Under the pieces are notes generated by a model. The model did not search any database. It had not been told where the DNA came from and saw only the letters and a list, made by a program, of their open reading frames with translations. A DNA stretch of 64,000 bases from Leuconostoc lactis KCTC 3528 = DSM 20202 (GTDB taxonomy: Bacteria; Bacillota; Bacilli; Lactobacillales; Lactobacillaceae), in assembly GCF_014651235.1 (NCBI RefSeq), contig NZ_BMWM01000004.1, forward strand, positions 1 to 64,000. The letters are read 5' to 3'. A program made the position numbers and the translations under genes. This document shows positions 1-64,000 of the stretch, one piece after another (position 1 is the stretch's first letter; each line of letters begins with the position of its first letter).

Positions 1-57
1 AACACCATTAAAGACCTTGATGGGTTTTTCTGTCCACTTAAATGTTCAACTTAAATT

Positions 58-90
58 TTACAATCTGCCAAATGAAAACAATTCTGACAT
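58..90 (-). other. Ten-codon ORF after a strong RBS at the window edge
   Basis: An ATG at 90-88 follows an AGAAGGAG ribosome binding site (104-97) by six bases. It encodes MSELFSFGRL and then TAA. It lies directly downstream of the XylR/cre-controlled promoter at 130-162. It may be a leader peptide or the broken 5' end of a xylose gene. Another possible start, ATG at 8-6 with AAGG before it, points out of the window, so the first full gene of this operon probably lies to the left. Confidence 0.3.
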
Positions 91-129
91 GTATTACTCC
101 TTCTGGACATTAATGTCCCTATCAATTTA

Positions 130-162
130 ATCTTATGTTGGTTGGTTTACACAACCAACTTA
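130..162 (-). promoter_or_regulatory. Promoter with XylR operator, leftward
   Basis: Read leftward: -35 TTGGTT (158-153), a 17-base spacer and -10 TAAGAT (135-130). The spacer and -35 are covered by a dyad in the 10-5-10 layout of Bacillus XylR operators: TTGGTTGGTT (138-147), TACAC, AACCAACTTA (153-162). The inner seven bases of each arm are perfectly complementary. It should control a xylose-utilisation operon leaving the window on the left. Confidence 0.7.
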
Positions 163-171
163 CAACTATAT

Positions 172-185
172 TGTATACGCTTTCA
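172..185. promoter_or_regulatory. cre site, one mismatch
   Basis: TGTATACGCTTTCA matches the catabolite-responsive element consensus TGWNANCGNTNWCA at all but one position. It lies 13 bases upstream of the -35 of the leftward XylR-controlled promoter, so CcpA probably tunes that operon. Confidence 0.55.
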
Positions 186-245
186 TTCCTAAGCGCAACC
201 CTTTTTGTATAAAATTATTTCATTAAATTTTTACAGGATAATAAA

Positions 246-264
246 AAAACCCTGACTGGGTTTT
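246..264 (-). terminator. Rho-independent terminator of xylR
   Basis: AAAACCC pairs with GGGTTTT around a short loop and, read leftward, is followed by a T run. The TAA stop of the xylR-like gene lies inside its right arm. Confidence 0.6.
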
Positions 265-1444
265 AGTGTGTAAATACTAATGGTAGTTCCTCTAAATCAA
301 GAATTTTTCGAGTCATGGCTGCCGCACCACCAAGTAGTGTTGCTTCATAGACCGAGCGATTTGCAAACAAAATTTCACTCTCATTCGTTGGATTCATATG
401 TTGATAAGCTTCGATCACACGACTAAGTAAATTCGGCATTTCCGCAATAAACCGTGAATGAATAAATAATGCTTGGGGCGCAATCGTTTGAATGATATTG
501 TAGGCGACTTGGGCAATGCCGATTACCCAATCATCTAACAAACGCGTGCTCACCGCATTGTTCTGGTTGGCAAAAGTAACAAACGCATCACGATTTGCCA
601 CTGGATTTTCCGTCAAGGCTGCCAGTCGCGCCAACATCGCATCTTCTGAATATAAGTCTTCGATACGAATAGGATCGTTGTGTGCCATGGCCACAATACT
701 GCGCCCGACTTCACCCGCATCCCCTTGCATCCCACGATAAAGTTGACCATCAATAATGATGCCAGCACCAATACCATAATGGATATTCAAAGCCACTAAA
801 TTATCATACTGCGCTGTCCGGTAATAGTCATGATAGTCACGAATATAAACGGCCGCTGAATTCGCCTCATTTTCTAACATTACCGGCACACCGCCCACTT
901 TTTCAAGCGTTGCTGCAATATCGACGTTACGATAATCAAAAAACGGCGAATACACAACCTGATTATGATTCACCACCCCGTGAATCCCCACAGCAATCCC
1001 CATTAAACCTTCTTGGGTACCATGTTTTTTATTTTTATGGGCTTTCACATGCTGACTCATCAGTGCCAGCACTTCAACAATAGCGCGTCCGTCAACCAGC
1101 TCCGCGCTTTGAGAAATGACTTCACCACTAAGACGAACTAAAGCCATACGCAAATGATAACGCCCCATATCAAAACTCATCACATAGCCATATCGCCGAT
1201 TAAAACGAATCATTTTGGCTTTACGCCCACCCGTTTCAGTCGTTGTCCCTTCACCAAGGTCTTCAATAAACCCTAATTTATCCAAATCACGGTAAATCGA
1301 ACTAATCGTTGATTTGTGAAGGTTTAAATCGACAGCCAACTGCGCTCGCGATGTTTCCTTCGCGTTAAATAATGCTTGTAACACGAGACGTTGATTATGA
1401 TCTCTCATTGTGAGTTGATCTGATTTATCCATGTTTACCGACAC
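263..1444 (-). CDS. xylR: ROK-family xylose repressor (XylR-like)
   Basis: This 393-residue protein has an N-terminal winged HTH (about residues 15-75, with QLAVDLNLHKSTISSIYRDL) followed by a ROK sugar-kinase-like domain from about residue 85 to the end. The domain order and length are those of Bacillus XylR, which releases its operator on binding xylose. Two XylR-type operators flank the locus (138-162 and 4992-5016), and the neighbours are a beta-xylosidase and a GPH transporter, which support the assignment over a NagC/Mlc role. Inferred role: repression of xylo-oligosaccharide and xylose genes without inducer. The RBS before the ATG is weak, so initiation a few codons in, at MDKSDQ (Met5), is possible. 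Confidence 0.85.
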   Translation of the reverse strand: MSVNMDKSDQLTMRDHNQRLVLQALFNAKETSRAQLAVDLNLHKSTISSIYRDLDKLGFIEDLGEGTTTETGGRKAKMIRFNRRYGYVMSFDMGRYHLRMALVRLSGEVISQSAELVDGRAIVEVLALMSQHVKAHKNKKHGTQEGLMGIAVGIHGVVNHNQVVYSPFFDYRNVDIAATLEKVGGVPVMLENEANSAAVYIRDYHDYYRTAQYDNLVALNIHYGIGAGIIIDGQLYRGMQGDAGEVGRSIVAMAHNDPIRIEDLYSEDAMLARLAALTENPVANRDAFVTFANQNNAVSTRLLDDWVIGIAQVAYNIIQTIAPQALFIHSRFIAEMPNLLSRVIEAYQHMNPTNESEILFANRSVYEATLLGGAAAMTRKILDLEELPLVFTH

Positions 1445-1634
1445 TCCATTTCAAAGGACTGATGCTACTAATAGCTATTTTTGCGACAATCGTCGCCGGA
1501 TAACCAAGTCACGATAACTCGTTATCAGCAATCATTACACTTTTTGTTCCATTATATATTTATTGTACGTGAACTCAGCATATCCTTCAAGCAATACCTT
1601 AAACATCAGCCATTCACATTTTTAATGCCAATAA

Positions 1635-1663
1635 AAAATGGATCTTCACTGAAGATCCATTTA
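1635..1663 (-). terminator. Rho-independent terminator of xynB
   Basis: AAAATGGATCTTC and GAAGATCCATTT form a nearly perfect hairpin with a 3-base loop just after the xynB stop; read leftward it ends in an AT-rich tail. The rest of 1445-1634 shows no gene. Confidence 0.7.
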
Positions 1664-1669
1664 AATCAA

Positions 1670-3358
1670 TTAATCAAAACGTTGTTCTGACTTTTCCCAT
1701 GAGAACGAGCCGTCAGCCAGCACGCGATCCCCGAGTTCTTTGTAATCAAAGTACTCAAATTCTGCTGTTGAACCATAGCCTGAATAATCCACCGCAGCCA
1801 AACCAACATAGGCACCCGTAAAGAAGCCACCATATTCGCGGACAATATAGTCATCTGATAGTACCGCAGCATCTAACACAACACCTGTTGCATGCCATGT
1901 TTCCCCGTCAAATGAGTAATAGTACGTATACGTTTCCTTACGGTTTTCAGACTTAAAGTAGACGTATTCTGTCCCGTCAGGAATAACTGGGGCTTGATCA
2001 CGCAAATATGACGTGTAGCTACCATTGCGGAGACCACCCTTGTTTTCGGCAACTTCGATAACATTTTGGCCAGCATCATTCTTAGTAATGAAAATCCATG
2101 ACCAATGTGAGTGGTTATAGTAGTTCGTTAAACCAGCCATCGCTTGGTAAGAATAAGGCTCAAACTTCACCTTTGTTTCCGCATCAAAGTAGAAGGCTTG
2201 CCAACGACGTGCAATCAAAGACAAATCAAACGTATTTGCCAGTGAACCTTGTCCAATCAATGTTAACTTACCATCACCAGTGTGCCCCATTTTTTCAGTA
2301 AATGGTACACGTAGAGTATTCCAGTTAAGATCTAGCGTTGGTGTGTCAAACTCTTCATGTTGTGAATGATCTGCCGGTGCGTCTGTCACAATCGCATCCT
2401 TTGGTGCGTCAACAAATGTTTGACCACCGTGACCACCGACAATCCGTGGCCAACCTTCGTCGTCCCATTCAACCTTTTGAATTGCTGTTTCACGACATAA
2501 CGTTGACCAACCACGCGGATCCGTGGCACTTTCGTTGGCATGATGCCATGGGCGTGCCGTCAAAGAAGCATAGTACCATTCGCCGCCTGGTGTTGATACC
2601 AATGCACCGTGACCTTGCTTTTGCAAATAAGAATTTGGCGTATCAAAGTTCGTGATAAATGGCCCATCTGGTTCCACAACAAATGATAGTTCATCCAATG
2701 TCTTTGAACGTGATACCACTTCTTGGTGCGTAAAGATTGTGCCACCTTCAGCAGGGAACAAGTAGTATTCACCGTTAATCTTATACAAGTGTGGCCCTTC
2801 GACCAACTTGACATCTGTGCCGGCAAAAATAGTCCGTGCCGTTTCTGACTTCAACTGCATGGTATCTGTATCAAATTCTGTCAACGTAATACCATCAAAC
2901 GGATGACGATATTCACGGTGATCCCATGTTTGTTGTACCAAATACTTGCGACCATCGTCATCATGGAATAGTGACGCATCAAAGCCAACACCGTTAATCA
3001 AAACTGGCTTTGTCCATGGTCCTTGGATTGTTTCAGCTGTTGTCAGATAGTTCTTCATATCCTTGAAGTTACCATCTGTAATTTTCACATCGGTGAAAAT
3101 CAGCCAGAACTTGCCATCCGCATAAGAAAGGTCTGGCGCCCAGATACCGCCAGAAGACGGATTCCCTTTCATATCAAGCATCTCAGTCGTATCAAGTACA
3201 TTTTTAACTAGGTTCCAATGAACTAAATCCTTTGATTCATGAATACGAACCCCAGGGAACCATTCAAATGTTGACGTTGCAATGTAATAAGTATCACCCA
3301 CACGAATAATTGATGGATCCGGATTAAAACCGGGTAATACAGGATTCTGGATCTGCAT
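1670..3358 (-). CDS. xynB: GH43 beta-xylosidase
   Basis: The 562-residue protein starts MQIQNPVLPGFNPDPSIIRV, the hallmark of GH43 beta-xylosidases that release xylose from the non-reducing end of xylo-oligosaccharides. The Asp in NPDPS fits the catalytic base, and the Glu in KLVEGPHLYK the catalytic acid. The N-terminal five-bladed propeller (about 1-320) is followed by the usual beta-sandwich domain (about 340-560). There is no signal peptide, so it acts in the cytoplasm on imported oligomers. An AGGAG RBS precedes the ATG. It follows xynP by about 30 bases, the same order as Bacillus xynPB, and is probably co-transcribed from the XylR/cre-controlled promoter at 4980-5008. Confidence 0.93.
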   Translation of the reverse strand: MQIQNPVLPGFNPDPSIIRVGDTYYIATSTFEWFPGVRIHESKDLVHWNLVKNVLDTTEMLDMKGNPSSGGIWAPDLSYADGKFWLIFTDVKITDGNFKDMKNYLTTAETIQGPWTKPVLINGVGFDASLFHDDDGRKYLVQQTWDHREYRHPFDGITLTEFDTDTMQLKSETARTIFAGTDVKLVEGPHLYKINGEYYLFPAEGGTIFTHQEVVSRSKTLDELSFVVEPDGPFITNFDTPNSYLQKQGHGALVSTPGGEWYYASLTARPWHHANESATDPRGWSTLCRETAIQKVEWDDEGWPRIVGGHGGQTFVDAPKDAIVTDAPADHSQHEEFDTPTLDLNWNTLRVPFTEKMGHTGDGKLTLIGQGSLANTFDLSLIARRWQAFYFDAETKVKFEPYSYQAMAGLTNYYNHSHWSWIFITKNDAGQNVIEVAENKGGLRNGSYTSYLRDQAPVIPDGTEYVYFKSENRKETYTYYYSFDGETWHATGVVLDAAVLSDDYIVREYGGFFTGAYVGLAAVDYSGYGSTAEFEYFDYKELGDRVLADGSFSWEKSEQRFD

Positions 3359-3390
3359 AATTTTCTCCTATTAACTTAATCTTTCAACAA

Positions 3391-4860
3391 TTAACTATTC
3401 TTTTCTTTAAGCGCTTTATTCATTTCATCAACATAAGCGTCAGACAAAGGATAACGGCTAATCACAAACATTGCCAAGAGTGCCAAGATAGCTGGCAACC
3501 AAATCATTGACCATTCAATACCTGTCTGGGCAAGTGCTGATTGTGTCAAAGCGCCTGACTTAAAGTCAGTCATTTGGAGCAAATAACCTGGGATAATACC
3601 ACCTAAGGCCAAACCAATCTTGAAGAAGAGTCCCATGATGGCGTTGATAATACCGACCACACGCTTACCAGAAATATATTCACCATGCGCAACAACTTCA
3701 GGAACCAAGGCCCACATGAAACCAGTTGCTGATGTCAATCCCCACTGTTGCAAGAAACTACCAGTGAAGCCAAGCCAGTCTGCTGATGGATTCTTTGACC
3801 AAGCAAAGAGGAACAATTGACCAACAATGAAGATACTCAAGAATGTGTAGAAGAAGCCCTTCTTACCCAAAATAGCACGTAGTCGTGGCCACATCACAAC
3901 CAAGAAAATACCTGGAATTGAGCCAATCAAACCAGTTGAGGCCATCAAGGCTGACTTACCACCTTCAACACCAAAGTTGTATTGCATAAAGTATGGTCGT
4001 ACCGTGTTACCAAAGAACATCAATGTAAAGCCAACAAGGAAGAACATACCCAAGACTTGTAGGGCCTTGTTACACTTAAATTCCGCAAAAAGATCTGTAT
4101 ACTTGACTTGATCGCTTGCTGTTTTTTTAGGTAGCACACGTTCTTTTGTGTTATGGTAAGCCACGAATAGGCTCGCTGCCCCAATTAACATATAGATGCC
4201 ATACACTTTAAACCAAGCACCCGCTGCTTCTGGCGCACCATAATTACCCAAATTCAACTTCAAACCAAACAAACCAGTGTCTGTTAATTTTGCGTTTGGT
4301 GAAGCCAGTTGTACAAACAAGGGGAAAAGTGTGTACACGAGCAAGTTACCAACGTTGGCCAACATCATACGTGTTGACGTCAACTTACCGACTTCTGTTT
4401 CATCACGTGTCAATGAGGCGTTCAAGGCACCATAAGGAATATTGACAAATGAGTAAACCAAGGCCGTTGCCATATATGAAACTGTTGCGTAGGCTGTTGT
4501 GGCTACTGTACCAGCACCAAGTACCTTAGCGACTGGCAAGAAGAGCAATGCCGCCAAAATAACCAACGGCAAACCAAAGTTCATCAGGAATGGGCGGTAC
4601 TTACCGTTTTTTGTGACGCGAGACTTATCGACAACCGTGCCGACCCAAGGATCCCAAATAACGTTAATCCAACGGACAACCAAAAAGATTGTTGCCCCAA
4701 CACCGGCAGAAATACCATTAATGTTCGTCAGGTAAAATAGTAAGAAACTACCGACCGTACCGAACACCAAGTTTTGAGCAAAATCGCCCAATCCATAACT
4801 CACACGATCCCACGTTGTGAGCTTAGCAAATTCATTATTCTTCTGAACATTTGCGTCCAT
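3391..4860 (-). CDS. xynP: GPH-family xyloside/cation symporter
   Basis: This membrane protein of about 489 residues has some 12 hydrophobic helices and the GPH (glycoside-pentoside-hexuronide) start, with DRVSYGLGDFAQNLVF near residue 20. The family couples sugar uptake to H+ or Na+. The ATG at 4860-4858 is chosen because AGAAGGAG lies seven bases upstream; the longer TTG-initiated frame runs through that RBS. It is the first gene of the xynP-xynB unit, downstream of a promoter with XylR operator and a perfect cre. Xylobiose or xylo-oligosaccharides are the likely substrates from context; the sequence alone does not fix the sugar. Confidence 0.85.
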   Translation of the reverse strand: MDANVQKNNEFAKLTTWDRVSYGLGDFAQNLVFGTVGSFLLFYLTNINGISAGVGATIFLVVRWINVIWDPWVGTVVDKSRVTKNGKYRPFLMNFGLPLVILAALLFLPVAKVLGAGTVATTAYATVSYMATALVYSFVNIPYGALNASLTRDETEVGKLTSTRMMLANVGNLLVYTLFPLFVQLASPNAKLTDTGLFGLKLNLGNYGAPEAAGAWFKVYGIYMLIGAASLFVAYHNTKERVLPKKTASDQVKYTDLFAEFKCNKALQVLGMFFLVGFTLMFFGNTVRPYFMQYNFGVEGGKSALMASTGLIGSIPGIFLVVMWPRLRAILGKKGFFYTFLSIFIVGQLFLFAWSKNPSADWLGFTGSFLQQWGLTSATGFMWALVPEVVAHGEYISGKRVVGIINAIMGLFFKIGLALGGIIPGYLLQMTDFKSGALTQSALAQTGIEWSMIWLPAILALLAMFVISRYPLSDAYVDEMNKALKEKNS

Positions 4861-4949
4861 CTTTCTTCTCCTTCTAGCTAACAAATTATGCTATTTTTTG
4901 TCACCACATTTCAAAATCAGACGTCTCCAGATGCCGCCTATGGTGATTC

Positions 4950-4963
4950 TGAAAGCGGTAACA
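4950..4963. promoter_or_regulatory. cre site, perfect match
   Basis: TGAAAGCGGTAACA fits TGWNANCGNTNWCA at every position. It lies just downstream of the xynP -10, a typical place for CcpA roadblock repression by preferred sugars. Confidence 0.8.
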
Positions 4964-4979
4964 TTTCTTTTGTAATGTT

Positions 4980-5016
4980 AATATATCATAGTTGGTTTGT
5001 TCGCACAACTAACTAA
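4980..5016 (-). promoter_or_regulatory. xynP promoter with XylR operator
   Basis: Read leftward: -35 TTGTGC (5008-5003), a 17-base spacer and -10 TATATT (4985-4980). The operator arms TTGGTTTGTT (4992-5001) and AACTAACTAA (5007-5016) with a 5-base centre match the Bacillus xyl operator layout with about one change per arm. Bound XylR would cover the -35 and spacer. Confidence 0.8.
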
Positions 5017-5116
5017 CGTAAATTTTTTTCTATTTTTTTGAAATATTTAAAACGACTGTGTTGTTAGTCCCCCTACAGCCCTACAGGCAACCTAAATTTC
5101 AAACCTTTACACCATC

Positions 5117-5146
5117 AAAAAAAGATAGCATTCGCTATCTTTTTTA
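5117..5146 (-). terminator. Terminator downstream of recQ
   Basis: AAAAAAAGATAGC and GCTATCTTTTTT form a perfect hairpin with a 4-base loop. It is symmetric enough to work both ways, but only the leftward recQ transcript needs it. Confidence 0.8.
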
Positions 5147-5162
5147 AACATCTGATGCCTGA

Positions 5163-6962
5163 TTATGCCTCAGCAAGTACTGCCGCAAAGTCATCATGAT
5201 AAATTTCAAATTTCTTCTCACCCACACCAGATATGGCTAAAAATTCATCTGCTGTTTTTGGTCGGAGAACGGCCATATTCATCAATGTTTTATCTGAGAA
5301 AATCATAAACGGTGGCAAACCCGCTTCACGTGCAAGCGACAAGCGCTTCATCTTTAATTTAGCAAACAATTGGTTATCTTCATCCGACAACTTTAAGCCG
5401 TCAGTCGCCACGTTGGTTTGACGCTGGGCAATGACTTGCTGGTTAACCCGCTTAGTCACTTTTAATTGCCCTTTGAGCACCTGCACACCACGATCTGTCA
5501 GCTTTAAGACAGGGAATTCGCCGCCTTCAATCCGCAAATAGCCGTCGGCCGTTAAATAATCAATAAAGCGACTAATATCTTTAATCGTCCGCTCTTTCAT
5601 CAAGCCAAATGTGGGTAATGTCGTTAAATGTGCATACTTTTGCACACTGGCATCCCGTGAGCCTTTGAGGACTTTAGCGACCAAAGTTTTCCCAAAACTT
5701 TGGTTCATCCGCACAACATTGGCCAAGACACGCTGCGCATCGGTTGTCACATCCACCCGTTCACGCGCATCCAAACAGTTCGAACACTGACCACAATCTT
5801 CGGTCACTAGTTCACCAAAGTAACTCAAGAGATACCGCGGCAGACAGGTTTCCGTATTGGCAAAAGCATTCATTTCACGAATTTTATTGTATTCATTTTG
5901 CTTATGCGCTTCGGTTCCTTCAGACTTCTGCACAAAAAATTCCTGCAAATGAATATCTTGCGGTGCATACAATAAAACTGCCTCTGACGGCAACCCGTCA
6001 CGGCCCGCACGGCCAATTTCTTGATAATAAGCCTCAATGTTGCCTGGCACGGCGTAATGAATGACAAAACGCACATCCGGCTTGTTAATTCCCATGCCAA
6101 AAGCATTGGTGGCAATCATCACTTGGACATCATCATATAAAAAGGCTTCTTGCATCGCTTGACGCTCTTTTTCTGGTAATCCAGCATGATAACGCCCAAC
6201 TTTGACACCTTTTTTAGCCAAAAAGTCATATAATTCATCAACTTGTTTACGCGTTGCCGCATAAATAATGCCACTTTTTCCAGTATTAGACCGCAAATAA
6301 TCTTGGACATATTGGCGTTTATCGACTTGATGGACGATTTTAAGGGCCAAATTATCACGGGCAAAGCCGGTTAAAACAGTGTCTTCATCACTAACCGCCA
6401 GCAATTGCTGCAAGTTTTGACGAACACGATCCGTGGCCGTCGCCGTCAAACCAAGTACTGCTGGCTGGCCTGGAATTTGTGCGAGTAACGGCAAAATATT
6501 CAAGTAACTAGGTCTGAAATCATGTCCCCATTGTGACATAACATGGGCTTCATCAATGGCAATTAATTCAATCGGCAGTTGCTGGACAAAATTAAAAAAA
6601 CTCGGAATTTCCAAGCGTTCAGGTGACACATACAACATTTTATAAAAGCCAGCCCGAATGTCAGACATGCGTTGCGCCTGTTCTTGACCTGTCAAAGTTG
6701 AGTTCAAAAAGGTCGCGTCAATCCCCATCGCATTCAGACCATCCACTTGGTCCTTCATCAGCGAAATCAACGGCGAGACCACCAAGGTAATTCCTTCAAA
6801 CATCACAGCCGGTAGCTGATACGTGATGGATTTCCCACCACCAGTGGGCATAATCGCTAGCGCATGCTTATGTGCTAAGACTTTTTCAATAATATCTAAT
6901 TGTCCGGTACGAAAATCATCGTAACCAAAGACTTCTTTTAAAATTTCACGCGGTTTTTGCAT
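5163..6962 (-). CDS. recQ: ATP-dependent 3'-5' DNA helicase RecQ
   Basis: The 599-residue protein has full RecQ architecture. Walker A is GGGKSITYQLPA (about 40), the DEAH box is AIDEAHVMSQWGHDFRP (about 135), and motif VI is QEIGRAGRDG. A four-cysteine zinc module follows (CLPRYLLSYFGE then CGQCSNCLD, about 370-395), then an RQC winged helix and a C-terminal HRDC domain (about 525-599). The role is replication-fork and recombination repair. There is no clear RBS; TATAAT ends about nine bases before the ATG. It may be made by coupling from the phosphatase gene 37 bases upstream, or from a leaderless transcript. Confidence 0.93.
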   Translation of the reverse strand: MQKPREILKEVFGYDDFRTGQLDIIEKVLAHKHALAIMPTGGGKSITYQLPAVMFEGITLVVSPLISLMKDQVDGLNAMGIDATFLNSTLTGQEQAQRMSDIRAGFYKMLYVSPERLEIPSFFNFVQQLPIELIAIDEAHVMSQWGHDFRPSYLNILPLLAQIPGQPAVLGLTATATDRVRQNLQQLLAVSDEDTVLTGFARDNLALKIVHQVDKRQYVQDYLRSNTGKSGIIYAATRKQVDELYDFLAKKGVKVGRYHAGLPEKERQAMQEAFLYDDVQVMIATNAFGMGINKPDVRFVIHYAVPGNIEAYYQEIGRAGRDGLPSEAVLLYAPQDIHLQEFFVQKSEGTEAHKQNEYNKIREMNAFANTETCLPRYLLSYFGELVTEDCGQCSNCLDARERVDVTTDAQRVLANVVRMNQSFGKTLVAKVLKGSRDASVQKYAHLTTLPTFGLMKERTIKDISRFIDYLTADGYLRIEGGEFPVLKLTDRGVQVLKGQLKVTKRVNQQVIAQRQTNVATDGLKLSDEDNQLFAKLKMKRLSLAREAGLPPFMIFSDKTLMNMAVLRPKTADEFLAISGVGEKKFEIYHDDFAAVLAEA

Positions 6963-6999
6963 AATTCTATTATAAGCTATTGCGTCAACCGATGGGCAG

Positions 7000-7656
7000 T
7001 TAAAAGACCGTCGTCAAATCATTAACCGTTTGCACTTGCAAAGCACCGGTGGCACTTAGATCAAAAATAGCCACCGAACCATTTTGTGGCCGTTGCGCTG
7101 TCATTAGCTGGCCGTAGTGTTGTGCCAAATTGCCAATGAGTTGACCGTGCGTCACAAGCAAAATTGTCGCGTCAGCCGGATATTTTGCCAGTAAGTTAGC
7201 CAAGGCTTGATCAATGCGTTGCCAAAAGGCGGCCGCATTTTCCCCGAGATGTTGCGGATCCAGTTGATAAATCGTATCCATGATCGTCGTCATGTCTGCG
7301 TGCTCAGCAATTTCGCTAGGATCATCTGTCACCAGCCCTAACGCGGCCGCTACAGCAGACCACATCTCATGATTACCCCCACCTTCAAAACTACCAAAAA
7401 AATACTCCCGCCATTCGGGTGTACTGATTAACGCTGGGGGCGTTTGCAGGTTTTCAGCCAACACAAATTCAGCCGTATGAATCGCCCGCGATGTATCTGA
7501 TGACAAAGCGGCATCAAAATGCACATTTTTCAAGCGTTGACCGGCCGCACGGCCATCTGCTTCGCCTTTTGGTGTTAAGGGCGTATCGGCCCAACCTTGG
7601 ACTTTGTCTAACCAATTAAAAATTGTTTGACCATGTCGTACTGCATATATCCTCAT
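7000..7656 (-). CDS. Histidine phosphatase family protein
   Basis: This 218-residue protein carries the phosphoglycerate-mutase-like signature RHGQT at residues 7-11, where the His is the phosphate acceptor. The second catalytic His is in LVTHGQLIGNLA near residue 170. The acidic region around EWREYFFGSFEGG fits cofactor-independent phosphatases (PhoE/GpmB type) rather than a true glycolytic mutase. A GAGGAG RBS precedes the ATG by eight bases. recQ follows 37 bases later and is probably in the same transcript. The substrate is unknown. Confidence 0.8.
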   Translation of the reverse strand: MRIYAVRHGQTIFNWLDKVQGWADTPLTPKGEADGRAAGQRLKNVHFDAALSSDTSRAIHTAEFVLAENLQTPPALISTPEWREYFFGSFEGGGNHEMWSAVAAALGLVTDDPSEIAEHADMTTIMDTIYQLDPQHLGENAAAFWQRIDQALANLLAKYPADATILLVTHGQLIGNLAQHYGQLMTAQRPQNGSVAIFDLSATGALQVQTVNDLTTVF

Positions 7657-7781
7657 ACTAACGTCTCCTCATTGTTGTCACATACCATAAAACCATTGTT
7701 TAAATTCTATTTTACGCGTCTCTGTATTTTTTAACAAAAAAAGATACTGTTTACGCAACGTGTCTTGTTAATTAGCAGGAT

Positions 7782-8240
7782 TTAAAACGGATTCAATTGA
7801 AATGACCAAGGGATATATTGCCGAAAAATGTAATGCAAACCAGCCAGCAGACCAGCTACCACTGCCAAGACCAAAAGATCATCACTTTGGAATGCTTGCG
7901 TTTGCTGCAATGACCAACCCACTCCTTGTACGCCAATATAGAGCACACTAAACCATCCAAAATAGGCCGCTAAAATATTCCCGCCAATGCGGGTCGTTTT
8001 GTCAAACCAGTTCTCTGGTTGCCCAGCAAAAAACTTCACATGTAACCAATCCAAAAACAACATGATAAACACAAAACTGATCATATCCATGCTGACTAAT
8101 TTCAAAATAGTCCAATAATCTTGCGGCACACTAAATGGTTGTTGGTGCCAAAGGTTAAGCAAATAAGCGGTCAAAATATCTGACCCCAAAATAAATAATA
8201 ACCAACTCAACGGTTTTGCACGTACCATATCACGAATCAT
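7782..8240 (-). CDS. Four-helix membrane protein, unknown function
   Basis: Not recognised. The 152-residue protein has four hydrophobic segments (about residues 12-32, 48-68, 85-108 and 122-140), joined by short loops with aromatic and charged residues. The ATG at 8240-8238 is preferred because AAGGGAG lies six bases before it; the longer TTG start would place that RBS inside the gene. It has no operon partner closer than about 125 bases on either side. The layout resembles small integral membrane proteins of lactobacilli without known function. Confidence 0.6.
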   Translation of the reverse strand: MIRDMVRAKPLSWLLFILGSDILTAYLLNLWHQQPFSVPQDYWTILKLVSMDMISFVFIMLFLDWLHVKFFAGQPENWFDKTTRIGGNILAAYFGWFSVLYIGVQGVGWSLQQTQAFQSDDLLVLAVVAGLLAGLHYIFRQYIPWSFQLNPF

Positions 8241-8342
8241 ATCTTGCTCCCTTATTACCAACGCAACGCCCTATCCCCATCGCATCGGTCATGCCCTGTT
8301 TACTCGATTATACCACGTCTTCTTGACCAAGCAGCCCACAAT

Positions 8343-8380
8343 AAAACGCGTGACCTACTCAATGGTGTCACGCGTTTTTT
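8343..8380 (-). terminator. Terminator downstream of nhaC
   Basis: AAAACGCGTGAC and GTCACGCGTTTTTT form a strong hairpin with a 12-base loop, just after the nhaC stop on the leftward transcript. Confidence 0.75.
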
Positions 8381-8383
8381 AAA

Positions 8384-9739
8384 TTAGTTGTCGGCTTGTT
8401 TTAAGCCAATTCCCGTCACAGCTGACAAAATCGACATCACCGGTGAGAGTAAAGCAAACAAAGTAAACGGTGCAAAGGCCAGTACGGGAACGCCCAGTGT
8501 TTGCGCCGCAAAACCACCGGCAACCCCCCAAGGGACCAAATAATTCATGACCGTCCCAGAGTCTTCAATCGTCCGCCCCAGCGCCAAAGGCGAGAGCTTA
8601 ACAGCTTTAAAGCTGTTCTTAAACAATTGACCGGGCAAAATTGTGGCGAGATACTGTTCGCCTACCAAAAAGTTTGCCCCAATCCCCGTGAACAGGGCGG
8701 CCAAAATAATGGCACGTTGGGTCTTGAGATGCGACACGATTGGTTGCATGACCGCATTTAAAATCCCTAAACCACTCAATAGGCCGCCAAGTCCCAAGGC
8801 CAACATAATCACCATGATCGTTGACATCATGGCAGCCATGCCACCGCGGTTGAGCAAGGCCATCAATGTTGGATTAGTACTAGTTGTTTTAAAGCCATTG
8901 ACCACCAAATCTGCCAACGCTGGCACATTATGTTGCCATAAAAAGGCAGCACTTGTGACTAAAATATTGAGCATCAACGCCGGAATGGCGGGTACTTTAT
9001 ACCAAGCCGTAATCACGAGCAATCCCAAAGGGACAAGCGCCCACCATGTTGGTTGTAGCAAGGGTAGTAAGGCGGCAATCTTTTGGGTCGCCTGTGCATC
9101 TGCTCGATACCCCGCACTCAAGACCACACTCACGATAAACGTCACGCCCCAAGCCGGCAAAGTCGTCCACATCAAATTTTTAATGTGGGCAAAAAGATCC
9201 GTCCCTGAAATGGCACTGGCCAAATTCGTTGATTCTGACAAAGGTGAACTCTTATCACCAAAAATTGCACCCGATAAGACAATTCCCGCCACAATCGCTG
9301 GATTCATCCCCATCAACGTCCCTACACCCATCAACGAGACACCAACCGTCGATAAGGTTGTAAAGGCACTCCCAATCAAAGCACCCACCAGCGAGGTCGT
9401 CACAAACGCCGTTGGCAAGAAAAACGCCGGCGTTAAAATTTTAAAGCCCGCCCAAATCATCGTAGGAATCACGCCAGTTGCCAACCACAACGCAATTAAT
9501 GCCCCAATCAATAAGAAAAGGAATAATGGTGTCAGTCCTGATTCAATCCCTTTCACCAGTTCACGTTGACTCGTTGCCCATGACACGCCACGCAAGCGTG
9601 CCACAACCATGATTAAACCAATCACGGCTAAAATTGGGGCAATCGGCATGAGGCCAAAGCCAATCACACCAATCGCCAAAATAGCCACCGTTCCTAATAA
9701 CAAAAAAGCTGACAACTTGGTACTGAGTTGTTTTGCCAT
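8384..9739 (-). CDS. nhaC: NhaC-family antiporter under T-box control
   Basis: This membrane protein of 451 residues has about 11-12 helices and NhaC-superfamily features such as GAIFGDKSSPLSESTNLAS near residue 195, with the acidic and polar residues expected for ion coupling. The ATG at 9739-9737 follows AGGAG by seven bases; the longer frame runs back into the leader RNA. The gene lies directly behind a T-box leader, so its expression responds to an uncharged tRNA. NhaC-type proteins under amino-acid riboswitches are generally read as amino-acid transporters (LysW and MetT are precedents). This one is therefore more likely an amino-acid porter or exchanger than a plain Na+/H+ antiporter. 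The substrate is unproven. Confidence 0.8.
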   Translation of the reverse strand: MAKQLSTKLSAFLLLGTVAILAIGVIGFGLMPIAPILAVIGLIMVVARLRGVSWATSQRELVKGIESGLTPLFLFLLIGALIALWLATGVIPTMIWAGFKILTPAFFLPTAFVTTSLVGALIGSAFTTLSTVGVSLMGVGTLMGMNPAIVAGIVLSGAIFGDKSSPLSESTNLASAISGTDLFAHIKNLMWTTLPAWGVTFIVSVVLSAGYRADAQATQKIAALLPLLQPTWWALVPLGLLVITAWYKVPAIPALMLNILVTSAAFLWQHNVPALADLVVNGFKTTSTNPTLMALLNRGGMAAMMSTIMVIMLALGLGGLLSGLGILNAVMQPIVSHLKTQRAIILAALFTGIGANFLVGEQYLATILPGQLFKNSFKAVKLSPLALGRTIEDSGTVMNYLVPWGVAGGFAAQTLGVPVLAFAPFTLFALLSPVMSILSAVTGIGLKQADN

Positions 9740-9783
9740 ATTTTTTCTCCTGTCGCCATCAGTTCCCTGATGTTTTTTTGCAA

Positions 9784-10000
9784 TAAAAAAAGTCCCTGCT
9801 GTCACTTTGACAGAAGGGACGAATCGACAATTAAAAATCCGTGGTACCACCCAGCTTACACGTTAAAAAACGCATCACTTTGGCATTTGATAACATGGTG
9901 CTGCCGCGCTTAAATCGATAGCTGTATTTCGGATAGTAACACCTGTGCAGTTTTCACCAACCACTGCTTCTCTTCACGCCGAATGTTTATCCTACTCAAA
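9784..10000 (-). promoter_or_regulatory. T-box riboswitch leader of nhaC
   Basis: Read leftward, the leader contains the T-box core GGGTGGTACCACGGA (9852-9838). A terminator follows, with stem GTCCCT-TCTGTCA pairing with TGACAG-CAGGGAC and then a T run (9820-9785). A compact stem I lies upstream, closed by GGATA/TATCC (9991-9987 region and about 9935), with an apical GCAGT/ACTGC arm. Uncharged tRNA should stabilise the antiterminator. The specifier could not be fixed: UAC and ACU are both possible next to the closing helix. Confidence 0.88.
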
Positions 10001-10024
10001 TAAGTGCTAATTTCAAGTAGTCTT

Positions 10025-10053
10025 AGTTTACTATGCCTTGCGTAGGCTGTCAA
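10025..10053 (-). promoter_or_regulatory. Promoter of the T-box/nhaC transcript
   Basis: Read leftward: TTGACA (10053-10048), exactly 17 bases, then TAAACT (10030-10025). Transcription would start about 20 bases before stem I of the leader. Confidence 0.75.
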
Positions 10054-10385
10054 CATGGTGATGCTTTATTAAACGACACGCTAACGTATGAATTCAGAGA
10101 TAACTGACGTTTTTTATCAAAATATGCATATTTATACTATTTTTCACGACTTATACCATGACAGATCTTTTTCTTCTTCATATTCCCAAAATTTTATTTC
10201 GATTATATTTTTATTTAAATTTTTAACTGTAATATTTAAGACATAGCCAACCTAACCAACTGGCTATATCTCCTCTTCTCTTTATTAATAAGCGTAACGC
10301 TAACATAAAAAGGCTTTTTGACTTCCTCCCGAGACATTAGCCTTTTTATTTTGCATAATGCTAACCCTACTTTAAATCTGAACAC
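10054..10385. other. AT-rich stretch without a convincing gene
   Basis: About 330 bases, lower in GC than the surroundings. On the minus strand 10251-10144 is an open frame of 35 codons with protein-like composition (…EIKFWEYEEEKDLSWYKS) but no start codon and a TAG just before it. This may be the tail of a decayed gene. Hairpins are visible at 10245-10267 (ATAGCCA/TGGCTAT) and about 10307-10346 (AAAAAGGCT/AGCCTTTTT). Confidence 0.4.
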
Positions 10386-10428
10386 AAAAAAGACAACCTC
10401 GATTAATTTAATCAAGGTTGTCTTTTTT
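10386..10428 (-). terminator. Terminator of the LacI-regulator operon
   Basis: AAAAAAGACAACCTCGATT pairs with AATCAAGGTTGTCTTTTTT (one mismatch) right after the regulator's stop codon, closing the leftward transporter-esterase-regulator transcript. Confidence 0.8.
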
Positions 10429-10434
10429 ACTGTA

Positions 10435-11418
10435 TTATTTCGTTGTCGTCCCGCGATGAAAAGTGACCGGGAACATATATTGTCGCTCTTGCGAGCGTTC
10501 TGGCTGGTCAATTTTAGTGAGCAGCACATCAACTAACGTCTTGGCCAAATCGGCAATTGGTTGCACCACTGTTGATAGTTCTGGAAAACTTTGTAAAACA
10601 AATGTACTACCATCATACCCGATGACTTGGACATCTTGTGGCACACGTAAGGCCATCGTGCGCAATACTTCAAGCACTAACAACGCCGTCGCGTCATCGG
10701 TAGCCATGATGCCATCTGGCTGCTGTTCGGTAATGGCTTGATGCATTAACATTTTCCGGAAATTTACCGTGGCATCACTAGGCAGCACTTGGACGACTGG
10801 CGTCAGGCCCTGTTTTTGACTTGCGACCATGAACCCATTGGTACGATCAACCGTTGGGTTAATATCGTGCATTTCACCCGAAAAGACAAGCAACCGCTTA
10901 GCGCCGCCTGCAATCAGGTTTTGGGCGGCCATTTGACCGCCAGAGAAGTTATCCGAACTGATGGTCGGAATTTTCGGTCCAAAGTACCGGTCAAGTGACA
11001 CCACTGGCAAATTCAAATCGTGATAGGCATCAATAATCATATTATGCGACGCCGTAATCAAGCCATCCACCTGATTTGATTGGAGCATACTGATGTGGGC
11101 ACGCTCTTTTTCAGGATTATCGGAACTGTTAGCAATAATCACTTTATAAGACCGTTCAAATAACTCAGCCTCGATTTTTTCCAATAATTCGGCATTAAAT
11201 GGGTTTTGTGTATTCGTTAAAATGACCCCAATAAGCTTCGTTTTTTTCCCTGAAAGTGACCGCGCCACTGAATTTGGCTGATAATTTAATGCCTGCATCG
11301 CCGCATAAATGCGCGCTTCTGTTTGTTCGGAAAAATAACCACGCTTGTTAATCACACGTGACACTGTTGTCAGAGAAACGCCAGCGCGTTCTGCCACATC
11401 TTTTAACGTATAACCCAA
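10435..11418 (-). CDS. LacI-family repressor
   Basis: About 327 residues from a TTG start at 11418-11416, eight bases after GAGGG. This gives MGYTLKDVAERAGVSLTTVS, the standard LacI-family HTH at the extreme N terminus; the longer frame is non-typical sequence. The hinge-helix region is NSVARSLSGKKTKLIGVIL, followed by a periplasmic-binding-protein-like effector domain. It is the last gene of a leftward unit with a GPH transporter and a cinnamoyl-esterase-like hydrolase, so it probably senses an imported plant glycoside or released sugar. The cre-like site at 13618-13631, just downstream of the operon's promoter, also resembles a LacI-type operator and may be its target. Confidence 0.85.
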   Translation of the reverse strand: MGYTLKDVAERAGVSLTTVSRVINKRGYFSEQTEARIYAAMQALNYQPNSVARSLSGKKTKLIGVILTNTQNPFNAELLEKIEAELFERSYKVIIANSSDNPEKERAHISMLQSNQVDGLITASHNMIIDAYHDLNLPVVSLDRYFGPKIPTISSDNFSGGQMAAQNLIAGGAKRLLVFSGEMHDINPTVDRTNGFMVASQKQGLTPVVQVLPSDATVNFRKMLMHQAITEQQPDGIMATDDATALLVLEVLRTMALRVPQDVQVIGYDGSTFVLQSFPELSTVVQPIADLAKTLVDVLLTKIDQPERSQERQYMFPVTFHRGTTTK

Positions 11419-11449
11419 TTTATCTACCCTCAGTTCAATTGACTCTTTT

Positions 11450-12226
11450 CTATTTATATAGTTTATCAAAGAATGCCAAGGTTGCGTTAAATAATGATTC
11501 CCGAGTTGGCACATCCCCCCAACTGTGATCAACTCCTGGTACCACTGTTAAGTCAACGGATTGTTGATAAGTGTCAACGTACTTTTGCGCATATCTCACT
11601 GGGGCAATCGTGTCCGACGCCCCATGGATGATCTTAACCGGCCCAAGATATTGTTTGGCAGTTGGGTATATGTCAATCGTCTTCACACCCTCAAAGAATT
11701 GTGGGCCTAACTTCATCGAATTAAAATCAAAATAACCATCTTCAGCAACTGTTGCAATAGACTTACCTTGCAAAGTTTGATTTTCCAAAATCTCATCTTG
11801 GAAAACAGCAGCCGGTGACCAAAGACACAAGCCCATCACAGCATCACCGACCAGTCCAGCAACCATACTAGCCGCAGCACTGCCTAGACTCATCCCCAGC
11901 AACGCTACACGTGTCTCATCCACAAAATCCAACGTCTTCACAAACGCCACTAGTTGTGTGCCTTCATACACTTCATTACTAAACGTGAAGTCGATGAAAT
12001 CGCCATCACTTTCACCATGACCAGAGAAATCAAAGGCATTTGCGGCGATGCCACGCTGTGCGAGTTGGCGACTAATTTGGACAAACGAACAAAAGTATTC
12101 ATCCCGTACTGCCCCAAAGCCATGAAACAACAGTACAGTGGGCACTGGACCGGCAACGTCCTCTGGCACATAGGCCGTCCCCCGCAAAGTTAACCCATTA
12201 ATGGTGGTGTTGACATACTTAATCAT
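11450..12226 (-). CDS. Alpha/beta hydrolase, cinnamoyl (feruloyl) esterase-like
   Basis: The 258-residue serine hydrolase resembles the cinnamoyl esterases of lactobacilli (Lj0536 type), which release ferulic and related acids from plant esters. Visible elements are HGFGAVRDE (oxyanion loop, about 34), the nucleophile elbow GMSLG (about 110), the acid in HGASDTIAP (about 205) and the His in GVDHSW (about 235). There is no signal peptide. Its ATG overlaps the stop of the upstream GPH transporter as ATGA, so the two are translationally coupled. That pairing suggests it de-esterifies the transporter's cargo in the cytoplasm. Activity on feruloyl esters is inferred. Confidence 0.72.
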   Translation of the reverse strand: MIKYVNTTINGLTLRGTAYVPEDVAGPVPTVLLFHGFGAVRDEYFCSFVQISRQLAQRGIAANAFDFSGHGESDGDFIDFTFSNEVYEGTQLVAFVKTLDFVDETRVALLGMSLGSAAASMVAGLVGDAVMGLCLWSPAAVFQDEILENQTLQGKSIATVAEDGYFDFNSMKLGPQFFEGVKTIDIYPTAKQYLGPVKIIHGASDTIAPVRYAQKYVDTYQQSVDLTVVPGVDHSWGDVPTRESLFNATLAFFDKLYK

Positions 12227-13590
12227 GAATTCATGACTCCTTCGTTCATTTCATCTTGGCGTTTCGCCTGCAAATCGGCGTGCATCTTGGCACTGAGTTT
12301 ATCCAAACCATAGAACATAATACTGATGATACAAATAGCATCAATCAAAGCTGGGCCATAAACAAAGCAGACATTAATGCCCATGATACCTGAAGCTGTC
12401 TGGGTCATATTGGGGACAAAATGGAAATTTGCCAAAATGTCACTATTGATCACACCAGCCAGCCCGGCCCCAATACTAGCCCCAATGGCCGAAACGGAGG
12501 TCAATAATCCTTGCGCACGAACACCAAAGCGCCATTCGCCATAGTCAACTGTTTCAGCAGTCACCACAAATATCAAACTCTGCGCCGCACCGAGACCAAA
12601 GGCCGAAACGGCAACACCTAGTAGTGCCACCCCCATGGTCGCTTGTTGGGCCGCAATATATAAGACACCCTGCCCAATAATGGCAACACCTAAATTCCCA
12701 ACCACAACGGTGCGCATTTGAAAATGTCGAATCAAAAACGGAATCGTAATGGCACCCACAATCATTGCCAGCGCGCTCAGTAAATTAGCAATCGCTGACA
12801 TCCCCTCATTGTGCAACACATACTTAAAGAAGTAAACCGTTGAAGAATTTTTGACCACCACACCAATGAAGATAATGATATTGGTGATAATAATGGTCCA
12901 CCACGGACCGTTAGGGAGTAGCGCCTTAATACTATCATGCAATGGGACCGGCTTTTCTTGTGCAGGCGTCACGTTTTCGCGCACATTGGTAAACGTGAAC
13001 ACTTCAGCCATGACGAGAATCACCGCAAAGATGCCCATTGCAATGGTAAACCCTTTCGGGCTATTGAGACCACCAAACAGCGATACTAGCGGTAAAATCG
13101 CTAATCCTGAAATCAAGCCACCGAATTGCCCCAGTACGTTACGGAACATATTGGCTGAGGCACGCTCATTGGCATCCCCTGATAGACTGGGCAAAATGGC
13201 GTTAATTGCCGTGCCTAAGCCAGCAAAGCAGATGGTGAAAATAGCATATGTGGCATAAGCTAACGGCAATCGCGCATGTGCTGGGAAAAACGCAATGGAG
13301 AACAGCAACACGGCTGACACGGCGTACGGCACTGCCATCCATAAGAACCACGGCCGAACTTTACCAAAACGGGTTTGTGTCTTATCCACTAAGATACCAA
13401 AGATGGGACCGGCAAAGGCGTCAAAAATCCAAACCACCAAAAATAAAATGCCGGTTGGCGCTAAGCTAATACTGGCGACATCCGTATAGTAAAACATCAG
13501 GTAGTTTGTCGCTGCGACAAACACCAAGTTATTACCAAAGTCACTCATACCATAAGCAACTTTGTTTGCGACGGTTAATTTCTGTTCCAT
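12223..13590 (-). CDS. GPH-family glycoside/cation symporter
   Basis: A 455-residue, roughly 12-helix transporter with the GPH N terminus (KVAYGMSDFGNNLVFVAATN) and the loop DKTQTRFGKVRPW near residue 75. It is a distant paralog of the xynP-like gene at 3391. The ATG at 13590-13588 lies behind GAGGAGG; the longer TTG start reads through this RBS. It is the first gene of a leftward operon with the esterase and LacI regulator, under a consensus promoter (13675-13647) and a cre/operator site. The substrate is probably an acylated or aryl oligosaccharide, judged only from the esterases around it. Confidence 0.8.
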   Translation of the reverse strand: MEQKLTVANKVAYGMSDFGNNLVFVAATNYLMFYYTDVASISLAPTGILFLVVWIFDAFAGPIFGILVDKTQTRFGKVRPWFLWMAVPYAVSAVLLFSIAFFPAHARLPLAYATYAIFTICFAGLGTAINAILPSLSGDANERASANMFRNVLGQFGGLISGLAILPLVSLFGGLNSPKGFTIAMGIFAVILVMAEVFTFTNVRENVTPAQEKPVPLHDSIKALLPNGPWWTIIITNIIIFIGVVVKNSSTVYFFKYVLHNEGMSAIANLLSALAMIVGAITIPFLIRHFQMRTVVVGNLGVAIIGQGVLYIAAQQATMGVALLGVAVSAFGLGAAQSLIFVVTAETVDYGEWRFGVRAQGLLTSVSAIGASIGAGLAGVINSDILANFHFVPNMTQTASGIMGINVCFVYGPALIDAICIISIMFYGLDKLSAKMHADLQAKRQDEMNEGVMNS

Positions 13591-13617
13591 TTGAGTATCC
13601 TCCTCAATCAAGGCCAG

Positions 13618-13631
13618 CGAAAACGCTTACA
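13618..13631. promoter_or_regulatory. cre-like / LacI-type operator
   Basis: CGAAAACGCTTACA (reverse TGTAAGCGTTTTCG) is a cre with one mismatch and also the shape of a LacI-family operator. It lies about 16 bases after the -10 of the leftward promoter, ideal for roadblock repression by CcpA or by the LacI regulator of this operon. Confidence 0.6.
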
Positions 13632-13646
13632 TTTTTAACCACCCTT

Positions 13647-13675
13647 ATTATAATCGCGATATTTTGTTATGTCAA
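13647..13675 (-). promoter_or_regulatory. Consensus promoter of the GPH-esterase-LacI operon
   Basis: Read leftward: TTGACA, 17 bases, TATAAT, a perfect sigma-A consensus. Such a strong core normally needs a repressor, in line with the operator just downstream. Confidence 0.8.
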
Positions 13676-13758
13676 TCGTACGCCATAAATATGACATCAG
13701 TCAGTTATTGTTTCCATTACAACAGCTGAAAACAACTTATGAACAATGTGGTTTGCGC

Positions 13759-13787
13759 TTGACACATCAGCACAACGCGTTTACTAT
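13759..13787 (+). promoter_or_regulatory. Promoter of the three-esterase unit
   Basis: TTGACA (13759-13764), 17 bases, TACTAT (13782-13787). Its position rules out upstream starts for the first esterase and supports the TTG at 13840. Confidence 0.75.
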
Positions 13788-13839
13788 GAAGTCGTATTAT
13801 AATTGCGATAAACTTAACGATGATTTGGAGGTCAGTCAA

Positions 13840-14799
13840 TTGTCTACCCAACCACAGTATCTTGCGCCATTTTCAGTGCGTGATTTTCCTGAAGATCAGA
13901 CGCTTATCCCCGGGGCCACACGCTTAATCGGTGATGACACACCCAAAATGCCTATGTGTTTCACAAATATCGTCTATGACGATCGGCAACCTGGTTTGGT
14001 GCTGGATTTGCTTGTCCCACCGGTCTATATCCCAGAAACTGGTGTCAATGATCAGCGGCAGTTCCCCTTAATTATCTGGATTCAAGGCTCGGCCTTTGCC
14101 ACCCAAGAAATCGGCCTGCACTTACCTCACTTGGTCGACATTGCCCAACAAGGTTATGTTGTGGCCGCTGTGGCATATCAAGGCAGTGACAAAGGCGGGA
14201 CTTTCCCGTCCACGATTCAAGATGTGAATGCCGCCATTGATTTTCTTGTGGCGCACGCCAAAGACTACCATATTGATCCCGACCAACTAGTACTTTGGGG
14301 TGAATCCTCTGGGGCTTACACCGCCATTATGACGGCAGCGACTCAAAACGAAGCGGCCTTTTTTAAAACAACACCAAAAAATCGCACCTTTAATGCCGTG
14401 ATTGACTTTTACGGCCCAACGACCTTACAAGATCTGGATTTGGCACCATCTATTCAGGAACATCGTTCCGCTGACAGCTGGGCGGGCGCCTATTTTGGCC
14501 ATCAAGCCATCGACCCGACCGCTGATATCATGCAACAAGCTGATCCGGTCACACATCTGCACGCTGGCCTGCCACCATTTTTAATTTTCCATGGCACGTT
14601 AGATATGATTGTCCCCTTTCAACAGAGTGTCCTCCTCAAAAAGGCACTTGATGCCGTGAATGTGCCGAATCAATTTGTCACCATGAAGGGCAGCAACCAC
14701 GGGACCGATGCCTTTTGGTCGCCGGCAGCCAAAGCGATTGTCTTGGCATTTTTAGCTGATTACACCAAAAAAGCACCTACATTACCCGTCATCGTTTAA
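13840..14799 (+). CDS. Alpha/beta hydrolase (esterase/lipase, BD-FAE/HSL-like)
   Basis: 319 residues from a TTG start, eight bases after TTGGAGG and downstream of a good promoter; the longer ATG frame would begin upstream of the promoter. The nucleophile is in GESSGAY (about 165), the acid in HGTLDMIVP (about 260) and the His in GSNHGTDAF (about 290). The usual HGGG oxyanion motif reads WIQGSAF, an unusual variant. It is the first of three consecutive hydrolase genes divergent from the GPH-esterase operon. A likely role is removing acetyl or acyl groups from plant oligosaccharides; the precise substrate is unknown. Confidence 0.72.
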   Translation: MSTQPQYLAPFSVRDFPEDQTLIPGATRLIGDDTPKMPMCFTNIVYDDRQPGLVLDLLVPPVYIPETGVNDQRQFPLIIWIQGSAFATQEIGLHLPHLVDIAQQGYVVAAVAYQGSDKGGTFPSTIQDVNAAIDFLVAHAKDYHIDPDQLVLWGESSGAYTAIMTAATQNEAAFFKTTPKNRTFNAVIDFYGPTTLQDLDLAPSIQEHRSADSWAGAYFGHQAIDPTADIMQQADPVTHLHAGLPPFLIFHGTLDMIVPFQQSVLLKKALDAVNVPNQFVTMKGSNHGTDAFWSPAAKAIVLAFLADYTKKAPTLPVIV

Positions 14800-14828
14800 G
14801 TTTAATCACACACAATTTGGAGAAAATT

Positions 14829-15614
14829 ATGGCTTTTATGACCCTGCATTACTTCTCAAATACGCTCAATAAAATGACCGAAGTCAACATCATCGTACCG
14901 GAAAAACGCGAGACTGATGGCACGGTCGCTTATGACCAACTGCATGCTCAACCGCTAAAAACCGTCTGGTTACTGCACGGTCTATCTGGCGATGCAACCG
15001 ATTGGTACCGCATGACCGGCTTAGAGCGTTATGCCACGGCCAGTGGCTACGCGGTGGTCATGCCGAATGCCGATCGCAGTTTTTACAATAATATGGCCCA
15101 CGGCCAGCGCTACTGGGACTTTATCACGCAGGAATTACCCCAACGATTACGCGCCCTACTCCCACTGAGTAGCGCTCGTGAAGACAATGTCGTCATGGGG
15201 AATTCGATGGGCGGTTATGGCGCATTAAAATGGGGGCTGAACCAACCACAACATTTTAGCCGGATTGTGGCCTTATCTGCGGTGGTCGATTTAGCAGATT
15301 TCTACGAAAAACGTGCTATCTTTGCCATGCCTGATTTTAATTTGGTCTTTGACGGGCAAGATATCCACGCCAAACCGTTATCTTTGAGCGCAACATTGGC
15401 ACAATATGATGTCACTAAATGGCCCTTAGATATCTACACGGCTTGCGGTGAACAAGATCCCCTTTATGCGCCTAATCTTACTTTCAGTCACCAACTACAA
15501 GCGACATTCGGCGCTCACTACACTTGGACAAGTTTACCTGGTGATCATGATTGGGATTTCTGGGATCAACAACTCGCAGCCGCATTTACCTGGCTCACTG
15601 CTACGGAAGGATAA
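14829..15614 (+). CDS. Esterase, EstA/esterase-D-like
   Basis: 261 residues from the ATG at 14829, directly behind TTGGAG; the 4-codon-longer TTG form would use the RBS as coding sequence. Features of the S-formylglutathione-hydrolase/tributyrin esterase group are WLLHGLSGDATDWYR (about 52), the elbow GNSMGGYGALKWG (about 125), the acid in CGEQDPLY (about 208) and the His in GDHDWDFWD (about 240). Lactococcal EstA of this group acts on short-chain acyl esters. It starts 29 bases after the first esterase and is co-directional with the third, so the three form one transcript. Confidence 0.8.
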   Translation: MAFMTLHYFSNTLNKMTEVNIIVPEKRETDGTVAYDQLHAQPLKTVWLLHGLSGDATDWYRMTGLERYATASGYAVVMPNADRSFYNNMAHGQRYWDFITQELPQRLRALLPLSSAREDNVVMGNSMGGYGALKWGLNQPQHFSRIVALSAVVDLADFYEKRAIFAMPDFNLVFDGQDIHAKPLSLSATLAQYDVTKWPLDIYTACGEQDPLYAPNLTFSHQLQATFGAHYTWTSLPGDHDWDFWDQQLAAAFTWLTATEG

Positions 15615-15621
15615 TGATACG

Positions 15622-16500
15622 ATGACACAAGATGATTTGCTTGCCCAAGCCCAAGTTTTACGCAAACGCAGCGAGGCCTATGATGTGCCTTTGCCCGAAT
15701 CACGCCAGACCGGCCTGCATCAATCAACGCTCACCATTGACGTCGCTGACCAAGCGCCTGTCAAACTGTATATTTATGCACCGAGTTACTTACCCAGTCA
15801 AGGGGTCATTTTAAACTTCCGCGGCTCTGGCTTTATGTATCCTTGGACACAAGGAGATTTTGCCTTTACCAAATCGTTGGTCTTTGCCACCAATTACACC
15901 GTGGTTGATGTCGACTATCCGGTTGGGCCTGAACACCCCTTCCCAGCAGCGATTGACGCGGCATTTGGTGCCTACGTCTATGTGTTGGAGCATTTCAGTA
16001 GTTTTGCCCCACTTGGTCATCCTTTGATTGTGATGGGACATAGCGCAGGCGGTAATTTAGCCGTTACAACCCAACTGCAAGCCAAAGCCCATGGCTTGAA
16101 ATTAGCCGATAAGCTGATGCTTGATTTTCCGGTACTTGATTTAGATACGGATCCTGAAGATAAAAATTATCCCGATGGCCAAGGTATCGCCATTGATGAA
16201 TCCCGTCTTCTGAATCAGTTTTATCTACAGGATGATACCGGCAAAACGCGGCACAATCCGCTCGTGTCGCCCATTGTTGCGACCAAAGAGGAACTCATGG
16301 GCTTTCCACCAACCATTATCCACACGGCCGAATTTGATAGCCTACGCGATGAAGCGGAAAACTTTGCCCAACATCTCGTGGCTGCTTATGTTCGCGTCAC
16401 CGTTGCGCGTTATCCAGCATCCTACCACGGATTTACCGTGGTGAAAACACCCATCGGTGAACAATCCTTTGCCGATTTTGTACATGATTTGCTCGCCTAA
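15622..16500 (+). CDS. Alpha/beta hydrolase (acetyl-esterase-like)
   Basis: 292 residues from the ATG at 15622; a longer open frame runs back inside the preceding esterase and is not credible. The nucleophile is GHSAGGNLAV (about 137), the acid is in TAEFDSLRDEAENF (about 240) and the His in YPASYHGFTV (about 270). NFRGSGF replaces the HGGG oxyanion motif. It starts seven bases after the previous stop, so it is tightly coupled. It is the third esterase of the cluster and is followed by a strong terminator. Confidence 0.75.
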   Translation: MTQDDLLAQAQVLRKRSEAYDVPLPESRQTGLHQSTLTIDVADQAPVKLYIYAPSYLPSQGVILNFRGSGFMYPWTQGDFAFTKSLVFATNYTVVDVDYPVGPEHPFPAAIDAAFGAYVYVLEHFSSFAPLGHPLIVMGHSAGGNLAVTTQLQAKAHGLKLADKLMLDFPVLDLDTDPEDKNYPDGQGIAIDESRLLNQFYLQDDTGKTRHNPLVSPIVATKEELMGFPPTIIHTAEFDSLRDEAENFAQHLVAAYVRVTVARYPASYHGFTVVKTPIGEQSFADFVHDLLA

Positions 16501-16507
16501 CCCACGA

Positions 16508-16540
16508 TAAAACGCTTCTGGCAATGCCAGAAGCGTTTTA
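16508..16540 (+). terminator. Terminator of the esterase operon
   Basis: TAAAACGCTTCTGGCA and TGCCAGAAGCGTTTTA are perfectly complementary 16-base arms with a 1-base centre. The region from here to zwf (16541-16737) has no gene. Confidence 0.85.
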
Positions 16541-16737
16541 TTTAATGCTGCGACTGAACACGAACCAATTTGGCATATCGTGGTGTGTCGATTAACCTTT
16601 TCCGTACCACATATCAACTCGTTGCAACGTCTGAAATGATGCATCACGCAATGAATCTGTTTGTGAAATAGGTACTTTTCACCCCGTTTTGCGTTATAAT
16701 GGTAGATGAATTTAATTATAATATTAAGGGGAACATC

Positions 16738-18198
16738 ATGGTTTCAGAACTCAAGACGTTAGTCACATTTTTCGGTGCTACTGGTGATTTGGCAAAGCGT
16801 AAGCTTTACCCATCAGTTTTTAACCTCTTCAAGAAAGGTTATTTGCAAGAACATTTCGCCATTGTTGGAACAGCCCGTCAAGACTTGACTGAAGATGAAT
16901 TCAAGCAACTTGTGCGTGACTCAATCGCTGACGCGGCAGACGACAAGGCACAAGCCGAAGCATTCATTGAACACTTCTCATATCGTGCCCATGACGTTAC
17001 GGATGCAGCGTCATACAGCGTTTTGAAGTCAGCAATCGAAGAAGCTTCTGACAAGTTTGGCATTGATGGTAACCGTATCTTCTATATGTCTGTTGCTCCA
17101 CGTTTCTTTGGGACGATTGCAAAGTATTTGAAGTCAGAAGGTTTGTTGGCCACAACTGGTTACAACCGTTTGATGATCGAAAAGCCATTTGGGACATCAT
17201 ACGAAACAGCTGAAAAGTTGCAAAACGAATTGGAAAACGCCTTTGATGATGACCAATTGTTCCGTATTGACCACTACCTTGGTAAGGAAATGGTCCAAAA
17301 TATTGCGGCTTTGCGTTTTGGTAACCCAATCTTTGATGCAGCCTGGAACAAGGACTACATCAAGAACGTGCAAGTGACATTGTCAGAAGTCTTGGGTGTT
17401 GAAGAACGTGCCGGTTACTATGACACAGCCGGTGCTTTGCTCGACATGATTCAAAACCACACGATGCAAATCGTCGGTTGGTTGGCCATGGAAAAACCTG
17501 ACTCATTCACTGACAAGGATATCCGTGCCGCTAAGAACGCTGCCTTCAACGCTTTGAAGATTTACAACGAAGAAGAAGTTAACAAGTACTTCGTGCGTGG
17601 CCAATATGCAGGTGGTGATTCTGCTGAATTCAAGCCATATCTTGAAGAAATGGACGTACCTGCTGACTCAAAGAACAACACGTACATCGCTGGTGAATTG
17701 CAATTTGATTTGCCACGTTGGGAAGGTGTGCCATTCTACGTGCGTTCAGGTAAGCGCCTAGCTGCTAAGCAAACACGTATTGATATCGTCTTCAAGGCTG
17801 GTACTTTCCAATTTGGCGCAGCGCAAGAAGCCCAAGAAGCTATCTTGTCAATTTTGGTTGATCCAACAGGTGGTATCGAATTCAAGATCAACTCAAAGTC
17901 AGTTGAAGACGACTTTAACACACGTCTCATCAGCCTTGATTGGCAAGTGTCAGAAGAAGACAAGCTTAACACACCTGAACCATACGAACGTATGATTCAT
18001 GACACGATGAACGGTGATGGTTCAAACTTCGCCGATTGGAACGGTGTTGCCATTGCTTGGAAGTTCGTTGATGCGATTTCAGCTGTTTACGCCGCTGATA
18101 AGGCACCACTTGAAACTTACAAGTCTGGTTCAATGGGACCAGCCGCCGCTGACAAGTTGTTGGCAAATAACGGTGATGCTTGGGTCTTTAAGGGCTAA
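16738..18198 (+). CDS. zwf: Glucose-6-phosphate 1-dehydrogenase
   Basis: 486 residues from ATG 16738 behind AAGGGG, with -10 TATAAT at 16695-16700. Length and sequence closely follow, from memory, the Leuconostoc mesenteroides enzyme, which uses both NAD+ and NADP+. The nucleotide-binding GATGDLAKRK is at about 12-21 and the catalytic RIDHYLGKEMVQN at about 175. It makes 6-phosphogluconolactone, feeding the phosphoketolase pathway that is the main sugar route of obligate heterofermenters. Codon use is highly biased (AAG, GAA, TTG, CAA), as expected for a strongly expressed gene. It stands alone between terminators. Confidence 0.97.
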   Translation: MVSELKTLVTFFGATGDLAKRKLYPSVFNLFKKGYLQEHFAIVGTARQDLTEDEFKQLVRDSIADAADDKAQAEAFIEHFSYRAHDVTDAASYSVLKSAIEEASDKFGIDGNRIFYMSVAPRFFGTIAKYLKSEGLLATTGYNRLMIEKPFGTSYETAEKLQNELENAFDDDQLFRIDHYLGKEMVQNIAALRFGNPIFDAAWNKDYIKNVQVTLSEVLGVEERAGYYDTAGALLDMIQNHTMQIVGWLAMEKPDSFTDKDIRAAKNAAFNALKIYNEEEVNKYFVRGQYAGGDSAEFKPYLEEMDVPADSKNNTYIAGELQFDLPRWEGVPFYVRSGKRLAAKQTRIDIVFKAGTFQFGAAQEAQEAILSILVDPTGGIEFKINSKSVEDDFNTRLISLDWQVSEEDKLNTPEPYERMIHDTMNGDGSNFADWNGVAIAWKFVDAISAVYAADKAPLETYKSGSMGPAAADKLLANNGDAWVFKG

Positions 18199-18214
18199 AA
18201 GTTAATTCACATCT

Positions 18215-18247
18215 AAAAAGGTTGACGCAAATGCGTCAACCTTTTTT
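18215..18247 (+). terminator. Terminator of zwf
   Basis: AAAAAGGTTGACGCA and TGCGTCAACCTTTTTT form a perfect hairpin with a T tail 16 bases after the zwf stop. Confidence 0.88.
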
Positions 18248-18275
18248 GTTTATTATGATACTGTGGCCTAAAGTC

Positions 18276-18318
18276 AAAACCCGATGTGATCAGTGGTCAA
18301 CTGATCACATCGGGTTTT
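18276..18318 (-). terminator. Terminator of the opp operon
   Basis: AAAACCCGATGTGATCAGT pairs perfectly over 19 bases with ACTGATCACATCGGGTTTT around a 5-base loop. Read leftward it closes the oppDFBCA transcript; it can also work rightward. Confidence 0.85.
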
Positions 18319-18392
18319 ATAGTGCAACGAACTATTGAGACATGGTATTGGGAGGATACTGCTACTCAGACTTCCGTTGCACGAGCACGAAC

Positions 18393-20249
18393 TTACTTTC
18401 TTGGATTACCAGATGTCACTGGCTTATCTTGAGAAACACCAAGTTGTGCATACAAATCATTCGTTGGTGCTGTTGTCCAACCGGTCACACGACCGTTCAC
18501 AAATTGTGCAGCAATGCCGACAGTTGTTGGAATTGTGTAAGCTTGATCTTCAACCACCAACTTTTGGAAGGCCTTAATGTTCTTAGCCAATTCCGCAGCT
18601 GACTTTGAGTCTTGCGTCTCCGTCAAGTTCTTGGTCAAAGCATCTGACACAACGTGACCGAAGTTATATTGTGCCGACTTAGCCCAAAGTTGGTCAAATG
18701 TTGGCACTGTAGCTTCTGACCAGCCACCATCTGTCAAGTCCCAATCATTGTTGTTACCTGCTAGGATAATTGATTGCCAAGTAGCAGAATCAACTAACTT
18801 GTCTTGGTACAACTTCATATCAATACCGGCGGCCTTCCATGCAGCAATGTAGGCCTTTGTTTTCGCTTCAGCTGTCGTGCTACCAGAACGGGCCAAGTAA
18901 GTCAGCGTCAAATGCTTGCTATCCTTAGCGTAGTAACCATCATCACCCTTCTTATAACCGGCCTTTTCCAGATACTCGCCAGCCTTCTTTGGATCACCAC
19001 CAGATTTGTCATGATAGCTCTTGATTGAATTGTTGTAGAATTCTTCCTTCGCTGGATCTTTAGACATCAACGTTTTAGCTGGTTGATCAAAACCATTGCT
19101 ATACTTCTTTGTCACATCCCCGACGTTCATTGCATAACCAACCGCTTTACGCACATTAGCATCTTGCAAAGGTGTTTGTCGGTCTTGGACGTTGGTGCTC
19201 GTTTTCTTGTCAAAATGGCCTAAGTTAAAGTAAAGTTCCCAATAGCCCGAATTGTAATTACCAGTGGCAGCATAACCCTTGGCATTGTCGTATTTAGACA
19301 ATTGTGGTTGATCACCATTTTTCCAAAGTGAGATTGGAACACTCTTGACAATATCAAATTTCTGCTTTGCAAGATCGTTTTCTAACTTAGACTTATCTTG
19401 GTTAACGTAGAAATTAATTGAATCAAGTCGCGCTGGCTTCCCCCAATATTCGCTGTTACGGACATACTTAACAGTCGAATCTGTTGACACTGAGGCAACT
19501 TTAAACGGTCCAAATGACAATGGCGTCTTCGTTACTTTTTCTGAAGTCGCTAAGTCTTTTGACGCCACATTTTTCAAGTCATGATATGGCATAGCGTAAG
19601 CTGGGACACCATCACCCCAGTCAGCTGCGGCTGGTAAACTCGTATAACTCACGGTCAACTTTTTACCATCTGCACCATCATTGAGTTTAATGCCTGAAAT
19701 GTCTTTTGCCTTACCACTTTGGTAGTCGGCTAACCCTTTAATGTTTAAATAAGAGCTCGTAAAGCTACCGGCAGCGACTTCATTAGTTGCTAAAGTTTGT
19801 AGTGAGAACAATACATCTTGGGCAGTTACCGGCTTCCCATCAGACCACTTAAGGTTATCTCGTAACGTAATCGTTACGGTCTTATTGTCCTTATCAGCCT
19901 TATAGTCAGCTGGACCACCGTTGATGATTTTACCATGCTTGTCAGTATAGAAAATTGTGTTCGCACCAGCAGGACCAAGTTCTTGTTGTACTGATGACCA
20001 TTGTGCAAATTCTGAATACCCTGCAAAGCTGACCGGATCAGATGCAGTACCTGGTATCGTAACCGACAGGTTACCACCCTTCATTGGTGACTTCGGGTTC
20101 TTATAATCCCCTTTAAACGACCCAACACTGACGGCTTTACTCGTCGTAGCACTTTGATTTGACTGGCTGGCTAGAATAGCAAAGCCGGCTCCCGCAACAA
20201 CAACAAGACCACCGACACCAAAGGCGACTTTTTTTCCTGTACTTACCAT
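18393..20249 (-). CDS. oppA: Oligopeptide ABC transporter binding protein
   Basis: 618 residues from the ATG at 20249-20247 behind GAGGAGAGAG; the longer start uses that RBS as codons. It belongs to the family-5 extracellular binding proteins (SBP_bac_5), with typical segments such as KWSDGKPVTAQDVLFSL (about 140) and ANVRKAVGYAMNV (about 375). The N terminus has basic residues then a hydrophobic helix (VAFGVGGLVVVAGAGFAIL) but no lipobox cysteine, so it seems held by an uncleaved signal anchor. It is the last gene of oppDFBCA. It binds extracellular peptides for import. Confidence 0.9.
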   Translation of the reverse strand: MVSTGKKVAFGVGGLVVVAGAGFAILASQSNQSATTSKAVSVGSFKGDYKNPKSPMKGGNLSVTIPGTASDPVSFAGYSEFAQWSSVQQELGPAGANTIFYTDKHGKIINGGPADYKADKDNKTVTITLRDNLKWSDGKPVTAQDVLFSLQTLATNEVAAGSFTSSYLNIKGLADYQSGKAKDISGIKLNDGADGKKLTVSYTSLPAAADWGDGVPAYAMPYHDLKNVASKDLATSEKVTKTPLSFGPFKVASVSTDSTVKYVRNSEYWGKPARLDSINFYVNQDKSKLENDLAKQKFDIVKSVPISLWKNGDQPQLSKYDNAKGYAATGNYNSGYWELYFNLGHFDKKTSTNVQDRQTPLQDANVRKAVGYAMNVGDVTKKYSNGFDQPAKTLMSKDPAKEEFYNNSIKSYHDKSGGDPKKAGEYLEKAGYKKGDDGYYAKDSKHLTLTYLARSGSTTAEAKTKAYIAAWKAAGIDMKLYQDKLVDSATWQSIILAGNNNDWDLTDGGWSEATVPTFDQLWAKSAQYNFGHVVSDALTKNLTETQDSKSAAELAKNIKAFQKLVVEDQAYTIPTTVGIAAQFVNGRVTGWTTAPTNDLYAQLGVSQDKPVTSGNPRK

Positions 20250-20357
20250 ATCTCTCTCCTCATTCATTTTTAGACCGTTAACAAGATGTTTCGTGTCACA
20301 ATTATTATAAATATATCACTGTTTTTCATATTGTCAACACTTTATTTTAATTATATT

Positions 20358-21245
20358 TTAATTCAAAGCTTGTCTTTGATCCATTGCGCGACGAGCAACT
20401 TGCCCCAAAACCACAAAACCAAATGTGAGTATGATGAGAATGAGTGTTACCGGCACCCATAACCACCAACGCACATAAATCGTTGAAGCAGACCCATTCA
20501 ATACCATCAACATCGACCCTAGCGAACTGGTCCCTTGCTTCAAACCAAAGCCCAAGAATGTCAATCCAGTTTCAATCCCGATTGACCCCGCCAGCGTCAA
20601 AGCATAATCCGAAATAATGGTTGATGAAATATTGGGCAAAATACCCGAAAACAAAATTTTATACCAAGGTGTTCCTGAAATCTTAGCCGCCTCAACGTAA
20701 TCACGATTCACTTCCGACAACGTTAACGTCCGTACCAAGCGGACGTTAGCTGGCCAACTAATAACCGACAAAATCATAATCAGGCTCCAAATGGAAACCC
20801 CTTTAGCCGTGGCAAAGATAATCGCCAACACCATGATGATTGGCATAATCAACCAAAAATCAATCACACGCATTGCAATCCAGTCGACCCAACCGCCAAA
20901 ATAACCAATCATCATCCCAAAAACAATTGAAATCAGGGAAATCAACGTGGCTACCCCGAACCCAATAATGATGGAATTCTTCGCTGAGGCAATTAACGTC
21001 AAAATAAAGTCAGCCCCAGAGTCCGTGGTCCCAAGAATATGCCCATTGGTTAACGGTGGTAAGTTCGCATTTAAAATGCTACTCATTGTCCCAATATCAC
21101 TTGGTACAAAAAACTGCCCAATAAAAATAAATAAGAATAACGCAATGAGTAAAATCAAGGCAGTCAAGCCCAGTCCATCACGTTCTAGTTCACGCCAAAA
21201 ATTTTTCAAAAATTTTTCGCCAAAACGACTTTTTTTCGTTGCCAT
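20358..21245 (-). CDS. oppC: Oligopeptide ABC transporter permease OppC
   Basis: 295 residues, about six membrane helices, with the OppC-type N-terminal extension and the cytoplasmic EAA loop EAAKISGTPWYKILFSGILPN (20 or so residues near 205) that contacts the ATPases. AGGAGG precedes the ATG closely. It lies nine bases after oppB and about 110 bases before oppA; the gap to oppA is AT-rich and might carry an extra promoter or processing site that raises oppA expression. Confidence 0.92.
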   Translation of the reverse strand: MATKKSRFGEKFLKNFWRELERDGLGLTALILLIALFLFIFIGQFFVPSDIGTMSSILNANLPPLTNGHILGTTDSGADFILTLIASAKNSIIIGFGVATLISLISIVFGMMIGYFGGWVDWIAMRVIDFWLIMPIIMVLAIIFATAKGVSIWSLIMILSVISWPANVRLVRTLTLSEVNRDYVEAAKISGTPWYKILFSGILPNISSTIISDYALTLAGSIGIETGLTFLGFGLKQGTSSLGSMLMVLNGSASTIYVRWWLWVPVTLILIILTFGFVVLGQVARRAMDQRQALN

Positions 21246-21254
21246 AGCGCCTCC

Positions 21255-22220
21255 TTATTTCACACGAATACGCGGATCAACCCACGCAGAAATGATGTCA
21301 GATAGTAACCCGCCTAAGAGTGCTAAGAAGCCTTGTAACAGCATCAATGCGGTGATCACCGTATAGTCACGACCACTCAACGCTTGCACGAATAAGGCCC
21401 CAATCCCAGGATAACCAAAGACGGTTTCCGCAAACATCGCTCCAGCCAACACACCCGTAATGGCATAACCAATACCGGAAGCAATTGGCAAAAAGGCATT
21501 TCTTAAAATGTGCTTGCGGAAAACATCTTTAATTTGGACCCCTTTGGCACGTGCTGTCCGCACATAGTCCTGGGCTTGCTGATCTAACAAATTCGATCTG
21601 AGATATTGAAACACCCCGTTCGTACTAAAGAGGGCAATCGTAAAGCCGGGCAAAAAGGCATAACGTAAGTTACTGAAAAAATTCACCGCAAAATTCTTAG
21701 TGTCATCAATTCCTGTCCCTGAACTTGGGAAAATCGGAATAATATACACAAATAAAATCATCATGATGAAGTAGAACACAAAGGACGGCACCGCTGACGT
21801 CAATGTATTCCAAACAATTAACGCCTGATCAATCAATTTGTTTTCGTGACGAGCAGCGAGCAACGCTTGCGTAATCGCTAATAAATACGTGAGAATTGTC
21901 GCTAAGATACCCATCGATAGGGTTGGCCAAAGGTGTTGCTCAATCAAGCGCGTGACTGACCAGCCCTTATTAACCGTATAAGAGGTACCTAAATCACCAT
22001 GCAAAACATGGTCGACCCAACGGATATATTGCTCATACCAAGGTAAATCAAGCCCGGCTGCGTGTCGCATCCGTTCAATTGTCGCTGGATCAGAATTTGG
22101 GTTCAGGTTCCCGTAAAACGGATCTCCCGGCATCAATTGTGCCAGCATAAAAATCAAAATCGACACCAAAATCATCTGCGGAATCATAATCAAGACACGG
22201 CGTAGTATTGTTTGTAGCAT
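21255..22220 (-). CDS. oppB: Oligopeptide ABC transporter permease OppB
   Basis: 321 residues with six helices. The OppB/DppB start is MLQTILRRVLIMIPQMILVS, then the conserved LMPGDPFYG (about 30), and the EAA-like loop DYVRTARAKGVQIKDVFRKH (about 220). It pairs with OppC to form the membrane channel. It starts two bases after the oppF stop, so it is translationally coupled. Confidence 0.92.
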   Translation of the reverse strand: MLQTILRRVLIMIPQMILVSILIFMLAQLMPGDPFYGNLNPNSDPATIERMRHAAGLDLPWYEQYIRWVDHVLHGDLGTSYTVNKGWSVTRLIEQHLWPTLSMGILATILTYLLAITQALLAARHENKLIDQALIVWNTLTSAVPSFVFYFIMMILFVYIIPIFPSSGTGIDDTKNFAVNFFSNLRYAFLPGFTIALFSTNGVFQYLRSNLLDQQAQDYVRTARAKGVQIKDVFRKHILRNAFLPIASGIGYAITGVLAGAMFAETVFGYPGIGALFVQALSGRDYTVITALMLLQGFLALLGGLLSDIISAWVDPRIRVK

Positions 22221-22222
22221 AA

Positions 22223-23212
22223 TTATCGTGCCTCCTTTTTCACAGCAGCAAAGTGGGTATCTGTAATAGCCTGCAAATCAAAGGCGCGCAATAATTGCCC
22301 TTGTTCGCGGTAATAATCCAACTTGCTTTCCTCAAACTCCGCTTCAAGCGCCTTACGCCGTGCACGGTTGGCATCGCGTTGACTGACATCCAAACTTGGA
22401 ATAGCTGAGAGTAAGCGTTTTGTATAAATATGCTGCGGCTGCTCGAAAATATCGGCCGTTGTGCCCATTTCGACAAAGCGCCCTTGGTGCATAATGGCAA
22501 TATAGTCCGTCATATATTTCACCACACCTAAATCATGGGAAATAAACAAAAAGCTAATCCCAAATTCACGTTGAATTTTCTTCATAAAATTCAATACTTG
22601 CGCTTGCACAGACAAATCCAACGCCGATACTGGTTCATCAGCCACAATCAAACGTGGATTGGTTGCCAAGGCCCGCGCAACGCCAATTCGTTGCCGTTGA
22701 CCACCAGAAAACTGGAACGGATATTGTGTCACTGTCCGTTCTGGTAGGCCAACAATGGCCAATAATTCTAAAACACGCGCATCAATCGCTTCTTGCGTAA
22801 AGAGCCGTTCGCCGTTTGCGCCAGCACCAATCGTCTGCGGCACACCAAAGTTTTTTAGCGGCTCCGCAATAATTTCACCGATTGTTTTACGCGGATTCAG
22901 ACTAGATTGACTGTCTTGAAACACCATTTGCACATCTTTGTTGTAATGCAGGTGCTTTTTTTGCTTAATCGTTGTCACATCTTGGCCATCAAATAAAATT
23001 TTGCCGCTGGTTGGATTTTCTAGCCCAACAATCGCCTTACCAATCGTCGTCTTCCCCGAACCAGATTCACCAACTAAGCCATACGTTTTCCCTGCTTCAA
23101 TGGTAAAAGAAACGTCATCTACCGCCTTAATGTTACCTGTTACCCGATTAAAAAAGCCTGAGCGAATCGGATAGTAAACTTTCAAATGCTCAATTTTAAC
23201 CAGCTCACTCAT
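22223..23212 (-). CDS. oppF: Oligopeptide ABC transporter ATPase OppF
   Basis: 329 residues. Walker A is GESGSGKTTIGK (about 48), the ABC signature FSGGQRQRIGVARAL (about 165), and Walker B LIVADEPVSALD (about 190). The C-terminal extension is of the oligopeptide/dipeptide type. The ATG overlaps the oppD stop by four bases. With OppD it powers peptide import. Confidence 0.92.
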   Translation of the reverse strand: MSELVKIEHLKVYYPIRSGFFNRVTGNIKAVDDVSFTIEAGKTYGLVGESGSGKTTIGKAIVGLENPTSGKILFDGQDVTTIKQKKHLHYNKDVQMVFQDSQSSLNPRKTIGEIIAEPLKNFGVPQTIGAGANGERLFTQEAIDARVLELLAIVGLPERTVTQYPFQFSGGQRQRIGVARALATNPRLIVADEPVSALDLSVQAQVLNFMKKIQREFGISFLFISHDLGVVKYMTDYIAIMHQGRFVEMGTTADIFEQPQHIYTKRLLSAIPSLDVSQRDANRARRKALEAEFEESKLDYYREQGQLLRAFDLQAITDTHFAAVKKEAR

Positions 23213-24222
23213 ACCTCACCTACCTTGTTAAAATCATCCGTAAATTCAAATGTTTGCCAAGCCGTCCCTCGAACAAAATGATTGGGCCCGACTTCATGCA
23301 ACGTGTCAGCCACGGGCGCATTGACGACATCGTCATCAAGCCACGGCAAACGTTGTAGGAACAAGTCTTTACTATGATCCATATCCTTCAAAGCTGGTAC
23401 AGTACCCGGAATCGCATACAACGCCTGCCCAGGGGCAACATCTGACGGATCCGCCCGTAACAACGAGCTCGTATAAGGGTGCGTTGGGTGCGTAAATAGG
23501 TCATTAACCGGCGCTTCTTCAACAATTTGCCCGGCATACATCACGGCCACTTTATCGGCCATCGCCGCCACGACACCTAAGTCATGGGTAATGAGTAAGA
23601 TACCAGCATTCTTTTTAAGTTGAATTTCTTTAATTAAGTCTAGGATTTGTGCTTGAATAGTCGCATCTAACGCAGTTGTTGGTTCATCAGCAATAATCAA
23701 ATCTGGTTCATTGGCTAACGCAATCGCAATCATCACACGTTGCCGCATCCCACCAGACAGTTCATGCGGATATTGTTGTGCCACCCGTTTGGTATCCGTA
23801 ATTCCAACATCCGTTAATAACTTTTGCACGCGTGTTGTCACGGCCTTAGCGTGTTTATCATGAACGGTAATGGCTTCAGCAATTTGGTCGCCAATTTTCA
23901 TCAGTGGATTTAAGCTAGATAACGGATCTTGGAAGATCATCCCCACTGATACCCCACGGTACGTATCAAACTGCCGTTCAGATAACCCAATCAATTCATC
24001 ACCGAGTAAGCGAATCGACCCCGTGACCTGTGTTTGATCTGGGTTATGCAACCCCATGACACTCATCGCAAAGGTTGACTTCCCTGAACCAGACTCGCCG
24101 ACGAGCGCCAAAACTTCACCACGTGCAATCGATAAATTAACGCGGTGTAGGGCTGTTTGATAATCACCAGCAATTTTAAATTGGACAGATACATCTTTTG
24201 CATCTAACAACAAATTCCCCAT
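23209..24222 (-). CDS. oppD: Oligopeptide ABC transporter ATPase OppD
   Basis: 337 residues and first gene of the operon. Walker A is [13 protein letters not shown] (about 40), the signature [15 protein letters not shown] (about 155) and Walker [17 protein letters not shown] (about 180). The C terminus carries the oligopeptide/dipeptide extension ([12 protein letters not shown]), where family members bind an iron-sulfur cluster through cysteines. I see no Cys cluster here, which is usual for Gram-positive OppD. GAGGAG lies 11 bases before the ATG. Confidence 0.92.
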
Positions 24223-24503
24223 AAAGACAGTTTCTCCTCAAACATCAATTAAATTATAATCATCTCATTTTAATGATAGATTGTCGCGTTGATAATAATC
24301 ATACATCTTTTTATTATAAAATGCTAATGTTTTGTGAGGTTTAAATGATATAAATTATTATAACTCGGTTAAAAATGCTATGGCATATCAGGTTGTCGTC
24401 TTCGATAAAAACCTGACATTTTTAGATAAATAAGAACTTTATAACTAAAGATACTGTTTGGTCGCCCCCCTCAGATAGCTTGACAGGCTATCATTTTCTT
24501 GAT
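24223..24503. other. Divergent AT-rich intergenic region between opp and adcR
   Basis: No gene is seen. TATAAT occurs in leftward orientation near 24252-24257 and could serve oppD, but no good -35 is visible. The right part leads into the zinc operator. Confidence 0.4.
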
Positions 24504-24535
24504 ATAGTTTACTGGTTAATTAACTAGTAAACTAT
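24504..24535. promoter_or_regulatory. AdcR/ZitR-type zinc operator
   Basis: A 32-base palindrome of two 16-base arms (ATAGTTTACTGGTTAA and TTAACTAGTAAACTAT) with a single mismatched pair, ending 11 bases before the adcR-like ATG. Each half contains TTAACYRGTAAA, one base from the streptococcal and lactococcal AdcR/ZitR box TTAACYRGTTAA. It points to autoregulation by zinc. Confidence 0.8.
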
Positions 24536-24546
24536 CGAGGTGACGG

Positions 24547-24987
24547 ATGTCTGAATCCAATACAATTATTCATGAACTCAATACTTTTGTGCAAACCTAC
24601 GCCGCGCGTTCTGAATTTATCAAAACGACGACTGCCCAGAAAATCAACGCCACACAAGCCCATCTGCTGATGCTATTGCAAGAAGAAAATGCAACCAATG
24701 CCAATCTGGCTCATAAGATGAACTTATCTAAGCCAGCCATCACAAAGGCCGTTAAAAATTTGATTGCCCACGGCTACGTCATTTCATCGCAAGATGCCAG
24801 CGATAAGCGCAGTGTGAATTACGCTTTAACCCCTGCTGGTATCAAGTTGGCGCGACAACATGAACAGTCGCATCAAGCCTTACACGAAGACATTGATGCC
24901 ACGATTGCGACTTTTACACCCGAACAACAAGCCACAATTATTCACTTTCTCAAACAAATTAATCAACTAGAGGATATCCGATCATGA
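24547..24987 (+). CDS. adcR: Zinc-responsive MarR-family regulator (AdcR/ZitR-like)
   Basis: 146 residues with a MarR winged helix (about 35-100; NLAHKMNLSKPAITKAVKNL is the recognition helix region). The sequence follows AdcR/ZitR, the only MarR group that senses zinc, including a His-rich stretch RQHEQSHQALHED near residue 105 where AdcR binds metal. The operator just upstream and the metal-binding protein just downstream (ATGA overlap) agree. Inferred role: repress uptake when zinc is sufficient. The ABC permease and ATPase genes usual in zit/adc operons are absent here. Confidence 0.85.
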   Translation: MSESNTIIHELNTFVQTYAARSEFIKTTTAQKINATQAHLLMLLQEENATNANLAHKMNLSKPAITKAVKNLIAHGYVISSQDASDKRSVNYALTPAGIKLARQHEQSHQALHEDIDATIATFTPEQQATIIHFLKQINQLEDIRS

Positions 24988-25868
24988 AAAAACTCATTGC
25001 CGTGTTGGCAATTATCGTCATTGCCATTGTTGGTTTCGCTGCCTTTAAAGGTAGCGAAACCCCTCAAAAGGCCACGAATAAAATTAGCATTATCACATCA
25101 ACTGATTTTTACGCCGAGCTTGCGCAAACCGTTGTCGGTGATCACGGCACAGCAACGGCCATTATCAAGCACGATAATATTTCCCCCGAAGACTATGAGC
25201 CTACAACAGCCGTTGCCAAAAAAGTCAACGGGACTGACATTGTGATTGCTAACGGTCTAGGGTATGATGCTTGGCTCACAAAATTAGCCAAGTCATCCCA
25301 AAAGTCGCAACTCGTAGAAGTTGGTGAAGATGTTTTACATGACAAAATGGGTCAAAATCCCCATTTATGGAATGATCCCAACACGATGATTCAATCAGCT
25401 CACTATTTAGCCGATCTTTTATCTAAAAAAGATCCTGCCCACAAGTCAGACTATCAGGCAAACGCCAAGAAATATATCGCCAGCTTACAACCCATCACTG
25501 ATTTAGTGGCACAACTGAAAGCCAAGTCCAATCAGCAAGACGTCGCCCAGACTGAACCAGTCTTTGAATACATGTTAGATGCGCTCGGTTATCACGTCAT
25601 GGATAATGATTTTTCTGAAGCGATTGAAGAAGGTAACGATCCCTCACCAGCAACCTTATCTGCTTTGAAAACAGCGATTACATCACATAAAATCGCCTTC
25701 ATTGTCAATAACAAACAAACGACCAGCTCAACCGTGACAAACATCATCAATCTCGCCAAAGCTAACCATATTCCAGTTATCAATGTCACAGAAACCATTC
25801 CAAATGGTGAGCACTATGTCAGTTGGAAATTAGCGGAACTCAAACAAATTCAAGCCATCATGAAATAA
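24984..25868 (+). CDS. Zinc/metal ABC binding protein, orphan, cysteine-less
   Basis: 294 residues of the ZnuA/PsaA cluster A-I binding proteins. The hydrophobic N terminus MKKLIAVLAIIVIAIVGFAA has no lipobox Cys. Of the usual four ligands, the first His position reads SPEDYEP (Asp), the second is His in NPHLWNDP (about 125), the third is Glu in TEPVFEYM, and the fourth region reads NVTETIPNGE (Glu). The set D/H/E/E is acidic for a zinc site. It overlaps adcR by four bases and is followed by an unrelated reductase; no permease or ATPase lies nearby. It must work with ABC subunits encoded elsewhere. Confidence 0.82.
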   Translation: MKKLIAVLAIIVIAIVGFAAFKGSETPQKATNKISIITSTDFYAELAQTVVGDHGTATAIIKHDNISPEDYEPTTAVAKKVNGTDIVIANGLGYDAWLTKLAKSSQKSQLVEVGEDVLHDKMGQNPHLWNDPNTMIQSAHYLADLLSKKDPAHKSDYQANAKKYIASLQPITDLVAQLKAKSNQQDVAQTEPVFEYMLDALGYHVMDNDFSEAIEEGNDPSPATLSALKTAITSHKIAFIVNNKQTTSSTVTNIINLAKANHIPVINVTETIPNGEHYVSWKLAELKQIQAIMK

Positions 25869-25903
25869 CATCACAACCGTGATACGAACAACTGTTCAAA
25901 AAG

Positions 25904-25978
25904 TGTTATACTACCATTGAGTGCAAAAGCTTTGCTAACTTTTGCAAAATAGTCCCGTCATTTGGTACGAATTTGACG
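25904..25978 (+). promoter_or_regulatory. Promoter and hairpin leader of the aldo-keto reductase
   Basis: An extended -10 (TGT-TATACT, 25904-25912) is followed by a dyad TGCAAAAG (25922-25929) / CTTTTGCA (25939-25946). A second pair, CGTCA/TGACG, lies at about 25956-25978. The first dyad overlaps the likely start of transcription and could be an operator. The RBS GGAGG follows at 26001. Confidence 0.5.
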
Positions 25979-26013
25979 TGGTTTGGTAGCAGCTATGCAT
26001 GGAGGTAATGTTT

Positions 26014-26874
26014 ATGGCACTGACAGAGACTTATACATTGGCCAATGGGGTTCAAATCCCAGTTATTGGTTTTGGTACCTGGCAATCAGCGGACGGCGAT
26101 GTCGCATACGACGCAGTTAAATGGGCACTGGAAGCTGGTTATCGACATATTGATACCGCCGCAATTTACGGCAACGAAGCTTCCGTTGGCCGTGCAATTA
26201 AGGATTCTGGGATTGCACGTGATGAATTGTTTGTTACGACAAAACTTTGGAACGATGCCCACAGTTACGCAGCAGCCAAAGCCGCTTTGGCCACATCATT
26301 AGAAACCCTTGGTTTGGATTATGTTGATTTGTATCTGATTCACTGGCCTAATCCAGCCGCGGTGCAAGAACAAGGGCCGCAAGCTTGGGAACAAGCCAAC
26401 GCGGATACTTGGCGCGCCATGGAAGAAGCCTACGCCGACGGACAAGTTCGCGCAATTGGCGTATCCAACTTTCAAATTCATCATTTGGAAGCACTAGCGA
26501 AAACGCAAAAGATCGCGCCAATGGTGAACCAAAGCTTCTTGAACCCTTCTGATGAACAAGCTGAATTGGTCGCTTATGATAAAGCGCATAATATCTTAGA
26601 CGAAGCTTACTCACCATTAGGTACTGGTAAGCTGGTACATTTGCCAAAAGTTGCTGATTTGGCTGCTAAGTACGGCAAGTCTGTCCCACAAATCTTGATT
26701 CGTTGGTCATTGGAAAAAGGCTTCTTGCCCTTACCAAAATCAACACACCAAGCCTATATTCAAGCCAACTTAGACGTGTTTAACTTTAGTCTCACCCCAG
26801 AAGACATGGCCACACTAGATGCCTTACAGGGTGTTGGTGGCGCGCACACAGAGCCTGATACAGCAGATTTCTAA
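26014..26874 (+). CDS. Aldo/keto reductase (2,5-diketo-gluconate reductase-like)
   Basis: 286 residues from the ATG at 26014, eight bases after GGAGG. It is a TIM-barrel AKR with NADPH-dependent carbonyl reductase hallmarks: GYRHIDTAAIYGNEASVG with catalytic Asp and Tyr (about 45-50), Lys in TTKLWN (about 78), His in LIHWP (about 110), and the cofactor loop IGVSNF. The usual NQIEFHP strand reads NQSFLNPSD, a variant substrate pocket. It stands as a single gene with its own promoter and terminator. The natural substrate is unknown; detoxification of aldehydes or keto-sugar reduction are typical. Confidence 0.88.
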   Translation: MALTETYTLANGVQIPVIGFGTWQSADGDVAYDAVKWALEAGYRHIDTAAIYGNEASVGRAIKDSGIARDELFVTTKLWNDAHSYAAAKAALATSLETLGLDYVDLYLIHWPNPAAVQEQGPQAWEQANADTWRAMEEAYADGQVRAIGVSNFQIHHLEALAKTQKIAPMVNQSFLNPSDEQAELVAYDKAHNILDEAYSPLGTGKLVHLPKVADLAAKYGKSVPQILIRWSLEKGFLPLPKSTHQAYIQANLDVFNFSLTPEDMATLDALQGVGGAHTEPDTADF

Positions 26875-26890
26875 CCGATTAACATACAGT

Positions 26891-26906
26891 TGTTTCACGT
26901 GAAACA
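26891..26906. promoter_or_regulatory. parS: parS site, perfect
   Basis: TGTTTCACGTGAAACA matches the Bacillus-type ParB/Spo0J binding site at all 16 positions. It lies in the short gap between a stop codon and a terminator, about 37 kb from dnaA. Confidence 0.93.
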
Positions 26907-26910
26907 ACGC

Positions 26911-26944
26911 AAAAGGCGGACGACCAATTGGTCGTCCGCCTTTT
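26911..26944. terminator. Bidirectional terminator
   Basis: AAAAGGCGGACGACCAA and TTGGTCGTCCGCCTTTT form a perfect 17-base-arm palindrome with no loop excess, between convergent genes (reductase and ABC permease). Confidence 0.88.
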
Positions 26945-26956
26945 TATAAGCTGTGC

Positions 26957-27721
26957 TTAAACTGAGCGCTTTTTGAAAATCCAATACGCCACACCATACA
27001 TCAGCACAATATCAATCAAATAAACCCAAAGTACGGTTGTTTGTGGCAAATGGACGAGGGCTTTGAATGCTGTCTTTGGCAATTCAAGCATTGCAATACC
27101 GAGATAAATATTAAACGGATTCCACTTCATGATTGGCGCCATTTCAATCAACAACGCCGATAAACTCGTCAAAATCGGTGTCCCAACAATCATCACCACA
27201 CCCAAGCCAATGGCTGCGCCAGAGCTCTTGACGAGGTTTGTAATGAGCAACACTAAGGCCGCAATAAATATGATTTGTAGCATCGTGATGACAAATGTCT
27301 GCCCCATCACTTGCCAACCGGTTCCCATGTCGTTTAACTTGGCCTGCAAGTTCACTTTAAGAACGAAAATGACTTTCGCTAGCATCGTCCCTAAAAACGC
27401 CGTGACAAACAACGCTAAATAAACACTGAGATTTAACAATAGTTTGCTGGCAAAGATCTGCCCGCGGCTAAAACGCCGTGAGAGTAAGGGGCGAATCGTC
27501 CCAAAGCCAAACTCTTGTGACACGCTTAAAGCGGTAATAATAATCCCAGCAAAGACAATATACACTGTTGCCTGCCCAAAATTTGCCACGACCTCACCTG
27601 TACGTTGTGTTTTAAAAATACCCATGACTGCCAATGGGAAAAGAAAACTCAAGACTAACCAAATGTACAGACGGTTCTGTTTAAATGCCTTATAATACTC
27701 CTGTTTCATCAATGTTAACAT
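26957..27721 (-). CDS. ABC-2 type exporter permease
   Basis: 254 residues with six hydrophobic helices. The first (about 20-38) follows a short cytoplasmic start, MKQEYYKAFKQNRLYIW, typical of BcrB-like ABC-2 permeases; SQEFGFGTIRPLLSRRFSRG near residue 68 is the usual cytoplasmic coupling loop. It is the last gene of a five-gene leftward operon, three bases after its ATPase partner. A role in efflux of peptides or antimicrobials, or in envelope stress, is inferred from the BcrAB-like pairing. Confidence 0.8.
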   Translation of the reverse strand: MLTLMKQEYYKAFKQNRLYIWLVLSFLFPLAVMGIFKTQRTGEVVANFGQATVYIVFAGIIITALSVSQEFGFGTIRPLLSRRFSRGQIFASKLLLNLSVYLALFVTAFLGTMLAKVIFVLKVNLQAKLNDMGTGWQVMGQTFVITMLQIIFIAALVLLITNLVKSSGAAIGLGVVMIVGTPILTSLSALLIEMAPIMKWNPFNIYLGIAMLELPKTAFKALVHLPQTTVLWVYLIDIVLMYGVAYWIFKKRSV

Positions 27722-27724
27722 TTC

Positions 27725-28630
27725 TTATTCCCCCTTCTCGTCATGCGCCAATTTGTCCAACAAGGTGCGTTCCAAATTACCCGTAACGGTTTGAATCGCC
27801 GTAATACTAATGCCGGATTGATTGATAGCCGTAATGACTTGCTGCAATGTCTCCGCCCCCGCTATTTCAATTTGCCCATCAACAGCTGTTGCCGTCCAAC
27901 CTTTTGCCGTAATTAACGCAACCACAGCTTGGTTATCTGAGGTATCAAACAACCAACGTGTCTGGTCTTGGTCGAAAAATGCCGTGATTGTGGTCGTTTC
28001 AATGATTTTACCGTTGTTGATGATGACCACATCATCCACCAGTTTTTGTAGTTCATCTAACAAATGACTGGAAATTAAGAAGGCAACCCCCTCATCTGCT
28101 AATGCGCGAATCAAAAGCCGCAAATCATGAACTGATTGCGGATCCAAACCGTTCATGGGTTCATCTAAAATAACCAACTTTGGATTACGAATGAGCGCAA
28201 TCGCGATGCCCAAGCGCTGCTTCATTCCCAAAGAAAACTGTTTAGCTTTTCGCTTACCAAAATCAGGCCCGTCAATTTGTGTTTTCCGCATCAATGTCTG
28301 GAAATCTGCCGGTGTTTTGGTATCCATAGCATAGAGCTTTAAGTGCTCTAATGCAGTCAAATTAGGATAAATAGCAGGATATTCAATTAAGTTCCCCATT
28401 TTATCCAAGGCTTGATGATGACTAAACGTAATGCGTTGCCCATCAAACATAACACTGCCTGAATCATACCGCATCAAGCCAGTAATCGCGCGCATCGTCG
28501 TTGATTTACCGGCACCGTTTGGACCAATTAAACCGACAATCTGGCCAGCTTCTACCTGAAAGCTGACGTCCGTCATCGCCATTTTCTTACCATAACGCTT
28601 ATTAATATTTTTAACTTCTAATAATGCCAT
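27725..28630 (-). CDS. ABC exporter ATPase (BcrA-like)
   Basis: 301 residues. Walker A is GPNGAGKSTTMR (about 35), the signature FSLGMKQRLGIAIAL (about 130) and Walker B LVILDEPMNGLDPQS (about 150), followed by a C-terminal DUF4162-like tail with no membrane helix. The closest functional group is the bacitracin/lantibiotic exporter ATPases. AAGGGGG precedes the ATG. It forms a pair with the permease three bases downstream. Confidence 0.88.
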   Translation of the reverse strand: MALLEVKNINKRYGKKMAMTDVSFQVEAGQIVGLIGPNGAGKSTTMRAITGLMRYDSGSVMFDGQRITFSHHQALDKMGNLIEYPAIYPNLTALEHLKLYAMDTKTPADFQTLMRKTQIDGPDFGKRKAKQFSLGMKQRLGIAIALIRNPKLVILDEPMNGLDPQSVHDLRLLIRALADEGVAFLISSHLLDELQKLVDDVVIINNGKIIETTTITAFFDQDQTRWLFDTSDNQAVVALITAKGWTATAVDGQIEIAGAETLQQVITAINQSGISITAIQTVTGNLERTLLDKLAHDEKGE

Positions 28631-28655
28631 TTTTCCCCCTTAATACTGCAATTAA

Positions 28656-29477
28656 TTAGCGATCCCAAGTCATTTTAAATCTTGGCTTAAAGACAAACGC
28701 AAACGTGATGCCTGCCAAAATGACCGGTATAATCATGGTGCTGATGACCACCTTCACATCGATAGCCCCAACATGGCTCATCAAGGTCGTCAATTCCGTT
28801 GCCGCAAACACAAAAATAACAATTGGCCAACGCAAATAACGAATCCGAACAGCTTCTTCGGTTGTTTCACCACTAATTTTTTTCGCCAACAGATACCCAA
28901 TACCAAACAATACCAAGCTAGCCAGTAACCTGATGGTCAAATCCAACAACATATTCTTCTGCCAATAAGTTTCAATGGTACTGAGTGGTTGCCCCATCAC
29001 AGCCACCGTAAATAACAGCCCCACAACCTTCATCCAATTAGGCCCAATCACGGTATAGATAATGGCGGCAATACTAGCAAAAAAGAAATAACCCAGGGCA
29101 AAATTCAAACTTGTCGTCATCAAGCCTGTCATATTAACCGGTTGTATCACGAACAACATCCCAATCGTCACCAAAAAGCCGACGACAATTGGCAAAACAA
29201 CTAATAAGAGTACCCGCGAGAGAAACAATTCACCACGGGAAACGCGTTGCGTATAGAGCCACACATCCAACCGGCGTGACTGGTCTAACAATAACGAGAG
29301 AAAAGCCACAATCAACCAACCACCAGTGAGCAAGATGCCGCTTTCAGCAATAGCTGACAATTGATGTTGCCAAAGGAATGAGCCGACTTGTAGTCCCATC
29401 AGCCCCAATCCCAAAATGAACGCTAACAGCATTTGATCCTTTTTAATGTGCGCATACAGTTGTAATGCTTGCTTCAT
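28656..29477 (-). CDS. ABC-2 permease-like membrane protein
   Basis: 273 residues from the ATG at 29477-29475 behind GGAGG, overlapping the preceding ATPase stop as ATGA; the longer frame is not credible. Six or seven hydrophobic helices are seen, with the cytoplasmic loop LDQSRRLDVWLYTQRVSRGE near residue 70, which is the position of the coupling helix in ABC-2 permeases. It probably pairs with the 29474-30379 ATPase, making this operon carry two ABC exporters. The cargo is unknown. Confidence 0.75.
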   Translation of the reverse strand: MKQALQLYAHIKKDQMLLAFILGLGLMGLQVGSFLWQHQLSAIAESGILLTGGWLIVAFLSLLLDQSRRLDVWLYTQRVSRGELFLSRVLLLVVLPIVVGFLVTIGMLFVIQPVNMTGLMTTSLNFALGYFFFASIAAIIYTVIGPNWMKVVGLLFTVAVMGQPLSTIETYWQKNMLLDLTIRLLASLVLFGIGYLLAKKISGETTEEAVRIRYLRWPIVIFVFAATELTTLMSHVGAIDVKVVISTMIIPVILAGITFAFVFKPRFKMTWDR

Positions 29478-30379
29478 TCTGCCACCTCCAATTCTTGCTG
29501 CCAAGCATAGGCTTCTTCTGCAAAGCTCGCTCGAAAAACATCTTCACTCCCAACGGGTAGTTCTTCCACAAATTTGAAATCTTGTCCTGCTAATCGAATC
29601 CCAATGTCTTCCGTGAAATCATTGAAAACAATCGTCACAATATGGCCCGTTTGCGCAATAATTGTCCCGCTTTCCCGTAAGAAACTTGGCAGTTCATCAC
29701 CAGCAAAGGCTAATTGATATTTTCTAATATTTTTATTTTCTTCAATGGCAAACGTCCGATCAATCGTATGATCTTTGAGGAGCAAAACACGATCCACTAG
29801 GGTATCTAAATCGACTAAATTATGGGAGGCAATCAACACCGTTGTTTGGTGCGCCGTGACTTGATCGACAATAAGTTGTTTCACTTGATCGCGAATTAAC
29901 ACATCGAGTCCGTCTAATGGTTCATCCAATAAGACATAACGTGCCCGACTCGCAAAGCTTGCGATAATCACAAATAACGCGCGCATACCTTTTGAATAAG
30001 TCCGGATACGCTTGTTATTATTTAGCCCAAAGCGTTTAATTTCGGCATCATACCAAGTCTCATCAAAGTGACGATACGCCACTTTTAGAATCGCTTTCAC
30101 TTTTTTGGGAGAATAGTAACTCAACCAATTTTCCGGCATATCCACGTAAAATAATTGATCATGTAAATCAATGGTTTTCACATAATCCAAGCCGTCTAAG
30201 CCAATCCGCCCAAAATCCGGCAATAATTCACCTGAAATCGTATCAAACAACGTGGTTTTCCCAGAACCATTTCGCCCAACTAATCCCACAATTTCGCCCT
30301 GATGTAACTCAAAGCTTACATTTTTTAAAACATCCTGTTTTTGAATTTTCTTCGAGATGTTTTCAACCACTAACGTCAT
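29474..30379 (-). CDS. ABC exporter ATPase (YtrB-like)
   Basis: 301 residues. Walker A is GRNGSGKTTLFD (about 38). The signature is degenerate, reading YSKGMRALFVIIASF instead of LSGGQ. Walker B is YVLLDEPLDGLD (about 155). The N-terminal half is close to YtrB-type ATPases controlled by YtrA regulators. It overlaps the GntR gene by four bases upstream and the permease by four bases downstream, so the three are translationally coupled. Confidence 0.85.
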   Translation of the reverse strand: MTLVVENISKKIQKQDVLKNVSFELHQGEIVGLVGRNGSGKTTLFDTISGELLPDFGRIGLDGLDYVKTIDLHDQLFYVDMPENWLSYYSPKKVKAILKVAYRHFDETWYDAEIKRFGLNNNKRIRTYSKGMRALFVIIASFASRARYVLLDEPLDGLDVLIRDQVKQLIVDQVTAHQTTVLIASHNLVDLDTLVDRVLLLKDHTIDRTFAIEENKNIRKYQLAFAGDELPSFLRESGTIIAQTGHIVTIVFNDFTEDIGIRLAGQDFKFVEELPVGSEDVFRASFAEEAYAWQQELEVAE

Positions 30380-30765
30380 GCTTCCTCCTCGTGTTCTTCC
30401 CCTTGTACGCCATAGCCCAAATCAATCCAGTGCTGCAGCTGCGACCGCGGAATCGCCGCCCGCTTCGCCTCAATGATAACTTCATCCAGTCGCTGTTGAA
30501 TACTTGCCAGCAAGCGCTCATCCGTGGCCGTTGCTTCATGTCCCAAAACAAATGCCCCCTTACCAGCAACCGTTTCAATCACTTGTTGCTGTTCTAGGGC
30601 CTTATACGCTTTTGCCACTGTATTAGGATTGAGCCCTTCAATGAGGGCCATTTCTCTCACAGATGGTAACTTGTCACCTTGGCGCAACGCCCCAGATGCG
30701 ACTTGTGATTTAATCCGCCACATGAGCTGTTCGTACAATGGCTGATGCCTCTGAATTTGTCCCAT
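30376..30765 (-). CDS. GntR-family regulator, YtrA subfamily
   Basis: 129 residues: a GntR winged HTH (about 10-75, with SVREMALIEGLNPNTVAKAYKAL) plus the short C-terminal helix pair of the YtrA subfamily. First gene of the two-exporter operon, overlapping the next gene as ATGA. In Bacillus and relatives YtrA regulators repress ABC exporters and are relieved by cell-wall antibiotics. The strong palindrome over the operon promoter (30828-30863) should be its own operator. Confidence 0.88.
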   Translation of the reverse strand: MGQIQRHQPLYEQLMWRIKSQVASGALRQGDKLPSVREMALIEGLNPNTVAKAYKALEQQQVIETVAGKGAFVLGHEATATDERLLASIQQRLDEVIIEAKRAAIPRSQLQHWIDLGYGVQGEEHEEEA

Positions 30766-30827
30766 TCACGCCACCTCTTTTTATTTAATTTGCGATAACC
30801 GCACTTTTCGTCATGCCAAACCCAACC

Positions 30828-30874
30828 AACTGTACTACGTGTACTATTGTACATAGTACAGTTGAACGTGTCAA
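30828..30874 (-). promoter_or_regulatory. Promoter and YtrA-type operator
   Basis: Read leftward: TTGACA (30874-30869), 17 bases, TACAAT (30851-30846). The perfect 10-base arms AACTGTACTA (30828-30837) and TAGTACAGTT (30854-30863) bracket the -10, with an inner TGTAC/GTACA pair at 30840-30853. A dimer bound here would block open-complex formation. Confidence 0.85.
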
Positions 30875-30920
30875 CACGTGACAAGCTTACTGCTGGCCAC
30901 TTTTGCCTCATAAACAACGC

Positions 30921-31110
30921 AAAAAAAGCACCGCAACATGATTGTTGCAGTGCTTTTTTGACAAACGAAACCCCGTATCTACTTACAATACGGGGGATTA
31001 TATATCTTTAAGAGTGAGAAGAGAAGAGATTTTTTAGGAGAGAGAATAAATTGAAAATCCACCAGTATTTACAGGGTTTCGTTCTTAATTAATAAGTTTC
31101 TTGTTGCTTA
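30921..31110 (-). ncRNA. Candidate structured small RNA or RNA switch
   Basis: No gene fits this gap. A terminator hairpin (AAAAAAGCACCGCAACA/TGTTGCAGTGCTTTTTT, 30921-30959) closes it on the left. To its right, AACGAAACCC (30964-30973) is complementary to GGGTTTCGTT (31074-31083), while CCCCGTAT (30971-30978) is complementary to ATACGGGG (30988-30995). The two pairings share three bases and exclude each other. Read leftward, TATAAT near 31120 could start the RNA. On the plus strand a 13-codon ORF (31051-31092) follows AGGAGAG. Strand and function are uncertain. Confidence 0.35.
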
Positions 31111-31170
31111 TCAATAACTTTATTATAAAGACCTAAGATTAAATTTAGTTTAAAATAACGACTATTGTCG

Positions 31171-31530
31171 TTAAAATTCTTGTTCAATCAACGTCACCGA
31201 TTCACCAGCACGTTGTAACGTTTGAACATGCATGGTCCCCCACTGGCAAAGATTATCTAACAAAAAACCTAATGTTTGACCATACTCACTTAATGAATAT
31301 TCAACTTTTGGTGGTACCTGATTGTAAGATCGCCGTGCCACAATATTGGCAGCCTCCAACTCCCGTAACTGCTGTGTTAACATTTTTTGGCTGATCTCAG
31401 GTATTTTTTGTCGCAATTCACTGGGCCGCAAAGCCCCATGTCGTAAATTACAAAGAATGATTGGTTTCCATTTACCACCGATCACATCCATTGTGGCCTC
31501 AACACCAATATTATAAACTTTTTGTGCCAT
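31171..31530 (-). CDS. HxlR-family transcriptional regulator
   Basis: 119 residues from the ATG at 31530, with AAGGGG five bases before it. The HxlR winged helix is complete (about 8-100): DVIGGKWKPIILCNLRHG, then RPSELRQKIPEISQKMLTQQ, the family signature. Such regulators control the neighbouring, usually divergent, oxidoreductase and respond to aldehydes or quinones; one near-N-terminal Cys (ILCNL, about 28) could act as sensor. It is divergent from an aldo-keto reductase, with twin AAAAGTACGTA elements between them. Confidence 0.88.
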   Translation of the reverse strand: MAQKVYNIGVEATMDVIGGKWKPIILCNLRHGALRPSELRQKIPEISQKMLTQQLRELEAANIVARRSYNQVPPKVEYSLSEYGQTLGFLLDNLCQWGTMHVQTLQRAGESVTLIEQEF

Positions 31531-31570
31531 GTGCACCCCTTAAAAACCTTATCTATTCAAATAATGACTT

Positions 31571-31600
31571 AAAAGTACGTATATAACAAAAAAGTACGTA
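31571..31600. promoter_or_regulatory. Direct-repeat operator for the HxlR regulator
   Basis: AAAAGTACGTA occurs at 31571-31581 and again at 31590-31600 (period 19), with the palindromic core GTAC. GTAC-centred repeats are usual for HxlR regulators. It lies between the divergent regulator and reductase genes. Confidence 0.65.
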
Positions 31601-31661
31601 CTATACATTCTGTTCCCTTCATTATTTGATATCTAAATCAAAAGACAAGAGGCAATTTATC

Positions 31662-32501
31662 ATGCAAACATTATCAGACACGATTACACTCAACAATGGG
31701 TATCCCATACCACGTTTGGGTTTAGGGGTTTTCCAAATACCAAAGCAAACAACTGCTGAAGTCGTAAAAAATGCAATTGTGACCGGTTACCGCGCCATTG
31801 ATACTGCTGCCATTTATGATAACGAAGTCGAAACTGGTTTAGGTATTCAGCAGGGGTTACAAGCCACTTCTTTAACCCGTCAGGACTTATTTGTCACATC
31901 AAAATTATGGAACGATCATCTCTCCTATGATGAAACAATCGCAGCGGCTAATGATAGTCTAAAACGGCTATCATTAGATTATCTTGATTTATATCTCATT
32001 CATTGGCCCGGCGATAATGCGTTTAAAGATGCTTGGTTGGCACTTGAAGATTTATATGCAGCCGGCAAAATTAAAGCCATTGGTGTCAGTAATTTCCAAA
32101 TTCATCATTTAACGTATTTATTATCTTTTGCCAAAGTACTCTCAGTCATTAATCAAATTGAACTCCATCCAAAATTATCACAAGTCCCACTACGTGAATT
32201 TTGTGCAGCCAATAATATCAAAATTCAAGCTTGGGCGCCGCTCATGCAGGGACAACTGCTAACCAATCCAGTCGTTTTAACTATTGCAGCAAAATATCAC
32301 AAATCAGCAGCTCAAGTTATTTTGCGTTGGGCTATCCAACAAGATATTTTATTAAACGTTAAATCCGTCCAACTCACGCGGATGACAGTAAATCGTGATA
32401 TTTTTGATTTTGAATTATCGTCTACAGATATGACGCAACTTAACGCACTGAACGAAAATAAACGTGTTGGGCCTGACCCTGATACATTTAACTTTCAATA
32501 A
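31662..32501 (+). CDS. Aldo/keto reductase
   Basis: 279 residues from the ATG at 31662 behind AGAGG. Catalytic tetrad: Asp and Tyr in AIDTAAIYDNE (about 45-50), Lys in TSKLWND (about 76), His in LIHWPGD (about 108); cofactor loop IGVSNFQIHH. Unlike the reductase at 26014, the canonical VINQIELHP strand is kept. GC is visibly lower than its neighbours. It is divergent from an HxlR regulator and probably induced by reactive aldehydes. A broken VOC gene follows 28 bases downstream. Confidence 0.88.
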   Translation: MQTLSDTITLNNGYPIPRLGLGVFQIPKQTTAEVVKNAIVTGYRAIDTAAIYDNEVETGLGIQQGLQATSLTRQDLFVTSKLWNDHLSYDETIAAANDSLKRLSLDYLDLYLIHWPGDNAFKDAWLALEDLYAAGKIKAIGVSNFQIHHLTYLLSFAKVLSVINQIELHPKLSQVPLREFCAANNIKIQAWAPLMQGQLLTNPVVLTIAAKYHKSAAQVILRWAIQQDILLNVKSVQLTRMTVNRDIFDFELSSTDMTQLNALNENKRVGPDPDTFNFQ

Positions 32502-32529
32502 TGCGTTCAAAAATGAGGAGATAGTTACC

Positions 32530-33012
32530 ATGACAACATCAGTACAAGGATTTTCAGTCGTCAATCACGTCGGTATTACCGTCAGCAATCTAGAAAACGC
32601 GATTGTTTTTTATGAAGCACTCACTGGTAAAAAAATCACTAACCAAGATAAAATTGGCGGCAAGCGTATGCCGCAAACGCAAGGCTTGACGAATACGACC
32701 ATCAAATACGCCAATCTTCATCTCGATAATCTAAACATTGATCTGTTAGAATATGTCGAACCAAAGTCTAACTAGGTACATTATTCAAATGATCAAATCA
32801 GTGCCATGCATTTGTGTTTTGAAGTCGCTGATATTCATGCGGCAGTCAATCGCCTAAAGGCGATTGGTGTTATGCCAGACGGCGATCCTATCATTTTTGA
32901 AGCACAAGATGGCTTAAAAAGCGGCTTTGGGACGGGTGTCGCATACTTCACCGATCCTGATGGCACAAACCTTGAATTAATCGCCCCAACAGGGCCTTTC
33001 TCACGCGACTAA
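32530..33012 (+). pseudogene. VOC (glyoxalase/bleomycin-resistance) gene with in-frame TAG
   Basis: The frame runs from ATG 32530 (GAGGAG nine bases before) to 33012 without shift, but codon 82 is TAG (32773-32775). The first part, VVNHVGITVSNLENAIVFYE, is a VOC N-terminal module with metal-ligand His. The part after the stop, MHLCFEVADIHAAVNRLKAI and YFTDPDGTNLELI, is the matching second module with its metal ligands. Full length would be 160 residues, normal for a lactoylglutathione-lyase-like protein. A single base change (for example from CAG or TGG) explains it. It sits behind the HxlR-linked reductase. Confidence 0.85.
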
Positions 33013-33065
33013 AACACCTGTACAGGGTTCCTTTTTACAGGATTTCCAATATTTTAGATTGAATT

Positions 33066-33100
33066 AAAACCCCGAAAACTAGCCAGTTTTCGGGGTTTTT
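33066..33100. terminator. Bidirectional terminator
   Basis: AAAACCCCGAAAACT and AGTTTTCGGGGTTTTT, with a 4-base loop, between the convergent VOC pseudogene and BMP gene. Confidence 0.88.
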
Positions 33101-33106
33101 ATTGTG

Positions 33107-34168
33107 TTATTTGACTTCACTTAACTTTGTTGGTACGGTAATTTTACCATCTAAAATTTCTTGTTTAGCTGCTTGTGTTGCGGCCCAAGCATTTTCTGGC
33201 ATTGAATCACGGGCAATATCAACACCCTTTTGCTTCAAGCCATACGTTACAGTTTGGCCACCAGGGAACTTCCCCTTTTTACCGTCTTCGGCGACCAATT
33301 CGATGGCGTTGTCAACCCGCTTAATGGCAGATGCCAACGTGAAGTTAGCCTTTTTGCCATCCTTGGTTGTGTAGTTACCATCTTGCTTTTGATCCATGTC
33401 AACACCGATGACCCAGACTTTATTGTCTGCCGTGGTGTTTTCATTGATAGCCTTCGCTTCAGCAAAGACACCGTTACCAGTTGCCCCAGCAGCTTGGAAA
33501 ATCACATCAACGCCACTGGCATACATTGCTGCGGCAATTGTCTTACCCTTAGCTGCATCAGTAAAAGTATTCGCATATTGTGATACAAATGTTGCCTTTG
33601 GGTTTGTTGCTAACACACCAGCCTTAAAGCCAGCTTCGAATTGTTCAACAACTTCGCCCTTCACACCACCAACGAAACCAATCTTACCTGTCTTTGACAC
33701 AGTTGCTGCGGCGACACCTGCAAGATAAGATGATTGTTCTGAATGGAACATAATTGAAACGGCATTCTTAGTTGGGACTTTGGCTTCAACCATCGCAAAG
33801 TTAGTCTTCGGATTAGCCTTAGCGACTTGATTCATCGCAGGACCACCCATGAATGAAATACCGACAACCAACTTATAGTTCGCTTTCACGGCTTGTTGCA
33901 AGTTTGACTTGATTTCCGAATTGTCATTTGAGACAAAATAAGTATAACCATTCGCCCCTTGCTTTAAGCCGTTCTTTTCACCATAACGCTTGATACCAGT
34001 CCAGGCTGATTGATTAAACGACTTATCATCGACACCGCCAGTACTTGTCACTAAGGCAACCGAATAAACATCCTTCTTCTTTGCCCCTGAATTCATGGCA
34101 ACAGATGTGCCAATACCAATAACTGCAACAGCGGCGACCAGGCCACCAATCAATGTTGAACGCTTCAT
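33107..34168 (-). CDS. BMP-family (PnrA-like) nucleoside-binding protein
   Basis: 353 residues of the Bmp/Med family, which bind purine nucleosides for ABC import. Family features: ALVTSTGGVDDKSFNQSAW near residue 40, GKIGFVGGVKGEVVEQFEAG (about 165), and AAGATGNGVF (about 230). The N terminus is basic and hydrophobic (MKRSTLIGGLVAAVAVIGIG) without a lipobox cysteine. GGAGG lies eight bases before the ATG. No ABC permease is next to it; the leftward promoter may be TTGGCA-16-TATATA near 34200-34230, overlapped by GCCAAGCTTGGC. Confidence 0.88.
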   Translation of the reverse strand: MKRSTLIGGLVAAVAVIGIGTSVAMNSGAKKKDVYSVALVTSTGGVDDKSFNQSAWTGIKRYGEKNGLKQGANGYTYFVSNDNSEIKSNLQQAVKANYKLVVGISFMGGPAMNQVAKANPKTNFAMVEAKVPTKNAVSIMFHSEQSSYLAGVAAATVSKTGKIGFVGGVKGEVVEQFEAGFKAGVLATNPKATFVSQYANTFTDAAKGKTIAAAMYASGVDVIFQAAGATGNGVFAEAKAINENTTADNKVWVIGVDMDQKQDGNYTTKDGKKANFTLASAIKRVDNAIELVAEDGKKGKFPGGQTVTYGLKQKGVDIARDSMPENAWAATQAAKQEILDGKITVPTKLSEVK

Positions 34169-34372
34169 TTAATTTTCCTCCGACTATATATCTCTCTGTA
34201 TATATAGAAATTATTTGTGTTTTGCCAAGCTTGGCTTAAATACACCGTCAACTATCATACCAGTAATTTTTTCTCAACGCAATAAGTAATTTTAACTTCA
34301 TGACCAATGATCGACTACGCTTCACAGATTTTTTATACGTTACGTCATATTTTGACAAAGCGATCTATTTGT

Positions 34373-34401
34373 TTGACCTTTCACAAACAAACGTATATAC
34401 T
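34373..34401 (+). promoter_or_regulatory. Promoter of the DoxX-family gene
   Basis: TTGACC (34373-34378), 17 bases, TATACT (34396-34401), about 55 bases ahead of the start codon. Confidence 0.7.
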
Positions 34402-34456
34402 TACTTATTGTAATAAACATCACGAACAATCGTGACACAATAAAGGAGAGAAGATT

Positions 34457-34972
34457 ATGATTTTTTGGTTACGTCACTCAAAAGTGGCAATGTGGGGATT
34501 AACGATACTACGTATCTACCTCGGTTTCGGTTGGGCAAAAGACGGGTTTGAAAAGCCTACTGGCCCTAAGCCTTTCGATGCATCAGGCTTGATTATGAGT
34601 GCCATTAAGCACCCCGTCACCGATCCAAGTGGTGCAAAGGCATTCCCTTGGTATGACTGGTTCTTGTCAACATTCACTAATAACGGTCACAACACAGCAT
34701 TCTTTTCATTTTTGGTTGCTTGGGGTGAACTATTAGTAGGTCTTGATCTTATTTTCGGGACATTGACAATCGCTGCTAGCTTCTTTGCACTTGTTATGAA
34801 CTTCTCATATCTTGGTGCTGGTGTTGTTTCAGTCAACCCAACTTATATTTTCATCGGCAGCTTGCTCTTGGTTTCTGGTTACAATGCGGGTAAGATTGGC
34901 TTGGATCGCTGGGTAACACCATTCCTCCGTTCAAAGTTTCCTTTCCTCAATAATGATATTAAAGTCAATTAG
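34457..34972 (+). CDS. DoxX-family membrane protein
   Basis: 171 residues with four hydrophobic helices (about 12-30, 82-100, 104-122, 128-148) and the DoxX/TQO-small-subunit features GLTILRIYLGFGWAKDGFEK near the N terminus and LVAWGELLVGLDLIFG in helix 2. AAAGGAG precedes the ATG. Codon use is biased as in highly expressed genes. DoxX proteins are tied to redox and sulfur stress at the membrane in other bacteria; the role here is unknown. It is a single gene with its own promoter and terminator. Confidence 0.82.
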   Translation: MIFWLRHSKVAMWGLTILRIYLGFGWAKDGFEKPTGPKPFDASGLIMSAIKHPVTDPSGAKAFPWYDWFLSTFTNNGHNTAFFSFLVAWGELLVGLDLIFGTLTIAASFFALVMNFSYLGAGVVSVNPTYIFIGSLLLVSGYNAGKIGLDRWVTPFLRSKFPFLNNDIKVN

Positions 34973-34987
34973 CGCTTTAACCAATTT

Positions 34988-35013
34988 AAAAAAGACCCAA
35001 TTGGGTCTTTTTT
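34988..35013 (+). terminator. Terminator of the DoxX gene
   Basis: AAAAAAGACCC and GGGTCTTTTTT with a 4-base AATT centre, 15 bases after the stop. Confidence 0.85.
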
Positions 35014-35098
35014 ATTATCCCCAACAATGCGTTTATCTTGTCGTGCCGTGGACGCATTCTGTATAATGAGCGTAACAACTAAACGCTAGAGGTGTATG

Positions 35099-36007
35099 AT
35101 GCAATTCAAAGATAAACCTTACCACTTCATCCCCGCAACGGTGCCCGAGTCAGCGCATACCGTTATTCGCGACGTGGCTTATGGCCCCGATTCGCGACAA
35201 TATTTAGACATCTACTTACCTGCTGGGCAGCAAACTTTCCCAGTCATTCTTGATTTATATGGTGGTGGCTTACTCCGCGGGCAAAAATCCTCTTTTAAAC
35301 TCAATCCCAGTCTACGCTTTTTAGCAGCTGGTTTTGCGGTGGTTAGCATGGATTATCGCCTCAACACCGCCACCCATAATCAGTTCCCCGCACAAATTGC
35401 CGACATTAGTGCTGCCATTCATTTTTTGGCCCAACATGCAACGGATTACCAATTAGATATGACACACCTCACGCTCATTGGTGAATCCAGCGGCGCCCAA
35501 TTAGCCGTGCTTGCTGCTGCCAGTTTTTCAGCCGGTGTGCCACTAGGTCCCCTATCACCAGCAGATATTGCGACCTTACCGGAAATCAAGCGCGTCATTG
35601 GTCTATATGGCCCTTATCAAGTCGACCAAATGACGCAACAGTTCCAACAGCTCGGTATTACGCCTCAGTTCCCAGAGACCGGTACAGCTGATGCCTTTGA
35701 AGGCATTATGTTAGGTCACCACGCACCGGAAACTGTCCCAGATCGTGTTAAACAGGCCAATCCCGCTACCTATTTGACACCAAAAATGCCACCGCTTTTC
35801 TTAATTGCCGGCACTAAAGATCCCGTCGTCCCTTATTTACAGAGTGTCGATCTCGCGCAACGTTACCAAACCGCCACGTTGCGCCCAGCTAAAACATTAT
35901 GGGTGCCAGACGGTGTCCATGGCCCAGCCGATTATGATACCGATGCCATCTATCAACAAAAATACGCCTTTATCACAGAAACACCAAAAAACGACGCCCC
36001 ATACTAG
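35099..36007 (+). CDS. Alpha/beta hydrolase (BD-FAE/carboxylesterase-like)
   Basis: 302 residues. The second of two adjacent ATGs (35099) is preferred for its six-base distance to GAGG; promoter TTGTCG-18-TATAAT lies at 35038-35067. Nucleophile elbow GESSGAQLAV (about 140), oxyanion LDLYGGGLLRG (about 60), acid in AGTKDPVVPY (about 245) and His in DGVHGPADYD (about 278). It resembles the 13840 hydrolase in layout. The last codons lie inside a terminator stem shared with the convergent HAD gene, which it overlaps by four bases. Confidence 0.78.
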   Translation: MQFKDKPYHFIPATVPESAHTVIRDVAYGPDSRQYLDIYLPAGQQTFPVILDLYGGGLLRGQKSSFKLNPSLRFLAAGFAVVSMDYRLNTATHNQFPAQIADISAAIHFLAQHATDYQLDMTHLTLIGESSGAQLAVLAAASFSAGVPLGPLSPADIATLPEIKRVIGLYGPYQVDQMTQQFQQLGITPQFPETGTADAFEGIMLGHHAPETVPDRVKQANPATYLTPKMPPLFLIAGTKDPVVPYLQSVDLAQRYQTATLRPAKTLWVPDGVHGPADYDTDAIYQQKYAFITETPKNDAPY

Positions 36008-36020
36008 GCGTCGTTTTTGG
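35985..36020. terminator. Bidirectional terminator inside two overlapping gene ends
   Basis: CAAAAAACGACGCC and GGCGTCGTTTTTGG form the stem. The left arm encodes the C terminus of the plus-strand hydrolase and the right arm the C terminus of the minus-strand HAD protein. Confidence 0.8.
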
Positions 36021-36822
36021 CTAATAATTGTAAAATTGTGCGTGAGACACCGTCATGGTTATTATCAGCCACAACCGGTAAAAAGTCTCCCACTAAAGTC
36101 GTTTTTGGCATGATGAAGGGATAACCCACATGCGTTAACATCTCAACATCATTACCACCGTCACCAAACGCAGCAACATGGGCCATCTCAATCCCTAAGT
36201 GATCCGCTAATACTTGCAACCCCACTGCCTTATTCACACCAGCAGGCACGATATCAATTGCCCCTGTACCGGTTTCGGTCACATGGACAGCATGCCCCAA
36301 TGCTTGCTTAGCCGCAGTATAAAACTGTAATTCATCAAAGTCACGCCAATTCATAGTGACTTTAAAGATTGGCTCCGAAATATCGGCAACATTGTCAAAA
36401 ATGACAATATGTTGAAAATATTTTAGGTGCTTATCCATTACAGTCGTCGCAAATTCACGTGGGATATAAGCCGTATCATCCGTTGAATAAACCACCCCTT
36501 GGTCAGGTTTTGGTTCAAAGTTGGTAATTAAGGCCGCAATTTGCGTTAACGTTGCGCTCGGAATCGCTCGTTCATATAACACCTGCCCATCACCGGTCAC
36601 AACCCGCGCACCATTGTTGGATACAAAATTAATGCCGTCATTTAAAAAACCGGCCATGATGCGATTAATGCGTGTCTGATGGACACCGGTAGCAATCGCA
36701 AAGGCAATATGATGGGCTTTAAGTTGAGTGAGGACAGTCCGAAATAACGCATGATCAAACGTCTTATCATCCGCTAAGAATGTCCCGTCTAAATCTGTTG
36801 CAATCAGCTGAATATTTGCCAT
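36004..36822 (-). CDS. HAD-superfamily Cof-type phosphatase
   Basis: 272 residues. Motif I DLDGTFLADD (about 9-18) has the nucleophile Asp; the C2-type cap follows; motif IV AFGDGGNDVEML (about 215) has the Mg2+-binding acids. The Cof/YidA group dephosphorylates sugar phosphates, FMN or related metabolites; the substrate cannot be read here. The RBS is weak. Convergent with, and overlapping by four bases, the hydrolase gene. Confidence 0.88.
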   Translation of the reverse strand: MANIQLIATDLDGTFLADDKTFDHALFRTVLTQLKAHHIAFAIATGVHQTRINRIMAGFLNDGINFVSNNGARVVTGDGQVLYERAIPSATLTQIAALITNFEPKPDQGVVYSTDDTAYIPREFATTVMDKHLKYFQHIVIFDNVADISEPIFKVTMNWRDFDELQFYTAAKQALGHAVHVTETGTGAIDIVPAGVNKAVGLQVLADHLGIEMAHVAAFGDGGNDVEMLTHVGYPFIMPKTTLVGDFLPVVADNNHDGVSRTILQLLAKNDA

Positions 36823-36920
36823 AAGTCGTGTATTCCGCTTCTATTTTTTCGCTCTCTAGCAGTCGTCTATGTCTATTTTTAGTTTACCACATTTATACCA
36901 TGACAAATGTGACTGAGCAC

Positions 36921-38777
36921 TTACGCATACGCTAGAATCCGTTGGGCAATCCAAGCAGCCTCACGTAAAATGACCGTGTTGACGCCAGGACGTGGAATCA
37001 CCGTTCCAAACCACTTAAGACCTTCAAGCGTAATGCCATAAATATACAAATGTGGCACTTTATTACCATTTTGGTCAATGACTTCAAACGTTTGGCGATC
37101 AAATGTCGCAGCGCCTAGCTGATAAGTTGACCCGTCTGCGCGTGTTCGAGTTGGTTGCACGAGCAGGCCTTGTTGACGCAAGTTTTCAATAACTGGGTTT
37201 CTTGAGATAGCAATATCTGTTGCCCCTAAGCGTGCTTCAATTAAAGCATTCCCACGGAATTCTTGCTGGCGTACGTCGCGGGCAACAAATTGTTGCCCCT
37301 CAGTGTCAACATGAATTTGTGGTGCTGTTACTTCAAAAATACCTGCTTCTATCAAAGCCAGTAATTGTTCAATGCGTTCAAGCGGTGGGCCAACTGACAC
37401 TGACACATCGAACGGTTTAAATTGACGCAAAAATTTTTCATACTCGTCTGCGTCAAAATACTCATGTTCAATCACATATCGAATCCGATCACGTATATCA
37501 CGCATAATATCAAAGGTTCCGGCAAAAGGCGCGTGCTTATTACCTAGCTTGGCATCGGCAATATCTGCCCGTAAATACGTTTTAAACCACGTTGCATAGT
37601 CAACTGCAGCATCTAGATCACGAGCCGGATTACGAATTAAGTCAATATCAAATGCTGGGATGTCATCTAAACCAAATGCTTTAGCTGTCGCCATTAAATC
37701 ATCACTGGTTAACAAGGCTTGTCGTAAGGCTTCAGCTTGATCATAAGGCAAGCGATTAGGCATAATCGCCAGTTGATTTAAAATGTATTTGTAAGTGAGC
37801 TCTTTTACCACTAATTTTTCAAAATCGTCATACTGTAAATGGCCGCCACCCGCTGCCCGCAAAGCGTCTAAAGCGGGTAACGTGAAAAACTTTGGCACGT
37901 ATAATTCACTCGTATCCTTTTCGTTGACACCACGTGCGTGTAGTGGGAAACCACCACGCGAACCCGCAATAACATGTGGCTCATGACCCGAAGGGATATA
38001 GTCTAGTTCACCGGTAGCATTTCGGACAAATTGCCCCCCTTTACCCACAGTTAAGGCGGATAAATAATCAAAAAAGCTCAAGCCGAGACCGCGAACAATA
38101 ATGGTATCGTTTTCATCAAATGCTGACAAATCCGCTTCCGCTGGGTGCATTGGCGCAACGTACTTAAGTTGATTTTCCGCAGCAAATGTTTTAAAGCCAG
38201 CCTCTTCTTCTGACAAATAATCATCCGAATGCCCTAACGCCATCACCACTTGATCTGATAAAATTTGCATGCCATCAGCTAACGTCAATTGGAATTTCTG
38301 ACCAATCGGGGTCACCTGGGTGACGGCTTGTTGCGTAAATGTCAGCGTTTGGTTTTGACGCACACGTTGCGTTAACCATTCAAAGAACCAAGCTGCATAA
38401 ACGCCCATCATGCCCCGCGAAGCAAAGTCACCTGGTTGCTTTAATCGGGCAACTTCTTGCTGGTAAAATGAGTCAAATTCGGGATGAGCTGCTAAAAACG
38501 TTGCCGCTTGTCCTGCAAGCCATTGTCGTAGGTTTGGCCCTGGTAACGGCTTACCACCATTTTCGATGGAGTCATCGTTAAATAAAGTAATTTGATCAAT
38601 CACAGTATTCATTAAAAACTGCTGATTTTGTAATATGAATGGATCCCAGACACGGCCACCAATTGCATAGGGATCAAAAATTTGAATATCGAGCTTAGTA
38701 TCATCTTCAGCGAGATTGATAAGCCGCTCTGCGACAGCCAGACCACGAGGTCCAGCACCAATAATTGCAACTTGCAT
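36921..38777 (-). CDS. FAD/NAD(P)-binding oxidoreductase-like protein
   Basis: 618 residues, starting with a Rossmann dinucleotide-binding motif (VAIIGAGPRGLAVAERL, 3-19) and a second cofactor segment near 180-195 (DGMQILSDQVVMALGHSDD). It matches the FAD-NAD(P)-binding family (PF13454 type) found in lactic acid bacteria, distantly like lysine/ornithine N-monooxygenases but without a proven reaction. The C-terminal third (LYIYGITLEGLKWFGTVIPR) closes the FAD fold. GGAG lies 11 bases upstream of the ATG. It is a single gene between a HAD phosphatase and a broken response regulator. Confidence 0.75.
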   Translation of the reverse strand: MQVAIIGAGPRGLAVAERLINLAEDDTKLDIQIFDPYAIGGRVWDPFILQNQQFLMNTVIDQITLFNDDSIENGGKPLPGPNLRQWLAGQAATFLAAHPEFDSFYQQEVARLKQPGDFASRGMMGVYAAWFFEWLTQRVRQNQTLTFTQQAVTQVTPIGQKFQLTLADGMQILSDQVVMALGHSDDYLSEEEAGFKTFAAENQLKYVAPMHPAEADLSAFDENDTIIVRGLGLSFFDYLSALTVGKGGQFVRNATGELDYIPSGHEPHVIAGSRGGFPLHARGVNEKDTSELYVPKFFTLPALDALRAAGGGHLQYDDFEKLVVKELTYKYILNQLAIMPNRLPYDQAEALRQALLTSDDLMATAKAFGLDDIPAFDIDLIRNPARDLDAAVDYATWFKTYLRADIADAKLGNKHAPFAGTFDIMRDIRDRIRYVIEHEYFDADEYEKFLRQFKPFDVSVSVGPPLERIEQLLALIEAGIFEVTAPQIHVDTEGQQFVARDVRQQEFRGNALIEARLGATDIAISRNPVIENLRQQGLLVQPTRTRADGSTYQLGAATFDRQTFEVIDQNGNKVPHLYIYGITLEGLKWFGTVIPRPGVNTVILREAAWIAQRILAYA

Positions 38778-38878
38778 GTATCTATATTCTCCAAAGCGTT
38801 AATAAAAACGTCTTATCCATTATTTTGTAAACTAGTTTCCATTATAGTCGGTTTTAACCTTGTTTTCAAAAACTTAAC

Positions 38879-39604
38879 TTACATTTTGTCAATAGACGAC
38901 TTTAACAACGTTTGTAGCTGCTTAAAATGCCGCTTTGAATAAGGTAATGCCACACAAGTATCTAATATCACGGTATGATTATGCCAATCTAAATAACAAA
39001 TTTTATCACGATTAATCACATAAGCTGCATGGATTTGAATTAACTTATCACTCAAATCAGCCAACGTTTTCATGGTCGCGCGTAAGTCAATTTGACGTTG
39101 CTCACAATAAATCGTCGCCCGATGACTGGCCATCACATTACTGGCAATATAAATCATGTCATTCACATCAACAATTTCCCGCTGATGGCTACTTGGCAAA
39201 GTCACAATTTCGGGTGTTTGTTGCGTTTGTAGCGCCAAATGGTGATTGGCAACACGGATAGCTGAGCGAATGCGTTGCTTAAATTTCGCTTCACACAATG
39301 ACTTATCGACAAAATCTAGCGCCCCGATTTGATATTGATAACTCATAGCTAATAATTCAGTATGCGTACTAACAATAATAATCGGCGATAAACTATCAAA
39401 GCTACGAATGGCCTGGGCGACATTGAGTCCAGCATGTACGACATGATGCAGCGCTAAATCAATCAAAATGACTTTTGGCTGTCGGTCTGCTTGTAACGCG
39501 GCTAATAACGGTGCTGGTTGATCAAATAACTGACACGTCCCAATAATTTGCTGTAACCGCTGTTGTTGTGGTGGTTGGTCTTCTAAGACATACTAATGGG
39601 TCAA
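38879..39604 (-). pseudogene. LytTR response regulator with TAG at codon 4
   Basis: A full AgrA/PlnC-type regulator is encoded: the receiver begins YVLEDQPPQQQRL, continues KVILIDLALHH with the phospho-acceptor Asp, and has TALDFVDK-like GALDFVDKSL. A LytTR DNA-binding domain follows (about 140-240; RATIYCEQRQIDLRATMKTL). But the codon before YVLED is TAG (39595-39593), and the plausible TTG start (39604-39602), behind GGGGGCG, is three codons upstream. No other start occurs before the TTG in LIDLALH, deep in the receiver. The gene is probably dead or yields only a truncated protein. It overlaps the kinase stop. Confidence 0.75.
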
Positions 39605-40911
39605 ATTGCGCCCCCAAACGTTAATTCCTGCCTGACACGGGTCTTTTCAGTTACCGTAATCAATTCAATATCTTGCCGTTGCATCAAAAATTGATGCACA
39701 AAATACAAGCCTAGTCCCGCATGGCCATGCTTTGATGAATAGCCAACCTGTTTAGACGCGGTCGTGTCTAATCGGTGTAAACAGCTATTGATGATCGCCA
39801 CTTGTTCCGAACCAACAAACACAATCGTCACCAACTTTTCTGGTGTTTCAATGGCCGCTTCAATCGCATTGTCGAGTAAAATGCCAAAAACACGATAAAA
39901 ATCAACATCCATTTTAAGGGCGACCGGTTGAAAAACTTGCTGAATATCAACTGCAAACTGCACACTTTGCCGTAATGCCTGTTGATATTTAACTAATAGC
40001 ATACTGCGTAAATTAACGTCAGCAATTAAATGCAGTGCTAGTGTTTGCGTCTCCGGTAAGGCCTGCTGGCTCGTTTCAATCACGGATTCATAAGCGTATT
40101 GCACATCCGCCATATTGCCATTTTGGATACCGTAAGCCAAACTCGCTAAAATATTTTTATAGTCATGTCGAAATGTGCGATACGCCAAATATTGCTTTTC
40201 CAGCTGATTCGTATACTGCTGTGTTGCAGCTAACATGTGATCACGTTGCTGTAATTTACACGTTAATAGGTCATATTGATGCCGCAATGCGGGCAGCCCG
40301 ATAATCAGCAGCACCCCCACCAGCGATAATATTTCCCACATCACTGATCCTTGGTACGCTGTATGATGCCACAAATAAGCTAAATAATCGTTTAAACCAC
40401 GCATGCCAAACCCAATCATTAAAAAAACGCCGAGTTGCCGGGGATGACGTTGAAAAAAACTGGTGGTTAACCATTTGAAACGATATAGATACGGTACAAT
40501 CGCGACCACAATCGTCACAACCCCAGCCATTAAATAACCGAGTAACTGAATGACTAAGGGGAGCGTCAGGAGTGACAATATGGCCAATGCGACATTGTAC
40601 ACCCAAGCAACCAGTAACGAACTCACAATGGCATCCAGTAACAACACACCAAGCGGTGTTGCTTGCTGTATTCGTCGCCCAACATAAACTAAACTCACAA
40701 TGAGTAGCGTTGACGTTACACTTACCTGATAAGCTGTTGGCACCAGCCAACGGCTGATCGCTGTCACGATGACTAACCAGCCTAAAAGTTGCCCTATCGT
40801 CCGACGTGCTACCTGAGGTTGTCCCAATAATAGGCCAAACCAAACAACCGCCGCAATCGTCGACGCCAGTGGTTGCATCAGCAAATTAATATATGACAAA
40901 ATTGTTAGCAT
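39601..40911 (-). CDS. Peptide-pheromone histidine kinase (AgrC/ComD/PlnB-like)
   Basis: 436 residues: about six N-terminal helices (1-200), a coiled linker, then a HPK10-type kinase core with H-box FRHDYKNILASL (about 250), N-box GILLDNAIEAAIE (about 350) and G-box GLGLYFVHQFL (about 408). Such kinases read secreted peptides and control bacteriocin or competence genes. GGAGGAG precedes the ATG. The intact kinase is coupled to a response regulator broken by TAG, so signalling is probably lost or re-routed. No convincing pheromone gene lies in 40912-41172 or 38778-38878. Confidence 0.85.
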   Translation of the reverse strand: MLTILSYINLLMQPLASTIAAVVWFGLLLGQPQVARRTIGQLLGWLVIVTAISRWLVPTAYQVSVTSTLLIVSLVYVGRRIQQATPLGVLLLDAIVSSLLVAWVYNVALAILSLLTLPLVIQLLGYLMAGVVTIVVAIVPYLYRFKWLTTSFFQRHPRQLGVFLMIGFGMRGLNDYLAYLWHHTAYQGSVMWEILSLVGVLLIIGLPALRHQYDLLTCKLQQRDHMLAATQQYTNQLEKQYLAYRTFRHDYKNILASLAYGIQNGNMADVQYAYESVIETSQQALPETQTLALHLIADVNLRSMLLVKYQQALRQSVQFAVDIQQVFQPVALKMDVDFYRVFGILLDNAIEAAIETPEKLVTIVFVGSEQVAIINSCLHRLDTTASKQVGYSSKHGHAGLGLYFVHQFLMQRQDIELITVTEKTRVRQELTFGGAI

Positions 40912-41107
40912 GGCACTCCTCCGTGCGTCACCTTGATGCGTGTCATGATCAGTGGTGACTTGTCACGCTTAAATTCATCATTCGCCAATCGCTGGCCAAT
41001 TATCATTTTTCTCACGTTGATGTCATCTTCATCATTTTATAATAACTATAATAAAACAAATAAGATGTTAACGCAAATCAGCCCTAATCACTACGCCAAT
41101 TATCAAA

Positions 41108-41141
41108 AAAAATACGCGACCGCAATTGGTCGCGTATTTTT
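41108..41141 (-). terminator. Terminator of the UPF0324 gene
   Basis: AAAAATACGCGACC and GGTCGCGTATTTTT with a 6-base loop, downstream of the leftward permease gene. Confidence 0.85.
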
Positions 41142-41172
41142 GATGTGTCTGCCTTAAAAGTGGACAAGATGA

Positions 41173-42162
41173 TTAAAATAGCACCTTAATCAAAGCCACG
41201 GCTAAGACAACCTGTGCTACACCGGTCAGTAAGCCATAAGACAAGAACTTACCACCAGAATTTTTAATGGTTTCAAACTTAAGGTTCAAACCAATGCCAG
41301 CCAAGTTAACAACACCGAAGAAACTAGCCGTTTCATGGGCTGAATGCGTCACAACGTCCGGCAACTTCACAAAACTAGCCAAGAGCAAGAATGCCAAGAA
41401 CGCGATGACAAACCAAGGGACAGAAACGCCTTTAGCCGCCGCTTCGATGCTCTTATCACTGCGTTGTGCCATTTTGGCAAAGATCACGACCACAACGGTT
41501 AACAGAATGACACGTAGCATCTTAAACAACGTAGCGTACGTGACAACTGATTGGTTAATCAATGTGGCCGTTCCGACTACTTGACCCACTGACTGCAAAG
41601 TACCACCGACTAAGGCACCCAACAAAAGATTGTTATTACCAACCAAGTCAGGGCCAATCACTGGTAGCAAAAGCAAGAGGACAACACCAGTCAAACTAAC
41701 TGTGGCCACGGCCGTGCGGCGTTGGTCATCATTGGCCCCAATGGCTGGCGCCACAGAAGCAATCGCACTTGAACCACAGACGGCGTTTCCAGCGCCCATC
41801 AACATCGCTGACTTATCGGAAACTTTAAACAAGCGACCACCCATCCAAAGGACAACAACAATTGTTAAGGCCATTTGAATTAAGATGAACGCAATCCCGT
41901 TTAAACCAAGATTTTCAATGGTTCTCAATGTAACCGTTAATCCCATCAACGCAATCCCGATTTCAATCGGATACTTTTCCGCCCACTTCATACCTGGGGC
42001 AAATTTTTCGTGACGCAAGATGGTATTACCGAGCACAATACCAATCAGCATTGCAATCGCCTCGCTCCCTAGAAAAGGTAGCCAGACAGATAAATATTTT
42101 GCAATAACTGACACAATGAATGTGGCCACGATCCCTAAAATCATGTTCCTTTTAATTGCCAT
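41173..42162 (-). CDS. UPF0324 (YeiH-like) membrane protein
   Basis: 329 residues, about ten helices, of the UPF0324/YeiH family annotated as putative sulfate exporters. Family landmarks: MLIGIVLGN (about 40), the conserved GNAVCGSSAIASVAPAI with a membrane Cys (about 125), and ALVGGTLQSVGQVVGTA (about 185). GGGAG precedes the ATG by seven bases. Biased codon use suggests good expression. In other bacteria YeiH is induced by a LysR regulator and linked to sulfur compounds; there is no regulator next to it here. Confidence 0.85.
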   Translation of the reverse strand: MAIKRNMILGIVATFIVSVIAKYLSVWLPFLGSEAIAMLIGIVLGNTILRHEKFAPGMKWAEKYPIEIGIALMGLTVTLRTIENLGLNGIAFILIQMALTIVVVLWMGGRLFKVSDKSAMLMGAGNAVCGSSAIASVAPAIGANDDQRRTAVATVSLTGVVLLLLLPVIGPDLVGNNNLLLGALVGGTLQSVGQVVGTATLINQSVVTYATLFKMLRVILLTVVVVIFAKMAQRSDKSIEAAAKGVSVPWFVIAFLAFLLLASFVKLPDVVTHSAHETASFFGVVNLAGIGLNLKFETIKNSGGKFLSYGLLTGVAQVVLAVALIKVLF

Positions 42163-42213
42163 ATATTATCTCCCTCACAATCAAAATTGAATTCTATGTT
42201 GCTCCCCAAACGA

Positions 42214-42229
42214 CGTTTCACGTGAAACA
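42214..42229. promoter_or_regulatory. parS: parS-like site, one mismatch
   Basis: CGTTTCACGTGAAACA differs from the 16-base parS only at the first base. It sits in the gap upstream of the UPF0324 gene, about 22 kb from dnaA. Confidence 0.8.
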
Positions 42230-42234
42230 TAGTG

Positions 42235-43021
42235 TTATGCTGACGCAAACGCCACCCACAATTTGACAATAGCTTGTACACCCTCATCGCCATGGGTTTT
42301 ATTGAGTTTGGCAAACAATTGCTCTGCCAGTGCTGTGCCTGGTAGGTCAATAGCCATCTCAGCGGCTGCATCTAATGCAATACGCAAATCTTTTAATAGA
42401 TGTTTCACATAAAAACCAGCCGCAAAATCATCTGCCATAATCCGTGTCATATAATTGGTGACCGACCATGAGCCTGCTGCACCGTTCCGCCAGATATTGT
42501 AAGCAGCGTCAAGATTTAAGCCTGCCGCCTCAGCATAGGCCATAGACTCTGCCATCCCAATAACTGTTGCAGCAACCCCAATATTGTTGCTCATTTTCAT
42601 ATGCTGACCCTTACCGGCATCACCAGCAAGCACAATGTTTAGCCCCAATATCACCACCTGAAACCGGCGCATCAAGCACGCCAATGCCAAGTTCTTGCCC
42701 CATTGTGGCAAGCTTTTCAGCTAATTTAGGTGTAGAGGTCGTCATATCAACCAAAATATCGCCAGACTTGGCGCCAGAAAATAGCCCGTCTTGACCAGTC
42801 CACACCGCTTCCACGTCTTTTGGATAGCCAACCATGGTAAATGTTATGTCAGCAGCCTGAGCAACTGCAGCTGGCGAATCTGCCCAACGTGCGCCATTGG
42901 CAATCACATCGTCCGCCTTCTCACGTGTTCGGTTATACACGATCACGTCGTGCTTGGCGGCTAATAAACTATTAATCATGCCAGTGCCCATGACGCCCGT
43001 TCCAACAAAGCCAATCTTCAT
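42235..43021 (-). pseudogene. 3-hydroxyisobutyrate-dehydrogenase-like gene with internal deletion
   Basis: The N-terminal part (from 43021) is normal for beta-hydroxyacid dehydrogenases: GFVGTGVMGTGM, then VLDAPVSGGDIGAK (substrate loop), where the frame ends at 42620. The rest continues in another frame to 42235: NIVLAGDAGKGQHMKMSNN with the catalytic Lys, then the C-terminal helical domain. About 25-28 residues that normally link these blocks are missing. The junction TTGGGGCTAAA can be read both as the end of ...IGAK and the start of LGLN..., so recombination between two short direct repeats explains both loss and shift. Confidence 0.9.
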
Positions 43022-43096
43022 ATTGCTTCTCCCTCAACAATTGCCATACGATTGCCAACATAGTTATTACATAACCCTTATTATCAGTCAGACCCT

Positions 43097-43128
43097 AAAA
43101 AAAAACAACCGTCATTTGGTTGTTTTTT
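43097..43128 (-). terminator. Terminator of the D-hydroxyacid dehydrogenase gene
   Basis: AAAAAACAACC and GGTTGTTTTTT with a 7-base loop, read leftward after the 43195 stop. Confidence 0.75.
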
Positions 43129-43194
43129 CAGAAAATTTAACTGATTTTTTTCTAATATTTTTCTTTGTAACACCCACCAGATAAATTGCTCAAT

Positions 43195-44184
43195 CTACCG
43201 TAGAATTTCATTATCCGTATACCCACCATTAGCAAGGGTTACTGCGTCGTTTAACGCCATTTCAACCATGTTTTTAATGGCTGTATTCGTATAAAAAGCA
43301 ATATGCGGCGATAAATAAAAATTATCCAATTGCGTTAGTCGTTGAATATTTTCTGGTGAATCCGTCACTGCCTGCTTTTGATTCATAAACTCATTTTCAT
43401 TGGGCGTCACATCAACCGCTGCACCGTATAATTGACCGGTATTCAAACTAGTTTCTAAAGCTGCCATATCGACAATCTCCCCACGTGCCATGTTTAATAG
43501 GATGGTACCTGGTTGGATTTTATCAAAAAAGGCTTGATCCGCTAAGTTCCGCGTTTCCTCATTTAAAGGCGTATGAAAGCTAATCACATTGGCACGTGCC
43601 AAAGCATCATCTAATGTTGTGTATTCAACAAAGGCTTCGTTCTGCGCACGATAAACTGGATCAACGCCTAACACTTTGGCTCCCAAAGCATGCAACATTT
43701 GCGCAAAAGCTGAGCCAATACGACCAACGCCAATAATAGCAACTGTTAACTGATAAATTTCCCGTGCTTGGCCACCAGCTGCCCATGTGTAATCACCGGT
43801 TGCCATGGCCCGTTCAAATTTCTTGTTATGCCGTACAATATTAAATAACTGAGTTAAGGTATATTCGGCAATTGCCCGTGGCGAGTAGGCCGCAACATTA
43901 GAAAGTCGAATTTTTTGACTAAAGGCAGCGGGCACATCAAAAACATCATAGCCAACTTGGCGCAAAGCAATTTGTTTAATCCCACTTTCAGCAAGTATCT
44001 GATACACCGGCGCTGGCATTGCCGTTGTCTGTTGCGTGCTGACCGCATCAAATCCCGCGGCTTGTCCCGCATTGTCAACCGTTAATGGTTCGGATAATGT
44101 AACCACCTCGTGCCCTGTTTTGGCCATCCAAGCGGTCACAAAAGGTTGTTCTTCGGCAACTGTATTGTACATGAGTATTTTCAT
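43195..44184 (-). CDS. D-2-hydroxyacid dehydrogenase (D-lactate dehydrogenase-like)
   Basis: 329 residues. NAD-binding VAIIGVGRIGSAFAQ (about 147), then Arg in NMARGEIVD (about 232), the Glu of the relay in DVTPNENEF, and His in LSPHIAFYT (about 293), the catalytic triad of D-LDH/D-HicDH. The N-terminal lid region (ALRQVGYDVFDV) is typical of D-LDH. It reduces pyruvate or a branched 2-ketoacid with NADH. Heterofermenters make D-lactate, so D-LDH is reasonable, but several paralogs usually exist. It lies upstream of a decayed hydroxyacid dehydrogenase gene in the same direction. Confidence 0.85.
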   Translation of the reverse strand: MKILMYNTVAEEQPFVTAWMAKTGHEVVTLSEPLTVDNAGQAAGFDAVSTQQTTAMPAPVYQILAESGIKQIALRQVGYDVFDVPAAFSQKIRLSNVAAYSPRAIAEYTLTQLFNIVRHNKKFERAMATGDYTWAAGGQAREIYQLTVAIIGVGRIGSAFAQMLHALGAKVLGVDPVYRAQNEAFVEYTTLDDALARANVISFHTPLNEETRNLADQAFFDKIQPGTILLNMARGEIVDMAALETSLNTGQLYGAAVDVTPNENEFMNQKQAVTDSPENIQRLTQLDNFYLSPHIAFYTNTAIKNMVEMALNDAVTLANGGYTDNEILR

Positions 44185-44226
44185 ATTTTGCCCACCTTTC
44201 TCTTATGATACTCATATTTATTGTAA

Positions 44227-44253
44227 ACGAAAAGCACGCTAAAAGCGGGCTTT
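44227..44253 (-). terminator. Terminator of tyrS
   Basis: AAAAGCACGC pairs with GCGGGCTTTTT (one A-G mismatch) across a 5-base loop, five bases after the tyrS stop. Confidence 0.65.
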
Positions 44254-44257
44254 TTGA

Positions 44258-45505
44258 TTATTTTACTTTGCCGAGGAAATACTTCTTCTTCCCACGACGG
44301 ACCAATACAAATTGCCCATCGTAGTGTGTTGAAGGATCTACTTCAGCTGCGACATCGGTCACCTTTTCACCATTGATTGTAATAGCGCCGTTCGTCACGT
44401 CTTCTCGTGCTTGACGCTTTGATGGTTCCACACCACCATCAACCAAGAAGTCAACCACATTCTTGATTTCATTAGGTGTATCAAAGCTTGGTACGCCACC
44501 AAAGGCATCACCAATTTGCGCAGCCGAAAGCGTTGCCACATCCCCACTAAAGAGAGCCGCTGATAACTTTTCTGCGTCTTCAACAGCTGCTTGACCATGG
44601 ACAAACTTCGTCACTTCTTGTGCCAAACGACGTTGTGCCAAACGATCACCTGGGCTTGTTTCAACGGCCTTCGCCAACGTTTCAATTTCATCCACGCTTA
44701 AGAAAGTGAAATACTTCAAGTACTTCACCACGTCAGCATCACTTTGATTCAACCAGAATTGGTAGAAAGTATAAGGTGAGGTCTTCTTTGGATCCAACCA
44801 GATAGCGTTTCCTTCAGATTTGCCAAACTTCTTACCCGTTGAATCCGTCATCAAAGGAATGGTGAGCCCAAAGGCCTTCGCATCATTGCCTTCAAGTGAA
44901 TGGATCAAATCAATACCAGACGTGATGTTACCCCATTGATCAGAACCACCAATTTGCAACTTAACGTCTTCGCGACGCCACAATTCATGGAAATCAATCC
45001 CTTGTAACACTTGGTAAGTAAATTCAGTAAATGAAATTCCGGTTTCCAAACGTGACGCCACGACATCCTTTTTCAACATGACGTTAATTGAGAACAACTT
45101 CCCATAATCACGCAAAAAGTCGGTCAATGTCAATTTGCCTAGCCAATCATTGTTATTCACAATACGGGTGTCATCATCACCAAAGAGCTTTGTCACTTGC
45201 GCTGTGATGCCCTTTTCGTTTTCAGCTAATTGTTCAGGCGTCAAAAGTTGACGTTCTGTTGTGGGCCGTGGGTCGCCAATGGCCCCAGTTGCCCCACCAA
45301 CAATAATCACTGCCTTACCACCAGCGTTTTGGAAACGCTTTAACACCATAAAGGGAATCAAGTGGCCAAGATGCAGAGAATCAGCAGTCGGGTCTGTCCC
45401 AACGTAAGCACCAATCTTGCCATCGGCCATTGCTTCTAATAACCCTTCTTCGTCTGTGACCTGATTTAACGCGCCACGCCATTTTAGATCTTCAATAAAA
45501 TTCAT
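44258..45505 (-). CDS. tyrS: Tyrosyl-tRNA synthetase
   Basis: 415 residues from the ATG at 45505-45503 behind AAAGGAG; the longer frame is T-box leader. It is a class I synthetase: the HIGH-type motif is HLGHLIPF (about 46-53), KMSKS-type motif KFGKSEG (about 225), tyrosine-binding GGSDQWGNI (about 190), and a C-terminal S4 RNA-binding domain (about 345-415; PSKRQAREDVTNGAITINGE). It charges tRNA-Tyr and is controlled by the T-box leader at 45533-45735. Confidence 0.97.
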   Translation of the reverse strand: MNFIEDLKWRGALNQVTDEEGLLEAMADGKIGAYVGTDPTADSLHLGHLIPFMVLKRFQNAGGKAVIIVGGATGAIGDPRPTTERQLLTPEQLAENEKGITAQVTKLFGDDDTRIVNNNDWLGKLTLTDFLRDYGKLFSINVMLKKDVVASRLETGISFTEFTYQVLQGIDFHELWRREDVKLQIGGSDQWGNITSGIDLIHSLEGNDAKAFGLTIPLMTDSTGKKFGKSEGNAIWLDPKKTSPYTFYQFWLNQSDADVVKYLKYFTFLSVDEIETLAKAVETSPGDRLAQRRLAQEVTKFVHGQAAVEDAEKLSAALFSGDVATLSAAQIGDAFGGVPSFDTPNEIKNVVDFLVDGGVEPSKRQAREDVTNGAITINGEKVTDVAAEVDPSTHYDGQFVLVRRGKKKYFLGKVK

Positions 45506-45532
45506 CTGTCTCTCCTTTGTTGTCGTTAAAAT

Positions 45533-45735
45533 AGCAAAAACCGTCCTATAACAACTATAGGACGGTTTTAACCGTGGTACCACCTAAATTGTAAGTCATC
45601 GGACCTACCACTTATTACGCCTTATCGCGGCAGACGTCATACTACTTAATGTTGTGTAACTCGAGCACAGCGGCGGGCTAGTTCACAGCACCCACTAACT
45701 TTCTTTGACGCGCCAATCTGTGTCTTTATCAACTG
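45533..45735 (-). promoter_or_regulatory. Tyrosine T-box riboswitch of tyrS
   Basis: Read leftward: stem I is closed by GTTG (45734 region) and CAAC. The specifier loop shows GT-UAC-A, i.e. the tyrosine codon UAC followed by a purine. The T-box core AGGTGGTACCACGGT is at 45585-45571, and the terminator hairpin CCGTCCTATA/TATAGGACGG with a T run at 45569-45536. Uncharged tRNA-Tyr should turn tyrS on. Confidence 0.95.
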
Positions 45736-45900
45736 ATGATGTTTTTATTATATCAGATAATCTGATCAATATGTGATTTTTATCAGAATTACGGCATGAA
45801 TGCTTCGTCCATGACAGCAACACTCACATTATTTCTAGTCATCCCCGTTTTCTCTGGTAGAATGGCCTTATATCGCCTAAATTGCTTTTTGGAGGTTGCG

Positions 45901-46839
45901 ATGTCAAACCGTTTAAAAGCCATTAGTATCGGTATTGTGGCCGCTTTTTTCTTTTCGATCACATTTATCGTTAACGAAGTCATGGCCAATGCCAAAGGTT
46001 ACTGGGGCTATACTGCTGCCCTACGTTATCTTTGGATGCTCCCCTTAATGCTGATTGTGAATCGTTATTTAGGTTCCAATTTGGCACACGTCCTAGCCTT
46101 CATCAAACAAAACTTAATAGCGTGGCTCATCTGGTCACAAGTATGCTTTGTGTTGTTTTATGTACCCCTGAGTTGGGCAGTTGATTATCTCCCTGGTTGG
46201 CTGATTTCAGCAACTTGGCAACTCACGATTATCTTTGGGGTGTTAACCACCCCATTAGTTAAAGTCACACGACCAAATGGGCAAAAACAAGCACTAAAAA
46301 TCCCACTGGCATCGCTGCCGTGGATGTTAGTCATTTTACTAGGTGTTTTGCTAACTGTCGCTGCTTTTCTCTACCACTTACAGCATATCACACCAATGCT
46401 GCTGGCAATTGGCGCCATCATGCTTGGGGCCGTCGCTTATCCGCTTGGTAATCGCAAAATTATGGCAGTGGTTGATCCGAGCATGACGGCAACCGAAAAA
46501 GTGCTGGCGATGTTGCTTTGTTCTTATCCTGTGTGGCTTTTAATTGCCGGACTTTCCTATCATCAGGTCGGTTTGCCGCATATGGGTCAAGTCATCAATA
46601 CCTTTGTCGTCGCCTTATCTTCTGGCGTTATTGCAACCGTGCTCTTTTTTAAAGCTACCCAACTCGCGGCGCATAATATGCGAGAATTAGCTGCCGTTGA
46701 AGCGACCCAATCCATGGAAGTGGTGTTTTCCGTGCTCCTCAGCCTCATGTTTCTTGGCCATGCGCTCCCCACGCCAAGCCAACTATTAGGGTTGACGCTG
46801 ATGGTAGGTGGCATTATTATGCTGGCGATTCGTGAATAA
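45901..46839 (+). CDS. DMT-type multidrug efflux transporter (EmrE/EamA-like)
   Basis: 312 residues from the ATG at 45901, five bases after GGAGG; the longer frame crosses this RBS. About ten hydrophobic helices in two repeats, starting AISIGIVAAFFFSITFIVNE. It matches the 'multidrug resistance efflux transporter' branch of the drug/metabolite superfamily (PF13536). AAVEATQSMEVVFSVLLSL near residue 265 is the second-repeat signature. The substrate is unknown. A terminator follows directly. Confidence 0.8.
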   Translation: MSNRLKAISIGIVAAFFFSITFIVNEVMANAKGYWGYTAALRYLWMLPLMLIVNRYLGSNLAHVLAFIKQNLIAWLIWSQVCFVLFYVPLSWAVDYLPGWLISATWQLTIIFGVLTTPLVKVTRPNGQKQALKIPLASLPWMLVILLGVLLTVAAFLYHLQHITPMLLAIGAIMLGAVAYPLGNRKIMAVVDPSMTATEKVLAMLLCSYPVWLLIAGLSYHQVGLPHMGQVINTFVVALSSGVIATVLFFKATQLAAHNMRELAAVEATQSMEVVFSVLLSLMFLGHALPTPSQLLGLTLMVGGIIMLAIRE

Positions 46840-46852
46840 GCCCATCCGAAAA

Positions 46853-46882
46853 CAAGCTGCCTGTTTTTTGGCAGTTTTTTTG
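46853..46882 (+). terminator. Terminator of the efflux gene
   Basis: CTGCC and GGCAG with flanking A/T pairs form a hairpin followed by seven T, just after the 46839 stop. Confidence 0.65.
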
Positions 46883-46887
46883 TGCCC

Positions 46888-47367
46888 TTAGGTGCTTGCC
46901 GACGGTGGTGTGATGAACAAAGCAACCCCAGTCCACATACGACTAAATGCTGATAGCGACAGCTTAATTTTCCCCACTGCAGGATCTGGATCTGCCATGC
47001 ATAAGTCCTGCCCAGCTCGCCCGTAAACCACGACATAATGATAGTCGCCAGTGGGTTGTCGGACATGGACAATAAATGGCAACAGTAAATCAGGTTGGGT
47101 TAATAACGTCTGATCTGCTTGCAGAGCCAACGTGTCAAAATGAAGCGTTTGCGCTGCTGACAATAACCCATAGGCTGTTGTGCCTAACGCATTAGTCTGC
47201 GTCAATTGGCGTAGCCGTGACAGCGCTGGAGATGTCCCATAGTGGGCAATCACCATGGCTAGGGCTGCCAGTCCGCAAGCCATTTCATCTTCTTGTGCGA
47301 TATATTGGAAGTTTGGTTGTGTCATCTTATGTTTTAGCCAATACCATATCGGCACGCTGCTTATCAT
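46888..47367 (-). CDS. Stand-alone C39 (double-glycine) peptidase
   Basis: 159 residues, or 145 if translation starts at the inner ATG (47325). The whole chain is a peptidase C39 domain, normally the N-terminal part of bacteriocin ABC exporters. Oxyanion Gln25 and nucleophile Cys31 lie in QEDEMACGLAALAMV, His110 in GDYHYVVVYG and Asp126 in MADPDPA, all with family spacing, so the enzyme looks active. The ABC membrane and ATPase parts are absent: a stop follows the domain. It lies 39 bases after a gene whose product begins with a double-glycine leader, its likely substrate. The RBS is poor; a 10-codon mini-ORF ending one base before the ATG suggests coupled translation. Confidence 0.85.
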   Translation of the reverse strand: MISSVPIWYWLKHKMTQPNFQYIAQEDEMACGLAALAMVIAHYGTSPALSRLRQLTQTNALGTTAYGLLSAAQTLHFDTLALQADQTLLTQPDLLLPFIVHVRQPTGDYHYVVVYGRAGQDLCMADPDPAVGKIKLSLSAFSRMWTGVALFITPPSAST

Positions 47368-47406
47368 GTTATCCGTTTATAATAGGTTTTAGATTAGTCA
47401 TGGTCA

Positions 47407-47661
47407 TTATTTCAACATACGGTCACAAGTTGTGTTAAACAGCTCCGCCATTTGAATAATGAGATCAACATCGGGTAACCGCTTACCTTCTTCATAACGC
47501 GCAATGGTTGAGGTACAAACATTTAACTTGTCCGCCAAATCCCGACGGCTAAGTCGCGCCCCGGTTCTAAGTGCTGTTAAATTTTGAGGTAATTGATGGC
47601 CACCAGTAATTTGCTTTAACTGTGCAATGGTCATTTGCTGATAACGTGTCTGATTCAACAT
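47407..47661 (-). CDS. XRE HTH protein with a double-glycine leader
   Basis: 84 residues from the second of two ATGs, six bases after AAGGAG (the first ATG is only three bases away). Residues 10-21 read MTIAQLKQITGG, with hydrophobic residues at -12, -7 and -4 and Gly-Gly at -2/-1, the consensus of leaders cut by C39 peptidases; Tyr at -15 also fits. Residues 30-80 are a complete XRE/Cro helix-turn-helix (ALRTGARLSRRDLADKLNV, then TIARYEEGKRLPDVD). The strong RBS makes the leader part of the translated protein. Its neighbour is a lone C39 peptidase. Inferred: a regulator matured, or exported, by that protease. I know of no characterised precedent. Confidence 0.8.
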   Translation of the reverse strand: MLNQTRYQQMTIAQLKQITGGHQLPQNLTALRTGARLSRRDLADKLNVCTSTIARYEEGKRLPDVDLIIQMAELFNTTCDRMLK

Positions 47662-47701
47662 CATTTTCTCCTTATTTTCGTCTGCCTACCACGACATGTA
47701 C

Positions 47702-47720
47702 TATTGGATTTCTGCCAATA
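47702..47720. promoter_or_regulatory. Operator-like dyad between divergent regulators
   Basis: TATTGG and CCAATA are perfect inverted repeats with a 7-base spacer, in the 102-base gap between the leader-HTH gene and the divergent XRE/TetR hybrid. Either protein could bind it. Confidence 0.5.
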
Positions 47721-47763
47721 CTATCATTGTACGAAGATCGCATCAAAACGCTTGGAGAAAATT

Positions 47764-48492
47764 ATGACAATTGGTCACCAGATTAAATTGCTAAGACAGT
47801 CAAAAGGGCTCACCCAACGCGATTTGGCAGATACGCTTTATATTTCCTATCAAGCTGTCTCCAATTGGGAGCGCCATCAAAGTCAGCCCACCGCTGATAT
47901 GTTGCTTGCTATCCTTGAAAAATATCACTTACCACATGACTTTTTCATCACCCAATCAAGTCAACAACACTGCACGCAAGAAAAAGAACAAATCTTACGT
48001 GGTTTTTTGGAGAGTCTCATGTATTGTGCCAGTAAACCGCCAAGTTATGCCACAATTGCCCAGTTTGCGAATCTCTCAATCACGCAAATTTGCCAACACT
48101 TTCCCGATTATGATGCACTCGTTAATCAGTTTATGGTCACCGTTGACGACCAGATTAAACCCAACGTTGAACTGCATCTTATCGCACACGAAGATTTGAT
48201 CACGATTTTTTCAACCCATATGGCGCCACGCTTATATGCCGAACGGCAGAAATTGCACCTGTTATACACCCGTCCCTACTTGAAAGACACTTGGTTACGC
48301 TTTATTAAAGGACGCTACAAACAACTTATCCGACAATGGCAACCAAAAGCCATCGAAGCCACCTACATGCTTGACGTGCTTATTACGTTCATTTCTGTGT
48401 GGTTGAGTGCCATACACCCCGAACCATTGGCAACTTTTCAACGGCGTATTCAGCATCTTACCCGCATCCCTATGCAATCTTGGCCACAGTAA
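47764..48492 (+). CDS. XRE/TetR hybrid transcriptional regulator
   Basis: 242 residues from ATG 47764 behind TTGGAG; the longer frame lacks an RBS. Residues 3-60 are an XRE HTH (LRQSKGLTQRDLADTLYISY then QAVSNWERHQSQPTADML). Residues about 75-240 look TetR-like, with a second HTH (YATIAQFANLSITQICQHFP, about 98-117) and a helical ligand domain. The same arrangement recurs at 51854, with shared blocks such as LYTRPY and FISVW. Two DNA-binding modules in one chain are unusual. It is divergent from the leader-HTH/C39 pair and may control it. Confidence 0.75.
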   Translation: MTIGHQIKLLRQSKGLTQRDLADTLYISYQAVSNWERHQSQPTADMLLAILEKYHLPHDFFITQSSQQHCTQEKEQILRGFLESLMYCASKPPSYATIAQFANLSITQICQHFPDYDALVNQFMVTVDDQIKPNVELHLIAHEDLITIFSTHMAPRLYAERQKLHLLYTRPYLKDTWLRFIKGRYKQLIRQWQPKAIEATYMLDVLITFISVWLSAIHPEPLATFQRRIQHLTRIPMQSWPQ

Positions 48493-48531
48493 AATCCCAG
48501 GCACCGCGTGTAGCGGTACCTGGGATTTTTT
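48491..48531 (+). terminator. Terminator of the hybrid regulator gene
   Basis: AAAATCCCAGGCACCGC and GCGGTACCTGGGATTTTTT with a 5-base loop and one mismatch. The following 48532-48758 holds no gene that I can see. Confidence 0.85.
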
Positions 48532-48758
48532 AATTTTAGACAATAAAAAACCTACACCACTCATCACTACCCTGACCTAAAGTCTGTCTTAAGTTAGATG
48601 TTTAGCATAGGTACCCCTAGTTTGAGAACTCTGTTTCAATATGTAACAGCCTCACCTAGTATTCTATCAAATTGTCGGCTTAAAAAATTCAATTTATAAC
48701 GCTATTTTTTTGCGTAAAACATATGCGTGACTTTTTATAACAATTGTGTTATATAAAA

Positions 48759-49313
48759 TCATTTATTCGCAATTAACTGAATAAATTTTTCATGAAAACG
48801 TGTATCAGCTGTCAATTCTGGATGAAAAGCGGTCACTAAAATATGTGCATATTGCGCCGTGATCACCTTTTCGTCATCAATTGTGGCCAAAACCGTTACC
48901 GATTCATCAACAGCTGTCAGATACGGCGCCCGAATGAAAACACCATGAAACAGTTCATCAAATCCAACCACCGAAATGGCTTGCTCAAAACTATCTTTTT
49001 GCCGGCCAAAGCCATTACGCACCACCGTTGCTGGTAACGCGCCAAATGCCTTTGCTTGGGTTAAAAGCACCATTCCAGCACAGGTGCCAAAAACTGGTAA
49101 GCCAGCCTGAATCAACTGTCTTAACGGCTCAAGTAGTTGTTCTTGTACGAGCAATTTGTAAATCACTGTACTCTCCCCACCGGGAATAATAAGCCCATCA
49201 ATGCCCGATAAGTCGGCAGCTTTTTTGATTAATTTTGCATCAACTTGGCACTTAGTCAACATGTCAACATGTTCACTGACTGCCCCTTGTAAATCCAATA
49301 CGCCAACAATCAT
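48759..49313 (-). CDS. pdxT: Pyridoxal 5'-phosphate synthase glutaminase subunit
   Basis: 184 residues, a class I glutaminase: IIPGGEST (about 46), nucleophile Cys in FGTCAGMVLL (about 78), and His/Glu in VTAFHPELT (about 168). It feeds ammonia to PdxS, making PLP directly from ribose-5-phosphate, glyceraldehyde-3-phosphate and glutamine. It starts 12 bases after pdxS behind AAGGGAG. Confidence 0.95.
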   Translation of the reverse strand: MIVGVLDLQGAVSEHVDMLTKCQVDAKLIKKAADLSGIDGLIIPGGESTVIYKLLVQEQLLEPLRQLIQAGLPVFGTCAGMVLLTQAKAFGALPATVVRNGFGRQKDSFEQAISVVGFDELFHGVFIRAPYLTAVDESVTVLATIDDEKVITAQYAHILVTAFHPELTADTRFHEKFIQLIANK

Positions 49314-49325
49314 TCCTATTCTCCC

Positions 49326-50207
49326 TTAGATGCCACGACTGGCCATTTTTTGGTCTTCTGAAAGCGTGGCTATTTCAATGCCCTTCATAGGCTTACCAAT
49401 ATTTTTTGACACTTCGGCAATCAAAGCGTAATCAGTGGGATGCGCCGTTGCGGCCACGATCGCTTTGGCAAATTTTTCTGGATTTTCGGAGTGGAAAATG
49501 CCTGAACCCACAAACACCCCATCAGCGCCAAGGTTCATCATCAAGGCAGCATCTGCTGGCGTAGACACACCGCCCGCAGCAAAATTAATGACAGGTAGCT
49601 TGCCATGTTCATGAACGTAGGTCACCAAATCATACGGTGCCCGCAAATCACGGGCAATCGTCATTAATTGATTCGGGTTGGCCGCTTGCACTTGCGCAAT
49701 TTGTTCATTAACTTTTTCCATGTGGCGGACTGCTTCAATGATATTGCCCGTCCCTGGTTCGCCTTTGGTCCGTAACATTGAAGCCCCTTCACCAATCCGG
49801 CGTAAGGCTTCGCCCAGATCACGGCAGCCACACACAAATGGCACCTCAAAGGCCGTTTTATCAATGTGGTAGGTGTCATCTGCTGGGGTTAGCACTTCAC
49901 TTTCATCAATGTAATCCACGCCGACCGCTTCTAACACACATGCTTCAACAAAATGCCCAATGCGTGCTTTTGCCATCACCGGAATTGTTACGGCGGCCAT
50001 AATTTGTTCGACCATGGCTGGATCAGACATGCGTGCGACACCGCCAGCAGCGCGAATATCAGATGGGACACGTTCTAGGGCCATGACAGCTACAGCACCA
50101 GCTGCTTCAGCAATTTTTGCTTGTTCGACGTTGGCAACGTCCATAATCACGCCGCCTTTTTGCATTTGTGCCATCCCGCGCTTAACCAATGTGGTGCCTT
50201 TTTCCAT
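49326..50207 (-). CDS. pdxS: Pyridoxal 5'-phosphate synthase, PdxS subunit
   Basis: 293 residues, (beta/alpha)8 barrel with near-invariant family segments: KGGVIMDV with the catalytic Asp and the Lys in [12 protein letters not shown] (about 80), and [15 protein letters not shown] (about 150). Two PdxS-PdxT pairs form the 24-subunit PLP synthase. AGAGGAG lies eight bases before the ATG. It is divergent from pdxR, with AACCAATT repeats between them. Confidence 0.97.
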
Positions 50208-50278
50208 GATTCATACTCCTCTAATGTTTGTGATTTGAATTTCATTCTATTTTAAGTTATGCTGAATTGACTGAGAAC

Positions 50279-50310
50279 AACCAATTGGTTTAATTTTTGA
50301 CCAACCAATT
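50279..50310. promoter_or_regulatory. PdxR operator repeats
   Basis: AACCAATT occurs at 50279-50286 and 50303-50310, with the reverse copy AATTGGTT at 50283-50290 making the palindrome AACCAATTGGTT. They lie between divergent pdxS and pdxR and overlap a plausible pdxR promoter (TTGACT-16-TTTAAT). Arrays of direct and inverted repeats are typical of MocR/PdxR sites. Confidence 0.75.
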
Positions 50311-50327
50311 TAAAAGGAGCACCGATC

Positions 50328-51764
50328 TTGCGCTGGCAACTACCATCACACGACAAAAAGGCCGTCTACTTGCAGCTGATTAATGTCATTTTACAAGGGA
50401 TTGAACAAGGCGCCTTACTACCAGGCGAACAACTGCCACCAGAACGCCAACTTGCACATGACTTAGGCGTCAACCGTTCAACCGTCCAACACGCCCTCAA
50501 TGAATTAGTCAGCCAAGGGATTTTACTGCGGCAACAAGGGAGTGGCACTTGGGTTAACTCGGGCAAATGGGGTGTTTTATCGGCACATGTCAACTGGCGA
50601 AACTACTTTACAACGGATCGTTTAAGTGATCCGGAAAGCTTTATGGTGCAACTCAAACAATTACGACAACAGCCGGAAGTTTTAAATTTAGCCGACAGTC
50701 AGACCGAAAATGCGCCTTTACGTCAGCTAGCACTCCCAAGTATCGCCATGGCCACGCTACTGCAACAAAACACCGCCAACGCAATGAGTGGTAGTCCCGC
50801 ATTAAAAGCACAAATCAGGCGACACTTGCACCCCTATCTCAACCAACCCCTGCCAGATGAGCAACTCCTGATTACCGCGGGTGCCCAGCAAGCCTTTTTC
50901 TTAATTGCCCAAGGATTGTTATCCTATGGTGATGCCATTGCCATTGAATCGCCGTCTTATTTGTACCAACTCGCCTTATTTCAAGTCGCCGGTATTCGGG
51001 TTTTTGGCGTGCCACGCACAAAAAATGGCGGGCTATCCCTCGACGATTTGCAACATTTATATTACCAACACCATTTAAAATTCATCTTCGTCAATCCAAC
51101 CAATCAAAACCCAACGACTCAAACCATGCCATTAGCTGAACGGCACGCCCTGATTGCGCGGTGCCGGCAACTCAATTTACCCATTGTTGAAGACGATCCT
51201 TTTGGCTTCACACTCGCGCTTAGTCAGCAAAGTATCCCCACGCTTAAGCAATTGGATCCCAATAATGTTATCTATATCGGTTCCCTTTCTGAATTTAGTG
51301 GTGCTGACACCCGAATTGGTTGGTTGATTGCCCCACCAGCCATCGTTACGCGCTTATCAGAAATTCGCCAAGAAATGGAATCCGGCATCAGTATTTTTTC
51401 TCAGTATCTGGCAACCCAACTCTTGAGCCACCCCAACTTAGCCGACTTGGTCGCCCAGCAGCAACACCAATTAGCGCATGCGCGCCAACGGCTGTTACGC
51501 CTACTCGCACCCTTTGTGGCACAAGGTCAATTGGCTTATCAAATCCCGACTTTAGGCAATACACTGTGGCTTCATATTTTAACCAAATCGACAATGACCC
51601 GCGCTGATTATCAAGTATTTCTCGATCAGCAACTGCTGGTTCTACCAGATTTCTTATTTGGTCGTCACAGTAACCATGTCCGTTTAAGCTATTCGCAACT
51701 CCCCGCGGATGATACCCTATTAAAGCAACGTCTACAGGCCGTAATGGCACAATTAATCGATTGA
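50328..51764 (+). CDS. pdxR: MocR-family regulator of PLP synthesis
   Basis: 478 residues from a TTG start eight bases after AAAGGAG. N-terminal GntR winged HTH (about 10-78; LPPERQLAHDLGVNRSTVQH) fused to a fold-type I aminotransferase domain (about 110-478). PdxR proteins activate pdxST and repress themselves when PLP is low, PLP being the bound effector. The region SLSEFSGADTRIGWL replaces the usual PLP-lysine context (SxxKxxxPxxRxG): the Lys position reads Ser-Gly, so a Schiff base may not form here. Confidence 0.88.
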   Translation: MRWQLPSHDKKAVYLQLINVILQGIEQGALLPGEQLPPERQLAHDLGVNRSTVQHALNELVSQGILLRQQGSGTWVNSGKWGVLSAHVNWRNYFTTDRLSDPESFMVQLKQLRQQPEVLNLADSQTENAPLRQLALPSIAMATLLQQNTANAMSGSPALKAQIRRHLHPYLNQPLPDEQLLITAGAQQAFFLIAQGLLSYGDAIAIESPSYLYQLALFQVAGIRVFGVPRTKNGGLSLDDLQHLYYQHHLKFIFVNPTNQNPTTQTMPLAERHALIARCRQLNLPIVEDDPFGFTLALSQQSIPTLKQLDPNNVIYIGSLSEFSGADTRIGWLIAPPAIVTRLSEIRQEMESGISIFSQYLATQLLSHPNLADLVAQQQHQLAHARQRLLRLLAPFVAQGQLAYQIPTLGNTLWLHILTKSTMTRADYQVFLDQQLLVLPDFLFGRHSNHVRLSYSQLPADDTLLKQRLQAVMAQLID

Positions 51765-51853
51765 CGACTAGGTTTTTTAAACCAGTTAGTGTATGATGAA
51801 CGTGTTTAGTACACGCCCTGCATCATTTAAAAGATAAAATTTGAGGAAAAATA

Positions 51854-52600
51854 ATGGCGATTGGTAACCAAATTAAAGCGCTACGAAAATCACTTGGCTT
51901 GACCCAACAAACATTTGCTGACAAACTATTTATTTCCTATCAATCCGTTTCCAATTGGGAACGGGCTAAAAACCATCCTACCGCTGAAATGATGCTCACC
52001 ATCATTGAAACGTTTCATTTACCGCTGAATTTTTTTATGCCCAGCGACCAAAATAGTCAAGATCTCGATGACGAACAACTCATTTTAGCCGCTTTCATTA
52101 AAAGTATGCGCGCGAGTGCTGATAAAATCCCGACAATGGCAGCCATTGCCCAATTGGCTGGCCTATCCATTGAACGCGTCATGGCTTATTTCCCAACGTT
52201 CGATGATTTAGCTTATGCCACTATTAATGCTGTCGATGATAATATTAAAACCAAAATCGAGTCGCGGTTAGCCGTTGAACCTGATATTTTAACGGTTTTT
52301 ATCAATGATATGACGCCCTTACTTTATCAAGAACACAAAGTTCTCCATATCTTATATACGCGACCCTATATTCGTGGGGTGTGGGTACAATTCTTGAAAG
52401 CCAAATATAAGTCCCTTTTGATTAAATATCAACCACGGGCGGCGCAAGATGTCCTGGGTACGGAATACTACATCGAAACCTTAACTGGCTTTATCTCGGT
52501 TTGGATGAGCCAAAAAAAGCCTGAATCCTTAACTGATTATCAAAAACGGTTACGTGCTTTGACAAGCCAGCCACTCGCCATGTGGCATACCTTAAGTTAA
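51854..52600 (+). CDS. XRE/TetR hybrid transcriptional regulator, paralog
   Basis: 248 residues behind GAGG. XRE HTH at 3-60 (LRKSLGLTQQTFADKLFISY, then QSVSNWERAKNHPTAEMM), then a TetR-like part with a second HTH (AIAQLAGLSIERVMAYFPTF, about 97-116) and shared blocks LHILYTRPY and GFISVWMSQ with the 47764 protein. A small dyad CGTGT/ACACG (51801-51815) lies just downstream of a possible -10 (TATGAT, 51792) and may be its own operator. It precedes the PadR-DUF4097-PspC operon, but a terminator separates them. Confidence 0.75.
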   Translation: MAIGNQIKALRKSLGLTQQTFADKLFISYQSVSNWERAKNHPTAEMMLTIIETFHLPLNFFMPSDQNSQDLDDEQLILAAFIKSMRASADKIPTMAAIAQLAGLSIERVMAYFPTFDDLAYATINAVDDNIKTKIESRLAVEPDILTVFINDMTPLLYQEHKVLHILYTRPYIRGVWVQFLKAKYKSLLIKYQPRAAQDVLGTEYYIETLTGFISVWMSQKKPESLTDYQKRLRALTSQPLAMWHTLS

Positions 52601-52631
52601 AAAAGACAACCATTGCTTCGTTGTCTTTTTT
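52601..52631 (+). terminator. Terminator of the paralogous hybrid regulator
   Basis: AAAAGACAAC and GTTGTCTTTTTT with a 9-base loop directly after the stop codon. Confidence 0.8.
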
Positions 52632-52643
52632 ACTCTGCTTGAC

Positions 52644-52680
52644 AAATTACTTTGACAAACACAGTAATTTTTCCTATAAT
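52644..52680 (+). promoter_or_regulatory. Consensus promoter with PadR-type operator
   Basis: TTGACA (52652-52657), 17 bases, TATAAT (52675-52680): a perfect sigma-A promoter. AAATTACT (52644-52651) and AGTAATTT (52663-52670) are perfect inverted repeats (spacer 11) that bracket the -35, the expected place for repression by the PadR protein encoded next. Confidence 0.85.
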
Positions 52681-52709
52681 GAACTCAAGATTAAGTGGAG
52701 GACAATAAG

Positions 52710-53057
52710 ATGTCAATTTCTAAAGACCTTATTCGTGGTCACATTGATACCATGATTCTCAATATTCTCCAACAGCAGGATTCTTATGGTTATCAAGTCG
52801 CCAAATCAGTTCGCTTACTCAGCCAGCAACAATATGAACTGAACGAAGCAACTTTATACACGGCTTTTCGGCGTTTAGAAAAAAGTGGTGATATTACCAG
52901 TTATTGGGGCGATGAAACCCAAGGGGCTCGCCGGAAATACTATAAGATTACTGCTACTGGCCAGCAACACCTCCAACAAGCGATTGTTGACTGGCAATTT
53001 GCAAAAGATGTGATTAGCCAGCTCATCACTGGCACGATTGCAGAAGGAGACAAATAA
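52710..53057 (+). CDS. PadR-family regulator
   Basis: 115 residues from the ATG at 52710, eight bases after GTGGAGG. Typical PadR winged helix: SYGYQVAKSVRLLSQ, LNEATLYTAFRRLEKSGDI and RRKYYKITATGQQHL, followed by a short dimerisation helix. PadR proteins of this subgroup (LadR/YqjI/lia-like modules) control envelope-stress genes and respond to membrane-active compounds. It heads an operon with a DUF1700/DUF4097-type protein (start overlaps its TAA by one base) and a PspC protein. Confidence 0.9.
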   Translation: MSISKDLIRGHIDTMILNILQQQDSYGYQVAKSVRLLSQQQYELNEATLYTAFRRLEKSGDITSYWGDETQGARRKYYKITATGQQHLQQAIVDWQFAKDVISQLITGTIAEGDK

Positions 53058-54400
53058 TGACTTCAATTGAACTCGCGATACGTACTCGCCTAGACGTTAT
53101 TTTTTCAAAATATACGCCTAATCCGCAACTTACTGAATTTAAAGAAGAACTCGTGGCTGATTTGCTGGATGCCTATCAAGATTTTGCCCAACAAGACAAA
53201 TCACATGAAGAAGCACTCGATGACACCTTTGCGCAGTTAGGGGATATTGACGCTATTTTACAAGACATGAGTGATTCACATACCCAACAAACTGCGTCTG
53301 ATGACGAGACAACCCAAGATGCGACAGCCCGCTTCTTTGATTTGTCAGATGATGGCTTGCGCCTTGGTAATCTACACATTAATGGTCAAGGTGTCCGTTT
53401 AGGTGACGATATTATCCTTGATGGTAAAAATAATAAAGTACAATTTGGTGATTGGCTGCATGTTGACCGCGCTGGTGCACGGGTTGGTCGTAAATTCTAC
53501 GCCTTTGATACCACTGACGACGATACCACAACCTTTACCGAACAGGCATCAACAAACTCACCACATTGGACTGCGGCGCATCACAGTATTCAGCTGCCCG
53601 TTACCGATCAAGCACTTGTTTTGAATTATAAAAACGCTACCTTAAATTTTTATCGTAACGATAAGACGGATCTCGTAACCATTGATGAATTTTTCAGTCG
53701 CGATAATCAACGCTATTTTGCATCAGTATCCGAAACGCAGGATCAAGTGGTGGTTACCCAAGGTGATACACCACGACTTTTTCAAGTAAAAGTCCATGTG
53801 AATATCGGTTTACCACAAAACTTTTCCGATGGTCATCTGACGGTTACAAATCACGCCGGTCAAGTGATCGCAAAAAACCTCACCCTGAAAACCTTTAATT
53901 TGAATCTGACGGCAGGTAGCTTTCACATCAAGCACCTTCAAGTTCACGAAGCCAATTGGGATTTCAAAGCCAGTGATGTCAGCGGCCGAGATATCACAAT
54001 TGCGCACGCTAAGATGACCAATCAAGCTGGTCGCATCCAACTTGACCATGTCACGTTACCACACAGTCAAATCAACGCAACGTCTGGCACAATTAAAGTT
54101 GATCATTTTATCGGTGGTGGGCAATTTAACACGACATCTGGTACTTTGCGCCTCAAAGTTCAGACACTCACGCACGACTTGCAATTACAAGTCCTCAGCA
54201 GCGATATTCGTCTAACGATGCCTGACACGCAAGATTACTATTTCGATCTCTCATCACAATCAGGCAGTGTGACCATGCCTAACCGACCTGATATGCATTT
54301 TAACCACAATACGCCGCAGGCAAAGCGTGGCTTTACTGGTCAAATGCCAGAATTTACCATTGCGGCCTCAGTAGATTTGGGTACTATCAAAGTCTACTAA
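53057..54400 (+). CDS. DUF1700/DUF4097-type envelope-stress protein
   Basis: 447 residues. Residues 1-75 are a helical DUF1700-like part (ELAIRTRLDVIFSKY, then LVADLLDAYQDFAQQDKSHEEAL). The rest is beta-rich with repeated strands near 270-440 (NLTLKTFNLNLTAGSFHIK, then NATSGTIKVDHF, NTTSGTLRLKVQ, SSQSGSVTMPNRP), the DUF4097/LiaG-like beta-helix, probably adhesin-like and adjacent to the membrane, though no clear transmembrane helix is seen. TAATG coupling to padR. Inferred part of a Lia-like response to cell-envelope damage. Confidence 0.75.
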   Translation: MTSIELAIRTRLDVIFSKYTPNPQLTEFKEELVADLLDAYQDFAQQDKSHEEALDDTFAQLGDIDAILQDMSDSHTQQTASDDETTQDATARFFDLSDDGLRLGNLHINGQGVRLGDDIILDGKNNKVQFGDWLHVDRAGARVGRKFYAFDTTDDDTTTFTEQASTNSPHWTAAHHSIQLPVTDQALVLNYKNATLNFYRNDKTDLVTIDEFFSRDNQRYFASVSETQDQVVVTQGDTPRLFQVKVHVNIGLPQNFSDGHLTVTNHAGQVIAKNLTLKTFNLNLTAGSFHIKHLQVHEANWDFKASDVSGRDITIAHAKMTNQAGRIQLDHVTLPHSQINATSGTIKVDHFIGGGQFNTTSGTLRLKVQTLTHDLQLQVLSSDIRLTMPDTQDYYFDLSSQSGSVTMPNRPDMHFNHNTPQAKRGFTGQMPEFTIAASVDLGTIKVY

Positions 54401-54457
54401 TGCTGCACATTATCACTGTCATCGTACAATTTTTCATTCAATAAAAGGAGACCTATC

Positions 54458-54712
54458 ATGTCAAAAAAGAAGCATTTAACACGTTCTCGTTCAAACCGTA
54501 TTCTCGGCGGCGTTCTAGGTGGGATTGCCGAATATTTCGGTTGGGATGTGACCCTTACCCGTATTATTTACGTGATCATCTCTCTGATGGCCTTTCCAGG
54601 CATTATTTTCTATCTTTTGGCTTGGATTATCATCCCCGATGGACCACGGCAAACCACTTATCATACTTATGAAACAGGGGCACGGCGTGACGTTACCCCA
54701 GATGATGACTAA
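54458..54712 (+). CDS. PspC-domain membrane protein
   Basis: 84 residues: NRILGGVLGGIAEYFGWDVT (about 12-31) is the PspC signature, followed by one strong membrane helix (IIYVIISLMAFPGIIFYLLAW) and a hydrophilic tail. AAAAGGAG precedes the ATG. PspC proteins sense or relay membrane stress. It is the last gene of the PadR-controlled operon. Confidence 0.9.
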   Translation: MSKKKHLTRSRSNRILGGVLGGIAEYFGWDVTLTRIIYVIISLMAFPGIIFYLLAWIIIPDGPRQTTYHTYETGARRDVTPDDD

Positions 54713-54790
54713 TTGGTGTGTGTAAACGGTCATTGTCTCGTATCATTTAGTATCCCGTTAGCAAGCGCATAAACACTGTTTATAGCGCAC

Positions 54791-54824
54791 AAAAAGCCCG
54801 CTGATGATCATCAGCGGGCTTTTT
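54791..54824. terminator. Bidirectional terminator between pspC and gyrA
   Basis: AAAAAGCCCGCTGATGA and TCATCAGCGGGCTTTTT are perfect 17-base arms, between convergent transcripts. Confidence 0.9.
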
Positions 54825-54845
54825 GTATGTCTGGATAATGCTTGA

Positions 54846-57368
54846 TTAATCTTCTAAATCATCCGTTAATTGTTCAACGATTTGCGTCGTTTGTTCAATC
54901 ACTTCTTCTGTTTCACGTGAAACATCTTCCGTTGTTTCGTGTTCAACCTTTGCTAATGTTGCCACTTTGGCACCATCTTCTAAGCGAATCAAACGTACAC
55001 CTAGGGTTGCACGACCAGTTTGGCTCACGGATGCCACGGCAAAGCGAATCATCACGCCTTGTGTCGTTGTCACCATAATATCCTCATCGCCGCGGACGAT
55101 CGTCATTCCAGCTAACACACCGTTTTTATCCGTAATATTTGCTGTTTTGATCCCTTTACCGCCACGACCCTTAATTGGATACTCAGTGGCCGGTGTTTGC
55201 TTGCCGTAACCTTTTTCCGTGATGACCAACACGTTCTCGGTGTCGTCCACGACGTCTGCGCCAATGACTAAATCATTCTCGCGCAAACGAATGCCACGCA
55301 CACCGGCAGCAGCACGGCCCATGATTCGGACATCTGCTTCAACAAAGCGCACAGAATAACCGTCCTTTGTGGCAATTAACACACTTTGTGTCCCATCCGT
55401 AATTTGAACAGACAAAACTTCATCATCGTCATGCAACGTTAAGGCTTTCAAACCGTTCGTCCGAATATTGGCAAATTCACTCACCGCTGTTCGCTTTACG
55501 ACACCTAGCCGTGTTACAAAGAACAAATAATCATGACTGTCAGTTGCTTCCCCATGCACATTGATGAGGGTTTGAATCTTTTCATCGCCTTCAAAGTGCA
55601 ATAAGTTCACAACCGGAATCCCTTTGGCTTGACGGCCATACTCTGGCACTTCATACCCCTTCATCCGGTAAACTTTACCCTTATTGGTGAAGAATAGTAG
55701 CGTATCATGCGTTGATGTGGCAACCATTTGATCAACAAAGTCTTCATCATTGACATTCATGCCTTGCACACCACGACCACCACGGTTTTGTGCCTTAAAT
55801 TCAGCTTGTGGGACACGCTTAATGTAGCCATTACGCGTCAACGTGATAATCACGTCTTCTTCTTCAATCAGATCTTCATCTTCTAGGGTCGTCACATCCC
55901 CAACTTGAAGTTCTGTGCGACGTTCATCACCAAACTTCGTTTGAATGTCGAGCAATTCATCATAAATCAATTGATCAACACGTTCTTGATGCGCCAAAAT
56001 ATCCTTCAAATCAGTAATTAATTCGACTAATTTCTGATACTCATCTTCGATTTTGTCACGTTCCAAGCCCGTTAAACGGACCAAACGCATATCCAAAATC
56101 GCTTGCGCTTGCTTATCTGTCAGCGCATACCCATCAATCAAACGGGTCTTGGCTTCTTCAGAAGTCGCTGATGAGCGAATAATCGTAATAATCGCGTCGA
56201 TATGATCTAAAGCAATACGTAACCCTTCTAAAATGTGGGCGCGTGCTTGGGCCTTTTGTAAGTCAAAGGCTGTTCGACGGCGAATGACTTCACGTTGGTG
56301 CGTCAGGTAAGCCTCCAAAATAGCCTTCAAACTCATCGTTTGTGGCTTACCACCATTAATCGCCAACATATTGAAGCTAAAGTTCGTTTGCAGCAACGTT
56401 TCCTTATACAAATTATTCAAAATAACACTGGCTGACGCATCACGACGCACGTCAATTGAAATCCGTAGCCCGTCACGATCTGATTCATCACGGATACCCG
56501 TAATACCCTCAATGCGCTTATCACGTGCCAATTCGGAAATTCGTTCAATTAAACGCGCTTTATTGACGGCATAAGGTAATTCCGTCACGATAATCTGTTC
56601 TTTACCAGTCTTTGTCTGCTCAATATCCACTTTGGCACGAACAGTCACTCGACCGCGACCAGTTTCATAGGCCCGACGAATACCAGACTTGCCCATCACA
56701 ATCCCACCAGTAGGGAAATCAGGCCCTGGTAAAGCTTCCATCAAATCTGAGGTCGTGGCCGCAGCATTATTCATTAAGACATGAATAGCTGAAATTACTT
56801 CACCTAAATTATGCGTTGGAATATTGGTCGCCATCCCAACCGCAATACCTGTTGCCCCATTGACCAACAGGTTTGGGAAACGAGCTGGCAAGACTTCTGG
56901 TTCACGTTCTTCACCATCATAGTTGGGAACGAAGTTGACCGTGTCTTTATTTAAATCACGGACCATTTCCATTGCCACTTTTGACAGACGGGCTTCGGTA
57001 TAACGCATCGCCGCAGCACCATCACCATCGACAGAACCAAAGTTACCGTGGCCGTCGACTAGCATGTGTCGGTATGAAAATGGTTGTGCCATGCGCACCA
57101 TTGATTCATAAATCGCTGAATCACCGTGCGGATGATATTTACCCATGACATCCCCGACAATACGCGCTGATTTTTTATGCGGCTTATCGGGCGTGTTGCC
57201 TTGTTCAATCATTGAATACAAAATACGACGATGAACTGGCTTCATACCATCACGGACATCAGGCAAGGCACGCGCCACAATTACTGACATGGCGTATGAC
57301 AGGAATGATGTTTTCATTTGTTCTGACAAATTCGCATTACGAATACGCGCGTCATTTTGTTCAGACAT
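54846..57368 (-). CDS. gyrA: DNA gyrase subunit A
   Basis: 840 residues. Catalytic Tyr in [10 protein letters not shown] (about 123), preceded by the quinolone-determining region ([15 protein letters not shown]). GyrA box QNRGGRG-type at RGGRGVQGM (about 535), then the six-bladed C-terminal wrapping domain and a long acidic tail after about 810 ([19 protein letters not shown]). AAGGAG precedes the ATG. With GyrB it introduces negative supercoils. A perfect parS site is embedded in the tail-coding region (DVSRETE). Confidence 0.98.
54909..54924. promoter_or_regulatory. parS: parS site, perfect, inside gyrA
   Basis: TGTTTCACGTGAAACA, an exact 16-base match, falls in the variable acidic-tail coding part of gyrA, about 9 kb from dnaA. 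A weakly constrained protein region can host it without cost. Confidence 0.93.
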
Positions 57369-57463
57369 TGTTTACTCCTTGTAAAGTTCTTCTGCGATAG
57401 CATGATGCTGCAAAAAAGCAGCCATAGCGTTTTAAGCTATTATGACCGCCAAATACGCATGAA

Positions 57464-60607
<3,144 letters not shown>

Positions 60608-60626
<19 letters not shown>

Positions 60627-61069
60627 GAACCCGGTCCTTTTGGCCCGTTACTGCGACGTCCTGGTTTTGGGCGACCAAAACCACCGGCACGTGAGCTGTT
60701 TTGTTTACGCAACTCAGCAAAACGTGCCTCTTTACGCGCCTTTGCCACTGCTGCTTTTTGTGCTTTAATGCGATCATCGCGGACTGTTTTCTTAGCGGCC
60801 AGGGCACGTTCATCCTTTTCTTGTTGTGCCTGGGCAATTAATTCATCCGCATTTTCAGCCAACGAAATAATATAGGTTTCGCCATCAACGATGATTTCAT
60901 CATGGTCGTATAGCTTTTTTCCCCGACGATTTTCCGGTTCACCATTGAGTAAGACAGGAAAATCCATCAGATAATATTTTGCTTGACCACCTGAAGAAAT
61001 AATATTTTCTTCTTTTAGAAGTTGTGTGAGTGTGATGTATTCAGTTGTAATTTCTATCGTTTTCGTCAT
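60608..61069 (-). CDS. yaaA: S4-domain protein YaaA with basic tail
   Basis: 153 residues from the ATG at 61069-61067 behind AAAGGT; the longer start lies on the promoter's TATAAT. Residues 1-70 are the S4-type RNA-binding YaaA core ([20 protein letters not shown] then [16 protein letters not shown]). Family members in Bacillus end near residue 71. Here about 80 more residues follow: a charged helix rich in Lys, Ala and Glu, then an Arg/Gly/Pro tail ([19 protein letters not shown]). It is proposed to act in ribosome or RNA metabolism. Confidence 0.92.
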
Positions 61070-61113
61070 ATCGGTTACCTTTGTATTATACCATTTTTTC
61101 ACCGCTAATTCTT

Positions 61114-61160
61114 AAAAAAACGGCCTAAAATCGGCTTTAAGCGATTTTAGGTCGTTTTAA
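61114..61160 (-). terminator. Terminator between dnaN and yaaA
   Basis: AAAACGGCCTAAAATCG pairs with CGATTTTAGGTCGTTTT (one mismatch) over an 8-base loop, after dnaN on the leftward strand. yaaA has its own TATAAT near 61085-61090. Confidence 0.75.
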
Positions 61161-61209
61161 GGGTAATGGTTTACTTTGACTTAATTTTATTTAAAACGCA
61201 TATCACGAA

Positions 61210-62343
61210 TTAAAACGTTCGCACTGGTGTAATAAGTTGCAACTGCTTATTATCCACTTCTCCAGCTGGCGTGACCGTGAATGGTCGCAAATTCGTGGTA
61301 AACTTCAAATCAACTAACTTACCGTTAAAGACACGGAGCGCATCACGGACATAGTCGGGGTTAAATGAGATTTCTAAATTCTCACCCTCAACTGACGTTG
61401 TCTGTAATTCTTCTTGCACCTGCCCCACTTCTTGTGACGTTCCAGTCAGCGTAACAACACCATCGGTCATGGTCAATTGGACCACGTTATTACGACTTTC
61501 GTGACTCAACAGACTGGCACGGTTAATGGCCCCAAGTAAGGTGCCCGCATCAATGGTTAATTGCGTCGTACTTTCAGTTGGAATCAACCGATCCGTTTCT
61601 GGATAGTTCCCTTCCAGCAAGCGTGAATAAAACGTTGTATGCCCAAGATCAAAGACTGCTTGGTTTTTGGCCAACTTAATGTCGACGCGGTCTTGCCCTT
61701 CTAAGAGACTTTGCAACTCATTGAAAGACTTCGCTGGCATAATCACATCCGCGTTCACTTGTGCATCAGTCCCCGTCAACGTCACAATGCGTTGTGACAA
61801 ACGATGCGAATCTGTTGTCACGGCCTTCACATCATTGCCATTTAAGGCCAAATGAATCCCTGTTAAGATCGGCCGACTTTCTTGTGTTGAGGCAGAGATT
61901 TTAGTTTGTGAAATGATATCTACCAATTGTGCTGCGGAAACACTCAAACTCTGCACATCATCTAATTCTGGCAATTGTGGGTAGTTACGGACATCTTGCC
62001 CATTAATCGTAAAGGCTGAAGCCCCAGACGTAATACTTGCCCGTAACCCATCAACGGCCAACGTTAAATCATCAGCTGGGAGATTTTTAACAATATTGGC
62101 AAAAAAAGTTGCTGGTAAGGTAATCCCACCCGTTGAGCCAATAACTAATTGTGCAGACGTATCAGATTGTTCAATTCGCGTTTCAATTGAAATATCACTG
62201 TTTGATCCCGTCAAAATCAATTCATCTTGCGACAAGACAATTTTGATGTTGGTCAAAATAGGAATCGTTGTGCGTGATGAAATCGCACGTGAAACATCAT
62301 TAAGTGACTTAATAAACACTTGGCGATTAATTGAAAATTGCAT
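61210..62343 (-). CDS. dnaN: DNA polymerase III beta clamp
   Basis: 377 residues, normal length, three similar clamp domains; MQFSINRQVFIKSLNDVSRA start and LITPVRTF end with the conserved C-terminal hydrophobic segment. GAGGAG precedes the ATG. The ring tethers the replicase. It sits 189 bases after dnaA, across the origin segment with DnaA boxes. Confidence 0.97.
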   Translation of the reverse strand: MQFSINRQVFIKSLNDVSRAISSRTTIPILTNIKIVLSQDELILTGSNSDISIETRIEQSDTSAQLVIGSTGGITLPATFFANIVKNLPADDLTLAVDGLRASITSGASAFTINGQDVRNYPQLPELDDVQSLSVSAAQLVDIISQTKISASTQESRPILTGIHLALNGNDVKAVTTDSHRLSQRIVTLTGTDAQVNADVIMPAKSFNELQSLLEGQDRVDIKLAKNQAVFDLGHTTFYSRLLEGNYPETDRLIPTESTTQLTIDAGTLLGAINRASLLSHESRNNVVQLTMTDGVVTLTGTSQEVGQVQEELQTTSVEGENLEISFNPDYVRDALRVFNGKLVDLKFTTNLRPFTVTPAGEVDNKQLQLITPVRTF

Positions 62344-62436
62344 AATTATGCTCCTCTATTTTTGGCCCTTAGCTGGGTAGCTTTTTAAATAAGTTAAATA
62401 AAGATATCTAGTAGTAATAATAAGGGGTGTTTAAGT

Positions 62437-62528
62437 TGTGGAAAACACCATGTGGGTAACTGCTAGCGCGTAATGAGTTGTTCACAATGCTGTGGGAAAA
62501 ACATACGAGTTATGCTATTTTATCCACA
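62437..62528. other. oriC: DnaA-box cluster between dnaA and dnaN (part of oriC)
   Basis: A perfect box TTATCCACA lies at 62520-62528. One-mismatch boxes are TGTGGAAAA (62438-62446), TGTGGGTAA (62451-62459) and TTGTTCACA (62478-62486); TGTGGGAAA (62491-62499) has two changes. An AT-rich block (62370-62430) adjoins them and may be the unwinding element. The other half of a bipartite origin, upstream of dnaA, would lie beyond 64000. Confidence 0.8.
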
Positions 62529-62532
62529 CACA

Positions 62533-63879
62533 TTATTTACCGTTTTTGATCTCATCCGTTAAGGCATCCAGCATTTCTTTTGTACGTGCGTCAGATTCAG
62601 CCTTTTCGGTAATCTTGTTAGTCGCATGCAAGACCGATGAGTGATCCCGTCCGCCAAAAGCACGGCCAATATCAGGCAAACTTTCGTTGGTGAGTGTCCG
62701 AGTTAGATACATCGCAACGTGCCGGGCAGTCACTAAATCTTTTTTCCGGCTGGTACTCTTCAGGTCATCAATGGTTTGCATGTAATAATCGGCCACTACT
62801 TGTTGAATGCGTTCGACAGTGATTTTAAACCCTTGATTAATATTTAAATCGCCTAAAATTTGTTGGGCGGTTTCTTTTGTTGCGGGCTTATTACGGAAAC
62901 GCAACATCGCTTCAAAACGATGGAATGTCCCCTCTAGTGTTCGAATATTAGAATCAATTTTGTCAGCGATTAACTCCAACACGTCATTTGGAATAGTTAA
63001 ATGATCGGTTTCGGCAAGGTTCTTGAGAATGGCCACTCGCGTTGGTAAATCAGGCTTTTGAATATCCATTGAGATCCCCGCTTCAAAGCGTGACGTCAAA
63101 CGTGATTGCAAATCCACGATTTCTGTTGGTAGCTTATCGGAGGTCATGATGATTTGCTTGCCAGTTTTGGTTAAGACATTAAAGGTGTTAAAGAATTCTT
63201 CCTGCACCTTTTCTTTGCCTGACCAGAACTGAATATCATCAATTAATAAGAGATCAACAGTCCGGTATTCTTTTTTGAAGGCCGCCGTTGCCCCTTCACC
63301 TGCCCGCAATGATTCAGTGAAATCATTCAAAAAGTCTTCCGCCGTGGCGTACTTAATCCGGGCTGATGGCGTTGTTTTGGAGTAGGCATTCCCGATGGCT
63401 TGCATCAAATGGGTTTTACCCAAACCAACCCCACCGTAAATCAAGTACGGATTATAAACACGACCGGGATCTTCAGCGACAGCGCGCGCAATCGCGTAAG
63501 CATTCTCATTACCAGCGCCGACAACAAATTTATCAAACGTGAAGTTTTCATTGAGATCGGATTCGCGGGTAAATGTGAGGTTTTCTGTTTGAATTGGCGT
63601 TGACTTTGGTAGACTTTCAGCCACGCGGAGTTCTGGTTTAATAAAGCCTTCGGCAATTTCCATGGCATATTGCACAAAACTCATAGCATAAGATTTATTC
63701 CAGTTGTCAATAATGTCGGCACTTTCTTCTGCCGGCACTTCCAAAACAATCCGTGATTCAGTTAAGGTAATGGGTGTTAAGGGTTCGATATAGGTATCAA
63801 ATGAAACAGGACCAATTTCTTGATAGAACTTAGCTTTGACCTGATTCCATAATTCCTCTTTTGTAATGGGTTTTGTCAC
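62533..63879 (-). CDS. dnaA: Chromosomal replication initiator DnaA
   Basis: 448 residues from a GTG at 63879-63877, eight bases after AGGAG, giving MTKPITKEELWNQVKAKFYQ; the longer frame is not family-like. Domain I (1-85), short linker, AAA+ domain with Walker A GGVGLGKTHLMQA (about 152) and Walker B LLLIDDIQF (about 215), and domain IV with the DNA signature GRAFGGRDHSSVLHA (about 400). It unwinds oriC. Only about 120 bases of its upstream region lie in the window. Confidence 0.98.
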   Translation of the reverse strand: MTKPITKEELWNQVKAKFYQEIGPVSFDTYIEPLTPITLTESRIVLEVPAEESADIIDNWNKSYAMSFVQYAMEIAEGFIKPELRVAESLPKSTPIQTENLTFTRESDLNENFTFDKFVVGAGNENAYAIARAVAEDPGRVYNPYLIYGGVGLGKTHLMQAIGNAYSKTTPSARIKYATAEDFLNDFTESLRAGEGATAAFKKEYRTVDLLLIDDIQFWSGKEKVQEEFFNTFNVLTKTGKQIIMTSDKLPTEIVDLQSRLTSRFEAGISMDIQKPDLPTRVAILKNLAETDHLTIPNDVLELIADKIDSNIRTLEGTFHRFEAMLRFRNKPATKETAQQILGDLNINQGFKITVERIQQVVADYYMQTIDDLKSTSRKKDLVTARHVAMYLTRTLTNESLPDIGRAFGGRDHSSVLHATNKITEKAESDARTKEMLDALTDEIKNGK

Positions 63880-64000
63880 GAAAATCTCTCCTATATATTC
63901 GACACAATGCCAAAATAACGACAAATAGTCCATTTGCCGTGATGTGCCGATCAACTTTTCTATATTTAAAGAAGAAGTAGCAAAACTAATTATAACAGTA

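Follow-up and report, generated by a model that had tools for sequence, protein, structure and literature searches.

The window analyzed here, a 64-kb stretch of a Leuconostoc genome (labeled G000), carries on its minus strand, in this order, a gene for a small XRE regulator with a double-glycine leader (GG-XRE), a gene for a stand-alone C39 peptidase, a terminator-like hairpin, and a convergent EmrE-family gene; another XRE regulator gene diverges from GG-XRE (Table 1). Terminator-like sites, called by a consensus scan only, numbered three against 1.7 expected in the region. An Rfam scan of positions 40000-54000 returned nothing above gathering scores, and a promoter scan gave one weak match, which lay below the shuffled mean. 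Farther along, at 51854-52600 (+), we observed a second XRE regulator like the divergent one of GG-XRE, followed by a PadR-like gene (named by eye) and a 447-aa gene.

Table 1. Features of the GG-XRE/C39 locus, with positions in the window
Feature	Position	Strand	Basis
GG-XRE, 84-aa regulator composed of a 21-aa double-glycine leader and HTH_3	47407..47661	-	ORF, profile scan, Shine-Dalgarno
Double-glycine leader (Y-15, M-12, L-7, I-4, GG), predicted cut after second Gly	47599..47661	-	Bacteriocin-leader profile, position statistics
HTH_3 DNA-binding domain of GG-XRE	47425..47574	-	PF01381 41.2 bits, residues 31-80 of 85-aa ORF
Shine-Dalgarno AAGGAG of GG-XRE	47668..47673	-	Sequence
Stand-alone C39 peptidase, 145 aa from probable start Met15 (ORF up to 47367)	46888..47325	-	PF03412, ComA alignment, model, dN/dS
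Terminator-like hairpin between C39 gene and convergent EmrE-family gene	46854..46877		Consensus scan, sites on both strands
Divergent intergenic region, candidate operator with ACAATGATAGTATTGG	47665..47763		G000/G002 conservation; putative role
Imperfect inverted repeat within divergent intergenic region	47699-47707/47715-47723		Repeat search
Divergent XRE regulator, ~240 aa, N-terminal HTH_3	47764..48492	+	Profile scan, neighborhoods, dN/dS

The start codon of GG-XRE is the second ATG, at 47661, located 6 nt after AAGGAG; the protein would be one Met longer if translation began at the in-frame ATG at 47664. Its leader comprises 21 residues, with Met at -12, Leu at -7, Ile at -4, and Gly at -2 and -1, and a Tyr at -15, absent from the first description of the locus, completes the double-glycine rule (GG at -2/-1 and hydrophobic residues at -4, -7, -12, and -15). 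The HTH_3 domain begins a few residues past the leader and scores 41.2 bits against a cut-off of 23, which identifies it as an XRE (Cro/CI) regulator domain. The protein does not qualify as a class II bacteriocin, its core being HTH_3 rather than a short antimicrobial core (PF10439 and similar). We thus confirmed the earlier note in its description of AAGGAG followed by a full double-glycine leader on an 84-residue XRE protein. Translation from a start downstream of the leader was considered and is unlikely, a Shine-Dalgarno-like 4-mer being found before the leader start in 22 of the 24 loci listed (exceptions, L038 and L050). AlphaFold, run on the GG-XRE sequence alone, gave a poor model (pLDDT 50.7), which was left out of the argument.

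The neighboring ORF (46888-47367) matches PF03412 at 119.1 bits (cut-off, 22; profile positions 2-131 of 133) and aligns at 115 bits with the ComA peptidase domain 3k8u, with Gln25, Cys31, His110, and Asp126 on the corresponding residues. This bears out the previous claim that the gene encodes a C39 peptidase only, with these four residues intact. The ORF stops at 159 aa and covers positions 1-130 of the 708 of TIGR01193, indicating one C39 domain and nothing else, and it is most closely related to the peptidases of bacteriocin exporters (TIGR01193, 132.5 bits). A PCAT exporter, i.e., C39 fused to ABC transmembrane and ATPase domains plus an accessory protein, was found neither at the locus nor in G000, in which only one C39 domain was detected, that of the gene adjoining GG-XRE. 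The probable start of the peptidase is Met15 (47325), because the upstream ATG of G000 is replaced by GTG in another genome (G012), and the ORF of L. holzapfelii (G002) starts at the Met15 equivalent. Counted from Met15, the four residues are Gln11, Cys17, His96, and Asp112, and the numbering parallels that of full-length ComA 8hf7 (query 22 aligned to chain 8); all four are kept in the G002 relative. An AlphaFold model built on a three-row alignment had a mean pLDDT of 75.2, with residues 1-27, including the Gln, modeled poorly. Its best PDB matches were ComA PEP (5xe8/5xe9/3k8u), with PCAT1 among the top matches and the leader-bound protease 6mpz also among the matches.

The bare leader motif is weak evidence: among 1172 background ORFs, 15 have its GG version within their first 45 residues and 56 have a looser G/S/A-G version. 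Since the motif is not rare, we built a leader profile of 25 positions from 25 bacteriocin precursors of related loci, no HTH protein included. Against the six-frame translation of the G000 genome, the single match up to E 10 was the GG-XRE leader (E 0.0044), and the GG-XRE leader was likewise the single match in G012 (E 0.011). Two matches were obtained in G002, namely, the GG-XRE leader (E 0.0125) and a 51-aa lantibiotic-like ORF (E 0.0102); the latter (L214:6526-6681), a GG ORF, lies near a transposase-like gene and genes of an ABC transporter. The positive controls, G010 (L. gelidum) and G016, gave 10 matches each; among three genomes with no C39 match, the profile found nothing in G009 and reached a best E of 0.57 in G004 and 0.27 in G003. 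In the fetched loci, the domain scores of GG-XREs had a median of 10.0 bits (lowest, 1.9; G000, 16.9), and 88 leaderless HTH proteins scored 2.9 bits or less. Only 1 of 1132 background ORFs (150 aa or longer) scored above the leader of the G000 GG-XRE, and this ORF, from exporter region L116, itself has a GG-peptide-like N terminus. Besides, a scan of the window for a leader combined with a Shine-Dalgarno sequence found GG-XRE as the only small ORF.

Searches of 60 genomes, followed by 397 genomes of the family and 395 of the order, plus plasmid records, yielded no fewer than 24 GG-XRE loci, of which 17 belong to the genus (in 13 of 19 genomes), 5 to four family genomes of other genera (G025 [L. 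fallax], G245, G388, and G396), and 2 to plasmids (Latilactobacillus curvatus and L. mesenteroides). The search profile contained leaders, so that weaker members may be absent and the share among XRE proteins is biased. The earlier note had named homologous HTH proteins that start downstream of the leader as evidence against its reading; homologs in other species retain the leader. In an alignment of 21 GG-XRE leaders (near-identical G012, G001, and G018 left out), Gly at -1, Ile/Val at -4, Leu/Met/Ile at -7, and a hydrophobic residue at -12 were each present in 21 of 21, which was partly demanded by the search motif. Phe or Tyr at -15, not demanded by the motif, occurred in 17 of 20 GG-XRE leaders, compared with 31 of 50 small GG peptides and 7 of 43 chance motif matches; this contrast gave a p of 2.4e-7, a guide only, as the rows are related. 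According to the available parts of two studies, -15, -12, -7, and -4 are the substrate contacts of the PCAT leader (PMC7018657; LahT150, PMC6363468). The GG-XRE leaders keep these contact positions, and GG itself varies to Cys-Gly in the third G010 copy and to Ala-Gly in two members. Between G000 and G002, the leader changed faster than the HTH domain (dN of 0.19 versus 0.09).

Monophyly of the GG-XREs by HTH domain, over 62 columns, had a p-AU of 0.045 with all 23 rows and of 0.39 minus one G396 copy. In the tree, the HTH domain of one G396 GG-XRE was placed close to another XRE group, a hint that the leader was acquired more than once, and in the same genome two unlike GG-XREs flank a C39 exporter operon (L109:3422-3682 and 7671-7958). 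Leaderless small XREs in family genus g4 (L069-L081) have an N-terminal stretch of about GG-leader length that ends in ESG, not GG. In G012:C4, XRE matches recur at a spacing of ~51 kb, suggesting a duplicated stretch in the assembly or plasmid. A phage origin was rejected, as 10 relatives on viral contigs matched mainly over the HTH and ten ORFs had no GG leader by eye. Two further plasmid relatives, one each from Enterococcus and Vagococcus, had no leader motif, and many other plasmid matches covered the HTH only. A frameshift at the C terminus of the G011/G018 GG-XRE was also considered and was not seen in a three-frame translation of the G011 copy.

The surroundings of GG-XREs are often bacteriocin loci. 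A precursor-like GG ORF preceded by a Shine-Dalgarno sequence lies within 3 kb in 16 of the 24 loci listed, often as two such ORFs, and 345 kb of background (the window plus 19 other loci, six of them C39 regions) held 2, one of which is GG-XRE itself. The eight loci with no nearby precursor are those of G000, G012, G002, G001, G016, G011, G018, and the L. mesenteroides plasmid; in G016, a precursor above the PF10439 cut-off exists but failed the filter. When ten peptides neighboring GG-XREs were scanned, two exceeded the PF10439 cut-off, one exceeded the LcnG-beta and ComC cut-offs, six matched such families below cut-off, and one had no match.

A C39 gene was found within 5 kb in 12 of the 24 loci listed (by reading neighborhoods), including the third G010 locus, where C39 is interrupted by a stop, and the L. 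mesenteroides plasmid, where the exporter is broken up. One further locus has a 78-aa C39 remnant near GG-XRE, and C39 lies ~13 to 16 kb from GG-XRE in G001, G015, and G016. At four loci (L037, L109, L110, and L142), GG-XRE comes after the genes for the exporter and its accessory protein, with an 8-nt overlap with the accessory gene in L037 and L142; the accessory gene consists of two ORFs in L110. By genome, 15 of the 17 with a GG-XRE have a C39 match, G006 (L. inhae) having a fragment only. No C39 match was found in G011 and G018 (same locus; G018 is 89% complete), indicating that the tag can persist without the protease. Within the genus, 11 of 13 genomes with a GG-XRE and 2 of the 6 others have a C39 match (p of 0.046, with fragments counted and kinship ignored), and the association by count is modest. 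Elsewhere in the order, none of 58 C39 regions (60 matches minus G000 and G010) held a small XRE with a leader motif, and we take the arrangement to be confined to one lineage because of this. The co-occurrence of leader and C39 that the earlier note had asked about is borne out by the many GG-XREs in bacteriocin/C39 loci and by the neighboring genes of G000; G011/G018 and the 58 C39 regions elsewhere in the order do not show it. Truncated C39 fragments with open frames of 78 aa, 97 aa, and 81 aa were observed in G007 (L044:8225-8461), G006 (L097, G006:C14:36816-37082), and G013 (L098, G013:C34:22172-22306), respectively; the G007 fragment is followed by another XRE gene, a near-identical relative of which is in the locus of the G006 fragment.

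A stand-alone full C39 gene occurs only in G000, G012, and G002 (3 of the 19 genus genomes), each time paired with GG-XRE, and this pairing is strongly supported. In these three genomes, the C39 protein matched nothing else at E 1e-10, and no full C39 exporter was found; a weak 43-position PF03412 match at the cut-off in G002, inside a stretch with a long ORF, is probably due to chance. No accessory protein rose above noise in the three (TIGR01000, only 10.3 bits versus a cut-off of 258.85). A PF10439 peptide search found none in G000 up to E 1 and none convincing in G012 (two partial matches, E 0.65) or G002.

Both genes of the pair are under purifying selection. The dN/dS values were 0.10 (versus G012) and 0.09 (versus G002) for the XRE gene and 0.27 and 0.18, respectively, for the C39 gene. 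When the C39 gene was put through a simple simulation of neutral evolution, an open frame with the catalytic residues was kept in 0.1% of runs at d 0.3, and the frame and four residues were kept in 0 of 2000 runs at d 0.6 and 0 of 2000 at d 1.2. Besides, the lone C39s formed one clade in a quick tree (SH-aLRT of 99; stem, 0.86), apart from the exporter peptidases of the genus, the G002 copy being flagged for its long branch and odd composition. Because of purifying selection and this separate clade on a long stem, the stand-alone form looks old and maintained.

The divergent intergenic region is conserved as well. Between G000 and G002, 75 of 89 aligned bases are identical, with 37 of 39 in the first block (a block chosen after seeing the alignment), despite a dS above 1.2 between the neighboring genes; the first block contains ACAATGATAGTATTGG. 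A divergent XRE regulator of the same type stands beside GG-XRE in 8 of the 24 loci listed, with quite different GG-XRE types. As the region is conserved and the divergent XRE recurs, GG-XRE most likely acts at the divergent promoter that it shares with the neighboring XRE regulator.

Taken together, we consider it fairly probable that the leader tags a regulator for recognition by C39 and that the lone protease cuts this tag in the cytosol, thereby setting the regulator's activity at the divergent promoter. The C39 domain would bind the leader helix through -15, -12, -7, and -4, cut after Gly-Gly, and free an HTH domain of ~63 residues; removal of the leader might switch the regulator on or off, or destabilize it, most likely at the conserved divergent promoter. 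The isolated C39 domain LahT150 cuts GG leaders in vitro (PMC6363468, available part), and a free-standing C39 would therefore need no transporter for proteolysis. GG-XRE is the only C39 substrate candidate detected in two of the three species with the lone pair. That C39 acts on the leader of the HTH protein, as first proposed, has held at the comparative level, the leader being kept in homologs, many GG-XRE genes lying in bacteriocin/C39 loci, and the only leader and only C39 detected in G000 being adjacent. The structure of the locus, its conservation, the pairing, the selection, and the lack of detected exporter parts were observed; what we infer is that the protein is cut, which way the switch works, at which promoter it acts, and that it is tied to export.

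On the same reading, where GG-XREs lie in bacteriocin loci, in Leuconostoc and its relatives, the tag would let the C39 domain of an exporter bind and cut the regulator and perhaps export it, and the level of the regulator would then report free export or processing capacity. In G000 and two sister species, the system would have been reduced to a cytosolic lone C39 and the adjacent GG-XRE. More tentatively, GG-XREs might constitute a new class of C39/PCAT substrates, although we hold this wider reading with less than even confidence. The tagged regulator would vie with bacteriocin precursors for the exporter peptidase, which would thereby read export capacity and set bacteriocin transcription, and the lone pair would be a free-standing proteolytic switch lacking both exporter and bacteriocin.

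Conservation of the binding contacts would also fit sequestration without cutting, in which C39, as an anchor or decoy, would keep GG-XRE bound through its leader until competing precursors release it, proteolysis being incidental. The available part of PMC10986499 describes a peptidase domain needed for substrate interaction, whether proteolytically active or not. Nevertheless, we regard this as unlikely: the lone C39s keep all four catalytic residues, Gly at -1 (demanded by the motif) is present in 21 of 21 leaders and is perhaps unneeded for anchoring, and neither G000 nor G012 yielded a competing precursor. It is less likely again that the lone C39 serves another, undetected substrate with GG-XRE a mere neighbor. 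A 25-position profile can miss divergent leaders, and the lantibiotic-like ORF of G002 is a second leader-like match; nothing else was matched, however, in G000 and G012, in contrast to the 10 matches in each positive control.

The earlier note had alternatively suggested that the HTH protein is itself an exported peptide. Secretion as its main fate, with action outside the cell like a bacteriocin or pheromone, would accord with the resemblance of the leaders to those of neighboring bacteriocins and with the four loci in which GG-XRE belongs to an exporter operon. We found no support for it in G000, and it seems improbable, since the pair is kept in G000, G012, and G002 with neither a full C39 exporter nor an accessory protein detected above noise, and the HTH_3 domain is conserved. 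Least probable of all is the last alternative raised earlier, a relic in which a dead leader fused by chance to a regulator lies beside the remains of a broken exporter and neither matters now: true C39 fragments do exist in the genus (G007, G006, and G013) and GG-XRE occurs without C39 in G011 and G018, but dN/dS values of 0.09 to 0.27, intact ORFs in three species, the deep lone-C39 clade, and 24 loci with leader-type N termini contradict it.

Should the regulator be a C39 substrate as we favor, bacteriocin export would be linked directly to transcription, which would account for producers being able to hold back toxin synthesis when no exporter is free and would amount to a FlgM-like checkpoint in Gram-positive bacteriocin systems. 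The lone pair would in that case offer, in just two genes, a minimal sequence-specific protease/regulator system open to reconstruction in laboratory hosts.

C39 peptidases have been known as enzymes that trim secreted peptides. The PCAT/AMS exporters (ComA, PCAT1, and LahT) share with the present pair the peptidase family, fold, and catalytic residues, as well as the same leader logic (-4, -7, -12, -15, and GG), whereas the present peptidase lacks a transporter and the leader is carried by a DNA-binding regulator instead of a secreted peptide. In the bacteriocin loci, a GG-XRE would be both a controller and a substrate of the export machinery, as is FlgM, the anti-sigma factor that flagella export, although the secretion system and protein family differ. 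ImmA is a metalloprotease, by which ImmR is cleaved. The two-gene logic of ImmR/ImmA in ICEBs1, an XRE regulator with a partner protease gene (PMC8960796, available part), is alike, whereas the present pair has a C39 cysteine peptidase and a bacteriocin-type leader. FapD (NCBIfam NF058616) has a C39 domain outside an ABC exporter, as here, but the lone C39 matches it at E 0.0049 only (16.2 bits versus a cut-off of 330).

In their available parts, the PCAT papers PMC7018657, PMC6363468, and PMC10986499 treat exported peptides; the last of these discusses regulatory outputs of the cyanobacterial exporter HetC and, in that part, reports no GG-leader gene near HetC. Enrichment of HTH Pfams near class II lanthipeptide clusters is described in PMC12715929, the available part of which does not mention a leader. 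A search at title and abstract level, most subscription papers lying outside it, found no GG-leader DNA-binding or HTH protein. Thus, the parts are of known kinds, and the combination of a GG-leader regulator with C39 appears undescribed in the literature covered. The two plasmid records list their GG-XREs under the annotations "hypothetical protein" and "helix-turn-helix transcriptional regulator."
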